From Straminergon stramineum (taxonomy: Eukaryota > Streptophyta > Bryopsida > Hypnales > Calliergonaceae), in contig OY987268.1 in the NCBI GenBank assembly GCA_963920665.1, positions 16,866,501 through 16,930,500 on the forward strand: DNA of 64,000 nucleotides. Reading direction: 5' to 3'. The notes beneath the pieces were generated by a model. It ran no database searches, was not told the origin of the DNA, and worked only from the letters and a program-made list of their open reading frames with translations. Made by a program: the position numbers and the translations under genes. Below are positions 1 to 64,000 of the stretch, piece by piece (the stretch's first letter is position 1; the number at the start of each line of letters is the position of its first letter).

Positions 1-180
1 CATGTACCAAATCATCATGTAACTAGCTATAGACTCATACTTCTTCCAACTAAAGTTTCAAGACTTGCAAAAATTTGTTTCCCTAATCTTGATGATCTAG
101 TTGTTAGTAAAGGCTACATAGAATATTTTTCTCTTTTCCTTTGAGTCTTAGAAGCTATCAATTTAGCTATATAATTTTAA

Positions 181-761
181 CCCCTAAAGGACCAAGGCAC
201 ATTTCAGGCAGAAATTGTCAAAAACTGCCACTTTTTAGGGCAGTAAGAAAAAAATGAAAAAAAAAGTTGTTTTTTCAAAATTCAACAGTACAAATTTGTA
301 CTAAACTTCTTTGTAAACACGAGGAAAAAAAATTAGAAACTTTGACAACACGAATTGAGAGATTATAATGTTTGAAGTGAGGTGAAAAAGTTTTTTTCTA
401 ACCTTGCCCAATAAGGCTTGCAAACTTTAACTCCTTCTAGAATGAGATTCTTACACTAAAGATGATTAATTTTTTTTGACATTTGCATCTTGTATCATGT
501 AAGCTAGACACCCACCAAATTTCAAAATCATAGGAAGAGTTTTGCACATGCTGCTCGAAGTTGCTTGAGTTGCCCAAAAAGTTTAGGGCAGCGTAACTTT
601 TGATCTAGGCACCTGATCGGAAAAATAATTAGATCTTCAAGAAGTAGGTACATAGTTACACATCATGTCCAAATTTCATTTACATCCAACCAAAAATGAC
701 TTTGTAGGAACCTACCCAAGATTTCATGTGCATGTTGAACAGACACTTGGTCCTTTAGGGG
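181..761. mobile_element. TTAA-flanked short inverted-repeat element, copy 1
   Basis: The element is 581 bp long with TTAA directly outside each end (177-180 and 762-765). The two ends are a perfect 16-bp inverted repeat, CCCCTAAAGGACCAAG. The interior is AT-rich and has no convincing reading frame; the 68-codon frame near its right end is incidental. TTAA target duplication with C-rich ends is typical of the piggyBac superfamily, and Kolobok elements also use TTAA. It is clearly homologous inside to the copies at 6137 and 16503. It is non-autonomous, and the superfamily assignment is inference. Confidence 0.75.
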
Positions 762-765
762 TTAA

Positions 766-2220
766 GAGGATAGAAAGAGATAGTCAAAATGATTCTAGAT
801 TTCATCACTTGAAGACATCATTGAGTTCTCTTCATAGTGACATTGTGTACTCAAATATTGTTGTAGGGTAGGTTTGGCATAAATTAATGATAAAAATAGA
901 TTCCAAAATTTTAGGAAAATCACTTTTTCAAAAAACCAAACAAATCTATATCATAAATTAGGTTGTTTGTTTTGTTTGTTTATTACGGTGAGATCTCATG
1001 GACCATGTTTCCCCCACTTACGTTCTTGGTACTATTAGAAAGCCCTCAATGAAAAGGGGTGCACAGACTTTGTTTCGTGACGTTAGGCATACAATGTGAA
1101 AGTTAAGAATTGTCGAGTTACTTCAATTTTAAAAAAGTACAAAATTCTTTTATTTTTTATTTTGGTTGCGAAACAGGGCACACTAGGTTGTATGGTGAAA
1201 TAAAGAATGTAGGCCAAGAAATTATTTTAAAAATCTGCTGAACGTTATTTTTTAGAAAAAAATAATAATTCGGCAAAGAAGTGCCGACCCTGACCTACAC
1301 TTCCGGTACAGCAAAATTACAGCCTCAAATATTTGACAGTGATTTTAGTAGAATATTTTAGTTTCTTCAATAAATTTGTAGCAATCCACTGTACTTTTGG
1401 ATTCTATTGTCAATTTTGATAGCAAAGCATGTAAGTTACTCCCCATTCAAGATGTGGCAACCTGACAATTTCTAAGGTAGTCTGCTCTTAAAGCGACCAT
1501 TTAAAGAGCTGATTACCTTCTCAGGGAAGTGAAATTCCTTGTAACAATTTTCAGTCAATTTCAGTAGGAAGAAAAATGGAATTGGCATCTAACCCAAGTT
1601 GTTTCATATTTTTTGAACCTTTGTGAAATTAGTTACGAATTTTAGAAGTTGAAATGCAAATGTCATTGAAAGCGACCACCTCCTGAAATGTGCACTTCTA
1701 GTAAATTGAAGAAAGTAAAATGTACCTCTATATCATGATTGCTTTTAGAACATGGGTGCTTTTATAGCAAACTACCTTACATGACCTCAGGACACTAAAA
1801 GTCTAGCACACAGAAGTGGTGAAGCCAAGTAAAAACACAATCACCGAATTTGACATATTTTGTTCAGTAGTAGATATATTTGGTTTTCACAACCAAAATG
1901 CTTTTCCATCGGTATTCCAATCACAGTAACAACTCTTGGAGTACCATCAATTGGCGATTGCAAGTTGAGTCACATAACTAGTTGAGAGGGTAATTTTAGG
2001 CTAGTAACATAAGGAGAAATACACATTGACCTACAACGCAAATTAGAGCTCCTGATACAGCTACTGCTGACTGCTTGTATTAAATCGTCTGCATAGCAAG
2101 GTGAAAATAATTACTTTTCAGAGCAACAGTCTAATGCAAAGATTGCTTATTTGAATTAACATTGTAATGTAAAATACATGAGTAACCACACACGAAGCTC
2201 ACGATGATTACCGCAGCTTT
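766..2220. other. Intergenic, AT-rich, no gene seen
   Basis: No coding potential is recognisable on either strand. Part of it (about 985-1200) belongs to a dispersed repeat family annotated separately. The remainder shows only poly-A/T runs and short frames without resemblance to known proteins. Confidence 0.5.
985..1200 (+). repeat. Dispersed repeat family with AGATCTC...AAGCCCTCA motif, copy 1
   Basis: This stretch shares an ordered series of motifs with sequence at about 18360-19620 (same strand) and 63590-63790 (opposite strand): gagatctc, then aagccctcaatgagg-like, then gactttgttt, then gtgtgaaagtt, then tttattttttattttg followed by gcacactag-like sequence. The order is kept in all copies. 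No terminal repeats or coding sequence are visible, so the class is unknown. Confidence 0.55.
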
Positions 2221-2224
2221 GCAA

Positions 2225-2680
2225 GGTATTCTCCTTCGTTTCACAGAAAAGTCGAGGAAAAATGATAGGATTTTCAGACACTACCTCGACTGGCACCAGC
2301 ACACATGATCTACAACCCAGAGGAAAATACTCAACCCCGGAACCGTGCTCAACTATGCGTCCGGAGGTTGAACATATCAGGCATATTAGGGTTTTGATTT
2401 CACATGACCATTACTAACAGCATCTTCTGCATAAGTCGAAAATAATCGACTAGCTCCAAGAGTAAGAGACCCAGACAAAGATTCCAAGATCGAAGTAAGA
2501 GTGTAAGAGAAATAGAGGAGAGAGCACACAGAGCCCAAGCAATGAATTACCACAGATGACGTTTTGCGTAAGAAAATTCTTCTTCGTTCCACAGAGAAGT
2601 TTTGAAACAAATGATAAGATTCTCACCTACACTGCCTCGGCTAGCACCTGCACATACAAGCTCTCAACCCTAGAAGCAAG
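2225..2680. repeat. Imperfect direct duplication beside the ubiquitin-eS31 gene
   Basis: About 115 bp at 2225-2345 recur, diverged, at about 2566-2680, immediately downstream of the stop codon of the minus-strand ubiquitin-eS31 gene. Shared landmarks are a CTTCGTT-cacaga block, an AATGATA block, a CACTACCTCG / CACTGCCTCG block and a TCAACCC block. The proximal copy probably lies in the 3' UTR, so the distal copy may be an extra downstream UTR segment from a local duplication. Confidence 0.5.
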
Positions 2681-2690
2681 CGGTACTCTA

Positions 2691-3503
<813 letters not shown>

Positions 3504-3960
3504 CTTGAAGGCCGCACTCAAGCTCAGCAAAAATATTGCGTCGTCACCGTAGTGCTGGTCGAAAAGGGTCTACGATGAGGACCACGCCGCTCTAAGAACC
3601 ACGGGGTTGTCCACGAATTAGGTCAACGATTATCATCCATATCCAAAAAAATTAGACGAATACTGTAAGCGAAATATCGTCCAACTTCGTCAAAGACCGT
3701 CACGGTTTCACAGGGTCCGCGCTCAGCCCTAAATCCTTGAGTCGAAAGAGTTAAGCTCACTTCACTTCTTCTATTGAAGAATTGAGCGCAATTAGTGTTC
3801 GCTAGAGATTTGTTGCAGCTGAGGTTGAAACAGATCGATTTTTTTCATTAACGATTGTCGAGTTTTCTTAACGCTCGATTTGGACTTCTGAATCTCCAAG
3901 TGGGTTATGGATTCAATCCTCTCTCTTTATAAGAATAGATTGCTTCAGGGAGTAGCAGCA

Positions 3961-4060
3961 GAAAGATCTGGTAGTTTGCAGAAGGATCTGGCAGTTTGCA
4001 GAAGGATCTGGCAGTTTGCAGAAGAATCTGGTAGCTTGCAGAAGAATCTGGTAGTTTTCG
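3961..4060. repeat. Five-unit 20-bp tandem repeat upstream of HSP20 copy 1
   Basis: Five 20-bp units lie in exact register at 3961, 3981, 4001, 4021 and 4041. Each follows the pattern GAAnnATCTGGnAGnTTGCA. A 20-bp period is close to two helical turns, so any factor binding a unit would sit on one DNA face. The array lies between the divergent ubiquitin-eS31 and HSP20 genes, about 300 bp upstream of the HSP20 TATA box. Each unit holds a GAA triplet, but none is a full heat-shock element. Short frames across it are by-products of the repeat. Confidence 0.7.
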
Positions 4061-4300
4061 GAGGGATCTTGAAGCCTTGCTCCTCACTCCACCTCCTCAT
4101 TCACTGGTCGGTGTCCGAAATGGAGGTGCGGAACAGGGATTTGCCAGATACGCTCCTACCATCGGCTTTTCCTTCGAAAACCATCCTTCACTCAACAAAA
4201 ACGAGCATAAGAGAATAGACAGGAGCATTGTCTTTGGAAATTTCTCAGGAAGTTCAATTGGACAAGAACCATCTGAAGGAATCCAGACTCTTCCAGATCG

Positions 4301-4363
4301 TTCTGGAATGATCCTCAATTCTACTTGACTTCCACGTTCGGCCTCTGCCAATCTGTATAAATA
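4301..4363 (+). promoter_or_regulatory. Heat-shock element and TATA box of HSP20 copy 1
   Basis: TTCTGGAATGATC at 4301-4313 contains two perfect heat-shock units (TTC-nn-GAA) with a degenerate third. A canonical TATA box, TATAAATA, lies at 4356-4363, about 170 bp before the ATG. The same arrangement occurs at HSP20 copy 2. Heat-shock-factor control is inferred from this pattern. Confidence 0.7.
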
Positions 4364-4534
4364 GATCACTGCGCTCTTGGGGATTCATATTAAGCGTCTT
4401 CGAGTACTTGTCTTTGCATCTGCAATTCGAGAAATTGAAGCAAAGATTTCCTTCGCTTTCATTCAGCTTACGGTGCTGCCATTTGCCTGCCAGGGGAAAT
4501 TGGACATTAGTGTTGCCCAGTTGATAGCATAATT

Positions 4535-5101
4535 ATGGCTCTTGTTTTGTCACCGTGGTTCGGGCGAGGATGCGGACGGCGTAGTACCCCGAGGTTCGGC
4601 TTCGGCAGCCCTTCATTGTTCACCGATTTTGTCATCGTCAAAGTGCCATCGCAAAGGCAATCTTGTGCACCGGTGGAGCGCGCTGCTGCAACCGCCAGTG
4701 CTCGTGTAGTGCAATGGGCTGAGACCCCAGAGGCACATATCTTCACGCTTCGTCTGCCAGGATTGAAGAAGGAGGATTTGCTCATCCAGGTTGAAGACGA
4801 CCGAATTCTTTACATCAGTCACAGTAACCAGCCCAAAGAGGAAGCCGCCAAGGAGGGAGACGCTGCCGCTGCTTCCACTTCCCAACCGCAAGAGCAGGCA
4901 CCGAGCAGTAGCTGCAGTTTCATGCGAAAGTTCAAGCTGCCCGAGACTTCCGACGTGGAGCAGATCAAAGCGGAGGTCATCAACGAGACTTTGACAGTCA
5001 CTGTACCGAAGCGACAGACTCAGAAACCTGAAGCTCGGAAAATTGATGTTAGTGATGGTGCGGCCGTAGTGGATCCTAATCCTTCGGCCTCCACTGAGTA
5101 A
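4535..5101 (+). CDS. Small heat-shock protein (HSP20/alpha-crystallin), copy 1
   Basis: This is a single-exon, 188-residue small heat-shock protein, an ATP-independent chaperone that holds unfolding proteins. The alpha-crystallin domain runs from about residue 65 to 160. It opens with W-AETPEAH, continues through LPGLKKEDLLIQVEDDR-L-I and FMRKFKLPE, and ends in a conserved L-TVTVPK strand. Between the two halves there is an unusually long low-complexity insert rich in Ala, Ser, Gln and Glu. The N-terminus (MALVLSPWFGRG) has no evident organelle signal, so a cytosolic location is likely. A heat-shock element and TATA box lie upstream, and an AATAAA polyadenylation signal lies at 5263-5268. It is almost identical to the copy at 20245; the proteins differ at one internal residue, around the QTQKPE segment and at the C-terminus. 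I cannot assign it to a standard plant subclass. Confidence 0.93.
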   Translation: MALVLSPWFGRGCGRRSTPRFGFGSPSLFTDFVIVKVPSQRQSCAPVERAAATASARVVQWAETPEAHIFTLRLPGLKKEDLLIQVEDDRILYISHSNQPKEEAAKEGDAAAASTSQPQEQAPSSSCSFMRKFKLPETSDVEQIKAEVINETLTVTVPKRQTQKPEARKIDVSDGAAVVDPNPSASTE

Positions 5102-5281
5102 GCTTCCTCAGTGGTGCCTAGCATATATCAACACCATAAAATAGTTAATAAGCTCATCATTTAGGATGCTATCACACCTACATTCAGAGTTGTACATGAG
5201 GTTTAGTCAAGTAGATTTGGTGAATTTTGTTCCAATGTGCAGATGATTCTTTCTGTGTCGCAAATAAAGTTTCTTTAGGTC

Positions 5282-6132
5282 ACATCTCCGGTGTTCCTTG
5301 CCCTGCGTATGTAGACCTCATGATATCTGCTATACAGTATAAGCTTGTTGCCAAACTGGGTAAAACGTGATTCTTCTACAAAATTCTTTCTGCAAAGTAC
5401 TACACTTATTTACTCTGTTTCCAGTTGCAAGAGTCCAATTTAGTATAACCTGCAATATTAGTGACATACAAAGGAGATTTAATTGGAAATTAGTTCAATA
5501 CAGAGTTACAGTCTGACTTTGATCTACTAGTATCACATACAAGTACGATAATTTAGTGTACCCGGTGCTGTATATCGTGGGAGCATGAACCAGAAGCCGG
5601 TATCCAAAGAGAATATTGTTACACTAGAATTTTACTCATTGAAAGGGTTTCTGGTTACGTTGCACTCGGGTGTGTTCTATGTGCATTCTTGTTGTCTCTG
5701 CAGATAAGGTATGGTAGGACCGCCCATTACCTGGCAGGCCCCATGCACAATATGGACAATATATAGGTAATGGGAAATTTCACAGAGAGATGATTGATAT
5801 CTCACCATTAGTTCCTTGGTTTCCAACCATCTTCTAGCCATCACTGTTATTACACATGTGCTTCATTTTGAGAGCCAAATTAGTCTCTAGATGATTAGTG
5901 ATGGAAGATGATGGAAGAATCTATATGTTGGAGATTGGTGCAGGCCAACTATTGGCTTCTAAAATTTATAACATTTTGAACACCACGAAAAAAATTATGA
6001 AAATTTGACAATGCCCATCATTTCTACCTTTCTACAGGGCAAAAAATTAACAATGCCTTTCGCTACTCCAGATCACGCACAGAATGCTGAAGTGGGTGGT
6101 AATGGGTGGTTATTATAAAGGATACTAGAACC
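5282..6132. other. Intergenic after HSP20 copy 1, no gene seen
   Basis: The sequence is AT-rich and lacks long or conserved reading frames. There are no tRNA-like or other RNA structures that I can recognise. It separates the HSP20 3' end from a TTAA-flanked element. Confidence 0.4.
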
Positions 6133-6136
6133 TTAA

Positions 6137-6700
6137 CCCCTAAAGGCCGAGGCACATTTTGGACACAAACTGTGAAAAACTGCCACTTCTTAGAACAGTA
6201 AAAAAAACATGAACAAAAAATGTTTTTTTTCAAAATTTAACCGTACAAATTTGTACTAGACTACTATGGGAATATGTGGAAAAAAATTCAGAAACTTTGA
6301 CCGCACGGATTGAAAGATTATAACGTTCGAAGTTAGAAGAAAAAGTTTTTTTTGACCCTGCCCGACAGGGCCAGCAGACTTTAACTCCTGTAAAAATGAG
6401 ATTTTTACACTATACATGATTATTTTTTTTTACGTTTGTATCTGAAATCATGTAAAGTACATACCTGTAAAATTTCAGAAGTAAAGGAGGATTTTTGCAA
6501 AATCTGCCCGATTAAAAAAAAATTCCAGGCAGCATAACTTTTGATCCGGGAATTCGATTGAAAAAAAAATTATATTCCCACTTAGGGGGTACATGTGTAC
6601 ACCTTGTATCAAAAATTTGTGAACATCCAACCAAAATTGACTTCATAGGAACCTACCCAGATTTCGATTGTCCGTTCAACGGACAATTGTCCTTTAGGGG
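6137..6700. mobile_element. TTAA-flanked short inverted-repeat element, copy 2
   Basis: The element is 564 bp with TTAA on each side (6133-6136 and 6701-6704). The left end reads CCCCTAAAGGCCGAGG and the right end, reverse complemented, CCCCTAAAGGACAATT, so ten terminal bases are identical. The interior closely follows the element at 181-761, including an AACTGCCACTT block and an ACAAATTTGTACTA block. It is non-coding and non-autonomous. Confidence 0.75.
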
Positions 6701-6704
6701 TTAA

Positions 6705-7808
6705 GGTAACGTTCACTGAAATGAACTGACAATACATCTGTCTTGAATCAACTACAGGCCGGAATGTCTGATCCTTACTGATCCTCTCAATGAGATATCA
6801 TGAGCAGTTAGGAATATCTGAACACACATGATTAAAAGATGGGACTGGTGGTAGAGAAATAATTTACCTAGCAGGTAGGCTAGTACTATACATACAAACG
6901 ACCCTTGTATCCAAAGATACGCAAGGCAACATCCATATTTTCATGCGTAAGCTCATAACTTAGCAATTCTTGTTTCGCTCCTGTTCAAATTACGAAATTG
7001 AATACTGGCATCTATCCGAAATCAGTACTCGTATTAAACAGTGACCTGGATGTAACTACCGAATGTAAATGTGCAGCCCAGCCCGACTATTGGAAGGCGC
7101 ACAAGGAGTGCCAGCACAATTTCCTGTATCAATTTGTAAAGCTTCTATCCTTGCTAAATATGATACAAATAAGAACTGATCGTTGATGAAATCAGCACTG
7201 TTTTTAAGCACGATTCATATGCTTTGCACATAATATGTCAATGTTGTTCAGGTGCTAGCGGATCAGAGCGTCAACTGCTCATTTCTGCCAAAAAAAACCC
7301 CATGAAGTCCGTTAATGCACTGGTAGACCGTAAGCAAAAGACAAGGCAGCATCTACCAGTGTGCTTTCAATTCAATACCAGCGTGTGAATAGCTCCAAAG
7401 CGATATCATTCTGTGTGTTCACTGACTAAAGGCATCCAACACCAAACCCACAAATATGACCACAGAGCAGATCAGGTTCGAACTTACGTAGCACTAAGGG
7501 CTAATCACAGACGCAAAGATTGCCCGAGATGGACCACGACCCTGCAATTGCTTGCTCATCGACTTAGATCTGTTTCACACAGCAGAATAAACGAGCAGAA
7601 TGAGTCAAGATATCAAGACGTATCAAAATTTGGCAGTTTTCCAAAGGAAAAGTAGGGTATAAGAACATCCGCTAGTTACTTCAAGGAAGATAAATTATAG
7701 TTTGAAAAGCGGCTTACCTTCACTGGAAGCTCAATACCCCTAATAGCCAAAAGGTGGCATTAATGTCAATGATTTCTTCTGCAATACTTCTTCTCCTCTA
7801 ATGGCTTC
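6705..7808. other. Intergenic downstream of IRE1, no gene seen
   Basis: Several frames of 60-80 codons occur here, but none resembles a known protein or has good splice or start context. The region next to 7808 probably includes the IRE1 3' UTR. Confidence 0.4.
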
Positions 7809-13465
<5,657 letters not shown>

Positions 13466-13599
13466 GATTCCCGCAAAAATCGCCTCCTCTGAAAAACACC
13501 AACACTATCTAGGGTTTCGAGCGCGGATTTCGAGCGTGTCTCCCAGTGGACACAATCACACACTCCACCCTAAGCTCGGGTTCCAAGATCCGATTTAAA

Positions 13600-14514
13600 T
13601 CTCAAGTTATGGATACACTTGCCCGTGAGGGACTAAACTAGGGCTTGGATTGGCGCAATCTTCTTCAGTTCCCGACACAGAAAACGCTCAAGACTTTCAC
13701 CCAAACTTCACCGCGAGCAACGAGTGATGGAGCCATGGAGACGACGGGATCCGCTCATTATGGCAAAAGCTGTGATTAAAGCTGTGAAAGCTGTGAAAGC
13801 TCGCTCAAGGCAATTCGCAAGTATGGAAAGCTGTCCAAGCGACCAGCGAATGCAAGACCGGGGAGCTTCACACGACGACGCAACGAAGACAAATGCTGAA
13901 TAACTTAAGGGCAAGTCCAGGCAGGAAAACGAGTCCTTGGGAAAGTGCTTGGAAGGTCAGTCTCAAGAGCTGGGGCCACCCAGGAAAGTGACAATAGGGG
14001 GGGTAATGGAAAACAAGCTCAGCCTAGTCTACAAAATTGTTTTGGGAAAGGTTCGGGCAGGGCAGGCCACCCTCAGCAGTAAGTCCCAGTCGGATTCAGG
14101 GTTCTGCCCTCTGCCCGACAGGGAAAAATTTTGACACCCTGCCCAAACTCAGCTTGCTAGCCTTGGGGGTTTTCTTCTAAGTGTTCTAAGTGAAAGGGAG
14201 TATTTCATTTTAATTTTGTAGCACCTAAAACCTACATAACAGAGCCAGTAGGATTTAGGTCTACAACAAAGTATCATTGGGCATGTAGCTACAGTAAACA
14301 AGCACGTTAGCATCATTGAGTACAATAAATATGAAGGAGTAACCTCTACTACTAGCTAAGATCTTTTGGTTATATCAAAAAATATATATTCAATAATTTA
14401 AATTTAATAAAATTTGGGGGTAGGTTGGCAAAAATTTGCCAATCAAGTAGACAAGCAAAACCTTGAATTTGACTAAAGACTTGGTGCCAAGGGAAGGCTA
14501 CACCAACCTATGAG
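13600..14514. other. Intergenic upstream of IRE1, no gene seen
   Basis: The first part probably contains the IRE1 5' UTR and promoter. Frames of 65-68 codons on both strands show no recognisable protein. From about 14150 the sequence becomes strongly AT-rich and repetitive. Confidence 0.4.
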
Positions 14515-14991
14515 GAGGGTTTTTTTTCTTGAAACCCTAAATGTCCAAAGTCTTCTCTAGAATTGACAATTTGAAAAAAAACATTATAAAGTTCTATTTG
14601 GAATAACATTTTGGAATTAGTAGATTTTGACTTGTAGATTCCATCCATATGTTAGATTCACCAATGCTATCACTAATATCTTTTTATAAATTTTGATAGG
14701 GAAATTTTAGAATTCCTTCTAAATTTAATTACAAACAAAATATATCATTTTTTGAGTAAAATTTGTTGGAATGGATTTGAAATGAGGTTTTCTGCACATG
14801 GTGATTTTTTTTGAAATTTTTATGTTCTTAAAATCTATGAACTCATTTTTGCAGATCCAATTTTGAACTGAAGTCAATGCAATTTTGGCTTGGTCAATCA
14901 CTTGACATACTTGTACACTTGTAATTTTAGAAAAATATGTACTCTAATAACACCAAATGCAATCATTAGATAGGACAACAACTTGATAAAG
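14515..14991. repeat. Dispersed AT-rich repeat, partner of the copy at 26173
   Basis: Long blocks match 26190-26640 in the same order: tctctagaattgac, cattataaag-tctatttgga, ggattcaccaatgctatcac, a TTTCTnCACATGGTGATT block and an agaaaaatatgtactct block. The 26173 copy is TTAA-flanked. Here the left end reads aaaccctaaatgtcc without a clear TTAA, and the right side is interrupted by a MULE-like element at about 14992. The copy is therefore degenerate and nested. Confidence 0.6.
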
Positions 14992-15248
14992 AAGGGTTGC
15001 TAATATGTGAGCATAGAAGTGTGAGCCCATGAGCCTAAAATACTACACACCTATGTTATAGGTGCATATACCATAGAAATCATCTATGATTATAGGATAT
15101 ATATATATATATGTTACAAATACCCATATTTTAGGTGTTTATGATACATACACCTTTTGTAGTGTGTGGTATTTATATTATAGGTACCTATGATGTAGGC
15201 TCAATGCTCACAAGCTCACATTCTTGGGCTCACATACTAGCACCGTTG
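14992..15248. mobile_element. Small MULE-like non-autonomous element related to the 44-58 kb transposon
   Basis: This stretch of roughly 257 bp has inverted ends. The left end carries TGCTAATATGTGAGC and the right end, read inward, TGCTAGTATGTGAGC. The right one is identical to the terminal motif of the large element at its left end (44399-44413). Further GTGAGC / TGTGAGC repeats follow inside both ends. The interior is AT-rich with a short (AT)n run and a partly self-complementary block, and has no coding capacity. A clean target duplication is not visible, so exact ends are approximate. It is most simply a deletion derivative or MITE mobilised by the same transposase. Confidence 0.65.
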
Positions 15249-16502
15249 ATTGTCCAAAAAATCGACATTAGAGCAATTAGGAGGTAATATCCTACCCCAA
15301 AGTCACGTTCAAATATTCTCCGCAAAGTAATGATTTAATTTGTCAAAAATTATGAATATTTCGTCAATATTGTGCAAGATTCTTTTTCGGTTCATCAACA
15401 AAAAATGAAAAATAAATTTCAAAAAAACTCAGCATCCATTTTTGGAATTATTTTGTTGTTTACCTTGACCATCACATAAATTATTGTTGTTTATATTGGT
15501 TTTCTTTTACATGTGCCTTTCATCTTTTGTCCATATGAAAAATGGTAGTGGGAAAGGGCATATCAAAGGTCATGAAATAGGTGCTTTAGGTTGGAATTTA
15601 CAAAGAAAAAAATCTAGCCTAGAAGGGGAGTTACAGTAGTGAAACCTTCTCTAGTTCCCCATCTCATTGAAACTTGTAAGGAATATTGCAATTAGATTGT
15701 TGTGGTTCTTTCAACATTTCAGATTTTGTACTTTGATGAAAGAAATTAGTTCTTGATTTTAAGTGTTTTAAAGCTTAAGTAAAAAAATGTAGCTCCCACA
15801 ATTTATTTTTTGCTCAATTGAATTTTTTCAAATTTTTCGAATTTTAATTTTTGTGACACTTTGAAGATAGCATCTTGAAATCTCAAAATATACCACTTTT
15901 GAACTTTTTCTATTGAATATCTCTTGGTGTGAGCTCAAGGAGTAAATCAATCACACCATAGTGTTTGTTACTATTCTTTCCATTTTCCATAAAAATTTCA
16001 TACTATTTTAAGAATACTTGTAATTACTATGATTTTTATAAAGAAATTTCTTTAAAATATCATGCAATAAAATTCAATAATATTTTTATAATTATGAAAA
16101 AATGGAATTAAATTTTAGACATATATTACTACATGTAAAAAATATCAAAATTTTTGAAATGTATATTTTAATGTAGAAATCTCATGAAGTTTGACCAAGT
16201 CCTTTAAGGGTTAAGGAAGCTCTTTAAGGTCATTTTCAATTCTTTTGACGTTTCTTTCTTCTTGATGTACCTTCACTAATATCTAAAGGTTCTTGAAAAA
16301 TCTTGACAACCATGGAAGCTTTGGAAAGGTAATAAAGATCTTTGAGGAAAATGGAAGCTTTGAAAATATTCTGGAAAGTTTTAGATATATCTACAAATTA
16401 TATCAGAGAACTATGACCAAAAGTAATTAGAATATTTTAATTTCCACGGCATCAATTATGATGTGGAAAAGCAATACATATTTACTTTTGTCCACTTTTT
16501 AA
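15249..16502. other. AT-rich intergenic repeats, no gene seen
   Basis: No coding frame of note. At 16194-16214 the sequence gaccaagtcctttaagggttaa looks like an isolated right end of a TTAA-flanked element, whose left end I cannot place with confidence. Confidence 0.4.
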
Positions 16503-17033
16503 TCCATAATGAATTTAGGCACATTTTCCAAAACTTGAGAAAAAATGGTATTTTTTTAGGGCAATGAAAAAAAATGATTTTTTTTCCCAAAATTCGATAC
16601 TATAAATTTGTACTAGATTGATGTAGAAATTTGAGAAAAAAAATTCAGAAAATTTGAACAGATGGATTGAAAGATTATAATGTTTGATAGGGCCAATAGT
16701 TTTTAATTCCTCCTAGAATGAAATTTTTTCACTACACATGGTTATTTTTTATGCATTTGTATCTTTTATCATGTAGTTATATACTTGCCAAATTCTAGAA
16801 ATAGAAGAAGAGTTTTTCACATACTATCCAAAATTGGCCCAACTATTTGAAAAAATTTAGGGCAACATAACTTTTGATTCAAGCACCCCAATTGTTTTTT
16901 TTGAATTTCTATTTGGTGTATAACATGTTTGTAGTTTGTGTTAGAATTTTGTGAATGTTTGACCAAATTGACATTGTACGTAACTATCAAAGATCTCTTG
17001 CATATGTTGAATGATTACTTGGTCCTTTAAGGA
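16503..17033. mobile_element. TTAA-type element, degenerate copy 3
   Basis: The interior aligns throughout with the elements at 181 and 6137, including an AGGGCAATGAAAAAAAATGA block, an ATAAATTTGTACTAGA block, an AGATTATAATGTTTGA block and a final ACTTGGTCCTTTAAGGA. TTAA precedes the left end (16499-16502). The right flank is altered to TTTA and the left terminal repeat has decayed. It is an old, non-coding copy. Confidence 0.6.
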
Positions 17034-17039
17034 TTTAGG

Positions 17040-18350
17040 CCAAATTTTTTTCAAGTTATTATTTTATTTTTTACACCATAAAAATTTTGGCAATGATTTC
17101 TATGAAAATTTAACATTATGAAGCTAAATTTAGACTTAAGTAATTGATTGATACAATTTTAATATTTTCATGTACACAATTATTTTGTTCATAATTTTTG
17201 ATAGAAAAAGAAAATTTTGTGATTTTTAAACTATAATGTTTAAATAAAGTTATGTCATTTATATTATATAATTGAATATTTTGGATTTATTACCAAAAAT
17301 TAAGGTTAGAATGAGAAAGATTATTTCATAGTTTGAGTTAGAAAATCACATTTAAAATAGAAAATATGAATGAAAGTCTCATAATATTAGATATATAATA
17401 TGGATTCTTTCATATACACGGCTTCAATTTCAATTATGGAATGCATTGCCTTTTGGTATTTTTTCAATTTTTCATGGAGTGACAAACAAAACTTGTTAGG
17501 CTTGAAGTATTGATTATGAATGACTTGAAAGTTTCAATAAAGTTTGACCAAAGCATATCTAATTTTTGAATGTGGAAATCCTTTGGGGGCTAAACACAAA
17601 TATTGAACCTCTAGTCACTATTGTCACAACCACGATGATAGATGATCTATAATGTGTGCACCCATAGTCATCACTACCCCAAATGTGACACTTACAATTG
17701 AATCAAAAGTGACATTAAACCTAGATATGGATGATACAAGATGTACACATTCAATCATGACATGAAAATCAGGAGATCTAGTGCTGATTTTTGGCACACT
17801 TGCAAACAAGCAACTTTGAAATTTCATAACAATGTCAAAAGAATGTACACTAAAGTACTTTAGTATCTTCTTTCACTTGCCAATGAGATCGAATATAAAA
17901 ATTTATATTTCATAATTATAATAAATATCCTAGCTTGTTATAAGGTGCAAGTGTTGAAAACCAACTTGAAACCTCAACTAATCTTGAAAATATGTAGATA
18001 CAAGTAGTTCAAATTGTTCAAAATATGTATATGAATGCAAAAAATCTATTTATGATAGATCATGAGGTTTAGATTCAAAAATTCATAGTATAATCATAGA
18101 AATTCAAAACCTTACAATAATTTTTTTGAATATTCATGATTTCCAATTGCCAATGTGTTCATGTGTTGATTTCCATCAGAGTATGCGGAATTGTCTATAT
18201 GGATGGTAATAGACCTTTCCACCTCAGTGTCAATTATGGGTACATTTACCTTAATTATTCCCTTATGCACTACAAAATATGTAATGAAATTAGACTATCT
18301 ATACCTTAAATGAGGTTATCTAGAACTTAAGTTACGCTATTTGTTTTATT
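17040..18350. other. AT-rich intergenic, no gene seen
   Basis: Very AT-rich sequence. The only frame above 60 codons (minus strand near 17624-17827) does not resemble a known protein. No RNA gene was recognised. Confidence 0.4.
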
Positions 18351-18359
18351 TAATTTATT

Positions 18360-19620
18360 TTTATTTTTTATTATGTTGAGATCTCCCGAACTATGTGTCC
18401 TCCGGTTTGGTGTCTCAATAATCATGTCATGAGGTTGATTTTAGGGAGGAGTATGCATTTCAAAGTGAATATCACACAAAGTATTGCAGTTCCTTATGCT
18501 ATTTTGGGATTAAAAACATAAGAACTTGATTAAGAAGACATCTACATATATTTTTTGACAACCAATGTCTATCAACATGGATTTATTGACTCTTAAAGAT
18601 AAATGTACAGATTGTCACAATAATTAAGTTTAATGCATATGGGTTATATTTGATACATAATACATAGAATTGGTTATAGTGACTAATGTAAGAGTAAATG
18701 AAAACATTCTTTATCTAAAAATGAATTCTTTGGTGCCAATATCATTGTATTTCATATGGTCATGGACTTTTATAGAGTGAAAATTAGGTCTAGTCTTCAG
18801 AAATCATTTTTTTATAGATTAAATTAAAAAATAAATTTCCTTCCTTTGCATAATATATTTGAAGTTCTAAGTGGGCATGCTCTCCAGTCAACCACTTATG
18901 AGTTCTATCTTTAGATATGTATATATAAAGTTATGAAGGCTCTCTTTAGATGGCTTATCTTTGTTAATTAATGAATCAAAATTGGACAATAGTGAGACAC
19001 CAAACCATGTATCCACCTTCAAAAAGCCCTCAATGAGGAGTGTACGGACTTTGTTTTTTGGTATTTGAACTTGTGGTTTGAAAGTTATGAATTTGAATTT
19101 GAATTGCTTTTGGTTCTTAAATTATCTTCAATTATGTATTTATTGGACTATATGTCAAACAATTGCATTCTTAATACCATTGGAAAGCACTTTGTGAGGT
19201 GTGTGTGTGTATGGGCTTTGTTTCATGACATTTGGACCTCTAGTATGAAAGTTTTTGAGTTTCAATTTTTTTTATAAATTAGAAAATTGAATTGAAGTAT
19301 CTTTTATTTTGGAAAAAACATAACTTTCACATTGCATGTCAAAATGCCACAAAACAAAGCCTTTGCATTCCTTCATACACAAAGCTTTCTATTTGTATCA
19401 AGAACACAACATGTTATACCACAACAAAGCCCTTGCACTCCTTTGTAAATAAAAGATATTGAATTTTGGAGTTATTTACAAATTAAAAAAATTAGGAAAC
19501 TATTTTTACTTTTATTTTGGATGTGGCAACCGCACAAGCACACTAGTCCATACCTCAGTAATTAGAAAAGTACTTACATTTTTATTTTATCATACACTGT
19601 GGCAATGGCACGTGGCACAC
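18360..19620 (+). repeat. Composite copies of the AGATCTC...AAGCCCTCA repeat family
   Basis: The family start (gttgagatctcc) at about 18366 is separated from its continuation (aaagccctcaatgaggagtg...gactttgttt) at about 19020 by some 600 bp. Further partial copies follow at 19180 and, inverted, near 19350-19440. The closing motif (ttttattttgg...gcacactag) appears near 19510 and again near 19580-19620. This suggests insertions into, and duplication of, an older repeat. No protein is encoded. Confidence 0.5.
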
Positions 19621-19984
19621 TAGTATTATTTGAAGATGAAATGCAGGAGGAGAATTGGAGGACCTCGAGAAATGTGGAACCATCTCGAATCTCCTCAAAG
19701 CCGTGCTCCTCACTCTAACTGACCGCATCCTTCATCTTCCGTCGCAGGCTCCATTTCCCTGTCGGTGGGAAGTTATGGCCAGATTCTGAAATCAAAATTG
19801 GAGAAGCAAAAAAGGATCGACATAGAAGCTTGCAATTGGGTCAGCCAGAACTATGATAAAGAATCCTTTCGTCAAATTTTCCTTCGAGAATCCTCCTCCA
19901 CTGAACAGGCAGCTATTTTTTCTAGAAAATTCTGGAGAAAGCTGAGTTCACAGTTTCGATACATTTCCAGTCTCTTCGAGATCT

Positions 19985-20058
19985 TTCTGGAATGTTCTAC
20001 TTCTGTGCTAGACTTCGACTTAGCATCCACGTCTGGCTTCTCCTTATCTGTATAAATA
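19985..20058 (+). promoter_or_regulatory. Perfect three-unit heat-shock element and TATA box of HSP20 copy 2
   Basis: TTCTGGAATGTTC at 19985-19997 is a perfect three-unit heat-shock element (TTC-nn-GAA-nn-TTC). TATAAATA lies at 20051-20058, about 190 bp before the ATG. A weaker GAA-nn-TTC pair sits at about 19924-19933. The element is stronger than that of copy 1, so heat-shock-factor control is likely. Confidence 0.78.
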
Positions 20059-20244
20059 GATCACTGAGCTCATACCTGTTCATATCAAACATCTTCAAAT
20101 CTTCTACACTGCATCTGCAACTTGAGAAATTGAAGCTTACCAGCGATTTCCACTGAGCTTTCGGTGCTTGAGTTCTCCATTTTCTCTGTAAGGACCGACC
20201 TAACGTTGGTTAGTGTAGTTCAGTTGATACTGTAGAATATAATT

Positions 20245-20811
20245 ATGGCTCTTGTTTTGTCACCGTGGTTCGGCCGAGGATGCGGACGGCGTAGTACCCC
20301 GAGGTTCGGCTTCGGCAGCCCTTCGTTGTTCACCGATTTTGTCATCGTCAAAGTACCATCGCAAGGGCAATCTTGTGCACCGGTGGAGCGCGCTGCTGCA
20401 ACCGCCAGTGCTCGTGTAGTGCAATGGGCTGAGACCCCAGAGGCACATATCTTCACGCTTCGTCTGCCAGGATTGAAGAAGGAGGATTTGCTCATCCAGG
20501 TTGAAGACGACCGAATTCTTTACATCAGTCACAGTAACCAGCCCAAAGAGGAAGCCGCCAAGGAGGGAGACGCTGCCGCTGCTTCCACTTCCCAACCGCA
20601 AGAGCAGGCACCGAGCAGTAGCTGCAGTTTCATGCGAAAGTTCAAGCTGCCCGAGACTTCCGACGTGGAGCAGATCAAAGCGGAGGTTATCAACGAGACT
20701 TTGACAGTCACTGTCCCGAAGCGACAGACGAAGACACCCGAGGCTCGGAAAATTGATGTTAGTGATGGTGCGGGGGTAGTGGATCCTAATACTTCTACGT
20801 CACAAGCGTAG
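20245..20811 (+). CDS. Small heat-shock protein (HSP20/alpha-crystallin), copy 2
   Basis: This 188-residue, single-exon protein is nearly identical to the copy at 4535, about 15.7 kb away in the same orientation. The alpha-crystallin domain contains W-AETPEAH, LPGLKKEDLLIQVEDD and L-TVTVPK, with the same Ala/Gln/Glu-rich insert. Differences are SQGQS for SQRQS, QTKTPE for QTQKPE and a different C-terminal tail (DPNTSTSQA). The coding sequence is far more alike than the 5' and 3' flanks, which are still recognisably related (TATA context, mRNA end). The stop is TAG and AATAAA follows at 20995-21000. A cytosolic chaperone role is inferred from the family. Confidence 0.93.
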   Translation: MALVLSPWFGRGCGRRSTPRFGFGSPSLFTDFVIVKVPSQGQSCAPVERAAATASARVVQWAETPEAHIFTLRLPGLKKEDLLIQVEDDRILYISHSNQPKEEAAKEGDAAAASTSQPQEQAPSSSCSFMRKFKLPETSDVEQIKAEVINETLTVTVPKRQTKTPEARKIDVSDGAGVVDPNTSTSQA

Positions 20812-21392
20812 ACTAATCTCAGCGTGTATCAACACCATGACATAGTTAATAAGCTCTCTAATTAGGGGTGATTGCATCCAAATAGCTGTAGGCAATTACT
20901 CCTAAATTGGGGCTAGGACGAAGCTGTAGAGGTCGAGTTCTGATTGTTCCTGTGAATTCTTTTTCAATGTGCAGATGATATCTTCTGCATGGCAAATAAA
21001 ACTTCTGACATCAAGTCTCTGGTAAACCAGGTCTTTCACTCAGCTTGCCAGTTCTAGTTGCAGGACTAATCATGTGATGGAACAATTACAACATGAGAAT
21101 TGTGTATTTAACAAAAGAATTGCGTTAAACAGAAAAGTGGAAGAACCAGCTATAAAGCTGTCCGCTGCCAACACAATTGGTAAGTCATAGACAGATCTAG
21201 CTCTGACGCGGTTCCACATGTAAATCATTGGTCTGATGCTAAGGCAATCACCGTCTGTAAGATCCACACTAATCTACTAGTATACAATTTGCAGTTCTAA
21301 AGGCGGCAATGAAAGATGATGAGCGAGAACATAATATTGCTCGACGTGTGCCCTATTCTACAAGGAGACGAAGGGAACATCCCTGAATTTAC

Positions 21393-24300
21393 TCAGACGC
21401 CATTATTATTAGTAATGGCACCTTCATATACCCCACCTGTCCGTAATTCTTCAATGGAATCAATTTCTCGGAGACCTCCTACCTCACGTAGCCCTGACCA
21501 GCCTCGCCGGGTAAGGAAGCCTCGGAAGTCCTCCTCTGTGTAGATAATCTTGTTCTCTGTGTTGCCTGTTGTACGATTCGAATCATCATGCAGGAGCACC
21601 TCCACTGAGATACCTGGTTTTCAAAATTGGACACCCCACAGACCCCCGTTAGTTTGTTGATCAGTTCTTCAAAGCAGCTTCATAATTCAGCAGAAGAAGC
21701 ATTTGACAAATATTAGGGAAATGGATAAGCGGAGTTCTTCTGTGCTGGAATGGAAATGTATGATGCTCAATCTTAGTGTTGCATTCACCAACAAAAGATT
21801 AGGCAAATTAAAGACAAAGATTAGTCTGACCCTGAATTTGCCAATCTTAGTTGGTGACTGCAACACCTAGATTGAGTATCATACATTTCCACGAACAGAG
21901 AAATACACGCTAGACACGAAATATATGCAAGGCTCACCAAAACTTTCTAAACAGGAAAGTCATTTTTGGAAAATGGCCCTAGAACGCTCTCGCCGTGATA
22001 ATCTGTACTGTCTGACACAATTTACTGTAACCGACAGAAGTAGTATAATATATTTCACTCGGCCTCGTCAGTACTCTAAGTAGAATTTGGAAGGTTCGAG
22101 AACAAGATATACGTGATCAGACGATACCTGGGTCCAGAATGAGGGAGTACTGGCCGGGTGGCATATCACGGCTCAAGGTTTGTACCACACCGTCCTCATC
22201 TTCCAGCCAGAATGGCCGCTTTGTACGCAAGCCGAATGCAGTTTTTATGGATTCCTTGATAGACTCAAATGGCCCATCGATTCTAACCCTACGCGCCAAA
22301 TCTCCTAACTTCACTGCGATCACCTTCCCTGCTGATAAGTGCCGATCTACTACATCTGGACAATCCGAAGACAAAGCAGCAGCATCAGGTTCAAAAAATG
22401 CTTTTGTGGCCCCTCAATATCCAACTCACTCACATGTCACTTCAGAACAAAACATTCATTATGATCAAATAACACTCTTTTCAGTAAAATTAGACATCCT
22501 AGGAAGGTGTTAATGCGTAATAGTAAGCGCATTCACGGGCAATGAAGAGATAGCAAGTAACTAGGTCAAAAATAGGGAGATTCGCCTATCTCATTTCATT
22601 GTAGGAAGTTGTGAACTGAATATTTTAAATAGTCATAAAAAAAAACACCTTGCTAGTAAGTAGAAGTAGGTGATCACAGTGAAGGCTTCCTATGAATCAT
22701 GGACAAATCTTCCCTTGAATTGCATCACACTAATTTTGCCTCCCCACGATTGATCTCCCTATGATGTCGTCAAAATCCTTGAAACAATGAATTTCGCTGA
22801 AAACCATGTTAAATGAGTGCATTCTACAAAGTGTCATGACACACGTCAGATCATCCTTCCTCACCATTTGCACCCGTATCTCTTTGACACCAAGATGCTG
22901 GAGCTCCGTTAGGTATGCAAGCTGGAGGGGAAACTCCAGCAGATAATGGAAGGGTAGCTGAATGCTCATCATCATCCTGCTGATGCTCCCGGTTGATTGT
23001 ACTGGGTGGCCCTGTGAACATTGCAAGGAGGATCCACATTAGGTGATGCTGTAAAACCCTGTGTCAGGAAATCTAGATTAAATTCGACATCCAGTGAGGA
23101 GCGTGACCGTAATGTGGCAGCTAAGCAAAATGAAACTGACGGAAACCGTTAGGGGACTAGCCCGCCTATTCATACAATCGGTTGACCTTCAATTAGAAAA
23201 ATGTGAGAGCATGACTTGGCTAAATATCTATGGCCACTCATCTTGGATATAAGGTTCTCTACTGTCCCTTCAACAGTGGTCTACAACCTCCTACTTTGAA
23301 TCATTCCAAAGTAATCATCATAAGAGAAAGTTTGGATCCAATACCCAAAAAAAACTCTGAAGAGATATTATACTGATCTCCCAATGACATCCCAGTCTTT
23401 CATATTAATTAAAATGCTTTAAGTGAAGGAAAGAGTATCCTCTGCCTTAGAAGTATCGAACAACTGTACTTAATAGATCGTCACCCTCTAACATTAAACC
23501 TGCAATACCGTTCCGTAGTGGCATTCTCAATTTCAACGATTCGCAGACATTGACAAGACTCGCAACACGTGAATGCCCTCCCTAGATTATCAAAATGTAA
23601 GCAATTAAGTTTGAGGTACCTTATTGAGACAAGTACCTAAAGGCGACACCCTAACATCATATTGGTTTTGAGAATGTACATTTCAACATCATAACTTGTG
23701 TCAAGCTTTAGGACATCTACCAAAACAACTTTGAACCCTTATAACTCTTACAAATGGTATCCAAATGCATAAATCCCAATAATGCATTCTCTGATGCATT
23801 GATATCCTCTTTCATTTGGTTTGGTTTGATTAAAAATGCTGACCATTCTATTCATAGCAACTACGCTCAGTGTCGCTTGTAGGTGTGGTCACCTTCATCT
23901 TAAATTTTCAGATTACTTCACTTCCATTCAATATCCCCCTTGCATTTCGATCATTACAGTAAGTAATGATTGGCTAACCCTAAGTCGGGAGATTAGTGCT
24001 TCCTCCGTCCGGAAATAAGTGTCCACTTTCGACCTCATGTTTTTAAGGTTGTTTTGAGTAGGTCGCATGGAAGCTTTCTTGTGACCAATTTTATTTAGGT
24101 TGCAATGAACACACCCAATGTTTCTCATTGAGTCTGATGATATAAAACTTGGACCCCTTCTGAATTCTTCTTATTCACAATATGATCAGTGAAATTGGTA
24201 TCAAACGTTTCCAACAAAACTGCGGACAGTAATTTCTCGACGGAGGGAGTATGTTTCAGTACCTTTGGGTGATTGATCTGCTTTGGAAAGGCTCCGATAA

Positions 24301-25580
24301 GGAGTGCACAGCTTGGCCCTGTCCCCCAGCAGGTCCTCCAAGTCTTTGAAGCAAGCAATTTTCGACGACCCTCGATCGTGCGTCTTGGCTTTCTTGTACT
24401 CCTTGAGCAGGTTGCGCCATTTGTCCGTGCACATGGTGGGCGACCGATCGTAGCCTCGGTCCTTCATTTTCTGGGAGATCTGCTCCCACAGATGCTTATT
24501 GCTCTTGGAAGTATTGAAGAGGGCGTCCATCTCTTTCCGAAAAGCTATCAGAGCCTTGGTCTCGTCTTGGACCCATGTTTCTGCCCTCTTCTTGGGAGGC
24601 CGGAAGGTTTCGCCGAATGCTTCCGGAAGCAGAACCGGTGACTAGTGGAAACAGACAATCCGCGAAAATCACCGTCAGTCAAGGATCTAGGTTTACCGTT
24701 AACATACCCAAAGATTCATGGGCTTAAAGCGACTAAATCGATGGATAATATTTTGCAAAAATCAATTCGTAAATGGTGAAATTTGATATCCCAAGAATCA
24801 GCGAAGAACATGGCATGTATTGATCAATCAATCAATCAAATTGTAGAAAAGACATTCCCCATACGATCCACACAAATCTGCTGGAAAAAACATGATCTCA
24901 TTTTAAAAGCTCATTCCATGGAATGTGCACTTCAACCCCTAAATAACCACTAAATCATGGGTTCAAAAAGACCAACTCAACTGACCACATTGAAGATATA
25001 ATGCTTCAATCAAGGCCAAATTATATATCACGGGAATCAGTGAAGGGCATTGCAATTGTTGGTGAGAACATAAACACTGTCAGATAAAGTTCACATATGA
25101 TCTACTCAAAACTGCTAATGAAAAAAACCACGACACCCAAAAACCTCATTCCACGGAATATGCACTTGAACCCGTAAAGGACCCAGGATCTATAGTTCAA
25201 GATTGACCAATTCTATTGACATACTTCACATAAAGCCCAATTCATATCCCCCAAATCACCGAACAACATTACATTCGTTCGTCAATAAAGACAATCATCT
25301 TTAAAAATTAATCTGAATAAAACTTTGAACAAAAAGTAGTTCCCATGGGAGCAACTCAAACCTAAGAAAAAACATTAGGCTTCTTGGTCCTGTTAGGGTT
25401 ACAACCAAATTGCTTCTTGCACCAATTCCACACTTTCTTGACAACCGAACCATGAAAGCTTTTTCCAAACCTCAAGCTGAACCAAAAAGCGAAATCAGAG
25501 TGTAGGAAAGGGGCCCATGCCTGACCATTCACAGGATCGATGTCAGCACTCTCTCTCCATCCAGATCCGCCTTCAAACAT
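21393..25580 (-). CDS. Trihelix transcription factor, GT-1 class
   Basis: This is a nuclear DNA-binding factor of the GT-1 class, which binds GT-element promoter motifs. Five exons join in frame: 25533-25580, 24263-24641, 22865-23011, 22128-22400 and 21393-21613, giving 355 residues. Exon 2 has KKRAETWVQDETKALI followed by the trihelix: MDALFNTSKSNKHLWEQI, then DRSPTMCTDKWRNLLKEYKK, with the conserved Trp and hydrophobic spacing. Exon 4 carries the GT-1 C-terminal domain (KVIAVKLGDLARRVRIDGP, FGLRTKRPFWLEDEDGVV). Exon 5 continues it (YTEEDFRGFLTRRGWSGLRE). Both domains are the diagnostic GT-1 pair. The 16-residue first exon (MFEGGSGWRESADIDP) is chosen because a stop precedes exon 2 in frame and phases match; this first junction is the least certain. 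Introns carry a hairpin, a Stowaway-like MITE and a tandem array. Confidence 0.9.
21751..21891. repeat. Long near-perfect inverted repeat (hairpin) in trihelix intron 4
   Basis: Two arms of about 57 bp, starting TGGAAATGTATGAT at the left and ending ATCATACATTTCCA-like at the right, are complementary with only about six mismatches or small gaps. They enclose a loop of roughly 25 nt. The structure lies inside the last intron of the trihelix gene. It could be a small foldback element or a miRNA-type precursor; the sequence alone does not decide. Confidence 0.75.
23999..24249. mobile_element. Stowaway-like MITE in trihelix intron 2
   Basis: The ends are inverted and match the classic Stowaway (Tc1/mariner) terminus. 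The left end is CTTCCTCCGTCCGGAAATAA; the right end, reverse complemented, begins CTCCCTCCGTCGAGAAATTA. TA follows the right end; the left flank reads TG, a likely mutated TA. Length is 251 bp with no coding capacity. The right end stops only about 12 bp from the 5' splice site of exon 2 (GTACTG at 24262, minus strand), so the element forms the start of the intron. Confidence 0.75.
24730..25370. repeat. Three-unit ~235-bp tandem array in trihelix intron 1
   Basis: Landmarks recur with spacing of about 230-240 bp: atatcccaagaatcagcgaa / atatcacgggaatcagtgaa / ccccaaatcaccgaa at about 24790, 25028 and 25248, and TTCCATGGAATGTGCACTT / TTCCACGGAATATGCACTT / TTCCCATGGGAGCAACT at about 24915, 25153 and 25340. 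Units contain cccctaaataacc and cccgtaaaggaccc, like ends of the TTAA-flanked elements. The interior resembles the element at 34357. The array fills most of intron 1. Confidence 0.6.
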
Positions 25581-26168
25581 TTTCGACCAAGCCGACGCAG
25601 CTTGATCAAAGAATCATATCCACTTCTCTCCCGACCTAAACCGAAACCTCTCAAGATTCGACCTGCCACCTCTTTACACCACTGAGAATTGGGACGAATG
25701 GGGGCCTAATCTTTCGGAGATTGCGAAGCTCTCACCGTGTTGTTCCCCTCGTTGTGAGTTCTGCAGCATAGGAGTGCTTCCACGCCATTTGGCATCGAAA
25801 GAAAGGGAGAAAACCATCGTTGGGAAGAGGATGCGAAGAAGAATTATGACATGGGAGAGGAGGAGGATCGGTTTAAAGAGAATTGGAAGGATTGGGACCG
25901 GGAGGAGAAATTATGTGGACATTCTGCTTGGAGGTGGGGATGCAGAGGTTCGTGGGGGGGCTCTCTTTGCAAGGCTGGGCGAGTTTTCTTTCTTTCTCAA
26001 TCTGCCCGTCTGCCCGGGTTTGGGATGTTTGGGGTCTTGGTGGTTTCGTAGATCATGGATGGGATTTCGTGGATTCATAGATCTAAGGATTTTGAACATG
26101 ACTCCAATGCAATAGTAAACTAGTATGGTTGGGACTGGGCTGACTATATTACATTAACTTACATTAAC
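25581..26168. other. Upstream region of trihelix gene, no further gene seen
   Basis: Probably contains the promoter and 5' UTR of the minus-strand trihelix gene. Overlapping frames of 60-113 codons at 25774-26115 are purine-rich and match no protein I recognise. Confidence 0.4.
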
Positions 26169-26172
26169 TTAA

Positions 26173-26749
26173 CCCGTAAGCGTATTGAGTTTTCTCTAGA
26201 ATTGACGATTTGAGAAAAATCATTATAAAGTGCTATTTGGAAGAATATTTTGGAATCAGTATACTAATAAAAGTTGTAGACTAGGAGTTTAAGATTCCAT
26301 CTATAAGGTTGGATTCACCAATGCTATCACCAATATTTTTTTATAAATTTTGAAAGGGAAATTTCAAAATTCTCTCTAAATTTGATTACAAGAAAAATAT
26401 CATCATTTTTTTTAGTACAATTTGTTGGAATCAATTTCAAAGGAGGTTTTCTTCACATGGTGATTATTTGAAATTTTTGTGTTCTGTAAAATCTCTAACC
26501 TCTTTTTTGGAATTCCAATTCAAGGAATCAATGCCATTTTGGCTTGGTCAACTACTTGATATATTTACACATTTGTAATTTTAGAAAAATATGTACTCTA
26601 GTAACTAACCAAATCCAACCCTTAGATACAATAACAACTTAATAAAGTTGCTCCACAAATAAGGATGACTTTCATCCAAGTGGAAATGAAAAGATAAATT
26701 AGTTTCAATTTGTTCGTTGTCAACTTTTTGGATGTCAGAGTGCTTAGGG
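26173..26749. mobile_element. TTAA-flanked element with CCCGTAAGC ends
   Basis: TTAA lies at 26169-26172 and 26750-26753. The left end is CCCGTAAGCG and the right end, reverse complemented, CCCTAAGCAC. The interior matches the repeat at 14515-14991. It is 577 bp and non-coding. The ends differ from the CCCCTAAAGG group, so this is a second TTAA-type family. Confidence 0.65.
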
Positions 26750-26753
26750 TTAA

Positions 26754-28364
26754 GGTAGACGCATTGATTCTTGTCCCTTTAAAAACTCCCCCCTCATGTA
26801 CCAATGGTACACATTTTCTTTCTAGAATGTACTCCTTTGGTACATGATGACAAAATTGGGTGCAAGGGTGGGAATGGATCCATCTACCTTAGAGAGGTTA
26901 TTAGTACAATAGGAAAGGTTATTGCATTAATGATGTTTATATATGGCCCCAAGGCAGGACTGGGTAATCAATATTACTTTAGAGAGGTTTTATTGTATCA
27001 AGATTGTAGTAATGTTAACCCCTAAGATAGGGACATCTAAACTTCTACTTAGACCTTTTTTATTGTGCATAAATTTTATTATTTGATTAATGAAAAAATT
27101 ATATTCTAATTGGCAAATGAAAGGTGATTTCAATGCACTTGATGCATTTGCACCATTGGGATGTTGTATACAAATATTTTGAGAGATTGAAGTTTTTTTG
27201 GTAGATGTTCTAAGATCTTTTTTAAATAAAAAAAATCTTTGAGAAACTCTTTAAGGATGTGGAAGGAACTCTTTTTTAGCTTCATGTTCTTTTAGTAATT
27301 TTGAAGTGTTAATATGGGAATTTATATTTAGTCAAATAATTAAATTTTTGAGCCATGCAACACATGCTATTTTCTTCACTCAATCTATTGATTTGAAGAT
27401 TTTTTACTTGTGATTTTTACTTTTTACAATATGACCAATTAAAATAATCAATTTAAAATCATGACTTTGTTGATTGTCCATAAAGAATTAAAGGCATTTA
27501 TAACCCACCTAAAGGATGTCAAGTCTATTAGAGATAAAATAGAAGTTGAAAATCCATAGATCATGGAAATTGTTGCTTAGAGGGGTGTAGGTTGAGTTTT
27601 TCAACTAGAAAGTTGAAGTTGGATTTTGGTTGACAAATTTTCAACTATGGGGCACAATACTAAATAAGAACACTTGATAGGGAGCAATAATAAACAAAGT
27701 AGTGTAAATTTTATCCCAATGAGGAAGCATGGTTGAACTTAGTTTGGTTGTACTACCATCAAGTCAAATGATTTGTAACTAAAAAGATCCTAAGTTTATC
27801 AACCCAACCCTATGTGCAACTCCCCCTATAGGCATTTGTTTGCATCTACTATTGCACCGTGTAACCAATATTTATAGATAAAATTTGAAACCATATTTTC
27901 TAAAATTCCGTATGAATTGATTGTAGATTGAATATTCTTTCACGACTTTCCAAAAAATTGATGTTTATGCAATGAAAGAGCCCCCAACTAATAGTGGTTT
28001 GTGAACTCTCTCAAAATTTACACCAAAAAACACCCAAATTGTACACAAAAACTTACACCAAATGGGTGAAACATTGCATAAAAATCATTGACATGAATCA
28101 GATCACCATGCAACCAGCTACGAATTTTCATTTAGATGGACACCAAGACTTTTCATCCTCAAACGCCATCAGAAGCTAAGTTTCACAATGGTTACCCACA
28201 TCATAGGTGACAACTCCACAATTATGGTCAAAACACTCTGAGAGGTGGAAGGCTTAGGAAGATCATAGGACATTATAACTTATTATGCCAAGTTATCCTC
28301 TTGAATTAAACACTTTGAGGAGTGTACTATTTTTTTCATAAAAAAAAGAAAACAATGATTATTC
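26754..28364. other. AT-rich intergenic repeats, no gene seen
   Basis: No convincing coding sequence. An orphan left terminus (TTAACCCCTAAGATAGGG) occurs at 27015-27032 without an identified partner. Confidence 0.4.
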
Positions 28365-28368
28365 TTAA

Positions 28369-28590
28369 CCCCTAAATGCCGAGGTGGACGATTATTGTCC
28401 GATGAATGACAAGGAATTCTCCTATGTAGGACAAAATTGCAACTATTCAGCCTCAGAATTAGGGGTGGAAAGGGAAGATTTTTTACAGTAGTTTGACTCC
28501 CAAGGAGTATTTTTGTTTTTTTTAAAGTAGATGATGTCACACGGTTCCAAATTGTCTGATTTCCACAGGCCCCAACCCGGCGTTCAAGGG
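28369..28590. mobile_element. Short TTAA-flanked element (222 bp)
   Basis: TTAA flanks both sides (28365-28368 and 28591-28594). The left end is CCCCTAAATGCCGAGGTGG and the right end, reverse complemented, CCCTTGAACGCCGGGTTGG, an imperfect inverted repeat. The 118-codon frame through it is incidental. Confidence 0.55.
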
Positions 28591-28760
28591 TTAAAACAGT
28601 GATGGCTTCTATTCCCGCTCTTACTCTTGTTGCCTTCATCTAGCAAGAATCTATGTGTAAGATACTCCAATGCTTTTTTAGGAAGCTACATTGTCAAATA
28701 CTTGTGTAAAATGCTTTCAACAACAACAATCTATGAGGAAAAAGCATGAACATCCATTAA

Positions 28761-29696
28761 CCTCTAAAGGACCAAACGCCATTTTTTGGCAACATAGTGA
28801 TTTGGGATAGCTCACTCTGAATTAAATTTTTTGTTTTTTTCTTTGAAATTTTCACAATTCATGTGTCCGAGGAGTAGCTTTAAGGTCCAACAATTTTCAT
28901 AAATTTTGAACACACGATTAAAAAGTTATTGTATGATATGTAGTTTTCATTGCTTGATGGGCAACCCATGTAGCAAGAACAAAATTCTTTAAAAATCACT
29001 TTTTTTTAAATTAAAAATTTGAAATTGGTTTTCTAGATTTATAATTCCACAAAAAGCTATGAATCATTCTATTTTGATTTATGAGATGAAAGTTATGAAG
29101 AGTTTTAGTTGTGGGTAGTAATGGAATCTCCACTCTAAAATAAACTTTGAAGACCTTTATTAATCTCAATTTTCAATATTTTTGGAAAAAAAATAAAAAA
29201 ATATAGTTGTAGATTGTTTACTAAAACATTGTAACCATTGAGATTGGCACTTTTCAATTCCATAAATAAATTGTTAACAATTTAGTATTTTGAATCATTC
29301 TCTACTTCTTTCTACTTACAATTTTTTCCTATATGTTGTATAATTCCAAATGATCTAAATTTTTTTAAGCATGTAGCGAATTTGCCTTGAAGAATGAATG
29401 TAAAAAGTTACAACCATTTTAGACATTTTTTCATAATGATTTGGCCCTGTGAAGTGTAGCTGCCTCGGGTTTTGCAAGGCCAAAAAAAGGCTTTTTGTCA
29501 ATTCAAATGCTAATATCTTACTATCTTCATAGTAGAAATTTTTGAAATTTTTCCACATCTTCACAAACCAGCTTACTACAAGATCCCATGGTTCCATGTG
29601 CCCCCAAATATATTTTTCTCTAAAATTTGGTACTTGTACTAGAAATGGCAGTTTTGGAACATTCGTGATGAAAACATAGTCAAATACATTTAGGGA
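28761..29696. mobile_element. TTAA-flanked element (936 bp), diverged
   Basis: TTAA at 28757-28760 precedes CCTCTAAAGGACCAAACG, and TTAA at 29697-29700 follows CATTTAGGGA. The left end matches the 181-761 element family; the right end is weaker. The interior is AT-rich, with no coding evidence. The pairing of these ends is inferred. Confidence 0.45.
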
Positions 29697-30753
29697 TTAA
29701 ATGTACATGGAACTAAGATCCCCAGAACGCAATGAAGTCCAGTCACTTTGGTGTAATATTCATATTCATAGAAGGAAACAGTAAATGTGGAAAGTGCCAA
29801 ATATGACCGCAAGAGTTGGTACAAAAATCCTAAATGGTGTCCAATGCATAATCACAACTTCGATCATTCTTTGGCAACGTCTCTTCTCAAGTTCTCCACA
29901 TGAGATAATCCCAAAATAGTCTTGCCTTCCACCAAGTAGTTGAAGCAAGTCTCTGCACATTGTAAGGAAGTTTTAGGCCCTTGTAAACTAATACCTTGAA
30001 ATTAACGTACCTAAGTTGACAAAAACACTGAAGGTCAAATGGACACTTGTCAAGACCCATGCACTGGTCTCCAACATCTGAAATAACATTCAATCCAGTG
30101 AATATAATTGGACTAAATGTTAGGCTCAGGATTATTTTCCTTTAACAGACCTAAATTGGAAATATAATTCAAAATCAACATTGACATGTCACCCTAATAT
30201 AATCCTCAATTGATCTCACATTATCTGTAAAATGGGACAAAGACAAAATGGCACATATCCTCATTGCATGAGACTCCAACCTGTAGTGGTCTTGGATCAC
30301 AGTGCCAATCTGTTTCTTAAACTCAACATCATGTTCTTTGCATGATAACCAGGTAATAATCAAAATCAAGATTACCAATGGTGGAATCGATTACCTTTGA
30401 GGTTGGCATAAATGGAATTGGAGGTAACACATCTACCAACCAGGTTGCCAATTCATATCTTGCCACGTCCTGAAGTATCATGTAACAGTACTGTACTGTA
30501 CAACAGAGCTACACACTCCATTGGTGTCAAGAAAAGGAAACCAAAGTGCAGTGTGAAGGGCAGGAAAATAATAATTGCTTTCAAAGAGTTGCTGAAAATG
30601 AAAAACTTGTTAGCTAAACTACCTTCTTCATACAATAATTTTCAGTAATAAGGATTGCATACATCACCAACACATCTCTTTTGGAATCTTGACTGAATTT
30701 GAACAATAGCATACTCAAAAATAAGTTATTGCTGGTCACAATAAGGTCAGTGT

Positions 30754-31480
30754 TTAATATGGTCCATGGGAAGCCCTTCGTATAACTTCTACCCATCTAC
30801 CTTCTTCAAGGTTGTAGCTATAAAGGCTGAACATCTCATACCCACCAGGGTTTGCAAAGGTTGAATTGACCATAAATACAGTTTGATGTAAGAGTGCGGC
30901 GGTCCATTTCCATTGTCTCGCATCATTTGATGAATTTGTTAACACCTGTCAGTCATTGGAGAGGGAATCATGTCCGCACATCCTTGGGAGAGGATTCCCT
31001 GCAGGAAAAGAAGGGCTGTTGATGAAATTTTTTTTATAGCTAAAGGTGTCCACAGAAATCAAAGGATAAAAGTTAGGAACTCGTACTGAGGAATTCAGGG
31101 GGGCTGGAAGTGTCCTCTGCATCTTTGTAACCGGGTCGGAGATGGTCAGAATAAAATAGGGGTCCTTGCCTCCAGTTGGATTCAATTCTCAAACAAGGCC
31201 TTCTTCCATATCCACATACGACCTTCAATCACACAAGCACGAGCCCTAGGAAGCCCCATACCCAGAATCAAATCCCCCCACCTTGCATCAACATCAAGAA
31301 AGTTGAATGTCCTTGGAACAAGAGGCCCTAGGAGAACCCAAGATTCAATACAACATTGAGTCCATATGAACAAGTACATATCATTTTTCCTGTTTAGATC
31401 ATAGAGGTCGTGGACAGTTGGCTTGCCAACGAGCTTGTGCCGTGTCTTGCACGCCAAGCGCATTCTGCACAAAATGGGAA
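30754..31480 (-). pseudogene. F-box/kelch-like protein remnant
   Basis: Minus-strand pieces read like the C-terminal part of a plant F-box/kelch-type protein, the substrate-binding subunit of SCF ubiquitin ligases. In order they are RMRLACKTRHKLVGKP (end of an F-box), SWVLLGPLVPRTFNF, RWGDLILGMGLPRARACV, ISDPVTKMQRTLPAPL and MFSLYSYNLEEGRWVEV. They are split by a frame change near 31183 and an in-frame TGA near 30946 (a Trp codon is likely there). The F-box itself is incomplete. The family call rests on pattern and is moderate; a spliced gene of another family cannot be excluded. Confidence 0.45.
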
Positions 31481-31523
31481 CAACTAAGAAAGAAAGTTTG
31501 AGCTCAAGGTAGAAAATGGGCAC

Positions 31524-33468
31524 AACATGTAGTTACAAACATCATTCCTTGAATCCATGGTGTCCTTTGGCATTTTCCAATTTACAAAATTGTATCAACT
31601 CACCCAATTCAACTACAAACAAGAGAGAAATAAAATTGGTAAGGATCCAAAAGTTTACAAAGAGTTCATGATGTGCACAATGATCCTACCCTAGAAGCAT
31701 CCAAATGCGTAAAACTGTCAAATGCAACAAGGGCAACTATCTCTTAAGTGTCATCAACTAACACTCCTCTACTGGCTTTATGAATCTTTTCTGGTGATTG
31801 AGAGGCTTTGACTCGATCCTTGCTTCAAACATTATCTTTATCTTAGGTTTAAAAGTTGAAACTCTAGATGAAAAGTTTGAATACTTAAAATACAAGACCA
31901 CCTTCCAACTCTGTGTGATAGATCAAATCAATTTACTTAGCACAACTTACTAACACATACTATATTGTACCTCCCAACTGATGCCCCTTTTATATGTATT
32001 CAACCACCCTATGTAGTTGGCATACATGAATAGTGAGTTCATTTAGGGTCTCATGTTGGGCTCCAAAAAGCAAGTCCAAGTGATACCTAGACTACATACC
32101 TTTGTAAGGATCAAGACTCTTGTCCACAACAATTTTAGTGGGGACGACCACTATAGTTTAGCAATTAATTCAATTACACTTATCCTTCTTCTAGGTCTTC
32201 AAAAAAGGATCGCTTTGCATTTTTCTTCAAACATGTTCAGCTTTGGATTAAAAGTTAGAACTCCACTGAAAAGTTTAAGTTTGTAGTTATAAGATAGTTC
32301 ACTGTACTAAAAAATCAAAATCACCTTCCAAATCCCTTGTAATTGACCAATCTGTTTAATGAACATGCTTACGTAACACATACCTTTGAGTTCCAACTCA
32401 AGCCAACCATCTATACCGACAACTACAACTCTATCCTATACAAGACAAGTAAAGGAACAAGAAAGTTAAAAGTCGGATTCACAGTTGATAAGAGGTCGTG
32501 CACGACTTAACTTAGAAACAAAACATCAGAACTCCTAAATATGGTGAACTCCAGCCGTAAACTAGTTAAGTTGCGCTATAAACATTCCGTCTAATTATAT
32601 GAGATTCGACAACTTCCATGAATTCTACTTTTCTGTTATTTTAAAAAAAAAAATTCTTGAAACACATGGACAATTTCCATTGATAGAGGAAACAGTACAC
32701 AGAACCAGGGAACCAGTCCCCGGCGGAGCAATTTTTTTTTTGGTAAATTTTCACGTAAGACTAAAGGCAAACAACCCACCAGGACACACAGAGCAGAGGG
32801 GGCCGAGAATTTTATTTTTATTTTCTTCAACCCCCAAACTAATATCCTTCCAAAGATTGGAGTTACTTATTCAGACATGCATAAGGTATGCTTTAACCCG
32901 CATAGTGCAGTTTCGACATTCAATACCAACTACAATTGTCAAAAGAACCCTTCACTTCCTATCTTGGATCGTTCATTCGAAGAATGTGCATACCTGCTTT
33001 CGTAGAAGCACTTTTTTGTAAAGGAGATCGCTTCCCACGCCACAGCAATAGCATGGTCTAGTGCACAGAGAAAGTTATAAAAGGATGACTTTTCTTAGAC
33101 ATGGTTTAATTTGGTCTAGTCAAAAAAGTAATATATCTTGATCCATCATAACCAACAACTAGTTACACAACTATACTAATTTTTCAAGATGCGCAAGGAA
33201 GGTCCAACATTTTTGCAAGATAAGTGTAGTGTTCATTTACGAGTCCACGGGTCAAGGAGAGCGTTACTGATGGACTGAAAGAATTTGATAGGTACCGGAT
33301 GTAACAGCAGCAAGTTTGGAGCAACGCCTCGGCGCTCTTCTGGTACGGAGAAAGTGCTGCCAAATTCAAAGCTTCGTTGCAATTTCATTCCGTCATCACT
33401 TGGACGGGGTCTTTGTGCTGTAGACTCCAAGCGCGGAATCCATGTTTCCATGCACGGAGCTGCCTCGG
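31524..33468. other. Intergenic, no gene seen
   Basis: Frames of 61-140 codons occur on both strands but overlap one another and resemble nothing known. The part next to 33468 should hold the 3' UTR of the coiled-coil gene. Confidence 0.4.
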
Positions 33469-36400
33469 CTATGATTGAACAGCAATGGCGTCGCCTCGTT
33501 TATCGGATTGCCCCACACTAGCTGCACCTGATCTGCGACTTACATTCACGTGGATCCGGCCAGCCTCGAGACGAATATTGGTCTTCTGCAAGTTTTTGGC
33601 ACGCTGGTCCACTGACATATATGGGCCTGTTCGTTCTGCCACAGTAAGTGCCTGTCCTGGAAATCGACCCTCTTTGAAGGACAAGGATTCTCGTGGATAC
33701 GACTTCAGCCAGTTATCGTCTCTAGGGGGGCTCCCTACTTGACTAGTCATCCCAGGCTCCAATTCTGCTCCTAATTCCTTGGCTCGATCAGCCCGCTCTC
33801 TCGTCTCAGCTTTGCGCAGCTCAGAGTTTTGATTCCCTTCGTCCGCATTGCGTCTTCCTCTCACGCCAGTCCGTTTCTCTCTAGCGATTCCCGCCTTGGG
33901 CCGGCTTGTAGGGCCACCGGAGCGTCGTAAAGGCGATGGAGGACCTCTGCTGGAATTCCATGCAGGGTTCTCATTTAGCCGCGGTGGAGGTGATTGACTG
34001 CGACTCTCTAGTCTCTGGGTTGCGGCTCTCCGTAATGGGGGCGAGAGGCTTCGTCCCCGGGGGACTCTGGTGTTGTCGTTGTTGCAATTGTCAGCTGTCA
34101 GCTGCGGCCAGTTTGTACTCGAGTTGGAATTTCTAGTCGTTGTAAGCATACGAAAAACTTTGACAAGCTCAGCCCCTAGTGCCCCGCATTTGTTCTCTGC
34201 CAGTGCGGCACCCTCAAGGGCTGATTGTACGCCCATCGAGACACGCTCCACCTTGTTGTCCAGTAGCCTACTCAGAACGGAGAGATTTGGATTAATCGAT
34301 AGAAGTTTAATCGTGTTGCCTTTGTTTCTAGCTAGTGCATCAGATTTTTCAATTAATCCCTAAAAGGCCGAGTGTTAATGGTTCTGAAATGCCCAATTTG
34401 ATCGGTCATATAGTGAAAAATTATGTAATATCAAATTGGGCGAAATTTATATTATCACTAGAACCAGCGAAGTACATTGCATGAGTTGTTCAACAAGAAA
34501 ATAAAATTGAACAAAAGAATTGCACGTATGACCTACTTAAACAACCTTGAGCTTCTTGGTCCTTAAGGGGTTCATGTTGTGGCTTGAAAAAACTTACTGC
34601 AGATTACTGAACGTTGCAGACGCTACGTGCTCCACACGATTTTCCAATTCAATCACACGAGCACCCGTAACTGGCTCTTGGTCGCTTAAGATACCATTCT
34701 GCTCCAAGATGACCATTTTCCTGCGAAAGATGAGTTTCGAGCAATCAGCTGACGTCAAAGAAGATAGCTTCTCATCTGTTGCAACAATTATGTGTTGATA
34801 GATCCTAGGACGCACCAAGAGCTAGGACTTTACAAAAACTGAAGATTTTTTTCAAGTCACAATGCTCATTTTCTTTTTGGCAGAATCCTGTCACACTCGC
34901 TAAGGTTCGAAATGTTTATGCTAACCTCAGTAATGTTTCAACGTTTCCTGTCAAAGAACCAGTCTTTGCTTTCTCCGACTGTCCTCCATTCTGGATGTCA
35001 CCTATTGTGCATTCCACAACCGCAACACGAGATTCCACCTCAGCAATTGCCTGCGCACAGAAACATTATTAGCAATTGATTAACTCACTGTAGGAGTATG
35101 GAAAAGCCGTAGCGTCTCTAGGATAGCCGCTGCAGTTTTCCGGAACGCTAGATAAGCTAATAGCACGATAGCATCAATATCCTTCACGAAGACACGACTT
35201 ATATACTAGGTAGAAGTGAACCTGAAATAAGTGTCAATCTACAGTTGAGAAATCATAGGTCAATAGCACCTGGCAATGGCTATGGTCATGATTTTCAACA
35301 CGGTCCTGGAGGTCTCTGAGATCTCTTCCAAGTTCTTGTAAACTGGCATTGGAATGGGCCAACTCTTTCAAGCTTTCTGTTTTGGTCTCAGCTAGTCGAG
35401 AGTTGATTTCGGAAAGACCCTTATCGCAAACGAAACCCTCAACTCTCTCCTCCAAATGCTCCACCTTGCAGGATATGTTATCTACAATTCGGGCTGCTGC
35501 GTCATATTGAGGAAGAAACAGGTTGACAGTTTTCTCAAGCGTACAGGTATTCGACCGTACTTCTTCGACAGAGTGGATAAGGTCAGTCTGAATACCCTCG
35601 AACCTCTTCAATCTCTTACGCAATTCCGTTTGTTCTGAGGAAGTTTCATTCACTCTTTCCTCCACAGTTCGAACAACCTGAGATGGATTTGTCTAATAGG
35701 TCAACTCTCAACTAGTAAACTTTAGGTGATAAAAGGAGAATATCTCAGAGATACTACCTGTAAGCACAGAAACGACTGAGAGCTCACATAGCATAAGCTA
35801 TACCCTAAAAACCTAGAGGACAGAAAAGGGGAAACACCCAATGGATAAGAAACGCATTCAATTCTCTTAATGCCTGGGTCTAAATCCATAATTCGGCTTA
35901 AAGTTCTCCTTGCGGAACGACGAATTGCATAGACATTGACCTGATTCAGCTGATTCATGTTAGCTGCCCAATCCTTTTCGTTTCGCTCATTCTCGTGCTG
36001 TTTAAATCGTTTCTTCTCGTCCCGGTAGTTGGTTGTCGAGTCTTGCAGATGCTCAACAGTTGCCATGAGACTACTTAGTTTCTCTTCCGTCTGTACCAAG
36101 GATATCAAAAGATTGGCTGACACTATCTCAGAATCGTTCCTTTCAACGAGAAAGTCAGAATATTCGAATGGAAGAGGATGGAAAATAAACAACTAGAATA
36201 CATGCCGGAGATCTAAAGACGGATTGAACCACTTCATTCTCAAATTGAAAATGATAGATAGATGACCTTTAAGACATAGTTTTCTAGGTCGAGTGGGGTA
36301 GAAAGGCCCGACAGCTGCCGGAAGTGCTCATTGCCCAGTACCCCTTCTGCTATTTCTTTTGCTTTGTCGACCTCTTCATTCATTGTGTGTTTCCAGGTAG

Positions 36401-39400
36401 CGATAGCAACCTCCAGTTCTTCACTGATACGGTCTTGCACTTCCTGACTATGTTGGGAGCCAAGTCCTCGCTCATGCTCCAGCTCCTCCTGAACCATGTA
36501 GTTTTAGGTCAGTTGTTTAGATTTGGTATGGACCATTTCACAAAAATGTTATAGATAATTGCAAATCTCGTCATTGAAAAACAGGGTACTCGTAAGGACC
36601 TGTAGTTGCATGTTGATGTGACGCGCTTTGGCCATCTCCACGTTAAAGGAGCCTAGGACCTCACCAAGCAGCTCTCCTGCCTTCATTGCAGACGCGGTGG
36701 CTTCAGCGGCGGCTTGCGATGCTGTGTCTCGTTCTTTTTGAACAACCACCATGGCCGTCAGCAGTTTTGGACTCTCTTTTTCCAAGTAATCCTGCAATTC
36801 GTGGCTCTTTTGCTTCACTTCTCGGAAAGCAGCAAGTGCAGCCTCTTTCTCCTTCATTACCGCCTTGCTTGCCAGCCGTGCCTCGGATGCCGCAGCAATT
36901 GCCATATCCTTCTCAACTGCCAATTTCTCCTGTATGCATGTAGGTTAGGTTAGAACTGGACCTAGCAAATGCGTTCCGGTGGTCTTCGGATAGTGTGTTC
37001 AGCTCCCAATTCTAGAAAGTCACCCACTAAGGCACTTTATGTTCATCCAGTCGGTGCCTCTGGTGGAAAAATGTTACAACCAAAAACGATGAAAATTCTG
37101 AAGAAAAACTCCCGACCTGGAGCTGCGAGCTTTCATGCCGTGCATTGGATACTTCACTTTCAATGGATACCAACATGTCAGTTAGTATCTCTCTTGCTTT
37201 AGTCGCTGAGGAAGAGGCTTCGACTGCTGCTTGCGCAGCTACCTCCTTCTGTCCTTCAGCAGTTAAAATGATTTGAGCTAAATCGTCAGCTCCATTCTGC
37301 CACAACATGCCATCATGTTACTAGCGGCCTCAAACCCCGTGTTAGCCACAATGCATATAAACACTGCCTCTGAGTGCAGTGAAGTGATAAAGCCAGGTGC
37401 GTACCTGCGTGATATTTAACTCCGTTCTTAAGGCGTCCAAGTCACACTTGAGAGCATCTGTCATAAGGAGAACCTTTTCTCGGGCACTATGCAACTGTTT
37501 CTGAATCTCCAGTTTCAACATATTCAACATCTCACTTTTGTTGTTGGCGTATGCATCCATAACTTTGCGCCAAATCGAAGTACTCTCCTTCTCAAGCGTT
37601 TCCTTGAGAAGACCACGCTCAATGTCCACCATCTCCGCGATGTCGGAGCGAAATTGGTCTAGCTCATCTAGTAGCACCTGCTATCATGTGAAATCTTAGA
37701 AATGAAGATTTGCATATCTGTCAGCAAATTTAGGCCTAAAGGAGCTCGTGGTCATGGTCACCGTCATTTAATGTTTCATTACCTGGCGTGACAATAAGGT
37801 GCTGCCTTCCTCGCACGTTATCCCTTGATATCTGTTGAAGTCATTCCACTGGCTTTCAATCTCATCGACACGCTCGTTAAAGCCAAATTTGACATGCCCA
37901 AGATCTTGTCGAACTTCCTCTAAGCCGCCCAAATAGAGTTGGGACAGGCTTTCGACCCTTTCCATGATCAAGAGACGCTCGCGAGCGCCTTCCACTAATG
38001 TCATCTCCTTCTCTCTCTCCAATTCTTCTGTCTCGTCTTGAACTTTCCCCAACCTTGTTCGCAGATCTCCCAATTCAACCTGACAGGGTCCACCAGAGTA
38101 TTCAGGAAGGATGGTCAGTCGTGCCCTCAATGGGCATTAACTGAGTGTTGGCTTGGTCACTCATATTTTACAAATACGGAGTTTAATTGGGCAGGCACCT
38201 TCAAGATCTTCTCAATATTCTTCAGTCCTTGAATGTCCAATTTCATGTCATTTCCATCGTTTTTAAGCTTCTCCACGGCTTGCCTTAGGTCTTCTTTGTC
38301 AGTTTCAGAACTCACCTACACACAATCTTACAAAGGCGTCATACATAACATCCTAATGCTCGGCAAGCACGAATACTTTACTCCCCTACACTCTACTGTG
38401 CTGCTGTTCGGAGAGATGGCTGACCTGGACACCGTCAGCCTTGAGAGATTGCAACTGTTTGCGCAGAAGACCATTCTCTGCCTGTTCGCGACTCGAGTGT
38501 TCCTGCACCTTTTTGGTGAAGAACGTGAGGTGTTCAACGTGACCTGCTATGTCCTCCCTGCTCTTAATCAAGGAATCCATCTCGTTCCATAGAAGGTGCA
38601 TCTCATCCTTCATTTCTGCCAAGTGCTGTGCCTTGAGCTGCTTTTCTATCCTCTCTTCCACCATCGCCTGCACCTGAGATTGAATACGACAAATTCAACC
38701 CCGCCTTAACTATTTAGTAAAAAGAAACAAACTCAGCACACATTGCCATACGCGAATCAATATAACAATTAATTGTTTGCCTAATTCAACCCTAACTTCA
38801 AAGTGGGCTGAATTGCAACGTCAAGGAAACCTGTTCTCTTTCTCGTAGCAAGAGCTTCTCAGTGTCAGCCATAAATTCCGACAACTTGATTTTGAGTTCG
38901 TTCTTGAAATTGTGCTTTGCTGCAATAATATCCTCATCGGCCTCCTTCATGCTCTCCAGATCCTTCTCCAGGCGGTCAACACGTCCCCGCCATCCTTCGC
39001 CCTCAACCTCAATCCGGATCTTCACCCCCTCCATGGAACCTTTCAGCTCCCCAAGCACCCTCTGTAAGTGCGCGATTTTCTCATCGTTTGCGTCGTGTTG
39101 TGTAGTCTGCAAAAGATCAGGTGCACAAGTGTTAGAGGCTAGTATGTTCTAAACAAAAATATTCAATCTTGAAGCTCTCATACGTTTTTGTTCCACTTGA
39201 AAGGTACAGTCATGAAATTTGGGCTCAGACATCCCCACCTCGTAAATACTGCGACTCAAAGCTCGCACCCTCGATTCATCGGGGGGATAGTAAAGAGCTC
39301 GCTGATCCTGCAACTTTCCTCCATCTCGTGCGTAGCTGCCCGCAACCATGGCGCCACTGCCCGGACTCGTCCGAATCATCGCAACCGAACTCGATTCTGA

Positions 39401-41879
39401 CTTGGGTATGCTTTTGTGGTAAACTTGTGACTTCAACCGCTTGCCTTGGTGCGAGGGTGGCGGATGTCGATGACTCCCGTTGGGACTGCCAGTAGAGGAA
39501 CTCGAGAGCAGCAGGATCGCAGGAGTAGATGATCCTGGCGATGATGCTGAGAGACTTAGGTCTCGCCGCTCACTGGAGTCTATCCTGGAAACCGTCAACT
39601 CAGCGTCCCCGTTCTCAGCACCAGATTTGTGCTGCCCGACCTCCAATCGGCGTTCACTGGTACTAATCCCAGCTGCATTCTTGAGTCGGGATTCTCTTAG
39701 CTTCTGAATGTAATGGGACAGAGGGAGAGAGGACTGAGAAGAGGTACCCGATGAGCCTGAATTCGATGCACTTCCCGACACCGTTTTTATTTTTTTATTT
39801 GCCAGACCGACTCTCTCAACCGATGGTGTTGACGGGTCTGTGTAATCTCCATTTACGAGCCTGGTCATGGTCCTGTCGAGAGACTCCAGCGATGTCCGCT
39901 CCAAACCTGGTTGATCAATTGATCGACCAACTCTGTGTACCTCACAAAACTCTCCGGATTCGTCCTCTTCATGAATTTGTGTGCTGTTGCGCCATATGTC
40001 GACTCCATCCAGGTCCATTTCGCCCTCCAGTTGCCGTTGTAACCTTTCAGCCATGCTCTCCACTTCCTCTTCCCTCATTCTTGTGTCCTCCGCTTTCTCT
40101 TTCAGCATCCTCATCTGGTGCCGGAAACGTTCGCAATTTTCCTTAACTCCGCTGCGCTGAACACCTGACGATGGCGAAGTAACCTTGACAACTCTTGCGG
40201 GCGCTCTCCGAACTGGTGCCGATGCTGGCCTACTCTCCACGGATCTTCGTGATCCTTCAGTAGCCCTTAACCCTTGTGTGGCTGTTCCAGTCGCATCCAT
40301 CGACTCATCCAAGCTCCGTTCTCCCCTCACATATCCTCCTTTCCATTCACGGACGCCACGAGCCGGCGTGTGCCGTCGGAGCTCTTCATCTTGGTCGTGG
40401 TCACGCTGCCTGCTCTCTGATTCTAAGCTATCTTCGCCATAGCCTCCCTCATTTGAGCTGCGACGTTGCACCCTCGACTTTTCGTTTCGACTCGGCACCG
40501 GTATCCATGTATTTAATTCTTCCTCATCTTCTAGGTTTGTCTTCACCATAGCTCCGTAGCTATCTGTCACCGTATCTTCAGAACCATTTCTCAAAATTCC
40601 TCTGACCCAGGGTCCTCCTGAGGCACAATGGTTAGCGAGCTTCGAAGTGGAATCTGGTCTGGCCGAAATTGATGAGGAAGCACCACCCCGATTATTGACT
40701 CCATTATCGGCACTGTCTCGCATCCCTCGATTCGAGCTGTTCAAGCGTTGAGAACAATCCTCATCTAATGTCCTTACTTTGACCGAACTGGACGTCAGAG
40801 CTTTCAATGCAGTGCTCCCGCGGCCCGACGGAGGCATAGAAGGTCCTGCTCCTCCTCTAATGCGAGATGAATCTCGACTCCTTGGAATCGGTCGGAATGA
40901 TGTAATTTCACCTGAGTAGCAAGTTGGATTTAAATTCATCCTCAGAATGGCTCACTATGCGATTATGTTGACGCGAGCAATATTTGTTAACTTCGGAACT
41001 GCAATATACCATCTTACAGGGGGCTCATTTGACATCGTCAATGTGATTGCAAGAATATCATAGCTTCCTCCACATGAGTGCAAGGAAAAATTTACGTATA
41101 TTATGTTCTAGGTCAAGACATTGTCACTTCGTCCATTGTTGAGAAATTCAGGGTTTTTTTCACCTAATGAAGCACGTTAACGGCACTCTCCAGAGCAGAA
41201 GCTTACCTGGTGCAGGGTTGTGAACACCGTGCGCTGACGACGGCCTGGGAACGTCGACCTTTCCAGCAGGTGCGCGCGTGGGCGAGGCCTTGGACTCTGC
41301 GGGCGGCGCAACTGCGCCTCTCTTGAGCCTTTGAATCAAGGAGACAGGTTTCGCCGTCTTGGAAACACCGTAGGTGTCCGTCATCGTGATATCCCAGCGT
41401 TGCGGTCTCTGCTTGGGCACGGCTTCACTGATTCTCACACTCTTACCCGTTTTCAACATTACCTCCGATGAAAACTTCGACGGCAAATTCAGTGTCGACC
41501 GCGGCGAGGTCACGCTCTTCGAGGCTGCAGATCGACTGGGCTCTACCGGCTTCGAGGATATTGGCCGTCCAGTTCCAGGCTTCAGTCCATTGGTAGTCGG
41601 CGATGGCTTGTCAACATGACTAGCATCCTCAAGCTCCCTAATTCTTTGCTTCGCCTCCGTAATATGCGCGTGCAAATCCACAGGCTGTATGTCTTGAATG
41701 TCCTTCCAGCCCCGGAACTGCGGGTGTGTGGGAATTGACGACGTTACTAACGAAGTGAACGCCTTCAGGTGCTGCAGCTCCTCTTCCCCGAGATCCAGTT
41801 TCCGCGACTCTGCCACTTTCTGTAAGTACAGCTGTGCATTGCGGCAATAAAATGCTAATGGTAACACCCCGGCATCCAT
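33469..41879 (-). CDS. Large multi-exon coiled-coil protein, family unknown
   Basis: I do not recognise this gene. The start is the ATG at 41879 (context AAGCATGG, first ATG of the frame). Exon 1 (41207-41879) encodes MDAGVLPLAFYCRNAQLYLQ, then a Ser/Pro-rich basic tail. It joins in phase to a long exon (40911 to about 39197), which is highly Ser/Arg-rich and low complexity with an acidic patch. About ten short exons follow near 39106, 38670, 38130, 37670, 37300, 36920, 36490, 36190, 35660 and 34810. Nearly all are heptad-rich Glu/Lys/Leu coiled coil, for example EELEHERGLGSQHSQEVQDR. The last part (to 33469) is again basic and Ser/Pro-rich. The product should be roughly 1,900 residues with disordered ends and a long rod, suggesting a cytoskeletal or scaffold role. 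Exon edges other than the first are approximate. Confidence 0.65.
34357..34570. mobile_element. TTAA-type element in a coiled-coil-gene intron
   Basis: TTAA (34353-34356) precedes TCCCTAAAAGGCCGAG. The right end reads CTTGGTCCTTAAGGGG followed by TTCA, a one-base change from TTAA. Length is 214 bp, within an intron near the 3' end of the coiled-coil gene. The interior resembles the tandem units in trihelix intron 1. Confidence 0.6.
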
Positions 41880-43219
41880 GCTTCGATCATCACTTGGAGC
41901 TCGTTCACCACAGTTGTTCCAATCACAAGGCACGCACGGGAAACAACTCCGTTGCCACCCGTGTAAAAGTTTGGTAAATTACCGCTGGACACCAAGAATC
42001 TTAAATCGACTGCAAATCGACGTGAGGGAAACAAACAGAGACGACCCTCACACTCATCCTCAGACATCCGATGCGAGAGTTCTCAGCTTCCATATTCGAA
42101 CCTGTCAAGAGTCCTCGTACTCTTTCTCTTCCCTTCTCAAATTCAATCAACCACCTAAACACCTGACAGAGACTAGATCTGCGTCTCATAACGACCAAAA
42201 TTGCAAACAATCCGTCTCCATACTGCACGTACTTTTATTTGCATGAGAGGTTCCGAAATGAAATTCACTAGCGTCTGAAAACGAAGGCTGCCTCCTTCGA
42301 ACACTATCGTCTTCCAGTGCTAAGGATACATAAGGACCCGAACCTCCGGACGCCAAACTCGCCTTCTGTAACGACACTCCCACGACGAAATATTCCTTGC
42401 ACCTCAGCTGTGAAGAGCGACGAAATCAAAACGTCCGTTTGCAATTCAAACGGATCCCGCACACATTTCCTCACACTTTCACAACCGCTTGATGCATGAT
42501 CAAAACCCGAAATTAACCAAAACCTAACTCCCCGTCTATCGCACATCAAACCTTAAAACACCCCTAGGGATTCACCTTCAACTCATACAAAGCCTGAACT
42601 CAGAAGCTATTCAGAAATTAGGGCTTCCAAATCTCAAGCGTACTTTCCACCTGTGCTTCTCCACAAATGTCAATTAGCCATGGCGGCCTCCAATCGCCAA
42701 CTTCGGGACGCAATAATTCACCAATAGCTCTCTATATCAACATTACTCCTCGAGCTTTGTCACCGCAATGAAACCAGATACGAAATTGCATATCCTGCAT
42801 GGAAACATTCACCTAAACACTGATTCAATGCGATTAAGTCTCCAGTCGGATGATTTGAAAGCGCCATGCATTCAGGTCGCCGTAATTAATCACGCCCTCG
42901 GTCGAGAAAATGTGAAGAATTCGAGAAATCTTCCGACTACAAAATTAAAATGATTTTTTCGTAGCGGGAGGTTTGTGGACGACTAACTTAGGGCAGCCAT
43001 GGCCATGATGATCCGCTGCAGAAAAACGAACAACAGGTTTTGGTCCCGTGTCCAGGGCCAAGGACACTCACTCCCGCCCGCCCTTCTCTAACCGTTAGAA
43101 GGGAGGATCGGGGCCGTCCGATGCGTTCGTCTCTCTAGTCCATCCCACGGTCTCTAATTACCGGTATTGCTTCCCCTGAAAATTTGGACAATAAGTTAGA
43201 TAACAGCTGATTTGGACTT
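41880..43219. other. Upstream region of the coiled-coil gene
   Basis: Probably the 5' UTR and promoter of the minus-strand coiled-coil gene. Short frames overlap on both strands and none is recognisable. Confidence 0.4.
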
Positions 43220-43223
43220 TTAA

Positions 43224-43859
43224 CCCCTAAATGCCCAAGGCTTGTTTGGAGCTCTCTGAAATTTGCTCTAAATTGAACAAAAAGCAACGTTTTCATAAGT
43301 TGTACCAATTTCTTATGAATTGTAACCATACAAATTCAAACTAGACATGTTAGAGATCACATAGGAAAAGGAAACATAACCATATCAGTTATAAATTGAA
43401 AGATTATAATGTTTGATCATGAGGGTGTAAAAACTGTGAAAATTTTTCAATTCACTTTTTGCATGTCAACTCTAAAAAGCTGGTCACTAAAAAAATATGA
43501 GGTTATAAGACCTAGCATGCACAAACCCAATCAATTTACGATTTTTCAAAATCTATTTTACAATTTTATTAAATGAATTTTTAATGTGATTTTTTCTCCA
43601 AGATCTAGTGGATTTGAGGCCCACTTTCAAGAGCCCTCAACACTATGGGAAGTCAAGATTGCAATGGGCATCCTTGCACTAAATCTTCAATAGAAAAATC
43701 ATAATCCTTTATTTTTCAAATCAACTTTTTGATCCTAAAACTAGACTTCAAAAATAATTCTTCAAAAATATAAACTAATAATAATAGCAATTTGGTTGGG
43801 TTTTACTTAACTTCAAAGTTTTTGAAACACCAAAATCTGGTGCCTTGGGCATTTAGGGG
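43224..43859. mobile_element. TTAA-flanked element with 18-bp perfect inverted repeats
   Basis: TTAA lies on each side (43220-43223 and 43860-43863). The termini are perfect 18-bp inverted repeats, CCCCTAAATGCCCAAGGC. Length is 636 bp with an AT-rich, non-coding interior. This is the best-preserved TTAA-type element by terminal identity. It ends about 520 bp before the left target duplication of the large MULE. Confidence 0.75.
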
Positions 43860-44382
43860 TTAAACCTTTAATGTCATGATTCACTCATCAAGACTCAGGT
43901 GTTGTATTTAGACTTTTGTTCACCTCTGAAATCAAATGTTTTATGGTATGAAAAAATAAGAAATAAAACAAGCAATAAAACTACAAAATGTTCTAGCTTG
44001 TCCCTAAAAATGAGAAAATGAGAAAATTTCTCTAACAAGCATTATTGAGTGTTGGGAAGCTCTCATTTTGTAATCACTGAAAGATGAATTCCAACAAAAT
44101 TGAATGACATCAAGAACAATATTTGATCATAATATGCAAAAGTTATAAGAAGTCAAAGTTGAATTGGTAGATTTTCTAAGACTATGTCCTATTTTCAATG
44201 TTCATACCTTGAAGAGAGTGCAACAAGCATCCATTTTTCTTTGGTTTTTCTAAGGCTCGTTTTTGGGAACATGCTTGGATTTGGATGATCCTATCTTGTA
44301 GCATTAAGGACATGGAGCAAGGAAAATGAAAGAGTGTTAAAGAAACAATATCTCTTTCTGTGTTCTTTTTTGCTTTAAAGTG

Positions 44383-44392
44383 GCTTGATTTT
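44383..44392. repeat. Left target-site duplication of the large MULE
   Basis: GCTTGATTTT occurs immediately outside the left terminus and again, without mismatch, immediately outside the right terminus (58062-58071). A 10-bp duplication is within the 8-11 bp range usual for Mutator-like elements. Confidence 0.85.
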
Positions 44393-44702
44393 GGACGTTG
44401 CTAGTATGTGAGCGGGGAGTAGGGAGCGACGAGCGGGGAGCATGGAATGGGGAGCGGTGAGTGTAGATCTTGGACAAAAAAGGAAAGAAAGCGAAGGATG
44501 TGAATTTTTTTTTGGATGAAAGTCAATGAAAATTTAATGAAAGTGAAGGAATTTTTAGTAGTCAACAAAGTATTGGATGAAAGTTAAAAAAATTTGGGTG
44601 GAAGAAAATGGATGAAAGTAGATGAAAAAGTGGATGACAGTAGATGAAACAGTAGAAGGAAATAGATGGAAATAGTGGATGAAAAGTAGGTGAACTAAGA
44701 AA
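44393..44702 (+). repeat. Left terminal inverted region of the MULE
   Basis: Opens GGACGTTGCTAGTATGTGAGC, then a cluster of GAGCGG/GCGGGGAG motifs (44410-44465), then many degenerate GGATGAAAGTRGATGAAA units up to about 44700. The right end has the same three-part order in inverse orientation. The subterminal clusters are candidate transposase-binding sites. The inner limit is approximate. Confidence 0.7.
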
Positions 44703-45215
44703 ATCAAAAGGAAGAAAATGTGAAACCCAGTATAAAATTCTGTTGTGCATAAACTAAAACTTCTTCGGTGCTTGACCTATGACCACGGAAGTAGGGTGAC
44801 CTAAGACCGTGGAATATGAAAGTGTGGGATTCAACAACCATAATACAGTAGAATGCAATTAAACCTGTTATGTATATATTTTAAGGGTTTCAAGGACATT
44901 GGGACAAGGCCATTTTGCTTGTATAAGGAATTTAAGAACCCCAATTCATGACCAATATATTATGATTTTACATGTAGGTCACATGCTAGGAATCGGTGGA
45001 GACACAATAGTAAGGAACATAAGGTACATTAAGCTGATGTGAGAGGCAAAATACAGTGAAACATAATGTGAAGTACTAGTAGACTGGAGATTGGTTTAGG
45101 GTGCAAATTCACATGTATAATTGAAGCGCATGTAGTGGCCCTTGTAGTCTCACTACATCTTCAATGATGAGTACAATAAACACACACAGTGTTCATTCTT
45201 CGTAGAAATATAATC

Positions 45216-48200
45216 CTAATTTGATCCCAAATGATTTAGTATCCCACTGAGAAGGACTTCCTTGACTTCCTTGAAACTGAAACTCGCGGCATGAATGAAG
45301 CCATCTGATGTAGATTGGAGGTTGCAAATGACAGTGAAGACAAAGTAAAGATGCTTACAATTTGCCCAGGTTCCACACTTTCCAAGGCACTTCAGCTTCA
45401 TCTCCTTGAAATATGGGCAGGTACAATCTGGGAATGATGAGATTGTAAGCATATACTTTTCAGTTCGAGGCTCTACACCAGAAATGAGGGAGACTATGCA
45501 ACCAAATCCAGGATGAGGAACCATGGTTACCCTTTGAATGTGTGCAATAAGAGTCAAGGCCGAAGCACAATTGTTCTGGTGCTTAGTTGTTGGGGCCTTC
45601 GGGTTGCGACGAATGACTTTGCCCGCTCGAATGTTGGGATGCTCATCAGGTAGAGATGGAACAGGGTAGCCACGCACCAAATCGATGCCTGCTTCTCCAC
45701 CAAACAGTCTTCGGGGTGAAATGAGTTGACGCTGCGGAAGTTGGAAACCGGCTACTTCGAAGGCTAGAATCTTGGCCTTCGAGAGTTTGGTGCCCATTTG
45801 AACTAGCCATATGATTGGAATAGGGGGTCTTGATACCACCCATTTTCTACGTGTTCCCTTGACACAGCGTTCAATGTCGTCGTTGCAGAAGAAAAATTGC
45901 ATACGTTCATTACAATTCTTTCTATAATTCACCATCATACCTGTGTAAGTGGGCGCTGTTGTTGCCATGTTGTTGTGGACTATTTTGGCTATACAATTCT
46001 TTCTAGTAATTGCTTGAAGTGCGAAGTACGCCTTTGCTGATGTCTTGGGTAATCGAGCAATGTGCCATTGCATCTCATCACAGACACTCTCTTGAATTGC
46101 TGACACATGAGTTGAGGTCTGAGCAATATTCTGGCCTAAGTTTTCCTCATCCAACATCACGTCACTAGTGTGCACATCTATCATTGGAGCAACGTCTTCA
46201 AGAATTGGATTCAAATCTTCTGCACTTCGTGTGCCTCTCCATGATCTTGTCTGAATGCGAGGATGAGAGAAATTTACCTTGTCTGGTCTGTGAGAATCGT
46301 ATTCGCAACCAAGTGGCATGTCTGCCTTTCTTTTCTGTGACCCAAAAACTTCTTCACCTTCTAAATGGATCTCTCTATTCAGAAATTCTGCCACTTCAGA
46401 GATGTTTGAAATAGCATCCGTTAGAGCCTTGGGATTTCCAGTCCGCTCAGCCGATTGCTGGGCAACACGTAATAGTAATTCTTCCTTCCCTGGTCCTGTC
46501 TCGGCTTGATTCCCCTTGAGGTACTGATAATATCGGACCATTTGCATGAAAGCTCTAACAAAATCGTCCACCGTGGCAATGTATAAATCATTTCCACGAT
46601 TTCCAGATTGCTGTAGCCACTTGTTGTGGACAGTCTCAACTAAGTTGCAGGATAGCATTTGTGCAAGCTCCAATTCTGTAAGATTCTAGAAAATGCAGAA
46701 TTGAAATACCATAATTAGATCTTTGTACACTTCAATGCAATCAATATTCGGGACAGAAGAAAGTAGGCTACCAATAGAGCTCATCGACAGTCCAACCGCC
46801 CTGCAATGCTTTCTTAAAACTTCTCCATTGAAGCACATTGTCTAATCAGAAGAGCTTGTACAGTTTGCGTGAGGGTACCCTATGAATGGCCCCTCTCAGC
46901 ACCGAAACGGCCCCGAGGGGTAGTCGAGCCATGCACCACTTATCCAGCAGTGGTTCAAGGAATTCAATAGCCAATCTATAAACGAATGATAAATCCATGA
47001 TCCTAGGTATTTAGGTAACCCCACTTGGCCCCGACAGACTCTTCAGGATATAGTTCTCATGCATGATTGACTTCAACAATGACGACATCTTATGAATGGT
47101 GTACAACCTAGGGTAAAGCCATTCCCCAATTTCAAGAGACAAAACAATGGCGGGGCCTATAAGAAGACCTGAAGAACTCAAGATAGATATAACAATATCA
47201 AAATGATTAGGAAGTGAAAGTCATGTAGTTCAAAGACTTACTAGTTGCATGAAACCACCCCATTGGCGATAACGGAAATGCCAAAATGAAAGCCATAGCT
47301 CCAATCGATGGAGTCCTTCTTCGGTAGTAGCTCCTGATGACAACCACCATGCCTTAATAGCAAGGTAATGCATTTCGGACTCTTCAGGAGACGTAGCATT
47401 CTTGTACTGTTTGCATAGCATACGATGTTGATCCTACATGTCCCCACGAATTTCAGCCTTTGTATGCTTTTCCATAGACTGAGACCAATAGAAGAGGCAT
47501 GTTCTTTCTCGATTTTCCATTGGCTCGGCAATGTCACCAGAACCATAGACCATCCTTAAAGCATTCCAATTCGCTTGAGCACTGTCAGCCATGAATCCTT
47601 TGAACTGAGTCATTGGTACATCATTTCTTTCAAGTACAGAATTCAAATTCTTCCAGAACAAAATTTGTGCTACGCAATCTTCAGATTGCATGTCGCAACA
47701 TGCAATGGTCATCACACGACAATACGAAGAGTCATAAACATGACATGCCATAGTTGTCCACCCTCTAACACGCTTGACGTGATCAAACATGATCCAAGAA
47801 TCTTGAAGGTCCCCTCTAGTTTGCATGCGCTTCACCAAGTCGACTCCGCTACCTGGCCCCACTTTAGACATTTTGAAGACGAATACTTTATCAACATCTG
47901 TCCCCTGACCTAGAAATTTACTTTCTTGAACGAAGGCCCAGGCACTCGATCCCCTCAACTTCGTAATGCTATCTATCACTCCAAATCTCCTCAAATATTT
48001 AAAGGAAGTCACCTCGTTCCGTATACTTGGAGAGCTGAAATATTTGCATTTGTCCAATACAGGAACTAGGGCAGCAAAGTCCAAGGTCTGCGGCAGGTCC
48101 CCATCCGGACGTAAAAGTAGTTCACCAAATAGTTCCTTAGTAGCCTCCATCACAATAGAAGAATTGGTCGCTGACGATGTTTTCTCCAACTACTCACCAA

Positions 48201-49335
48201 TGAGAGTTCGCGTTTTCTCCTGCATGTCTCTAAGTTCACCATCTTTAACCGGATGTTCATGAATTCCAAGATGAACAAACGCCCTAGTGAATTTCGGGTT
48301 TCCACCAACATAATAAACCCGCGCATTACACCGCGCAATACACGATGGTGCCTCTTTGCAGATTTTACATACAAGTGTGGAATCTACGGGATGCGTACAT
48401 CCAACCTCAAGTGGAGTGGGTGCTAGACCTTCCCATTCCAATTCATTGACCTCCTTCACTCGGTGAGCGCGACTAAGGAACGCACACTCAGTGTTCATAC
48501 ACTTAAGATGGCCTAAGCAAACTGACGTGCGGAACGATAAGCCTTGACGGTTGATTATGTTTGTTGTGACAGTCTTGGACCAAACATGTCCATCGTATCG
48601 CTTATCCATTCCAACCATTTGCTTGGCTTGAGATGGAGCCCCAAGATTGTCTAATGCTGGCAACTCAAAAACTACATCGCCATTAAAAGTTGGTGGCAAC
48701 ACCGTCACTCTATGAATGTCAATAGTGTCGTAATCAATTTTGGACAAAGCATTCCTGCAACCTTTTAAGTTACGGAGACCTCTCAAACAGTCAAGGACAG
48801 ATGCTGCAGATATATTCTGGACATCTAGGTCTTCGGTCGCATTCTCTTTTGACGCACCTAAGTTTTGCGAAGTCAGCACCGCAAGAAGAGTCTCAGAGTT
48901 AGAAGGTGGTTCAGGGGAATTGACATCTGAATCAGAACTCAAGTAGGTGACTTTCTCAGAATGACCTTCAACCTTAACATGAATTAAGGGAGGAGTTTTA
49001 TAAGACAAAGTAGAGGACCGGTTGAATGTCACTCCGTCATTGGAATTTGAACCATGAAAAATACGGATGCCGTAGGCCCTATACTTTCCGGATTTTAATT
49101 TCCAGAAAGTGTTCTCCCCACTAGATGCCGGTAATTGTCCGACAGTGTGAGTAAGAACACTTGACTCACTTTCATAAATTTCCTCATCGACATGGATCAA
49201 ATCCAATCTCAATTGGAACCTAAGACTTAATCTAACCGCCGACACTTCGGCATGTCCGCCTTGTTCCACCAGGAAAACGATAGGTACCCCTTCACCATTT
49301 GCAGTGATAACAACCATATCAATGAAGTCCGCCAT
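45216..49335 (-). CDS. MULE-type transposase, interrupted by in-frame TAG codons
   Basis: This should cut and paste the surrounding element. It starts at ATG 49335 (TCGATGGCGGAC). Residues about 255-375 form a Cys/His-rich DNA-binding region ending HLGIHEHPV, like WRKY-GCM1/FLYWCH-type fingers of MULEs. After an in-frame TAG (48190-48192) the frame continues through SWIMFDHVKRV, a WKNLNSVL helix and FKGFMADSAQANWNAL, which holds the likely second catalytic Asp, then RERTCLFYW. A second in-frame TAG (47434-47436) precedes the helical stretch AIKAWWLSSGATTEEGLHRL. The exon ends at a GTAAGT donor near 47243. A further exon of uncertain limits lies near 46970-46860. The last exon (about 46680-45216) ends in a SWIM finger (CTCPYF...CKHLYFVF). 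Both stops fit former Gln codons. The family call is strong. Confidence 0.8.
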
Positions 49336-51021
49336 CGAACTCAAGTCCGATCTCCCAGCACTCCTTTCTAACCCAATACAATGTAACTTGTACTACAAAT
49401 GACTCTCTACATCAACTTCAGAACATGACATACTAAGTATAAGTAATGGAACATGAAGGAACAACACAAAGGCCATAAGTGAGCACATCTGTAAAGCACT
49501 TCTTCGGAAATCATTCAGAATGGTTACCGCTACAATCTCCTGAAACGAAAGGGAAGTGTGACATCTTCTAGAATGAGCAAAGAAGATGGTAAGACACCTC
49601 AGAAAACATTGAAATAGAAAGTGCAGATAAAAGCATGGGTCATCTTGAACCATTTACGAATTAATGCATGCACTCACTGAACCTAGGAACACGCTGACGG
49701 CTTCATATTTAAGGGAAGGTGACGGTTCATTGATTGCATGTGACTACGAATATACTAGATGCCTGATTATTAGTAGACGTCAAAAAGAACATCCACTAAA
49801 AATATATAGTAGTACTCATCAAATATGGAATCATGTATATAACAATATATTAGTTGCGTCATTTAGATGAAAATGACTAATTTTATTCCATGCATCCAGT
49901 ATGTCAAAAATTCCTCACTAGAATAATATTCTGAAGAGCCACCATGCGTCATCCTAAATAAGGATGATTTCCCTACAAAGTAACTATGATCAGAAGCCAC
50001 GAATCAACAGCACAAGGCTATAAACGAAATTATCACTTTCATAAAATATTTAAATAAATATATGCCTCCAAAAGTTTATTATAAGAAGCCTGGAATAATC
50101 ATTTTGGATAAAAGTCTCATTTATAGTAAACCCATCATAAAAATTTAGATAGAATATAAAGTGGACACAAGTATTGGAAATGAACAATACAAAATTGCAG
50201 AGGGTTTAAGGGATAGACCCTTTCGATATTGTAGCTACATCTACGAAAATATAATAACTCACATCATTAGTAGTCAAAGGAAAAGAATGGATGGATTTTT
50301 ATAATTCTGGAAGAAAGAAAATATAAAATCACATTAGAATTATTACTTGTCAGAAGTAGTCCAATTCAAATAATCCCCATGATAGTTTCCCCGTGTATCC
50401 CTTTGTAATCCTTACACAGTTTAAGTTGGATCTAGGTAGTAATGGAAATGAAATTCGCGACTCATAGAATCATGAACTAGAGAAAGATAGCTGAGTTGAA
50501 TGAAAATGACATAAATCTAAAAAGAAAGTTCTTCTGTGACCCCAAAAATAAACTGTCAAGTACTAAAAGTACTTTTTTGGAACGATCACAGATAAGTCAG
50601 TTTGCGAGACAGGCCAGATATAGTGGGTATCCCATACATATCTCATTACATGCAATTTTCATTCAAAAAATTAACCACAAACATCCACTACACGAGATCA
50701 TGGAGCCAATGGACCTTCAGTCAAATCTTCAAGTGAAGCTCCATTGACAAACAATCCTAAATTGATAACCCAAGCAAGCGATTCCTGTGGGTCTACCAAA
50801 CCTAAAGCCCCGTAGGTTTGGCCGCGATTCCCTCCACGAAGACGCCAACGCCGACGCCGAAGGAAGTACACCCACCGAGGGACTCCTGTCATCAGAGGGA
50901 AGACGGCGCTGACATAGTCTCCTGCTCTTCATTTGCTACACACCAGTTTGGAAGAGCGCGTTGTATGTTCGACTCTTGGTATCGGAAGATTATCCCTTGC
51001 AATTTCTTCATTACAGCAACC
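49336..51021. promoter_or_regulatory. Divergent spacer between the two MULE genes
   Basis: About 1.7 kb separates the two divergent start codons. It is AT-rich up to about 50690 and then more GC-rich. It has no recognised coding sequence and must contain the promoters of both genes. I cannot pick out a convincing TATA box for either. Confidence 0.45.
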
Positions 51022-54000
51022 ATGGTGATGGAACGTAATCTGAGATCACGAAGGAACCACGCTGGAGAAGTCCCTGTCGCAATAGCGGCACTACCGACAT
51101 CAAGCTCGGGAGTAAGTCCTACAACCCAATAATCAAGACATTTCAAAAATCATCACTCTGGTCGTAATGCGCGTAACCCCCATTTCTCTTCAGTAAAACA
51201 GGATCCAATCGGAACAGAGAGGTTTCCCGCAGATGCGCCATAGTGCCACCATTCTCTTTTTTCATGCGAGTATTCTCCTTTCTTACGATTTCAGTTTTTG
51301 CATGAGAGGTCCCTGTGCGGGTATCTGTGCATAGCGTGGGCGACCCCAGGTCCCATCTCGGGACCGAGAGGTCCCAAACAGTGAGAGACCCCATGCATAC
51401 GGCGCCCAGGGGAGGAGCCCGCGGCCCTTTTGATTCCAGTCCCTCACTGTTTGTGGGATTTTTGGTTTCATCTTTTGATTAGTGAAAGCCGACACTATGA
51501 GGCCTGTCGGTCTTCTCCAGGTATTCTCAGTGCCACCCTTTTTTATTTTGATGAGAGTATTTTACTTTCTTGCGATTTCAGTTTTTGCGTGAGAGGTCCC
51601 TGTGCAGGTATTTGTGCATAGCGTGGGTGACCCTGGGTCCCCTCTTGGGCCCGAGAGGTCCCACACAGTGAGAGACCCCTTGCATACCGAGCGCAGGGGA
51701 GGAGCCCGCGGCCCCTTTGATTCCAGTCCCTCACTGTCTATGGGATTTTTGGTTTCATCTTTTGTTTCGCGAATGCTCATGCTTTCAGGCCTGTCGGGTT
51801 TCTCCAGGTATTCTCACTGCCACCCTTTTTTATTTCGATGAGAGTATTTTACTTTCTTGCGATTTCAGTTTTTGCGTGAGAGGTCCCTGTGCGGGTATCT
51901 GTGCATAGCGTGGGTGACCCCGGGTCCCCTCTCGGGCCCGAGAGGGAATCCAGCCTTGGTCCCTATATGCGTATTACCGTATTCTATATGATGTGCATGC
52001 ATTCCAAATTTGAATTTGCGCTTGGTGGGCTTCCATAATCCTGAGATATTCTTCATCAAGGGGGATTCTACGTAAGAGTTCTGGACATCGAGGGATCACA
52101 TGATTGGGCTTCACGTTTTATTCCGTGTTTCTCCTCATGATTTTGTCATAACTGGAGTTGGTTTGATTCAGGACATTCCGGCTACCCTAGACAATGTTGT
52201 CATTGATGGGATTGAAGGATGCGGGGACATAGCAACAGTTGCAGAAGTGCCTCTTGAGGTTTTCGTGGAGATGGAAACGATTGAGTTACCACCTCCTGAT
52301 ATTCTGGAAAATCCATTACCGAGACCGAGGGTAAGCTTGGACGCGTTAATACGGGACTTAGACACAGACAATGAGGACATGTCCAGTCAAGGAGAGTCAT
52401 CACCTCCTCATTCCTCTTGCACCAACGTAGGAGATGACCAGGATCTGGAGGTCGATTACGTCACTGAGGAGATGACAGAGTATTGCACATGCAACCATGT
52501 GGATGTAGAGGTCACATCCGGCGTAGTGTCTAATGCTGATATTCTTATATTTTGTTGTGGATAGTACAGGTCTCTTACTGAGGCTTGTGTTTGTGCTGTT
52601 TGATGCGGATTGAGTACTTTCATAGCGCTTACTTTGAGATAACACGAATGAGTACTTGAACAATTGTTTCTTTTATTATTATTATGAGACTCCCATTTTC
52701 GTCTTCTGATTTCATTTTCTTGTGACCAAATGAAGCTGATTTGTCATTTGAATTATGATTTAATTATACTTCTCTGCTCAATACAGAACATTACTTCATC
52801 AGGACCTCTTCACTCTCGGACGAGGTCCAGTGGGTCAACGATGGTGGATGTGGGTTCACAACCAGGCATTGGCTCGGACGTGGAAATGGATGACGGTGTG
52901 GAGGACCACCTTCTTGGAGGTCAGCATCACTACATGGAGGATGACATCAAGAAGTCCCAAACAATGGACACAGTGTCTATCATTTTGAGTTTGCGGTTGA
53001 CCACCTCTGATCTCTCCCGCATGCGGATTCCCCTTTGCCGACTAGTGCCTATGCCTATGGTCCGACCAACACTCTCTTGCGATCTTACATTGCTTGAGAA
53101 TCAGTTTAGCCATGGATATGAAGAAGGCGCGAGGGTTTTTTATGTCTCCATTTCGGATGAAGATGGTCAGACAGCAGTTTTCTCCGATAGAGAGAAAGAT
53201 GAGTGGGGGCCCATATGGAATTCGGTGAATGATCAGTTCAATCTTTCTTTGAAGTCCAAGGTTGCTCTAAAGCACTTAGTGGACTACAAGTTCTTCGTCT
53301 GTGATGGGAATCACAGACGTATAGCTTGGATGAACCATATTAGCCGACTTCATCGAATAAAGAGGGATTGGCATATTTCAATGGACTCCATTGTACTTGA
53401 TACACGGAATCGTATCGGGGTGGCAATGCAGGCAATGCATGACATCAACAAGTACGCCTTACCTACTTGGATTAAACCAACTGAACTTATTACACATCTT
53501 CATTTTCATTTGAATTCTTGGTTTTATTTTTTTCATTGGCACCTCATATGCTGGAGTGGTATGGTATGACAGGCATACTGAAAACTCTCATGTCAAGACA
53601 AACCTCGTACACACATTGTATCGAGTGCAAAAATACGGAGTCATGGATCTCAAGAAGTTCAACGAGCTTCTCAGTCAAGATGACATTAAAACCTGCCAGC
53701 AGAATACACGGAGGACATGGTATTCTATGCCCCTAGAAGTCTTCACTTCCTTCATCTTCAAGGTAAAATATGATTCCTTTACTAGTTGGTTATCATTTCA
53801 ATGCAAATTAATATCTCATTGTTCTTTCCTTCACTTTTCTGTCCGAGCACACCTTGTTCTTATGTGCTACGCTTGCTATTTCAGCAAGAAATCGCAGCAG
53901 CTGCTGATGCTGTCGTTCGAAAATACAACGAGGAGACTGCGGACGATGAGATGTCCAAAGAGGGAGTTGCAACAGCAATGCGGTGTTCAATTAAGGAAAC

Positions 54001-57000
54001 CACGGAGAAGCTGTACAAGAAGTTATCAAAGATTGTAGCGGTGGCCAACCTTGCACTTGGAAGAGATTAGTTGGAAGAGGTACAGTCCACTCATAGTTGA
54101 ATTCAGAGGATTGAAACTCTACTCTTGTCTTCTGTTTCTAAACAAGTGTTCTTTGCTTGGACACAGATTGAACGGCACTGGAGCCTATACTCCAGCCCCG
54201 AGTTGACCTTAGAAAAGTTGCAAATGATTGCGACAGCCAACGTCAATGTGATGTTCAAGATTAAGTGGTTGAAATGGATCAATGCCTCAGCTCCTACTCG
54301 AGAGACATGCCGCTTCCCACCGCATCCTGTGAATGAGGAAAAATTACAGGTTTTCCTTAGTAAGGCATGTTGGTATGCAGGGGTAATATTTTTTTCTATG
54401 AATTCCTACCCCTCGTCAGAGTACCATAAATAATTCCAGTTGCTATCTTCACATTCCTTTAATCTAGTATACAAAAAAATCTACTGTTCTTACTCACTTT
54501 ACAATGGATGGTGATCCCCATGTACAAGCAGATTGAGGAGACAGCTACTGAGATGTTCGACTCCATAATCCAGGCAGATAATATAACCGTGGACTTCTCT
54601 ATTGCTACTGAGCCGCAAACACTCTCCAAGTATTTGGAGGGGTGGAGAATGAAGCTTTGGGATCATGCTTATACGGGTACGTTCAAGGGTGCCGACGCCT
54701 TCAAAAAGTCAGACTCCTTCAAGGACTTCAGGGGATCCGTATTGGCAGTTAAACACGTGATATACAGGTACATGTCTCTCTGATTAACCATTCCTTTCTC
54801 TTCCTCTAATTTTGAATGTGCCTTCACAGTCGACGAAGAACTACCAATGTAGATGTGTCCAGTCTAATTGAGTGGTCTAGGATCTTTTCTAATGGAGCTG
54901 GTTCTATTTCTCTTAAATTTTTTTGTGATGTACACTGAGACATGCGGTCGCTTCCATATATTCTAAACTTCTATTGCAATTTGGTCTTACACACACCAAA
55001 CTACTCTTCCATGAAGTGAGATAGACTAACATGAAAAATTCATTTGTAGGTACTTCAAGTTCGAGTTATATGGCAAGAAAGCCCTTGCAAAGGCTGATTT
55101 GCCCCCATTTCTCACCACGTGGCTGGATCGATCCTCCGCAGACTATATGTTTTCGCCCACACAGTTGAAGAACTGGACGAGCTCTCATTTGCAGGCTTGC
55201 CCTTGGTACCTGGAGTGCAACTTCGGGATCACGCCACCGGAAGAGGAGATTCTTTTTCAGAGGCTCAAGGATACCGCCATTGTTGAGTCAGAGTTCGATG
55301 AATTCGCCAGATTAGACCCGGAGGCACGAGATAGGGCCATCAAGAGGTGTGAAGCGTCTAACAAGAGGAAATTGGAGAAATTGGAGGATGCCAAGAAGAA
55401 GACCGAGGAAAACAAGAGGAAGAGACTTGCTGCCCAAGCTGAGAAGGATCAAGAGAAGGCTAAGAAGAAGGGCACGAAGAGGAAGGCTGAGACACCATTG
55501 CAGGAACCGGCTACTAGTGCAGTTGATATGAAAGAAGGGTCGTCCGGTTTTTCCCTAACTCAAGAGCGTTTGGTGCATGGATTGACACCAACAACTCATA
55601 ATCTAGACCCTATTCCGGATATTGATGAGTGCATCTTGAACTTGGCCCTGGGTAATCTTCAAGGCACGAAAAAGGCCTATGACGACGTCCTATCCTTCTT
55701 GGCCATGGTAAGCCCTTCATCTCTTCCTGTGTCCACCGTGCCTCTATCATTTTCAAAAACCTAAACCACCATTACATCACACATCTCTTCTTTTGTTGGC
55801 TCTAAACCGCGGCTTTGTTTACTATAGTGACGTTTGTATTTCAATATACATTTTTTAATATCATATCCTCCTTCGTTTTTTGTCACTAACACTTTTCCGT
55901 GCAGCATTCCAGTGACAAAGATCGCTACTTCAACGGGGTCCTCGATTCCCAATCAGATGTGGACTTGATCATCGTGGATGTTCCCGAAGGTCTCCATGTG
56001 CCTACCATATCAGTTCCACCTGGCCCCATTCCTAAGTAGAACAAGTTCACATCTCAATGGTTAGTTCCAGTTTTTGACTTCGCTCAAGAGTTTTTGCACA
56101 ACAGCGGTGGTATGTTGGTGATGTATCCAGCCCCCTGTGTTCCCCACAGAAGCCACATACTCGGATGTTGCAAAGAGTATAACTTCAGAATACTCATCAC
56201 TTGGTTTGGCATGAATCATCTTCACTTAACCTCACCTGCTGATCCCACTAAGACGATAAGAGACCTTTTAGACTCCTAAATACTTCTCATGCATTTTCTC
56301 ATCAACTGTACCGGATTTCTTACTTCTTCTGCCTACAGACAATGAGGTTTGCCATCTCCCTAGTGGTCAAGGAATGTGGACCAAAGACACAGGAGGAATT
56401 TCCTTTCCAGTTCGTCCCATCCCACGATGTAGTGGGTGTTAATGTGGGACGGGACGACATCCTCCAGAATTTTTGTAACAAGGAGGACGTCACCATGAAT
56501 GGCAACAAACCGTAGCGGGGTCCTCGGGAAAAGGCTCGGCAGTTCATGCAAATGCTTATAGAAGCATGCTCTGAACCTGGGGACGTCGTCGTCGACTGCA
56601 CTGCATCTACAGGTACTTGTTGTTTTCTTTGTTCAACTAATTTATGTCAAATTATTGGATAATATAGCTATTTCGATGTCTTGGACTTTAACTTCTCTTG
56701 GATGCTAGTAGGGGCCAGCATTCAAGCTTGTCGTGCCACACGTCGACACATTCTAGCATTTGAGGAGGACAAGGCTATCTTTGATGCCCTCATTGCTCCA
56801 GTCATGCGCACGGTTCCAAAACCGCCATCGCCACACCCTCCTACAGCCGCTCTAGATCTTGACGACTTGGATGTACCGGTCCAAGCTATTGTCAAGACAT
56901 CACGATTCAGTAAGTAAGTTTTCCTCTGAGTTCTATGGTTTAAATTTACTATTTTCTTCATGGGTTCATTTGATCTAATACTTTGTTCACTTGTTTTGAT

Positions 57001-57264
57001 AGGCAAGACCCGACAGTGAAGAACTCTAAGAAGGTTCCATTTTTTTCCAACCCTCGATTTTTCCCAAGTACCCCTAAGCCATTTCAACTGCCCGTGTATG
57101 CTAAGGCGGTTTCCAAGAATTTCATTGCCCTAAATCCGAGGCCAACTTCTAGGGCCCATTTGGTAGATTCTCGTGTACTGGAGTTCGTAGATGATTGTGC
57201 TGCAGAATTAGATTCACAAACATCAGATAGTGAGGGTAGTTCGACCTCAGCCCACTTCGGCTGA
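51022..57264 (+). CDS. ParB/sulfiredoxin-like plus DNA methyltransferase-like fusion carried by the MULE
   Basis: This multi-exon gene is probably a transposon-encoded DNA-modifying protein. Exon 1 (51022-51111, context AACCATGG) ends at GTAAGT. Exon 2 starts at 52172 in phase. Exon 3 (from 52787) holds FFVCDGNHRRIAW (about 53293-53331), the GxHRxxA signature of the ParB/sulfiredoxin fold, followed in later exons by helical segments. An exon near 55050-55707 ends in a Lys/Glu coiled coil with nuclear-signal-like clusters. Then come DLIIVDVPEG at 55962-55991 (motif IV position, normally DPPY/W), then NFRILITWFGMNHLHLTSP, and finally GDVVVDCTASTG (56579-56612) spliced to 56712 (ASIQACRATRRHILAFEED), a good motif I for binding S-adenosylmethionine. 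IV before I is the permuted beta-class order. In-frame TAGs occur at 54068, 56037 and 56513. Frame in the 56338-56612 exon is partly ambiguous. Activity is unproven. Confidence 0.7.
51241..51960. repeat. 287-bp tandem direct repeat in intron 1 of the methyltransferase-like gene
   Basis: Landmark TCAGTTTTTG recurs at 51291, 51578 and 51865, exactly 287 bp apart each time. The units (about 2.5 copies) are GC-richer than their surroundings and include gagaggtccctgtgcgggta, agcgtgggtgacccc and gaggagcccgcggccc. Each unit also carries a GTATTCTCA / CCACC block. They lie wholly within the first intron, just downstream of the start codon. Open frames across them are repeats of one another and not genes. 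Confidence 0.85.
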
Positions 57265-57609
57265 AATATTGTTGTACACCACTATGGTATTTTCAGTGCA
57301 TGTTGGTGATTGACTATTTCTAAATTTCTCCTTTCTTTCCTATTTGAAGTCTACTTATATCATTTGAATGTTCGTGGCTCTAAATTAGATGATGTTATTC
57401 ATAGTGATTTGAGGTTGCACTACCAAAATTGATTTAAAATCCTAAAACCCTAAACCTCTCACGTGACCTAAACCCACGGTTGTAGGTAGACTACACCTGC
57501 ACGATTATAGGACAATTGTTTCTACAGAAAATGGGACCCTAAATCCTAACCACTTTTCAATTAAATGGAGCCCTAAAACGTAATCTTAGCCTTTTTCCGA
57601 TGTCTTTCC

Positions 57610-58061
57610 CAACATGGCATCTATTCATAGGAAGTTCTCACCCATTTTCTCACCCATTTTCATCTTGTTTTGTCATCTACTTTCATCTATTTCTTGACAC
57701 ACTTTCATCCAAACCCTAAAATTCATTCATCCATTTTTCCAATGAAATTCATCAATTATCCTAAACCACTTTCATCCCTTTCATCCAACTGCTTTCATTG
57801 ACTTTTTACAACCACTTTCATCCATTTCATCCATTTCATCCAACTGCTTTCATCAACTTTTTACAACCACTTTCATCCATTTTCCATCGACATTCATCAA
57901 CTTCTTCTTCAACTTCAATCCAATTTCCCAAATAATTCTAGCAAAATTTTAATCCATTTTTTCTTATAAATATTTTTAAACCAATAACCCTAAACCCCGC
58001 TCACCAATCCCCGCTTCTTGCTCACCGCTCACCGCTCCATGCTCACATACCAGCATTCCCC
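57610..58061 (-). repeat. Right terminal inverted region of the MULE
   Basis: Read inward from 58061 it starts GGGGAATGCTGGTATGTGAGC, then GAGCGGTGAGCGGTGAGC-type motifs, then a long series of GGATGAAAGT units, including a partly duplicated stretch at about 57765-57880. Its layout mirrors the left end. Confidence 0.7.
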
Positions 58062-58071
58062 GCTTGATTTT
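58062..58071. repeat. Right target-site duplication of the large MULE
   Basis: GCTTGATTTT, identical to 44383-44392. Confidence 0.85.
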
Positions 58072-58395
58072 CAAAGAAGGTAGCTAGTCAATCTTCTTTA
58101 CAATAGCTTTGGTCAACACAAATCTTCCTCCCTTTCTATCCATAGCCAATAAAATTAGGTCTTGAAATGGCACACACAAGTATAGCTCACAAACTTTATT
58201 CAACAATTACAGTAGAAATTCAATAATTACAGCAATAGAGAGACATTCATGACACTTTTGTACTTCAAAGGCTAGAGACCTTTTCTTCCTCATGTAATGC
58301 TACTCCATTTAATATTGGAACTTTTGAATTCAAGCTTTTCTATGAATTGAAGCCTGTTGGACATGAAAATATTTCATATCTAATGGCATTGTTTA

Positions 58396-58962
58396 CCCCT
58401 CAATGACCACCTGTTCAAATTTCAAGAATGGATAATGCAAATACATTCTAAGCACACAAAAATGGATTTTTTTGTCCATTAATTTTTTTGAAGATTCTTG
58501 TGTTAATTCTTAAACTTTTATATGGTATAAATTCTAAAGACTTTGCATTGAAAATATTTTATAATTCAAAGGATATTGGTAGGTTTCACCTCGAGGAATA
58601 ACTTTTTTATTTAGTTTAAAAAATGACTTTCAAAAACAACTTGAATAAATAAAATAAAATAAAAAATCTTCAACAATCACTATAATGAAATCTCATTTTT
58701 TTGAACTTAAAGAGAAAAAATTGTTTTGAAAATCACAAATATTCAATCTACAATCAATTACAAAAGAAATTTCAATTGTTTGGCTTCAAATTTTATTGAA
58801 AAATATTGGTTTGTGAATTTCTTGATCTAACCATATGGATATGATTTATAGATCATATCTTACAACCATTGTTTGAGAGTCATTAAATTATTATTCTAAA
58901 TTGCTTTTTATAATACATCTTCACAATTTTGAAAATCTAAATACTACCTAGTTCTTAAGGGG
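58396..58962. mobile_element. TTAA-type element, partly decayed
   Basis: The right end reads CCTAGTTCTTAAGGGG followed by TTAA (58963-58966). The left end reads CCCCTCAATGACCACC preceded by TTTA, a likely mutated TTAA. Length about 567 bp. The interior is AT-rich and non-coding. Confidence 0.5.
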
Positions 58963-58966
58963 TTAA

Positions 58967-59554
58967 GGCCCCCAAGCCTTGCTATTCAAGAATGTTACAT
59001 TCATCCAAAGAAAACCAATTCATTCACCAAGTATAGTATGTGAAGGTCTAATTCAACACTCACATGCCAAAATTGAATTTCCACATCAAATTCTTAGGAG
59101 TCTATGTCACCTCATGCCATTCACAACATGACATGTGGCACTTGTTTACAACAATGACTTGATTTCTAGCAAGTCTAACCATTGCAAAGGGTAACATGGA
59201 AAAAAAGAGAAAGAATTCCATAAATTAACACTCCATAGAATGGTTGGCATGAATTGGCACCCTGAAAATTAGGTCAATTTTGATTCTATTTTGATTCTAG
59301 ATGGGATGGTCTTATTATTAACATAACCCTCTATTGCCATTTCATTGCCATATGGCACTTGGAAAGAGGGAGGTTGATTTAGAGACATAACCCTATCCTT
59401 CCCACACTCTTCAAAAGAGCCAACTGTGAGAGCCATAGATCTTCAAGAGTTGACAGTCTTCATCTACTTTGAAGGAGACCGTTATGTTCGTTACCAAAAA
59501 ATATTATAATTAGGAATCCAGGCTAGGTACCATTCAAAAGTTTGCAAACTTCAG
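58967..59554. other. Intergenic downstream of the BTB gene, no gene seen
   Basis: No coding frame of note. The last part probably includes the 3' UTR of the minus-strand BTB/POZ gene. Confidence 0.4.
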
Positions 59555-60709
59555 CTAAAAATTGCTATGCTTTGAAACTAGTGAAATCAAAGGCATATTG
59601 CCGATATAGTCATAAACTCTCTCCTGTCGCAATTTTATTAAGTCTGTCTGCTGCTTCACGGGTAATGTCAAAAACAAGTTTGTAGTTGCCTGCTCAAAAC
59701 TGCCCACCTTCAACCAAGTCTTCATCATCATATGCCAATTCGCCAACAGTGCTAATCGCTCTGCTGGTCGCAACAGCAACCGTCCAGCTGCCACATCCTG
59801 GTACATGAGAAGAACAAGCTCTGCAAATCTCTTCTTGCTGGTTTCAAGGGTACCGTGCCTATTCATGTTGACGATGCAAGTCGGTATTACGTCTAAATGC
59901 ACAATGCCTTGCACCAATTCCTCAGCCACTTGCCCCTTCAGTAAAGCCTCTAGTATCCAGCACATTGCTCCGATTCTGGTTTTAGTAATGTAGCTATTTG
60001 GAGAAGGACTACTTACATTCCAATCATTTCCGATTTGAGCAAAAAATCGCATTGTCTCTTGGCTAACGATTGCAACGAGCAGGCTTGAAAACTCAGAAGG
60101 TGGACCACATCCGATGCCCTGTAAGAACGTTGGCAACCCCGCACCCAGATCGATGGATGCTTTGAGGGCCGCGCGAGTGCACTCTCGAATCAAGTCAGCC
60201 AATTGCTTCTGACGATCCTCTTTGCTCTGAGCATCCAACCCCAACCGGGCAACCAAATCTTTGAGGTGGATGCGAGGAAAGTCCGGAGAAGCCGAATACT
60301 CCCGAACCCTAATTTCGTCTTCCTCTGTCCACAACATGGATGATAAGTAGAGAGAGATGCGCTCCATGAGCCCCTGAAAATCAATCTGAGAAGCAACTTT
60401 CAAAAGTTCCACACCATGTTCCATGCCTTTAAAGGTCTTTGCAGACGGTGAGTACATGTTCGAAAAGCAGTCAAAGTAGTATTCAACATCTGTCTGGGTC
60501 TCCAGAACAAACTCCATTGACGCAGATGGAGAGTCTGGCTTGTTCCATCTCTCACTCAAGCATGTGAGGAAATAATTGCTGTGAGTGCTTAGAACACGGG
60601 AATCCAGATGAATGCGTGCTAACTTTCGATCTCTGCTCCCATTTGGTACCAAGATGATGGTCACATCTTGGCCTGTTCCTGGCTCCCCAGCAAATGTCCT
60701 CTCCTCCAT
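59555..60709 (-). CDS. BTB/POZ domain-containing protein
   Basis: This single coding exon of 384 residues starts at the first ATG (MEERTFAGEPGTGQDVTIIL). Residues about 15-125 fit a BTB/POZ fold: DVTIILVPNG, RIHLDSRVLSTHSNYFLTCLSERW, a beta strand of the type SMEFVLETQTDVEYYFDCF, and a helical end GVELLKVASQIDFQGLMERI. The rest is helical, as in plant BTB proteins of the At1g63850/At3g50780 type that may act as substrate adaptors for CUL3 ubiquitin ligases; that role is inferred. There is no NPH3 domain or ankyrin repeat. The sequence just upstream may hold 5' UTR exons. Confidence 0.85.
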   Translation of the reverse strand: MEERTFAGEPGTGQDVTIILVPNGSRDRKLARIHLDSRVLSTHSNYFLTCLSERWNKPDSPSASMEFVLETQTDVEYYFDCFSNMYSPSAKTFKGMEHGVELLKVASQIDFQGLMERISLYLSSMLWTEEDEIRVREYSASPDFPRIHLKDLVARLGLDAQSKEDRQKQLADLIRECTRAALKASIDLGAGLPTFLQGIGCGPPSEFSSLLVAIVSQETMRFFAQIGNDWNVSSPSPNSYITKTRIGAMCWILEALLKGQVAEELVQGIVHLDVIPTCIVNMNRHGTLETSKKRFAELVLLMYQDVAAGRLLLRPAERLALLANWHMMMKTWLKVGSFEQATTNLFLTLPVKQQTDLIKLRQERVYDYIGNMPLISLVSKHSNF

Positions 60710-61838
60710 CTGCTGAATGCCTTGTTTCTGAAAATAAATAAATAATTTTGAAACTGTTACAAAAACTCCGTAACGGAATGAGATACTTACAAATCTAGCA
60801 TTGTTATGGCTTTACTCACAACCAACTCTAAACCCTAAAAATCACATAACTGTGGCTGAATCCTGAAGGCTCATCAAACGAGCAGGTATAGCAAGAACAC
60901 ATGACGGAGGCTAAATTGGACAGCATGCTTACCGTTGTCTCTCTTCGCAGCTGTGAGTGTCGGTAGAACAGAACCTAGTCACTAATCACAAGCCTGCCAA
61001 CAATCTGCCAACAATGCACCCACGCAACAGTGTGAGATATCATACTAGAACTAGGCGTTACTTAGGTCAAGCCATGCCCATCAAGCACAATTACCACCAG
61101 AATTCTGTACTACTCAACAACATCTGCACAAGCTGACCAAAAAGATATAACGGCACAGATATGAAAACAAGTACAATCTCGTGCCACGCACAGTTGGGAC
61201 TCCAGTCAAGCAAGTAATTGAGGTGAGAACTGAAAAATCGGTGGACATGGCCAACGATGAAGCGCAAAATTGGGCAACTGACCTCCTTCACCACCGAATT
61301 TGCGACGTACAGAATCAATTGAAGGAGTAAAGATGCAGCAGCCTCGCAACGATTCATTCCACGATCGACCAGCGCAAGATGAGAGGTTTGAAGACCTAGA
61401 CTGATAGAAACACTTCATGACTGGGGACGATGATCTATTAAAAGCCGTCCATCGCTTGCCGACAGGCTACACCGAGTAACGATGTTCAACGTTGCAGAAG
61501 GGAAAACTCAGTTCCTGTCGGGGCGTGCGTGAAAGACTAGGAGGAAACATTAGGAGGAAACACTACAGTAGGAGGAAAGACCTCCAGTCCTATTGCCGCG
61601 CCTCAGACGATGAAGGAAAAGCTCCCGGCCTAATACCGGGCTACATGAAAGAAGAAGAAGAAGAAGTCGTATGAACCTTGGTCCTATTACTGGCACTAGG
61701 TCATTGCATCCTTGTGTCTTGTAACATTGTAGGAGCCACAAAATAGATTACAATTGGACATATTGTTCTTCTTCATATTGATATATATATATGGGTGGTT
61801 TCCATACAATTTTTTGAGCACAACTTTGTTAATCCTTA
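60710..61838. other. Upstream region of the BTB gene, no further gene seen
   Basis: Likely promoter and 5' UTR. A short GAA run (about 61651-61668) and repeated aggaggaaa motifs near 61550 are simple sequence. No other gene is recognisable. Confidence 0.4.
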
Positions 61839-61839
61839 A

Positions 61840-62210
61840 CCCCTAAACAACGTTGCAGACTTTTTTTGTCCAATGGATGTTACAAAAGCAATTTGCAAGA
61901 TGTAAACAAGCCGTTTTTCATTGGGTTTTTTAAGTTGTAGTAGTGTAGAAATGTACTATCATGAAAAGCCAGAATTAGCCTCATTGAATGCATTGTCATT
62001 TTTGGATATGTCGGATTGTGTCAAGATGGCAGAGAGAATCAGAAGATGGTGTTAGGCCTCATGCTGCCCTTCCTTCAATTTCCTTAAGGGCAGTGTGGGG
62101 TGCTGACTTTCACAAGCAAAGGAACACTGCCTTCTTCTGCAATCAACACACTTATTGTTACTGTTCACAACCCGCCTCTCCCCCACGGTAACCAGCCCGT
62201 CATTTAGAGG
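61840..62210. mobile_element. TTAA-flanked element (371 bp)
   Basis: TTAA lies at 61836-61839 and 62211-62214. The left end is CCCCTAAACAACG and the right end, reverse complemented, CCTCTAAATGACG, an imperfect inverted repeat. The interior is non-coding. Confidence 0.6.
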
Positions 62211-62514
62211 TTAAAGGACAGACTTGTAACCATGGAAATCATTCATTTTGTTACCGTGGGAATCATTGGTTTACAAAAATCCAAAAGTACTCATTGGAAG
62301 TCAAAATACTACAGAAGATCTCTCCTTTCTACATAAAATTTCAAAGATGAATAGTTACACTTTTGTCCTACATAGAAAGATATTTTGTCATCTATCAAAT
62401 ACTAAATGTGTGTGTTGACGTTTATAGGTTAATAGTAAGTGGCACATGCACAACTTTTAATAGTGAAGGTCATGACAAAAATACACTAGAAGAATATCTT
62501 TTTTCTAGTGGCTT

Positions 62515-62720
62515 TCAATTTAGGTTGCCTTGGATGTGTTAGTTGCGGCCCTTGAAGGAAGTGTGTTTCTAAAAAAATTAGAAAATAACATCTTTTGTCA
62601 TTCCTTGGCAAAAGAACATCTTTTGCCTTGGATGTGTCATATCGGTTCAATTGTGGCCTTTGAAGGAAGTAGGTTTCAAATAAATAAATAAATAACATCT
62701 TTTGTCATTCCTTTCTATAG
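62515..62720. repeat. Two-copy ~105-bp tandem duplication
   Basis: The block GCCTTGGATGTGT...ttgaaggaagt...ataacatcttttgtcattcctt occurs twice, at about 62525-62605 and 62625-62715, with minor differences. It contains no gene; minus-strand frames across it are by-products. Confidence 0.6.
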
Positions 62721-63589
62721 TGTCTTTACATATAGATGGTTCAATAATATCTATGTAAGATATCTTCCACCACCATCCACTACAAATTCTTTCAAATACT
62801 TTTATTTTCTCAAATGAATGAAAAAATCTCAATTCTTCCTCTAAAATTTTGCATCTAAATTAATCTAGGAACCACTTTTTGGCTCAAAATACATTTAGAA
62901 GTTTAGGTAGAAATCAATGATCTTACTATTGTTGTCCCTTTGGTTGATGCATATATTTAAATATATTGGATTCTTTTTTAATTATTGCATGTCCATGACA
63001 ATAAATTGAAGAACTTATTATTGGTTCTAAAGGAGACTATTCTTATCCATTTGGATTCTAATGTGCCTCTTTTTCTTCCCTAGAAAGATGCAATGGTAAT
63101 TCAAAGCATCCCTTTAAGCTTGTGGAATAATAAATGAACATTTGAGCTTGTGTAAAACCCTCATGGATGTGTTTAATTAATTCATGAAAATAGTGACTTT
63201 TCAACTACAATTCCTACCAAAGTTATTATAAAGGTTCATTGTAAGGATAATTGTTGTAAATCAAGCATTGTGAACCTTGGTAGGGTTTATTATGAAGATA
63301 ATTTGTAGTTCATAGGTTAGAATTATGAATAAGACATACAAGCTTCAAACTACCAAAATCTCCTTAAAGGTCAAAAAAATATTGTGAGAAAAAGGTACAT
63401 AGTTTAGGCAAGAATCTAGATGGGACAATTTTTCACAATTAGGTGTGTTTACCTCACATCACATACAACCTAATATTAAAAGTCGTTGAGCACTAAAATG
63501 AATAGAATTAACTACTTCTTCTAAAGAATCCTCTTGTCTATTGACATTGTATGCATTAGTATGCCTTGTGCCTTTGCCATAGTCAAAAT
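62721..63589. other. AT-rich intergenic, no gene seen
   Basis: No coding frame above background and no RNA gene recognised. Confidence 0.4.
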
Positions 63590-63790
63590 AAAAAATAAAA
63601 ATAATTTTCTATTTTTTTTAATTCATAAAACTTTAAATTTCAATATCTTTCACACTGTATGTCCAAACACTACCAAACAAAGTCCATGAAACCCTCCTCA
63701 CTAAGGGCTTTTTGATGTCACCTAGAATGTGACCAGAAGATGCACAATTCTAGAGATCTCACTATATCAAACAAAATAAAACTAATTAAT
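63590..63790 (-). repeat. Dispersed AGATCTC...AAGCCCTCA repeat family, inverted copy
   Basis: Reverse complemented, this reads tagtgagatctc, ... aaaaagcccttagtgaggaggg ... ggactttgtttggta ... cagtgtgaaag ... ttattttttattttg, the same order as the copy at 985-1200. It is the best full-length match to that copy. Confidence 0.6.
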
Positions 63791-64000
63791 TAATATAATG
63801 TTAGTATGGATTAAATCATTAAGCTCTAACTAAGGGGTTTTTTTCCAATAATGGTTACCTTCTATTACGGCGGTGACTACATCTAGGTGTAAAAGGGTTG
63901 TGATTGACCATGGAACTTCCAAAATCTATACAACGACCCAAAATAGAGGCACCATTTGCACCGCACACCCTCACCTACATCCCCATTCAATACCCCTTCT

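Follow-up and report, generated by a model that had tools for sequence, protein, structure and literature searches.

A question raised by this locus is what a gene for a ParB-like and methyltransferase-like protein does beside a transposase gene in a moss transposon. The window, by which we mean the whole 64,000-nucleotide stretch of Straminergon stramineum contig OY987268.1 that was analysed, contains an element spanning positions 44393-58061 (13,669 bp), and the 10-bp target-site duplication GCTTGATTTT reads identically on its left (44383-44392) and right (58062-58071) sides, exactly as the original prediction had it. The colinear inverted ends that were also predicted are borne out by alignment of the left terminal region (44393-44690, + strand) with the right one (57765-58061, + strand): they form inverted repeats agreeing at 63% over 293 bp, a value driven in part by short repeats, with near-identical tips (TGCTAGTATGTGAGC and TGCTGGTATGTGAGC) and a 24-nt stretch that is 88% complementary. 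Because the left end (44393-44600) and the right end (57842-58061) are each found at at least 40 places in the moss's own genome, apart from one 25-base piece and one short piece, respectively, their pairing is not due to chance. Terminal inverted repeats, which are missing from some MULEs, are thus present in the window copy. The target-site duplication of MULEs is given as 8-11 bp in PMC6446971, a range that includes the 10 bp found here; the word methyltransferase does not occur in that paper.

On the minus strand, exon 1 of the transposase gene (47242-49335, 698 codons), assigned from homologues and a fold match, has a putative DDE domain and a GCM-like N-terminal part. The rest of the gene (46686-47241) consists of partly open frames with stops common to the copies printed, and its boundaries are provisional; the probable last exon is an open frame at 45216-46685 with a SWIM-like CxC..CxH stretch, whose SWIM match (Pfam E 0.8) lies under the cut-off. 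MULE transposases have zinc-finger parts, a GCM/FLYWCH-like N-terminal region and a SWIM C-terminal region. Exon 1 has 126 homologues at E<=1, the transposase has no Pfam MULE match, and the predicted model gives a moderate match to the fold of ISCth4, which we take to be an IS256-family transposase (rmsd 9.7 over 219 residues); neither this model nor that of the ParB exon described below reached a Foldseek E-value of 0.001. Unlike ISCth4, the present transposase is eukaryotic, with introns and the additional GCM-like part.

At least 40 relatives of the element are dispersed through the host genome, some having duplications of their own. Among six other full-length copies examined, three (c03, c05 and c09) have a perfect 10-bp duplication differing from that of the window, c06 and c07 have imperfect ones (9/10 and 8/10), and c04 has none. 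The divergent pair of a transposase gene and a ParB-methyltransferase-like gene, which had been read from the window copy and is present there, is shared by numerous copies belonging to more than a single family: among the matches listed, a divergent transposase lies upstream at 94 of the 150 places having the methyltransferase exon, where about one is expected. Likewise, the ParB exon belongs to the same cluster as the transposase at 35 of the 40 places listed and is missing at five, so that ends that never include the plus-strand gene, the finding named beforehand as contrary evidence, are mostly not what is seen. One cluster among these matches is a left end only and another a right end only. 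Among the matches listed, the methyltransferase exon stood without a transposase at 15 of 60 and 35 of 42 of the more distant places, and these places count against the explanation that we prefer below. The element is a member of a large MULE-like DNA-transposon family that has a second conserved gene besides the transposase.

This plus-strand gene has 10 exons and about 1,080 codons. Exon 1 (52787-53451), the first large exon, was assigned from homologues and predicted fold, its start being provisional, and is followed by exon 2 (53573-53762; frame and splice sites), exon 3 (53885-54079), exon 4 (54167-54382), exon 5 (54529-54767), the lysine-rich exon 6 (55050-55707), exon 7 (55905-56255) with the equivalent of methyltransferase motif IV, exon 8 (56339-56612) with motif I, exon 9 (56712-56913), in which the methyltransferase-like domain ends, and the last exon 10 (57003-57264) with the stop codon; exons 4 and 9 were bounded so that the frame continues. 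According to the structural model, exon 1 encodes a ParB/Srx fold with the DGxHR motif, here DGNHRR. A PHROG ParB match has E 0.039, a Pfam search gave no match, and 352 database proteins resemble the exon at E<=10. The database search with the whole plus-strand protein gave no match, probably because the database consists of exon-sized frames, and two scans of viral contigs found no relatives.

The gene was formerly under purifying selection, also between subfamilies, and the transposase has a weaker signal (9/12 as against 146/75, p 0.05). These data bear on the view that a captured host gene is being carried as a passenger, as in Pack-MULEs. Capture of host sequences is frequent in MULEs according to the available text of PMC13317346, but the gene pair and its geometry are the same in families whose methyltransferase exons differ by 30-40%, selection has acted between subfamilies, and the ParB exon resembles the many database proteins counted above. 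We have set the passenger view aside as highly improbable, because the pairing occurs in several families and the gene has been under selection.

The C-terminal part resembles beta-class adenine methyltransferases (DpnA, CcrM and phage enzymes) from motif IV to motifs I/X, and it has the motif order of that class, with IV preceding I/X and with a SAM-binding motif I. Active beta-class N6/N4 DNA methyltransferases have the catalytic sequence (D/N/S)PP(Y/F/W), which this gene lacks: the DPPY position reads DVPE in the window copy, DVPE/K in all seven copies and D-[VMC]-P-E in all six chosen relatives of 40-72% identity, and a phage relative has DPPY. Motif I is also altered, being DCTASTG in the window and DCTAxTG-like generally in place of DPFxGSG. 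Because the catalytic motif has changed and relatives share the change, DNA methylation by this protein appears doubtful, and the conserved change, as read from the sequence, argues for another role or chemistry. A working N6-adenine or N4-cytosine methyltransferase that would mark the transposon's own DNA is suggested by the homology, but in view of both motifs we consider it improbable; motif IV is not canonical, and the original view of a working DNA-modification enzyme is not supported.

Between the two genes lies a tandem array (51242-51945) of 2.5 units of 287 bp, not mentioned in the original prediction, with the palindrome CTCTCGGGCCCGAGAG at 51355-51370 (two mismatches), 51642-51657 (one mismatch) and 51929-51944 (exact). 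Exact CTCTCGGGCCCGAGAG occurs at 166 sites in the genome and its reversed control at none. The array has 2.4-7.5 units in six other copies, and none was called in c09, where only a degenerate palindrome with two mismatches was found. Within the fetched stretch of c08 and c10 the palindrome is absent, c10 having one chance site with four mismatches. In the relative L043, exact CTCGGNNCCGAG occurs in three of about 19 units, most others having at least one change; its array and that of L042 are 68% related, and these two therefore do not count independently. Both lack the flanking TGTGCATA box. A 354-bp repeat in L044 was considered as the array beside c03 and rejected, as there was no match between them. 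Neither Rfam families (at the gathering threshold) nor tRNAs were found in the window.

Such arrays might be satellite-like repeats that were expanded by chance and have no function, as could be supposed from the differences in unit (118, 287 and 354 bp) and copy number and from the lack of the motif in some copies. The palindrome CTCGG-NN-CCGAG has nevertheless been retained although the surrounding repeat unit diverged, and among the ten copies fetched the motif is confined to the arrays or their flanks. Shuffled intervals of the relatives give at most 0.01; we thus regard a chance origin as quite unlikely.

The window copy is dead, with two in-frame stops in transposase exon 1, three in the plus-strand gene (near 54068 in exon 3, 56037 in exon 7 and 56513 in exon 8) and loss of the exon-7 splice donor; of the claim that the transposon is complete, the structural part (duplication, ends and gene pair) stands and the coding part does not. 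The same donor is lost in c06, i.e., in two of the seven copies, and its GT is absent in one of six relatives (L038). All seven copies have stops, with roughly equal CG and CHG decay, which indicates plant-type methylation and means that the accessory protein has no protective effect on the present copies. Local protection around the array was not seen, the combined CG and CHG decay being 0.13-0.36 per 500-bp bin and 0.16-0.25 at the array. Besides the CHG decay, MIR166-like hits indicate a land-plant host; the best has E 2e-11 and 59.2 bits, a little below the 60-bit cut-off, and 0 of 14 control genomes gave such hits.

Repeated palindromes between two genes form a layout that may point to a helper system directed at the element itself, or to one that acts against silencing. 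The explanation that we prefer, with about even confidence, is that this is a dead MULE-like copy whose ParB/pseudo-methyltransferase protein would have acted at the element's own palindromes. In this protein a long middle part lies between a ParB/Srx domain and a beta-class methyltransferase-fold domain with a D-x-P-E tetrad. The protein would probably load as a dimer on the palindromes between both promoters, by analogy with the loading of ParB on parS and of VANC on its own repeats; once loaded, it may keep or make the element active through anti-silencing or control of transcription or transposition, and its methyltransferase-fold part may be no standard adenine methylase but a module that depends on SAM or only binds. 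Classical ParB reads its site by a separate helix-turn-helix domain, and no such domain was identified in the accessory protein, which is against ParB-like loading. The palindromes could also be sites for the transposase or for some factor of the host, which is a point against the preferred explanation. Further points against it are the missing Pfam MULE match and weaker selection signal of the transposase, the Foldseek values of both models, the copies and repeat units that lack an exact palindrome, and the stops and decay in all seven copies.

A related possibility is that the accessory protein is a cofactor of transposition or transcription with no role in silencing, the palindromes being promoter or transposase-binding sites. 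The second MULE gene mudrB provides a parallel, the arrays are situated between divergent genes, and selection and pairing suit any function required for spread, but the joining of a methyltransferase fold to ParB is left unexplained; we rate this cofactor role as possible, though rather less likely than the preferred explanation of a protein acting at its own palindromes.

For that preferred explanation, the closest functional parallel is the VANDAL MULEs, which carry VANC anti-silencing genes and, according to the available text of PMC5735166 and PMC10398659, share with the present element a second, non-transposase gene and short-motif tandem repeats that turn over fast in non-coding regions, among them the region upstream of the transposase gene. 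There are also differences: the terminal inverted repeats of VANDAL are degenerate whereas the inverted ends here are clear, and the accessory protein here is ParB- and methyltransferase-like. It is reasonable to suppose that the accessory gene may counteract host silencing. Bacterial ParB-methylases such as Bce_0392 also have a ParB/Srx domain fused with an adenine methylase (available part of PMC5512222), but the present gene belongs to a plant transposon and has introns, a long middle region and the non-canonical D-x-P-E motif IV. DNA transposons bearing epigenetic-type enzymes are likewise described, in the available part of PMC12730594, for Phytophthora MuDR and Harbinger families with a SET histone methyltransferase and for fungal transposons with TET/JBP, whose enzymes, in contrast, are histone methyltransferases or oxygenases, mostly in other transposon lineages. 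In view of VANC, SET and the Ulp1 genes of some MULEs (PMC13317346, available part), the earlier statement that MULEs normally contain no genes besides the transposase, or captured host exons, is too narrow. Titles and beginnings of abstracts, mostly from outside subscription papers and preprints, contained no description of a plant Mutator-like transposon with ParB and methyltransferase.

We tentatively propose, as a somewhat doubtful extension, an undescribed class of plant transposons in which a ParB/pseudo-methyltransferase on parS-like palindromes of the promoter array would block silencing, either by spread in cis or by recruitment of SAM or of chromatin factors, and in which the protein and the palindrome centre (GC, CA or GG) would co-evolve between families. 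If the accessory protein is anti-silencing, it would be a second, independent answer of plant transposons to methylation, after VANC, and such a system, if true, would have been assembled from bacterial-type ParB and methylase parts, with ParB-parS-like logic put to use in a eukaryote. This idea can be tested directly, since copies are numerous, the palindrome is conserved and there are relatives with open frames.

The element under study (44393–58061 of the window) is bounded by an exact TSD, GCTTGATTTT, and its terminal regions are found to be inverted by sequence inspection and end alignment, which bears out the perfect flanking duplication and inverted ends of the original prediction. Because short GGATGAAAGT-like repeats are abundant at both ends (44500–44700 and 57640–57910), the terminal alignments are partly repeat-driven. 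In a search of the 326-Mb host genome, which comprises 59 contigs, the left end was found at at least 40 places at 89–100% plus one 25-base piece (best 40 of 53 candidates), and the right end at at least 40 places at 91–100% plus one short piece (best 40 of 52 candidates). Transposase DNA likewise occurred at at least 40 places (42 matches, two places being split; best 40 of 352 candidates), and so did DNA of the ParB exon of the plus-strand accessory gene (best 40 of 150 candidates). We retrieved 16 kb for each of ten left-end places (c01–c10). Six of them (c03–c07 and c09) are full-length copies in which both genes are present; c01 carries both genes and extends beyond the retrieved stretch, and c02, c08 and c10 gave only partial matches inside it. 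Around the six full-length copies, the duplications are perfect in three, 9/10 and 8/10 in one each, and absent in one. A 354-bp tandem array (4.0 units, 97% matches) begins at the outer right edge of c03.

The original prediction also held that a divergent transposase and plus-strand gene belong to one mobile unit. When the tables of places for both ends, transposase and ParB exon were merged with gaps up to 26 kb, at least 47 clusters were obtained, and at least 28 of these have all four parts, running in order from the left end through transposase and ParB exon to the right end. Transposase is present at 35 of the 40 ParB-exon places listed; conversely, 35 of the 40 transposase places listed have the ParB exon and five lack it. 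The unpaired places on both sides may be explained by the best-40 lists or by copy truncation. At the protein level, the methyltransferase exon (best 150 of 648 own-genome candidates, all matched, 39–100% identical) and the transposase DDE part (best 150 of 842) were compared, counting as paired a transposase upstream, on the opposite strand and within 30 kb of the exon, as in the window. Among the matches listed, 94 of 150 exon places are paired, against a mean of 0.98 and a maximum of 5 under random shifts, which confirms that the two genes travel together; the proportion is 42/48 for exons at least 78% identical, 45/60 at 54–77% and 7/42 below 54%, and five further pairs have other geometries. 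Seen from the transposase side, a listed methyltransferase exon lies beside 92 of the first 105 rows and three of the last 45. In the outside database, matches to the ParB exon number 352 at E≤10, and those to the transposase 126 at E≤1 (120 of each listed); since at least four contig sizes (555475, 185737, 258601 and 225379, by eye) occur in both lists, contigs carrying both genes are suggested there. About 45 more distant own-genome transposase copies (52–57% identity) are mostly stop-free and have frames of up to 782 aa, and therefore a younger related family may be present.

From frames and splice sites, checked on seven copies, the plus gene was assigned ten exons. Exon 7 ends at 56255, where a GT donor is found in 5/7 copies and 5/6 relatives, and similarity of the homologues listed stops at the first donor (DINK). 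On the 5' side of the ParB exon lies an open frame (52076–52564, plus strand), which may hold a 5' exon of the plus gene; c03, c04 and c05 largely retain it, c05 with one stop, but in c06, c07 and c09 it is shifted or broken. All seven copies have 3–8 stops in the plus gene, and in 29 of 30 cases a C>T or G>A change in the codon that other copies have at that position can yield the stop. We contrasted substitutions fixed between two subfamilies (four and three copies) with private ones: the plus gene has 6 nonsynonymous and 28 synonymous fixed against 240 and 122 private (p 4e-8), and therefore it was probably needed during the spread of the family. By part, the fixed ratios are 0/5 for ParB, 3/14 for the middle and 2/9 for the methyltransferase part; no fixed difference falls in exons 3, 9 or 10, which are uninformative on selection. 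The contrast is weaker for transposase exon 1 (9/12 fixed against 146/75 private, p 0.05). For the last minus-strand frame it is 0/2 against 94/40 (p 0.09).

Between the two genes lies a tandem array (51242–51945; 287-bp unit, 2.5 units) absent from the original prediction. Repeat calling covered the window, c01, c03–c07 and c09; 2.4–7.5 units were found in c01 and c03–c07, and no array was called in the intergenic interval of c09. The window array contains three palindromes, CTCTCGGGCCCGAGAG, with 2, 1 and 0 mismatches, where shuffling expects none. Majority units were compared among subfamily A (25 sites; window copy, c01, c03, c04 and c05), c06 (4 sites) and c07 (7 sites), the aligned units of c02, c09 and c10 being excluded and four subfamily A and two c07 sites outside arrays, with four mismatches, being retained. 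Palindrome positions are kept at 15, 16 and 15 of 16, and the rest of the unit at only 153/268, 133/262 and 124/260. The flanking TGTGCATA (with changes at its end) and CCCATGCATAC are also conserved between subfamilies. Genome-wide there are 166 exact palindrome sites and none of the reversed pattern; the 50 listed are all inside three element clusters, and in one relative (G000:C1:15327753-15349781) the array has grown so that at least 38 exact palindromes are present, most of them at 289-bp spacing. Among the ten copies, CTCGGNNCCGAG is confined to arrays (that of c02 inferred from 288-bp spacing), save one c07 site about 220 bp past the array end given by TRF; none was found in c08, c09 or c10.

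Two relatives, L042 and L043 (methyltransferase exons 70% and 65% identical), have in the equivalent interval a 118-bp array of about 12 and 19 units, with eight CTCGG-CA-CCGAG and two CTCGG-GG-CCGAG in the former, and three exact CTCGG-GG-CCGAG and about ten sites altered at one or more positions in the latter. These arrays are mutually related (68%) and match the window unit in short stretches alone (E 0.03 or worse), several at the motif. In a third and distant interval, L044, CCCTCGGCCCCGAGGG lies within a 354-bp repeat (2.1 units, about 3552–4278 when the interval is read in reversed orientation) between the genes; this could be part of the element or an inserted satellite, and comparison with the 354-bp array flanking c03 gave no similarity.

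Accessory genes in MULEs are already known. In the VANDAL/VANC system, the product of a second MULE gene binds motifs in fast-evolving non-coding tandem repeats and removes methylation (PMC5735166, PMC10398659), and bacterial ParB-methylase fusions have been described (PMC5512222). The present element resembles VANDAL in having a second gene and tandem repeats with a motif. A literature search of titles and abstract starts found no MULE accessory of the ParB/pseudo-methyltransferase type with a palindromic array. On the VANDAL/VANC model, the accessory protein would bind the array palindrome and act in cis on the promoter region shared by both genes, and this action would be anti-silencing. 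Whereas the element, pairing, plus gene, array and decay rest on sequence facts and predictions, these steps of the mechanism are what we infer.

Across seven copies, private C>T changes have rates of 0.32 at CG, 0.33 at CHG and 0.08 at CHH, with AT>GC at 0.027. MIR166-like loci, which score slightly under the cut-off, are further support for a land plant as host. Because CHG hotspots are characteristic of plant-type methylation, the C>T rates indicate that the copies sampled carry methylation and are decaying; therefore the accessory protein, if it is anti-silencing, no longer protects them.
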